Below are positions 1-13,094 of a DNA stretch of 13,094 nt, piece after piece. The DNA is from Victivallales bacterium (GTDB lineage: Bacteria; Verrucomicrobiota; Lentisphaeria; Oligosphaerales; Oligosphaeraceae). Positions within the stretch are counted from its first letter, which is position 1; the number at the start of each line of letters is the position of its first letter. The DNA is taken from the NCBI GenBank assembly GCA_017431185.1, contig JAFRLP010000596.1, forward strand, positions 1 through 13,094. Direction: 5' to 3'. The translations under genes and the position numbers were made by a program. The notes beneath the pieces are model-generated. The model had not been told where the DNA came from and ran no database searches. It was given only the letters and a program-made list of their open reading frames with translations.

Positions 1-442
1 GAGCATGGTACTCCGGTTCCCAGACGCCACGTGCCATTCCGTCGCACATCGCCTCGACAATACCTGCGCCATTCCAGCCGATGGGTACGCCTTTCGCAAG
101 GGGCACGTCGCGGTAGCACGTGAAGCCACTCGCCTCGATGGACTCGAAATCGGGGTTTCCGATGCAAGTGTAGGCGGTGAAGACCGGCGGCAGTCCGTCC
201 CGTCCCTGGTGGGACGCAAGGACGGCCTGAAGTCGAGCAAGGTCTTCCACCGTCTCCAGGCGGCAATCAAGTCCGGCGACGCATCCGTGCCGTGCCAGGG
301 CGGCGCGGTAGTCAGGAAGCAGGGAGGAGTCGGGGACAACTTCGCAGGCCCCCCAGTCGTCGCTTTCGAATACGACAATGGGGCAGCCGCACAGCGCGGG
401 TTCAAAACGGCGTCCATAGATTGACTGTTTTGCTCGCATCAT
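1..442 (-). CDS. Polysaccharide-deacetylase-like protein, N-terminal part (truncated by window edge)
   Basis: Only the first 147 residues are present; the 3' end lies beyond the left edge. The frame reads M-M-R-A-K-Q from ATG at 442 (a second ATG follows at 439). Visible landmarks are a buried strand ending in SDDWG (27-31), VFTAYT (87-92), NPDFE (96-100) and WEPEYH (141-146). These fit NodB-like polysaccharide deacetylase relatives in which an Asp pair and later His residues bind a metal; the expected His-rich part would lie just past the edge. No signal peptide is seen, so it is probably cytoplasmic. An AGGAGA Shine-Dalgarno (447-452) sits 4 nt before the first ATG. The ATG at 442 overlaps the TGA of the upstream regulator gene as ATGA, so the two are probably translationally coupled. 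Family assignment is from motif memory; deacetylase activity is inferred and the substrate is unknown. Confidence 0.7.
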   Translation of the reverse strand, partial: MMRAKQSIYGRRFEPALCGCPIVVFESDDWGACEVVPDSSLLPDYRAALARHGCVAGLDCRLETVEDLARLQAVLASHQGRDGLPPVFTAYTCIGNPDFESIEASGFTCYRDVPLAKGVPIGWNGAGIVEAMCDGMARGVWEPEYHA

Positions 443-1791
443 CCATTCTCCTCTGGATTGAGCCGAAGACTCTCCAAAAGGAGCATTTCACCGATGGCGG
501 ACTTGACCTGCCCGATACACTCCTCCTCGGTTAGCCCTCCTGCGAAGAAACGCTCAAGGGTGGGATAGACTCGCAGGTAGATGGCGCCACGCATCTCCTC
601 GGAAAGATAGGTCTCCACCGCGTTCTCCAGAAGGGGGGCGACGGTGGCGTGGAGCGGCGGCGCCTTGGCTTTGAGGTCACGGCGGAAGACCCCCGCATGG
701 CACGGGATGCCATAGGCCTCATCGACTATCAGACGCTGAACAGCCTCGGAGCGCAGATGCGAGGCGAAGAGCCAGGCCTCTGCGGGGTGGGGACATTTGG
801 CGTTGATGCCGACGCGGATGGTCTCGACAAGATAACGTCCCTGGCAGGGTAGCGGGGCAAGTTCGTAGCAGCCAGGCAATCGGTTCAGGTTCGGCGCGTA
901 GTAGCCGACGAGGAGCGAGAAGCGCCCCGCATTCGCCTCCTCCAGCACGGCGTGCGGCGCAAAGTTGTTCCATGAGGTGCGCCACTTGTTGTATTGCCTC
1001 AGAATATGCAGGAGCAGCGCCAGTTGGCGTTCCCAGGCCAACCCCTGTATGCCACGCCGCAGGTCCCCGACGAAGAAATGGAAGAGCGAGGAAAAGCCCA
1101 GGAGCGTTGCGGAGTGCCGTCCCTCGGACTCAAGACGCTGGTTCAGGGCGTGGAATTCCTCCCAGGTCTCCGGCGGGCGCAGGACATCCGCTCTGCGATA
1201 GTACAGCACCGGCATGGTGAGCATGAGCGGGACGGTGCATTCATCCTGGAACTTCAAGCAGCAGCGTCCGAAAGCACGGAAATATCGGGTAAGGTTCAGG
1301 AAACGCCCCTCTCTTATGAGCGGCAGAAGCGCGGCATGGCTCCCCTGCACCAAGTCATGGTCGGCGTCGCGGAGGAAATCAAGGGAGTCGGTTTTGTCGA
1401 GCATGATGCGAATCCAAGGGTATTTCTGCTGAAAATCGCCGATGATGCGAGTCATCTGCGTGGGAAGGAGGACGGAACTGGAATCGACCAGGTAGCGTAG
1501 AGTCACCTTCCGTGTGCGAAAGAGTTCGCCGACGGCGCTCCAGGAGTTTTCCGCACGTCCAAGCGCACGGAGTCCAGGCTGACTGATGCGTGTGCCGCCC
1601 CGTCCGGGAGCCGACAAGACGACCCCCGCATCCGCAAGGAGCTTCACTGCCTTCCCGATGGTCAGCGGGGTTGTGCCGTAGGTGCGCGCCAGTTCGGAAA
1701 TGGGCGGCAGGCGTCCGTCCTGGAATTGTCCCGCCAGGATTTTCGCCTGGAGGTCGTCGTGGATTTCCTGGTATTTGGAGGGTTTGGACAT
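439..1791 (-). CDS. GntR-family winged-helix regulator fused to a solute-binding-protein-like sensor domain
   Basis: 450 aa from ATG at 1791. Residues 7-70 form a GntR winged helix: YQEIHDDLQ, then LPPISELARTYG, a recognition helix around TPLTIGKAVKLL, and the wing APGRGGTRI. After a linker, residues 96-440 resemble an ABC-type extracellular sugar-binding protein (family 1), not the usual LacI-type or UTRA sensor: KVTLRYLVD and FQQKYPWIRI at the first strands, LYYRRADVLRPPETWEEFHAL (195-215), and AWLFASHLRSEAVQRLI with GIPCHAGV near the C terminus. No signal peptide or membrane segment is seen, so the sensor should be cytosolic. An in-frame extension up to 1995 was refused because it lies entirely inside the upstream gene and homology begins at the chosen Met. 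No strong Shine-Dalgarno is seen; the 13-nt gap suggests coupling to the upstream gene. It probably senses a sugar and controls its own operon and the divergent one. HTH is certain; the binding-protein fold is likely. Confidence 0.85.
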   Translation of the reverse strand: MSKPSKYQEIHDDLQAKILAGQFQDGRLPPISELARTYGTTPLTIGKAVKLLADAGVVLSAPGRGGTRISQPGLRALGRAENSWSAVGELFRTRKVTLRYLVDSSSVLLPTQMTRIIGDFQQKYPWIRIMLDKTDSLDFLRDADHDLVQGSHAALLPLIREGRFLNLTRYFRAFGRCCLKFQDECTVPLMLTMPVLYYRRADVLRPPETWEEFHALNQRLESEGRHSATLLGFSSLFHFFVGDLRRGIQGLAWERQLALLLHILRQYNKWRTSWNNFAPHAVLEEANAGRFSLLVGYYAPNLNRLPGCYELAPLPCQGRYLVETIRVGINAKCPHPAEAWLFASHLRSEAVQRLIVDEAYGIPCHAGVFRRDLKAKAPPLHATVAPLLENAVETYLSEEMRGAIYLRVYPTLERFFAGGLTEEECIGQVKSAIGEMLLLESLRLNPEENG

Positions 1792-1804
1792 TAGGTGAAA
1801 CGCG

Positions 1805-2581
1805 TCAGGAGAGGAAATGGGTCTGAAGATGCTCGCGCATGGCCTTGAAACTACAGTGGGATGAGCGGGGTTGGAAGAGGAGTCGTCCGGTATCAAGATA
1901 AAACTGGGCGGTGCGACGGTTGAGCCTGCCGTCCGCAGCGATGAACTGCCCCAGAAAACCGAGGTTCGCGTGAATGCCCGAATGCGGGCTTCCAAGGTTC
2001 CTCAACCACTCTTCCGGAAAAAAGCACAGGAAGCGCGGTTCCGACAGAAGCCAGGAAAAGGTGTATAGCGTGTCATATTGCGGATATGCCTTTGCCGCCG
2101 CCTCCAGGAGTTCCACGAGCTGCACAGCAAAGCCATGCGCGTCATTCAGGAAGGAACGCGGGCGCACACCGTTCCACAGATGAATGATGCACCAGGATGG
2201 CGGAAGTTCCGGATGCGGCTCCTGCCAGCGCACGCTACGTCCCTGTGCGAACAACGGGTTCCAGGCATACGCGCCCGCAAAATTGCGTGAGGCAAACTCC
2301 GATAGGATTGGACGAAAGCGGGTCACGGCCGCGTCAAAGTTCATGTCGCACGCGGACAGGAACTCCTCCACAACGGACGGGAATTCCGAAAGTTCACAGG
2401 CGGCGTCGCGAAGCCACCACGAAAGAAGCGTGTGCCTCCGCAGAATTTCGGAGAACGTCTTCTCCAGATGGTCTGCACGGTAGCGACGCGCCATCGCCGC
2501 CGTGAAATCGTAGAATTCGCGGCATATCGGAAGGTACTCTTCCGAAGAGGATGGCGGATAGTGGAGACTGTCGCTGGGCAT
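1805..2581 (-). CDS. Conserved hypothetical protein, first gene of the regulator operon
   Basis: 258 aa, soluble, with no signal peptide or membrane segment. I cannot name its family. The second half has features typical of a conserved domain: PPSWCIIHLWNGVRPRSFL (127-145), LYTFSWLL (172-179), FLCFFPEEW (184-192), GFLGQFIAADGRLN (208-221) and a TGRLLF strand (231-236), with many Trp, Phe and His residues. The first half (20-100) is predicted to be mostly helical. It begins the leftward operon, 13 nt before the GntR-type regulator, and faces the sugar-enzyme operon across the promoter region. That position suggests a role tied to the locus, but enzyme, accessory or regulatory function cannot be told apart. 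No clear Shine-Dalgarno precedes ATG 2581; the nearest in-frame alternative Met is residue 30, which would cut into the predicted helical start. Confidence 0.75.
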   Translation of the reverse strand: MPSDSLHYPPSSSEEYLPICREFYDFTAAMARRYRADHLEKTFSEILRRHTLLSWWLRDAACELSEFPSVVEEFLSACDMNFDAAVTRFRPILSEFASRNFAGAYAWNPLFAQGRSVRWQEPHPELPPSWCIIHLWNGVRPRSFLNDAHGFAVQLVELLEAAAKAYPQYDTLYTFSWLLSEPRFLCFFPEEWLRNLGSPHSGIHANLGFLGQFIAADGRLNRRTAQFYLDTGRLLFQPRSSHCSFKAMREHLQTHFLS

Positions 2582-2636
2582 GACCGTGAAAACAAAAGGG
2601 GGGATGGATGAAATAAACTATCTCATTTTGCTTTAT

Positions 2637-2665
2637 AATATATGTTATCTGTTTTGGCATGTCAA
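2637..2665 (-). promoter_or_regulatory. Predicted promoter for the leftward regulator operon
   Basis: On the minus strand a perfect TTGACA -35 box (2665-2660) is followed by 17 bp and TATATT (2642-2637), one mismatch from the sigma-70 -10 consensus. A start of transcription near 2630 would give a leader of about 50 nt before ATG 2581. The -10 core reads ATATATTATAA, identical to that of the facing promoter. Based on consensus matching only. Confidence 0.65.
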
Positions 2666-2781
2666 GCGGCTATAAAAAAAAGACTGGTATTTATTCAGCC
2701 CCCTAGACAGAGACAATTGCCAAACCGACGCCCAATCGTACAGGTTTGAGAAAAAAAAAACGCAGATTGTCCGAATCCTAT

Positions 2782-2810
2782 TTGCAAAGAGAAAAAGTGT
2801 ACAATATATT
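2782..2810 (+). promoter_or_regulatory. Predicted promoter for the rightward enzyme operon
   Basis: TTGCAA (2782-2787) lies 17 bp before TATATT (2805-2810), with the extended core ATATATTATAA at 2804-2814. The -35 matches consensus at 4 of 6 positions and the -10 at 5 of 6. A start near 2817 gives a leader of about 53 nt that carries the inverted repeat at 2833-2852. The weaker -35 compared with the facing promoter would suit an activated or tightly controlled operon (inference). Confidence 0.6.
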
Positions 2811-2832
2811 ATAACACATCGAACACATAACC

Positions 2833-2852
2833 GACTGGTCGCCCAACCAGTC
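2833..2852. promoter_or_regulatory. Inverted repeat, candidate operator or leader hairpin
   Basis: The arms GACTGGT and ACCAGTC are perfect 7-bp complements separated by CGCCCA. The repeat lies just after the predicted transcription start and abuts the Shine-Dalgarno AAGGAG (2853-2858), which is 11 nt before the ATG. It could be an operator for the neighbouring GntR- or XRE-type regulator acting as a roadblock, or a small RNA hairpin affecting ribosome access. A further GACTGGT half-site is at 2682-2688. Function is inferred. Confidence 0.5.
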
Positions 2853-2869
2853 AAGGAGCACGAACCGAA

Positions 2870-4711
2870 ATGCCAATATACGAGAACCGTCAGAATTCGG
2901 AGAATCGGGTGAGTTTGTCTTCAGAGCAACTTGCCGGACTGTCATCAGGGGAAAAGGCCATTGCCTCGCTTGTGGACGCAGTGTCGGCCAAGTTATCCGG
3001 CCAGCCGGGCGCCGTTCTTCGGCTGGATGGCTGGTATGGCGTGGACTACGGACGGATTGCCGCGCAATTAGCGGAGGCGGTGCAAAAGCGTCGGGGAAGG
3101 CAGGCGGTCGTTTATCCGACCGCCACCCTGTTCAAGCCGGCAGATGCGCTGGCGCGCCAGAAGCACCCTTGGATAACGGACGAGCCTGCGTTCGGAAAAG
3201 TGAACACCTGCGAAACCCTGGCGGACTACACTACCGCCGAGGGAATTGCCGATATGGACTCCAAACTCAAGGCGGCAGTCGCCGCAGGACAGGTCGCGGT
3301 GCTGGCTGGCCCTGGCGCCGCCCTGGCAGGCGGCTCTTTGCCAGGCGTATTGGCGTACCTTGACCATACGGCCGACCCGATGCTATGGAAAATGTGGACT
3401 GGGACCCTGGTGCCGTTTGGCTGCATCACCCCTAGGTCAGACTATGGCTGGAAAGAGTACTACTACTGCGATTTCTATGTCCTGCAACGCCACAAGGAGG
3501 AGATCATCGACGATTGCCGCTTCTGGTGCGAGGCCATCCACGCCGACCATATAAAACTGCTGTCCAAAGACATCTACGACGAGACTCTTGCCCAACTCGC
3601 GGCACAACCTCTCAAGCAGATACGGACTTATTCACCAGGGCCGTGGGGTGCCTACCGCTATCGCGACCTCTGGGACATCCCAGGCCTGCGGAACAACGCC
3701 TGGAATCGGCTGGCTGGAGCCGATCTGGCGCTGCTGGTGCAGTTGTCAGACGATTTCGCCGTCGATATGCCCATCGTAAACCTGCTCAAGCACCACGGGG
3801 CCGAACTCGTCGGCGCATTCTCCCATACACACTATCCGGGCCTCATCCCCGTGGAAATCTGGCTGGACGACGGTTACTTCCCCACCCCGCAGCCAGCAGA
3901 GCGTACCAGCATGCCCATCCACAACCATCCAGGCACCGAGTACGTCAAGAGGCACTTCAACGAGCCATTGGGACGCTACGAGACCTACTACATCGTGGAG
4001 GCCTACCAGGGGGCCAACACCCACATGGGTTTCCGCGAGGACGCCTGCCTGGAGGAATGGGAACGGCTATGCCGGGAGTCCTGGGCGGAGCAGAAGCCCA
4101 TTCCCAATTGGCAGGAGTACATCGCCAACTGGGAGACCTGCGTAGGTGATCTATTCCTCATTCCCGAGGGCACCACGCATGGCCATGGCGGGAACCAGAT
4201 GGTTCTGGAGATGGACACCTGCGGCAATGCCGCTGGCGGAGAATATTCCTTCTTCGGCTACGACTTCATGCGTCCCACCTGGGATGACAACAAGGGAACA
4301 ATGACTGGTTCGCCCATGAAGATGCATCTGGACCGCTATTTCAGCATTGACAAAGGATGTCGTGCTTCCTACGTGCGTGACCACCTGCGTCCACGTCCCA
4401 AAGTGGTGAGTTGGAACCGTGAATTCAGTGTGGAGCGCTTCGACACCCTGCCGCAGATGCCCTTCCACATCGAGCGGATACACTTCACGGGACATGCCGA
4501 GTACACCACCCAGGGGAAATTCCTCCAGGCGGTAACCTTAACGGTCGGTCGCCAAGCCACTATCCGTTCCAAGGCGCATCCCGAACGCCAGACGGTCATC
4601 GACCTCCTTCAATGCGCCTTGATACCCGCCGCCTTCGGCGAGTACGATATCTTCACAGAAGAGGGCTGTCCAGCCACAGTGGTGCTCTGGCAACTCAAAC
4701 AGGGAGAGTAA
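2870..4711 (+). CDS. Class I mannose-6-phosphate-isomerase-like cupin enzyme with N-terminal kinase-like domain
   Basis: 613 aa, cytoplasmic, first gene of the rightward operon; AAGGAG lies 11 nt upstream. Residues 45-185 resemble the nucleoside/uridine-kinase-like domain of long PMI proteins: VLRLDGWYGVDYGRI where a P-loop would sit, AFGKV, then AVLAGPGAAL (143-152), but no GxxxxGK loop. SPGPWGAYRYRDLW (255-268) begins the isomerase part. The PMI cupin follows: HNHPGTEYV (351-359), ETYYIVEA (371-378), GANTHMGF (381-388), VGDLFLIPEGTTHGHGGNQ (425-443) and EYSFFGYDFMRPTW (458-471). H351 or H353, E371 and H437 are plausible metal ligands. Class I PMIs interconvert fructose-6-phosphate and mannose-6-phosphate. 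A different aldose or a non-phosphorylated sugar is possible, because the domain pairing and the context of glycosidases do not fix the substrate. The family is fairly sure; the reaction is not. Confidence 0.75.
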   Translation: MPIYENRQNSENRVSLSSEQLAGLSSGEKAIASLVDAVSAKLSGQPGAVLRLDGWYGVDYGRIAAQLAEAVQKRRGRQAVVYPTATLFKPADALARQKHPWITDEPAFGKVNTCETLADYTTAEGIADMDSKLKAAVAAGQVAVLAGPGAALAGGSLPGVLAYLDHTADPMLWKMWTGTLVPFGCITPRSDYGWKEYYYCDFYVLQRHKEEIIDDCRFWCEAIHADHIKLLSKDIYDETLAQLAAQPLKQIRTYSPGPWGAYRYRDLWDIPGLRNNAWNRLAGADLALLVQLSDDFAVDMPIVNLLKHHGAELVGAFSHTHYPGLIPVEIWLDDGYFPTPQPAERTSMPIHNHPGTEYVKRHFNEPLGRYETYYIVEAYQGANTHMGFREDACLEEWERLCRESWAEQKPIPNWQEYIANWETCVGDLFLIPEGTTHGHGGNQMVLEMDTCGNAAGGEYSFFGYDFMRPTWDDNKGTMTGSPMKMHLDRYFSIDKGCRASYVRDHLRPRPKVVSWNREFSVERFDTLPQMPFHIERIHFTGHAEYTTQGKFLQAVTLTVGRQATIRSKAHPERQTVIDLLQCALIPAAFGEYDIFTEEGCPATVVLWQLKQGE

Positions 4712-4714
4712 ACC

Positions 4715-7060
4715 ATGCAAAGCCAAACCAAAGGACATCATTTCACACACTTTCTCGTGATGCTTGTGTTCCTGTTGCTGGCGAAGCTGGCCCAAGGTTT
4801 GGAACTCACTGCACAGGCCTCCGTCTGCGCGCATGGATTACGCGGCAAAGTTGACCAGATTGCGGTGGAGGAGCTGCTCTCCCATCTGGAGCGGATTTTC
4901 GGTCGGCGTCCCGACGTCGTTTCGGACGGCAATGCCAATGCGCCAGGCGCGACCATCGTACTGCAAAGCGAGGCGACGCTCTCGCCGGAGGAGTGGCGCA
5001 TTCTCGCCACTGAAAGCCAACTGCTGATTGCGGGCGGTTTTCCACGCGGACTGTATTATGGCGTTTGCGAATTTCTGGAACGCTTTGCGGGCGTGCGCCA
5101 TTTCACGAAGAACGATTGCCTGATTCCCCAGAGGGAAAGCTTCACGATTCCCCAGGGGCAAGTGTATCGCCGCAAACCCGCCTTTCCGCTACAGCGCAAA
5201 ATCGTCACCGACGTCGAATACGGCCAGGACAATGACCATTTCTATGCCTTCAACAAGGCAACCTGCACCACCGACAGCGATTTTCCTGACGACCTGCACA
5301 CCAGCCCCAGCGTTGGAGGAGGCTGCCATACCTTCCACATCTACACCCGCCTGATTCCCCAGGACCGCCCTGACATGTTGCCCGTGAATGCCGAGGGGAA
5401 GCCTGTTCGAGCCACCTCTGGCATGGGGCCTGGACAGATTTGCTTCACAAATCGGGATTTCAGGGAATTGGTCAAACGCGAGGTTGGCAAACAAATCGCC
5501 GAACGACATGCACTAATCCAAAAGTTGGGCGTGGCACCATCCAGTGTCCTTGGCTGGTACAATCTCTCCCAGAACGACAACGACAGCTATTGCCGATGCG
5601 AAGGGTGCAAGGCGCTTGTCTCACAATACGGCACAGTCTCCGGCGCCCTGCTGGATTTTGTCAATGACATAGCCTCCACCTATCCTGACATGCTGTTCGA
5701 GACATTTGCCTACATGGGAACCGAAGAGCCTCCCCACGGCATACGTCCCCGCGAAAACGTCATGATGCAGTTTGCCCAGATAGGCAGGTCTGGCGTCTGG
5801 TACGACTCCCTGCGTCCGCTCTCCCATCCAGCCAATGCCACCCCGCTGCGCATTCTGGACTCCTGGAATGGCATTGCTGGAAAGCGTTCCATCTGGGCCT
5901 ACCACCGCCTGTACGAGATGAGCGAGGCCTTCGCCTGGCCTCAGTGCATGTATTGGTATATCTCCGAAAACATGCGACGCTATCGAGACTACGGGGCACA
6001 GCGTGTCTTTGTGGAAGCCGAGTACTGTCGAGGCGGCATTTACGCTCCGCGAGCCCTCCATGACCTGCACAACTACCTCACCGTCAAACTCATGGATAAC
6101 CCAGATGCGGACGGAGAGGCGCTCGCCAACGAGTTCCTTGCCGGAGTCTATGGGCCAGCAGCGCCCGCCATCCACGACTACGCGCTTTATCTCAGGAAGC
6201 GTCTTGACGGCATCGAAGGCTCCATTCCAGCCAAACCGCTCTGGTCCAGAAAACTGCTGGACAGGGAGTTCTTCCAGAATGTCTGGCATTGCCTGGACGG
6301 GGCGGAGAAACTTGCCGCAGGGGACTCCTCCCTGCTGAACCACATTGCGGTGGAGCGCATTCCTGTCGATTTTGCGGCATTGCATATTTGGGATGAAAGC
6401 ATAGAGGCCTGCGCGGGGATGAAGCGCGAGGAGGTTGGCGCACGGCTGTCCCGCTGCGTCAAACTGGCCTGGGAGCGTTTTCGCCCGCACCCTTCCTCCA
6501 ACTATTATGACCAGATTGGACGGCAGCATCTCCAGAAGACCCTGGCGTTCATTGAGACTTTGCAGAAATCAATAGCCGTTCCTTCAGGGCTGGCCAATCG
6601 GAAACTGGTGCAGATGCCGGTCGCCTCCCGCTATCCAGGCGAGGCGATTGAAGACGCCGACGCGACGCTTGGCAGGGCATTGAAACTGGGGGACATGCCA
6701 GGCAAAACCTACAACCATGACCTGAAGCCAATGGAGTTCGGCATCTACGACCAACAGCAGAAGAGAGTGATCATTCGCCGAGAACTCAAACCAGAGGAGG
6801 TGCCTCAGGACGGCCAATACCACCTTTTTCTTGTCGGCACCTACACCTTGCCAAAGGAGCCTCCGCTCATCCAGGCCTGGGGACAGGCCTCCTGGAAATT
6901 GCCCCTCACCAGAATGGTCAATGACCTGTGGCGAGAAGAACGGATTGGAAAAAGTTACGAGGTCTATGTCTCGGCAAAACTCATCGGTCCCGCTTACGTG
7001 AAGGGTTCCCAGGACGAAAATGCCGTCTATGTCGATAGAATGATTTTTGCAGAGGAGTAG
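4715..7060 (+). CDS. Secreted DUF4838-type glycoside-hydrolase-like protein
   Basis: 781 aa, with AGGGAG (4701-4706) 8 nt before the ATG and a 3-nt gap from the upstream stop. A signal peptide is evident: a charged start, the hydrophobic run FLVMLVFLLLAKLA (13-26) and a probable cut after AQG at about 28. Residues 45-150 look like the small alpha/beta domain that precedes catalytic barrels in GH20- and GH67-like enzymes (IVLQSE, LLIAGGFPRGLYYGVCEFLE). The central part carries the DUF4838 hallmark GWYNLSQNDNDSYCRCEGCKAL (280-301) with Cys 293, 295 and 298, followed by FVNDIA (315-320), PDMLFETFAYMGTEEPP (324-340) and AEYCRGGIY (435-443). A helical region and a C-terminal beta-rich domain (about 680-781) follow. 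E337/E338 or D288 could be catalytic (inference). The family is linked to polysaccharide loci but has no settled activity. It probably acts on an external glycan outside the cytoplasmic membrane. Confidence 0.82.
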   Translation: MQSQTKGHHFTHFLVMLVFLLLAKLAQGLELTAQASVCAHGLRGKVDQIAVEELLSHLERIFGRRPDVVSDGNANAPGATIVLQSEATLSPEEWRILATESQLLIAGGFPRGLYYGVCEFLERFAGVRHFTKNDCLIPQRESFTIPQGQVYRRKPAFPLQRKIVTDVEYGQDNDHFYAFNKATCTTDSDFPDDLHTSPSVGGGCHTFHIYTRLIPQDRPDMLPVNAEGKPVRATSGMGPGQICFTNRDFRELVKREVGKQIAERHALIQKLGVAPSSVLGWYNLSQNDNDSYCRCEGCKALVSQYGTVSGALLDFVNDIASTYPDMLFETFAYMGTEEPPHGIRPRENVMMQFAQIGRSGVWYDSLRPLSHPANATPLRILDSWNGIAGKRSIWAYHRLYEMSEAFAWPQCMYWYISENMRRYRDYGAQRVFVEAEYCRGGIYAPRALHDLHNYLTVKLMDNPDADGEALANEFLAGVYGPAAPAIHDYALYLRKRLDGIEGSIPAKPLWSRKLLDREFFQNVWHCLDGAEKLAAGDSSLLNHIAVERIPVDFAALHIWDESIEACAGMKREEVGARLSRCVKLAWERFRPHPSSNYYDQIGRQHLQKTLAFIETLQKSIAVPSGLANRKLVQMPVASRYPGEAIEDADATLGRALKLGDMPGKTYNHDLKPMEFGIYDQQQKRVIIRRELKPEEVPQDGQYHLFLVGTYTLPKEPPLIQAWGQASWKLPLTRMVNDLWREERIGKSYEVYVSAKLIGPAYVKGSQDENAVYVDRMIFAEE

Positions 7061-7063
7061 GCA

Positions 7064-9130
7064 ATGAACGACCTTCTGAACATGTTTGCCATGACCGAGC
7101 GGGAGTCCTGCCAGGCCCCCGAGGACAACGGCCTGGTCAACGGGCGGATAGCCGTCAACTCATGGCTGCCAGACGTGGCGGAGATACGCGGTCTCTTTGC
7201 CCCTCCGCTGTTCAGCAACAACTTCCGTCTGGCCATGCGGGTCAATGACCGACAGATTGCGACGGCCCACTACGAGTGGCGTCCGGACCGCCTGACCCGC
7301 ATCGGTTCGCAGAGTGGCCTGCATGTCCACACCGAATTGACGCCGTTGAGCCAGACATCCGCCATGCTGCTGCGAACAGAAGTCACCAATCTAGCCCGTA
7401 AATCAACGACCTTTCATCTTCAACACGAGGTCTATGGCGGGGTCAATCAACAGGAGCATTGGCGGTTTGGTCATCCCACAGCCAACTGCCACGCTGACAA
7501 GGAGTGGGACGGCAAAACACTTTATCTGCGCAACGCCCAAGGAGAGATACAGGTATCATCCTCATTGCCCCTGACTGCCTACAGACCAGTGAGGACAGGG
7601 GTGCTCAATTCCCGTGAAATCATCCTGAAACCTGGGGAGCACCTAGCCTTCTGGACTTTTTTGTCTCTGGGAAAAGTCGGTGAACACGACCAATTACGGA
7701 AAGAGTCGCTGAAGCATCCCGAAGAACAGGTTGGCCAAACCCACGTCTGGTGGCAGTCGAGGGTGAAATGGCTTTTTGCCCAAATGCCAAGCCTGGCGTC
7801 GGACAACCGACAACTCGTGGCCTATTATCGGCGCAGCCTGCTGCACCTGCTGATGAACGAGTGGAATGTGCCTGGTTTCCTGTTGCATCCGCACTATGGG
7901 ACTGGCAGCATATCGGGAGACACCATCTGCAGCTACATGTGGAACTACGGCGGTCCCTACCGACTCTGGAGCATGCTTTCGCCCCAATCCGCCAGGGAAC
8001 ATCTTCTGCATCTGCTTGGTCTCGATTTGGCCAATTGCTACGCCTTCCACGCCGATGACGGCACCGCATTCGGTCCCTATTACCCCATCAACCACGAAAA
8101 GGTCATTTTCCTGGCGTACTACTACGTGCTCCAGACTGGCGACAGCGGAATCCTGCGCAAGAAAATCCAGGGCAAAAGCGTCATTGAGCACTTGGTTGAA
8201 CACGCGCTGGCGCACGACAATCCTGCAAAAAAGGTCGGATTGGTCAATTATGGACCCGCCAATGACCACCTGGAACTGCGCAGTCCGACCTTCAACGAAG
8301 ACCCGACCATGCGTTACAACGGGGTAATGCCAGACCTGAACCTGCGCCGATGCCCTCTGATGCACCTGGTGGCCATTCTCTGCCGCCTGGCGGGGCATCG
8401 TCCGACAGTTGACTTGGAGAAACGCGCAGAGACCCTCAAACGGCTCATTCACCGCAAACTCTTCTCTTCAGAAGAGGATTGGTTCCAATGCCTGAACACC
8501 GAGGGGCCGCCCGTGTTCCGCTATACCATCCAGATGTTCAAAGCGCTCGGCTGGGGAGACTGGGCCTTGGAACCAGAGGCCGAACAGGCGCTGCTAAAGC
8601 ACTTGATGGCCGATGGCGAATTTCTGGGGCCGTTTGGCATGCACTCCCTCTCACGCAAAGACCCCGCCTATTACGAGGGCGATGTCGATAACGGCGGTCC
8701 TGGCGCGTGCGTCTCCTTCGCGGCCGCAGTCATCGAACGCCTGTACCGCGATGGGTACGCCGAGCAGGCTGCAAACATTCTGCAACGGCTTCTGTGGATG
8801 GGAGACGCATTGCCCTACTGGGGTGACTCCCAACGAGCCGACGTGAAGGACTACCGTCGCATTTCGCACCTGCAATGCGACATCGAGGGGGCAGTTCCAG
8901 CCCAGGCCATCATCTTCGGAATGTTTGGAATAGACGTGCGCCCTGACTTTTCCATCACCATCTCCCCGCACCTCTTCCCCGACACGCGAAAAATGGCCTT
9001 GCGCAACATTCGGCTGGCTGGACGGACTTTCGACATCCTCTGCACACCATCCGGCTTTTCCGTGAAGCACACCGGCAAAGAACAACACTTTGCCCACGGA
9101 GAGACCTGCACCCTGACATCAACGATTTAG
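7064..9130 (+). CDS. Six-hairpin (alpha/alpha)6 glycosidase-like protein, cytoplasmic
   Basis: 688 aa, with GAGGAG (7052-7057) 6 nt before the ATG and 3 nt after the previous stop. Three parts are visible: an N-terminal beta-sandwich (about 25-215), a helical toroid (about 240-600) and a small C-terminal beta domain starting near FSITISPHLFPD (629-640), the order seen in GH65/GH63/GH94-like enzymes. Toroid landmarks are GSISGDTICSYMWNYGGPYRLW (281-302), ADDGTAFGPYYPINHEK (330-346), NYGPANDHLEL (395-405) and YYEGDVDNGGPGACV (536-550). NYGPANDHLEL sits where GH65 enzymes carry the GPDEYH-type catalytic acid, so D401 or E404 is a candidate; E538 or D540 is another. No signal peptide is present, so it should act in the cytosol on imported oligosaccharides. 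The fold is fairly sure; hydrolase versus phosphorylase and the substrate cannot be decided. Close packing indicates one operon with the DUF4838 gene. Confidence 0.72.
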   Translation: MNDLLNMFAMTERESCQAPEDNGLVNGRIAVNSWLPDVAEIRGLFAPPLFSNNFRLAMRVNDRQIATAHYEWRPDRLTRIGSQSGLHVHTELTPLSQTSAMLLRTEVTNLARKSTTFHLQHEVYGGVNQQEHWRFGHPTANCHADKEWDGKTLYLRNAQGEIQVSSSLPLTAYRPVRTGVLNSREIILKPGEHLAFWTFLSLGKVGEHDQLRKESLKHPEEQVGQTHVWWQSRVKWLFAQMPSLASDNRQLVAYYRRSLLHLLMNEWNVPGFLLHPHYGTGSISGDTICSYMWNYGGPYRLWSMLSPQSAREHLLHLLGLDLANCYAFHADDGTAFGPYYPINHEKVIFLAYYYVLQTGDSGILRKKIQGKSVIEHLVEHALAHDNPAKKVGLVNYGPANDHLELRSPTFNEDPTMRYNGVMPDLNLRRCPLMHLVAILCRLAGHRPTVDLEKRAETLKRLIHRKLFSSEEDWFQCLNTEGPPVFRYTIQMFKALGWGDWALEPEAEQALLKHLMADGEFLGPFGMHSLSRKDPAYYEGDVDNGGPGACVSFAAAVIERLYRDGYAEQAANILQRLLWMGDALPYWGDSQRADVKDYRRISHLQCDIEGAVPAQAIIFGMFGIDVRPDFSITISPHLFPDTRKMALRNIRLAGRTFDILCTPSGFSVKHTGKEQHFAHGETCTLTSTI

Positions 9131-9169
9131 TCTTTTGCCTTTTCACCTTCCCAAACCAGGAGAAACATC

Positions 9170-9937
9170 ATGAAGAACAAAGGTTTTACGCTCATTGAAT
9201 TGCTCGTCGTCATCGCCATAATCGCCATTCTGGCGGCGATGTTGCTGCCTGCATTAAGCAAGGCGCGCGAGAAGGCGCGCAGCATCAGTTGCGCCAGCAA
9301 TCTCAAGCAGGTGGGATTGGGCTGGACGATGTACGCAGGCGACAACGAGGACTACGTGGTGCCCATGGTTGTCCGTGATTATGATAACAAATACGGCGTT
9401 GGGTTAATCATGGCTGTCAACGATGAACTTGGCCTCGGTTATCGCAAAATGGACAGTCCGCAGTACAATTTCACCACCGCCGAAGGAAACTACATCTATG
9501 TCTCCAAGATGATGCTCTGCCCCAGCGCATCCAAGCATCAGTACAACGCATCGTATGGCACACCTTCGTGGATCATGCTCGACTACACTTATAACGGCTG
9601 GTTCGGAATGTCACAAGGCGCGTATGACTGGTATTGCGCAGGAACAGGCGGACATGAAGTCCACAAACTCACCGAAATCCAGAAGAACGCTTCCCAGGCG
9701 CTGGTCTTCTGGGACGGCTGGAGACACCGCCAGGCCAACGGCCAAACCAGCAACGCTGACTCCAACGCCTGTGACTCCACCCAGGACACTAAAGCCTATG
9801 CGTCACATGGCAATGGACTCAACCAACTCTTCACCGACGGGCACGTCGAGCATAACCCGTTCTTCTACGTCAACCACACGGGACGCGGCGAACTCTTCAA
9901 TGTCTGGGATGCCTCCAGCGTATCCCAGGCTCGCTAA
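9170..9937 (+). CDS. Type II pseudopilin-like protein with prepilin signal and H-X9-DG motif
   Basis: 255 aa. AGGAG (9158-9162) is 7 nt before the ATG and the previous gene ends 39 nt upstream, with no promoter or terminator seen between, so it is probably the last gene of the operon. A class III prepilin signal is clear: KG|FTLIE with the predicted prepilin-peptidase cut between G5 and F6, then a 20-residue hydrophobic helix and the basic stretch KAREKAR. The C-terminal half contains H213, nine residues, then D223-G224, which is the H-X9-DG prepilin-associated signature common in Planctomycetes, Lentisphaerota and Verrucomicrobia. Trp- and Tyr-rich segments (for example 133-156) give a globular head. 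After processing it would sit in the cytoplasmic membrane or a pilus-like fibre. Its placement behind glycosidase genes suggests a part in capture or secretion connected with the glycan, but its exact job is unknown. Confidence 0.9.
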
Positions 9938-9949
9938 TGAGAACGCGCA

Positions 9950-9968
9950 GGCCGTGCGGCGCACAGCC
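9950..9968 (+). terminator. Short hairpin after the pseudopilin gene, weak terminator candidate
   Basis: GTGCG and CGCAC are perfect arms around a single G (9954-9964). The stem continues through one C-A mismatch to GGC/GCC at 9950-9952 and 9966-9968. It begins 12 nt after the pseudopilin stop. No T-run follows, so intrinsic termination is uncertain. Confidence 0.3.
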
Positions 9969-9970
9969 AT

Positions 9971-10024
9971 AGCCCCAGGCGCATATCAGGGCTTGCGATG
10001 TCGCGGGGCCGTGCGCCTGGGGCT
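9971..10024. repeat. 13-bp perfect inverted repeat with nested inner hairpins over the end of the XRE gene
   Basis: AGCCCCAGGCGCA (9971-9983) and TGCGCCTGGGGCT (10012-10024) are perfect complements around a 28-nt loop. The loop itself can fold: GCGA/TCGC (9995-10004) inside GGC/GCC (9990-9992 and 10008-10010). The TGA of the XRE-cupin gene (9986-9988) lies in the loop, so the right arm codes for its last residues. The position between two convergent genes suits a bidirectional terminator or transcript-end structure, but there is no T-run on either side. A REP-like mobile palindrome is the alternative. Confidence 0.6.
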
Positions 10025-10621
10025 CTTCGCAACGGGGGCAGCAGGATTGTCGCCTTGCACACGGTTGGGCATCACGGTCAGAAGCCGCGCCTGCTGGCCA
10101 GCCTCGCAATAGCCGCGAATACGGATGCCCCGAGGGACGTAGAAGGCATCCCCGCTCTGGAGATGTACACTGGGTTCCTCCCCCACATCCAGCACGATTT
10201 CACCTGATATGACATAACCTGCGAAATCGTGCTCCAAGGTCTCGAATTCAGGCAGTTTCGCGCCTGGAATATACACCTCGTCCATCATATCCAAATGGAT
10301 ATTGGGTCGGCGCGGGAAAATAAACGTATATTCACGGTCGTGGTCGGCGGCCATTTGCATCTTGCTCTTGCGAAAGACGTATTTTGAGTCATTGTCCTTG
10401 CTGTCGCTGAAAAACTCGGAGAAGTTTGTTCCCAGGGCGACCAGCACTTTGCGCAGCATTGCCAAAGTCGGAGACACCAGGTCTTTCTCAATGGACGACA
10501 GATAGCTGACCGACACTCCGGACATCTGCGAAAGTTGACGCAATGAGTAATTTCCACGCAAGCGCAGGTTGCGGATGCGCGCACCGATATTCACATTCGT
10601 CTGCTGTTTATCCTGTTGCAT
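9986..10621 (-). CDS. XRE-family regulator with C-terminal cupin domain
   Basis: 211 aa from ATG 10621. A GGAG motif (10632-10635) lies 10 nt upstream, inside the end of the previous gene, and 5 nt separate the two genes. Residues 12-66 are a Cro/C1-type helix-turn-helix: GARIRNLRLRGNYSLRQLSQMSGVSVSYLSSIEK, followed by SPTLAMLRKVLVALG. Residues 105-185 form a small cupin: EHDFAGYVISGEIVLDVG, then LQSGDAFYVPRGIRIRGY. Only one His of the usual cupin metal set (H131) is at a plausible position and the later His is replaced, so ligand sensing without a metal is likely. A longer start at 10768 was refused because it reads back through the upstream gene and adds unrelated residues. The tail SPRRTAPRHRKP is basic and is encoded within the hairpin element. 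It is the last gene of the leftward operon and probably regulates it or the enzyme operon. Confidence 0.88.
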   Translation of the reverse strand: MQQDKQQTNVNIGARIRNLRLRGNYSLRQLSQMSGVSVSYLSSIEKDLVSPTLAMLRKVLVALGTNFSEFFSDSKDNDSKYVFRKSKMQMAADHDREYTFIFPRRPNIHLDMMDEVYIPGAKLPEFETLEHDFAGYVISGEIVLDVGEEPSVHLQSGDAFYVPRGIRIRGYCEAGQQARLLTVMPNRVQGDNPAAPVAKSPRRTAPRHRKP

Positions 10622-10626
10622 AAGAT

Positions 10627-11505
10627 TCAATCTCCAAATACGGTTGCAAAGCGGTCGCAGAGTTTGCGAGCAGAGCAGCCGTGGGCAATGAGTTTGACCT
10701 CGCTTTGGATGCTTTTCAGGCGGGGAGCCTGACGAAGCAAACGGACAATCCTGCTCCAGTCCACACACCCCTCACCAGGCGGCAGGTGCTGGTCAGCAAA
10801 ACCGTTGTTGTCGTGGAGATGGCAGTTCACCACATGGGGGAGCATCTTCTCCAGTGCCTGGTCCTCCCACTCCACCTCCATCCCGCGCGCCCCCCAGCGT
10901 TCCCTCGCCCCGCCACCTTCGGCGGATTTGGCGTGGGAGGAGAGGATGTTGGCGTGTCCGGAGTCGAAGCAAAAGCCCAGGGTCTCCGTCGGGAATTCCC
11001 GCTTGAAGGCCAGCAGGCTGTCGGGACGGGAGATGACGTTCCAGCTGTTCTCGATGCACAGGGTGACGCCGCAGCGTTCAGCCTCTGGCAGAAGCGCCTC
11101 CAGATTACGGCAGGCATTGCTGAACAGCTTTTCCAAGGGAATCTCCGCCGCCAATGCGTCATTGCCGATATGAAAAGTCATCGTGTCCACGCCCAGTTCA
11201 GCGGCAATGTTCAGTTGCAGTCTGCTTAGCAGGATGCGGTGCTCCTGCATCGGGTCACCATAGAGCATCAAATCGTATGGCAGTCCAAACAACGCATGGG
11301 AATCCACCAGATCCAACCCTGCCCGGGACAATTCGTTCGGCAGGGTTTTCAGCAGGGAAGCGTCCTGAAGAATCTCCGCGACCAGAAACTTGTTGAGCAC
11401 CAGATGCCTGACTCCGGCAGACGCCAATTCGGCCAGAATGAAAGGACGCAGTTTCGGAGTGATCTCCCTGAACTCCAGAAAATAGGTGAAAGGCGCTGGA
11501 AACAT
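10627..11505 (-). CDS. TIM-barrel sugar-phosphate isomerase/epimerase-like protein (xylose-isomerase-like, AP-endonuclease 2 fold)
   Basis: 292 aa, cytoplasmic, usual length for the family. Strand-end motifs are in the expected order: LVDSHALFG (66-74), MTFHIGND (109-116), TLCIENSW (148-155), LGFCFDSGHAN (176-186), CHLHDNNGFADQHLPPGEGCVDW (228-250) and QSEVK (267-271). E152, D181, H184, H229 or H231 and E269 are likely metal or substrate ligands. Members isomerise or epimerise keto and aldo sugars or inositol derivatives using a divalent metal; the substrate cannot be assigned. The gene follows the secreted hydrolase by 17 nt and precedes the XRE-cupin regulator by 5 nt. There is no clear Shine-Dalgarno before ATG 11505. 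All key residues seem present, so the enzyme is probably active. Confidence 0.85.
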   Translation of the reverse strand: MFPAPFTYFLEFREITPKLRPFILAELASAGVRHLVLNKFLVAEILQDASLLKTLPNELSRAGLDLVDSHALFGLPYDLMLYGDPMQEHRILLSRLQLNIAAELGVDTMTFHIGNDALAAEIPLEKLFSNACRNLEALLPEAERCGVTLCIENSWNVISRPDSLLAFKREFPTETLGFCFDSGHANILSSHAKSAEGGGARERWGARGMEVEWEDQALEKMLPHVVNCHLHDNNGFADQHLPPGEGCVDWSRIVRLLRQAPRLKSIQSEVKLIAHGCSARKLCDRFATVFGD

Positions 11506-11522
11506 GACTGAAACAGGAATTG

Positions 11523-12548
11523 CTACAGAAAACGCTTGAGAAAATCAATGACGGAAGTCAGGTAGGCAGTCTGGATATCCGGAGACTCATGGGGAATGAG
11601 GTGCCCGCACCCTGGAATGGTCACGATTTTGGCGCGGGGAAAGACCCGCCCGTAAAAGGGAATGTTGTACTGCCAATCCACCACACTGTCCTGGTCTCCA
11701 GTCAAAATCAGCGCGGAACCATTCCAGGTGGAAGGCGTTCCCTCCATGTACTGCACCCACTTGCGCAGGGCCTGCACCCAATGCGTAGGCAGGTTTTCCG
11801 GCTGCAACGGGTCGGATTTCATGAAATTCACCTGGTCTGGAACCGACACCTTGACATTTCGGGAAATCTTCACTTTGTCGATCAGCCAGCCAAAGAGGTT
11901 CATTCCCGTGACAGAGGCTTTCCAATGGGCGCTGCGCAACAGCGGAGCCACCAGAATGACGGCTGACACGGGACAGGGGCTTGTTCCATGCAGAAGCACA
12001 TCCGCCTCGATGCCAGCCCCTGTCGAGTGCCCCATCAGAAACAGCCGCTGTTCAGGCTGCCACGCATGGGCGAAGCGTATTCCTGTGCGCACAGCCTCGC
12101 AATACTCGGCAAAGTCCCCGATGTCGGCGCGTGTCCCGTCGGAAAAGCCGTGCCCAGGCAAGTCCAGCAGCACGACATTGAATCCCAAGGCGAGCAGCGC
12201 GGGGGTGGTGGTTCGCCAGGTCGAGCTGTTATCCAGATATCCATGGACCAGCAGAATGGTCGCCTGGCTTTGCTCGGGCTGATAGGTCTGAACCACCAGA
12301 TTGCCGGACGCGCCGGCGACCGCCCCCAGCCGATGAATCATCTCCGGCATGTTCATGCCATACGCCTTGCGGTACTGTTCTGCAACATTTTCCGGCACGC
12401 CGCCTTCAAAATATGGGCGCATATTCTCCTGCACCGCTTGACAGGCCGTGGTTTGCAGGCTATTTTTCTCTGTGGCAGCCTTGACGACTGGCAACAGTCC
12501 CAGCAGGACCACTGCGATTCTTCTCAATTCTAACAGGAGTTCCTTCAT
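11523..12548 (-). CDS. Secreted alpha/beta-hydrolase (esterase or lipase-like)
   Basis: 341 aa. Residues 1-24 look like a signal peptide (MKELLLELRR, the hydrophobic IAVVLLGLLPVV, then a cut after VKA). The alpha/beta-hydrolase core follows: ILLVHGYLDNSSTW (98-111, oxyanion hole), VVLLDLPGHGFSDG (125-138), the nucleophile elbow GHSTG with S175, LILTGDQDSVVDW (280-292) with D287 as the likely acid, and GCGHLIPHE (313-321) with H316. The triad is complete. It resembles monoacylglycerol-lipase-like hydrolases; a glycan or plant-ester esterase acting outside the cytoplasmic membrane is possible, but the substrate is not readable. It is the first gene of the leftward operon and begins only 2 bp from the divergent tsaC start, with no Shine-Dalgarno and no evident promoter in the space. 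Confidence 0.87.
   Translation of the reverse strand: MKELLLELRRIAVVLLGLLPVVKAATEKNSLQTTACQAVQENMRPYFEGGVPENVAEQYRKAYGMNMPEMIHRLGAVAGASGNLVVQTYQPEQSQATILLVHGYLDNSSTWRTTTPALLALGFNVVLLDLPGHGFSDGTRADIGDFAEYCEAVRTGIRFAHAWQPEQRLFLMGHSTGAGIEADVLLHGTSPCPVSAVILVAPLLRSAHWKASVTGMNLFGWLIDKVKISRNVKVSVPDQVNFMKSDPLQPENLPTHWVQALRKWVQYMEGTPSTWNGSALILTGDQDSVVDWQYNIPFYGRVFPRAKIVTIPGCGHLIPHESPDIQTAYLTSVIDFLKRFL
12535..12539 (+). promoter_or_regulatory. Shine-Dalgarno deciding the tsaC start
   Basis: AGGAG lies 11 nt before ATG 12551 and 20 nt before the next in-frame ATG (12560), so the first ATG is preferred. The site is inside the antisense of the hydrolase gene's first codons. Confidence 0.5.
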
Positions 12549-12550
12549 TG

Positions 12551-13094
12551 ATGTTAACGATGAAAAGCGATGCGCCTGACACGATTCCAGCCGTGCTCAA
12601 GGTGCTGCAAAATGACGGCGTGGTGGCCATTCCCACGGAAACCGTTTACGGACTGGCCTGCCGCTGGGACTCCCAGCCGGCCAGAGAATTGATTTACCGC
12701 CTGAAACGCCGTCCGGCCAACAAGCTGCTTCAGATGCTGGCCGACTCGGTGGAAATGGCTGTACGGGCAGGACTTCGGCCAGACCCGCGCCTGGCAAGAA
12801 TCGCCAGGCGATTCTGGCCAGGCGCACTCACCCTGGTCGCCCCAGCCACCAACGGGAACACCATCGGCCTCCGCATTCCCGCGCACCCATTCACACTGGA
12901 GCTGCTGGGTCAACTGATGTTTCCTCTGGCCTGCACCAGCGCCAATCTCTCGGGCCATCCGGCAGGTCTCACCGCAGAACAGGCCATCGCTGAATTGGAC
13001 GGCGAACCGCACGCACTGGTGGACGGCGGCCCCGTCCCCCCGTCAGGCGGCCTCCCCTCCACTGTCGCAGCCCTTACACCAGAAGGCATACACA
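12551..13094 (+). CDS. tsaC: Threonylcarbamoyl-adenylate synthase (Sua5/YciO/YrdC family), truncated by window edge
   Basis: 181 residues are present; the 3' end is beyond the window. TsaC makes threonylcarbamoyl-AMP from threonine, bicarbonate and ATP for the t6A37 modification of ANN-reading tRNAs, in the cytosol. The family motifs are all in order: VVAIPTETVYGLAC (24-37), KRRPANKLL (52-60, KxRP..K), FWPGALTLV (88-96), GLRIPAHP (106-113), TSANLSG (129-135) and PSTVAALTPEG (169-179). The short N terminus and lack of a long C-terminal region so far suggest the TsaC-like form, but a Sua5-type extension could follow off the edge. It is a housekeeping gene and probably marks the boundary of the accessory locus. 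Its coding sequence contains a 39-bp near-perfect palindrome. Confidence 0.92.
   Translation, partial: MLTMKSDAPDTIPAVLKVLQNDGVVAIPTETVYGLACRWDSQPARELIYRLKRRPANKLLQMLADSVEMAVRAGLRPDPRLARIARRFWPGALTLVAPATNGNTIGLRIPAHPFTLELLGQLMFPLACTSANLSGHPAGLTAEQAIAELDGEPHALVDGGPVPPSGGLPSTVAALTPEGIH
12787..12825. repeat. 39-bp near-perfect palindrome inside tsaC
   Basis: The left arm GCGCCTGGCAAGAATCGCC (12787-12805) and the right arm GGCGATTCTGGCCAGGCGC (12807-12825) pair at 18 of 19 positions around a single central A. The only mismatch is A12796 against G12816. It covers codons 79-92 of tsaC, including the conserved Trp-Pro-Gly. Confidence 0.8.

Follow-up and report, generated by a model that had tools for sequence, protein, structure and literature searches.

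The subfamilies of GntR regulators are defined by their C-terminal domains, four main and two minor ones, namely FadR, HutC, MocR, YtrA, AraR and PlmA (PMC4494728, PMC12842492). The window analyzed here, i.e. the whole stretch of 13,094 bases, contains a gene which an earlier note had read, from the DNA alone, as a cytosolic GntR regulator whose sensor was recruited from transport. This locus thus raises the question of what kind of sensor the protein carries, how widespread the fusion is, and what it may control.

Domain architecture and location of the regulator

The regulator gene can be divided as follows.

439..1791, minus strand: regulator gene, 450 aa, GntR winged helix plus family 1 solute-binding protein (SBP) sensor (open reading frame, Pfam, structural model and fold search)
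1597..1776, minus strand: GntR winged helix-turn-helix domain, residues 6-65 (Pfam PF00392, E 7.3e-9, above cut-off)
1510..1581, minus strand: inter-domain linker, about residues 71-94 (low model confidence, pLDDT below 50 at residues 71-92)
457..1509, minus strand: family 1 SBP sensor with type II periplasmic-binding-protein fold, residues 95-445

The PF00392 head places the protein, by profile, in the GntR superfamily, and the same domain was matched in all nine members of alignment A2 (E up to 0.01). The head had been described as a standard GntR domain, which holds for the profile match and less so for the recognition helix. The arginines that belong to the usual GntR pattern are replaced in this helix, which reads TPLTIGKAVK in the window regulator and SLLTVNNAVK in close relatives, the latter having Asn or Leu at the positions where Arg is usual; the head is thus not fully standard.

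The C-terminal part comprises about 355 residues, based on the open reading frame and the model. By profile and by fold it matches family 1 sugar SBPs (CbpB, MalE, and trehalose/maltose-binding protein), and the predicted structure contains both lobes and the full sensor length, consistent with a two-lobed family 1 fold, although the Pfam SBP_bac_1 profile barely exceeds its cut-off in the window regulator. Pfam gave PF00392 and SBP_bac_1, and no Peripla_BP (LacI-type) match was obtained at E up to 1; Pfam profiles and the fold search therefore agree with the fusion proposed earlier. Equally, no Pfam match was found at E up to 1 for the FCD/FadR α-helical C-terminal domain or for UTRA, in line with the claim that LacI-, UTRA- and FadR-type sensors are absent, nor for the aminotransferase of MocR proteins, for the SgrR-type HTH, or for SBP_bac_5. 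No LacI-type sensor was present among the 50 VIA-align matches listed, a listing that leaves room for such matches outside it, and the NCBIfam HutC model aligned with the head only (26.1 bits for a cut-off of 220). YtrA proteins have a very short C-terminal domain. On these sequence features, the regulator fits none of the FadR, HutC, MocR, AraR, or YtrA subfamilies.

Family 1 sugar SBPs work for transporters outside the cytoplasm; the window regulator shares their fold and profile but possesses a DNA-binding head, and hydropathy revealed neither an export signal nor a lipobox, as had been claimed for the signal peptide. The maximum hydropathy of the first 50 residues did not exceed 1.17 in the 37 ORFs taken as fusions, versus 1.85-3.12 in all lone SBPs but one (12 of 13); P0014 (0.19) apparently has a truncated start. 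In three of the 37 fusions (P0004, P0006, and L024), hydropathy over 19 residues peaks at 1.75-2.09 inside the protein, compared with 1.36 in the window regulator. No ABC permease was matched by Pfam among the 9 ORFs scanned in the window, which ends inside the orphan gene C2 (see below), and none of the permease matches listed lies on the 12 contigs carrying relatives of the regulator. Six permease matches were found in genome G001, the source of relative L001, which is a Lentisphaeria metagenome-assembled genome from sheep colon.

Spread and expansion of the fusion

The narrow margin of SBP_bac_1 in the window regulator could be taken as a sign of chance juxtaposition or artefact, i.e. a mis-assembled gene, or an SBP for export whose N-terminus merely resembles GntR. 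We give this reading practically no credence: it is already contradicted by conservation of the fusion, the same domain order recurring across many contigs and genomes, and by the lack of a signal peptide in the hydropathy profile. About 5.8 billion proteins were searched with a 4-sequence alignment; of the 8 proteins recovered, 3 were rows of the query, and both GntR and SBP_bac_1 had been pre-assigned to all 8 (including those 3 rows). The wider profile A3, from which the near-copies P0003, L003, L014, and L015 were left out, returned 10 proteins: 3 fusions, P0010, P0011, 4 lone sugar SBPs, and 1 MocR-type protein. P0010 is itself a row of the A3 query, with SBP_bac_8 and SBP_bac_1 matches slightly under cut-off, and P0011 is a relative of P0010 labelled GntR only. 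With P0010 (L037:2607-4052), G001 encodes a second regulator of the GntR plus SBP type, a diverged one, and ORFs resembling it, of about 490-526 aa, occur in further genomes of the class.

Within the class of G001, taken as Lentisphaeria, at least 13 of 197 genomes match the regulator at E up to 1e-18, a lower bound because at most 8 candidates were scored per genome. A phylum sample of 387 genomes (4 candidates scored per genome) gave 12 matching genomes at the same threshold, all within the class sample, one of which (G136) matches with the GntR half only. In the phylum of G002 (Oscillospiraceae), 85 of 299 genomes match at E up to 1e-12; none of the matches listed spans both halves, in a search that scored 5 candidates per genome and could miss diverged fusions, and five long GntR ORFs from this phylum comprised four of MocR type and one with GntR only. 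Neither the viral contigs scanned with P0001 nor the genome contigs searched in a first profile search with alignment A1 yielded a relative.

A tree of 37 fusion SBP halves and 13 lone SBPs, containing many long branches, requires at least 3 state changes, and a single fusion clade was not rejected (p-AU 0.299). The further phylum-search matches L053-L070 were not part of this tree; L023 (G183), one of the 13 class matches, was left out of both alignment and tree because part of its locus reads N.

In 12 of the 13 matching class genomes, PF01547 was matched 62 times (E up to 1e-5). G066 accounts for 15 of these matches, and 10 of the 15 fall within ORFs (450-484 aa) with an additional GntR match. 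Of four further long GntR ORFs scanned in this genome, L121 carries SBP_bac_1 above cut-off, L123 and L124 have weak SBP_bac_8 matches under it, and L122 matches GntR only. G001, for its part, has a single PF01547 match at this threshold, which is the relative of the window regulator. Among 20 PF01547 loci from 10 genomes, selected for ORFs of 450-548 aa, a GntR head was present in 16 (including the near-copies L088 and L089) and absent in 4. Some of the proteins that match as transport SBPs in this group of genomes are probably transcription factors.

A 464-aa GntR protein of G066 without Pfam-recognised sensor (L122:585-1976) is divergent from the GntR plus SBP regulator L079. By count, this 5.2-Mb genome has 100 GntR matches, 76 of them in ORFs of 335-410 aa. 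Eight GntR ORFs of 335-379 aa were sampled; 7 of them matched Peripla_BP, 6 above cut-off, and LacI-type and SBP-type sensors therefore coexist in G066.

The requested survey of spread thus finds the fusion to be recurrent across genomes, with many copies in at least one, and for this reason it has the appearance of a branch, so far undescribed, of the large and well-studied GntR family. We consider it likely that these proteins form an undescribed GntR subfamily with a cytosolic family 1 ABC sugar-binding sensor, expanded in at least one Lentisphaeria genome as local glycan sensors.

Gene neighborhood and candidate operators

The regulator is flanked by two orphan genes and faces a divergent set of genes.

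1805..2581, minus strand: C3, 258-aa orphan gene directly upstream of the regulator (synteny, alignment)
1..442, minus strand: C2, start of an orphan gene truncated by the window end, with a VVxESDDWGA motif
2870..9937, plus strand: divergent genes, inferred target (Pfam)

In the window, 13 bp separate the end of C3 from the regulator ATG and the start of C2 overlaps the regulator stop, so that C3, regulator, and C2 appear, from their spacing, to be laid out as an operon. No Pfam or NCBIfam model scored above cut-off for either C3 or C2. Over 13 loci (window, L001, and L026-L036), C3 is close to the regulator in 8 and C2 in 10; the three genes stand side by side in this order in the window, L001, L026, L027, and L029, and order or distance varies in the other loci. 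Of the 13 genomes matching the regulator, 10 contain C2, versus 5 of 184 others, and in 9 of those 10 it lies on the regulator contig, up to about 11 kb away. C3 is more widespread (65 of 197 class genomes, E up to 1e-10). C3 and C2 also occur together on stretches L130 and L131, which gave no match to GntR or SBP. C2 relatives have about 400 aa, and their alignment shows invariant Asp and His residues, which we take to be reminiscent of NodB-type deacetylases. For C3, the predicted model (two sequences; pLDDT 61.4, pTM 0.54) is too weak for a fold search.

Since C3 has no known function and shares the regulator's operon, the SBP half might have ceased to bind a ligand and serve as a dimerisation or protein-docking module, e.g. 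for C3 or a transporter; the divergence of this domain, with 16-28% identity between the window regulator and its ten most distant members, points the same way. We regard this as quite improbable, as the model retains both lobes over the full length, the distant members keep the full sensor length too, and the permease searches described above gave no match in the 9 window ORFs scanned, nor does any permease match listed fall on the 12 contigs with relatives.

The divergent genes encode a 613-aa protein without family, a DUF4838 protein, a protein with a weak, below cut-off match to MGH1-like glycoside hydrolases, and a DUF1559 pseudopilin. More generally, genes near the regulators of the window and its relatives include GH123_N, DUF4838, DUF4434, and pseudopilin-like proteins; DUF4838 and DUF4434 are linked to glycan degradation. 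The window pseudopilin (9170-9937), with N-methylation motif and DUF1559, comes after the glycan-type genes, and its BLAST cluster has members in 13 of 14 loci compared. Further on, an HTH_3 plus cupin regulator (9986-10768) adjoins a gene for a xylose-isomerase-like TIM barrel.

Promoter-like sites and candidate operators lie between the two divergent transcription units.

2637..2665, minus strand: promoter-like site of the C3-regulator-C2 operon (TTGACA, 17 bp, TATATT)
2634..2649, minus strand: copy 1 of the candidate operator, an AT-rich element covering the -10, with ATATATTATAA at 2633-2643
2612..2627, minus strand: copy 2 of the candidate operator, lying 22 bp downstream from copy 1 (its best self-match is 10/14)
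2797..2817, plus strand: copy 3 of the candidate operator, covering the divergent operon's -10, with ATATATTATAA present exactly at 2804-2814

Allowing up to 1 mismatch, the 13,094 bases contain two occurrences of ATATATTATAA for 0.01 expected, and both overlie the -10 boxes of the two divergent promoters; this expectation overstates the case because the -10 itself provides 6 of the 11 bases that the two sites have in common and because intergenic GC content is below that of the window (0.396 vs 0.576). An 11-bp inverted repeat arose in 5 of 1000 shuffles of the 288-bp intergenic region. For the repeat at offset 22, the mean best self-match over 12 upstream regions was 8.25/14, compared with 5.61 after shuffling, and none of 1000 shuffles reached it; offsets 15 and 25 were likewise high (6 of 1000 shuffles each). 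These statistics describe rather than prove the repeat, which was noticed by eye before testing. It is clear in 5 of the 12 regions (window 10, L001 13, L026 11, L028 13, and L029 12 of 14), and the other seven score 3-8 (L031 8, the remaining six 3-7), so a 22-bp repeat common to all relatives is not supported; L027, a near-copy of L026, was left out of these counts. Across 14 generic promoters the offset-22 self-match averages 5, with one at 9. A palindromic operator was rejected as unproven, the symmetry of copy 2 being reached in 75 of 1000 shuffles.

By eye, the GT/AC core of the GntR consensus, a palindrome of the type NyGTNxACNy (PMC4494728), is not clear in copies 1 and 2; in copy 3, GT and AC occur towards the ends. 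The same source names Arg-G and Asn-A as frequent GntR-DNA contacts, and Asn in place of Arg in the recognition helix of close relatives would fit an AT-only candidate site. A terminator-like hairpin is located just upstream of the divergent gene (2831-2854, minus strand).

Proposed mechanism and relation to known regulators

The reading that we favor, and which we hold to be rather likely, is that of a cytosolic GntR one-component repressor with a recruited family 1 SBP sensor, in which sugar loosens DNA binding. The sensor would be an ABC sugar-binding protein taken over without its export signal. A dimer of the regulator would bind the AT-rich elements overlapping the -10 of its own operon, and probably also the one at the -10 box upstream of the divergent glycan genes; at these sites it would block RNA polymerase. 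A sugar or short oligosaccharide freed by the locus could then close the two-lobed domain and, allosterically, weaken DNA binding.

The same architecture could instead act as an SgrR-like activator, with sugar switching the divergent operon on and the protein acting as a repressor at its own promoter, and the poor -35 of the divergent promoter (TTGCAA) resembles those of activated promoters. GntR proteins are mostly repressors, however, and the candidate elements over the -10 boxes occupy a repressor position, which makes activation unlikely despite the precedent of DsvR and SgrR, the latter activating sgrS and repressing itself (PMC13060122, a preprint; PMC4021124).

Sensors of the ABC SBP type are known in principle from other regulators. 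SgrR combines an SgrR-type HTH with SBP_bac_5, and Btr/YbbB of Bacillus likewise recruited an ABC substrate-binding domain, of siderophore type and behind an AraC DNA-binding domain, unlike the window regulator. DsvR, an SgrR homologue, has a predicted N-terminal HTH and a C-terminal SBP_bac_5 (PMC13060122, preprint), and Btr is tabulated as AraC with a FeuA-like substrate-binding domain (PMC3896406). SgrR and DsvR resemble the window regulator in their ABC SBP-type sensor, carbohydrate link, and autoregulation (here proposed), but differ in HTH type and in SBP family (5 rather than 1). The AraR subfamily also joins a GntR head to a sugar sensor of periplasmic-binding-protein ancestry; the AraR sensor is of LacI/GalR type (PMC4494728), whereas the window regulator has a sensor of about 350 residues that belongs to the family 1 ABC SBPs. 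A survey of GntR proteins counted 76 companion domains, and the words 'SBP' and 'solute' are absent from its main text (PMC5882156). Among the open-access PubMed Central papers listed by our searches, we found no description of a GntR plus family 1 SBP regulator, of such a subfamily, or of its expansion.

If correct, this reading would add a further sensor type, derived from the sugar-uptake machinery, and extend the GntR subfamily scheme. Many sugar complexes of family 1 SBPs have been solved, as the titles of the fold matches indicate, so that structure-based ligand prediction could be feasible for such regulators, which would open a way into glycan breakdown in a gut lineage that has received little study.
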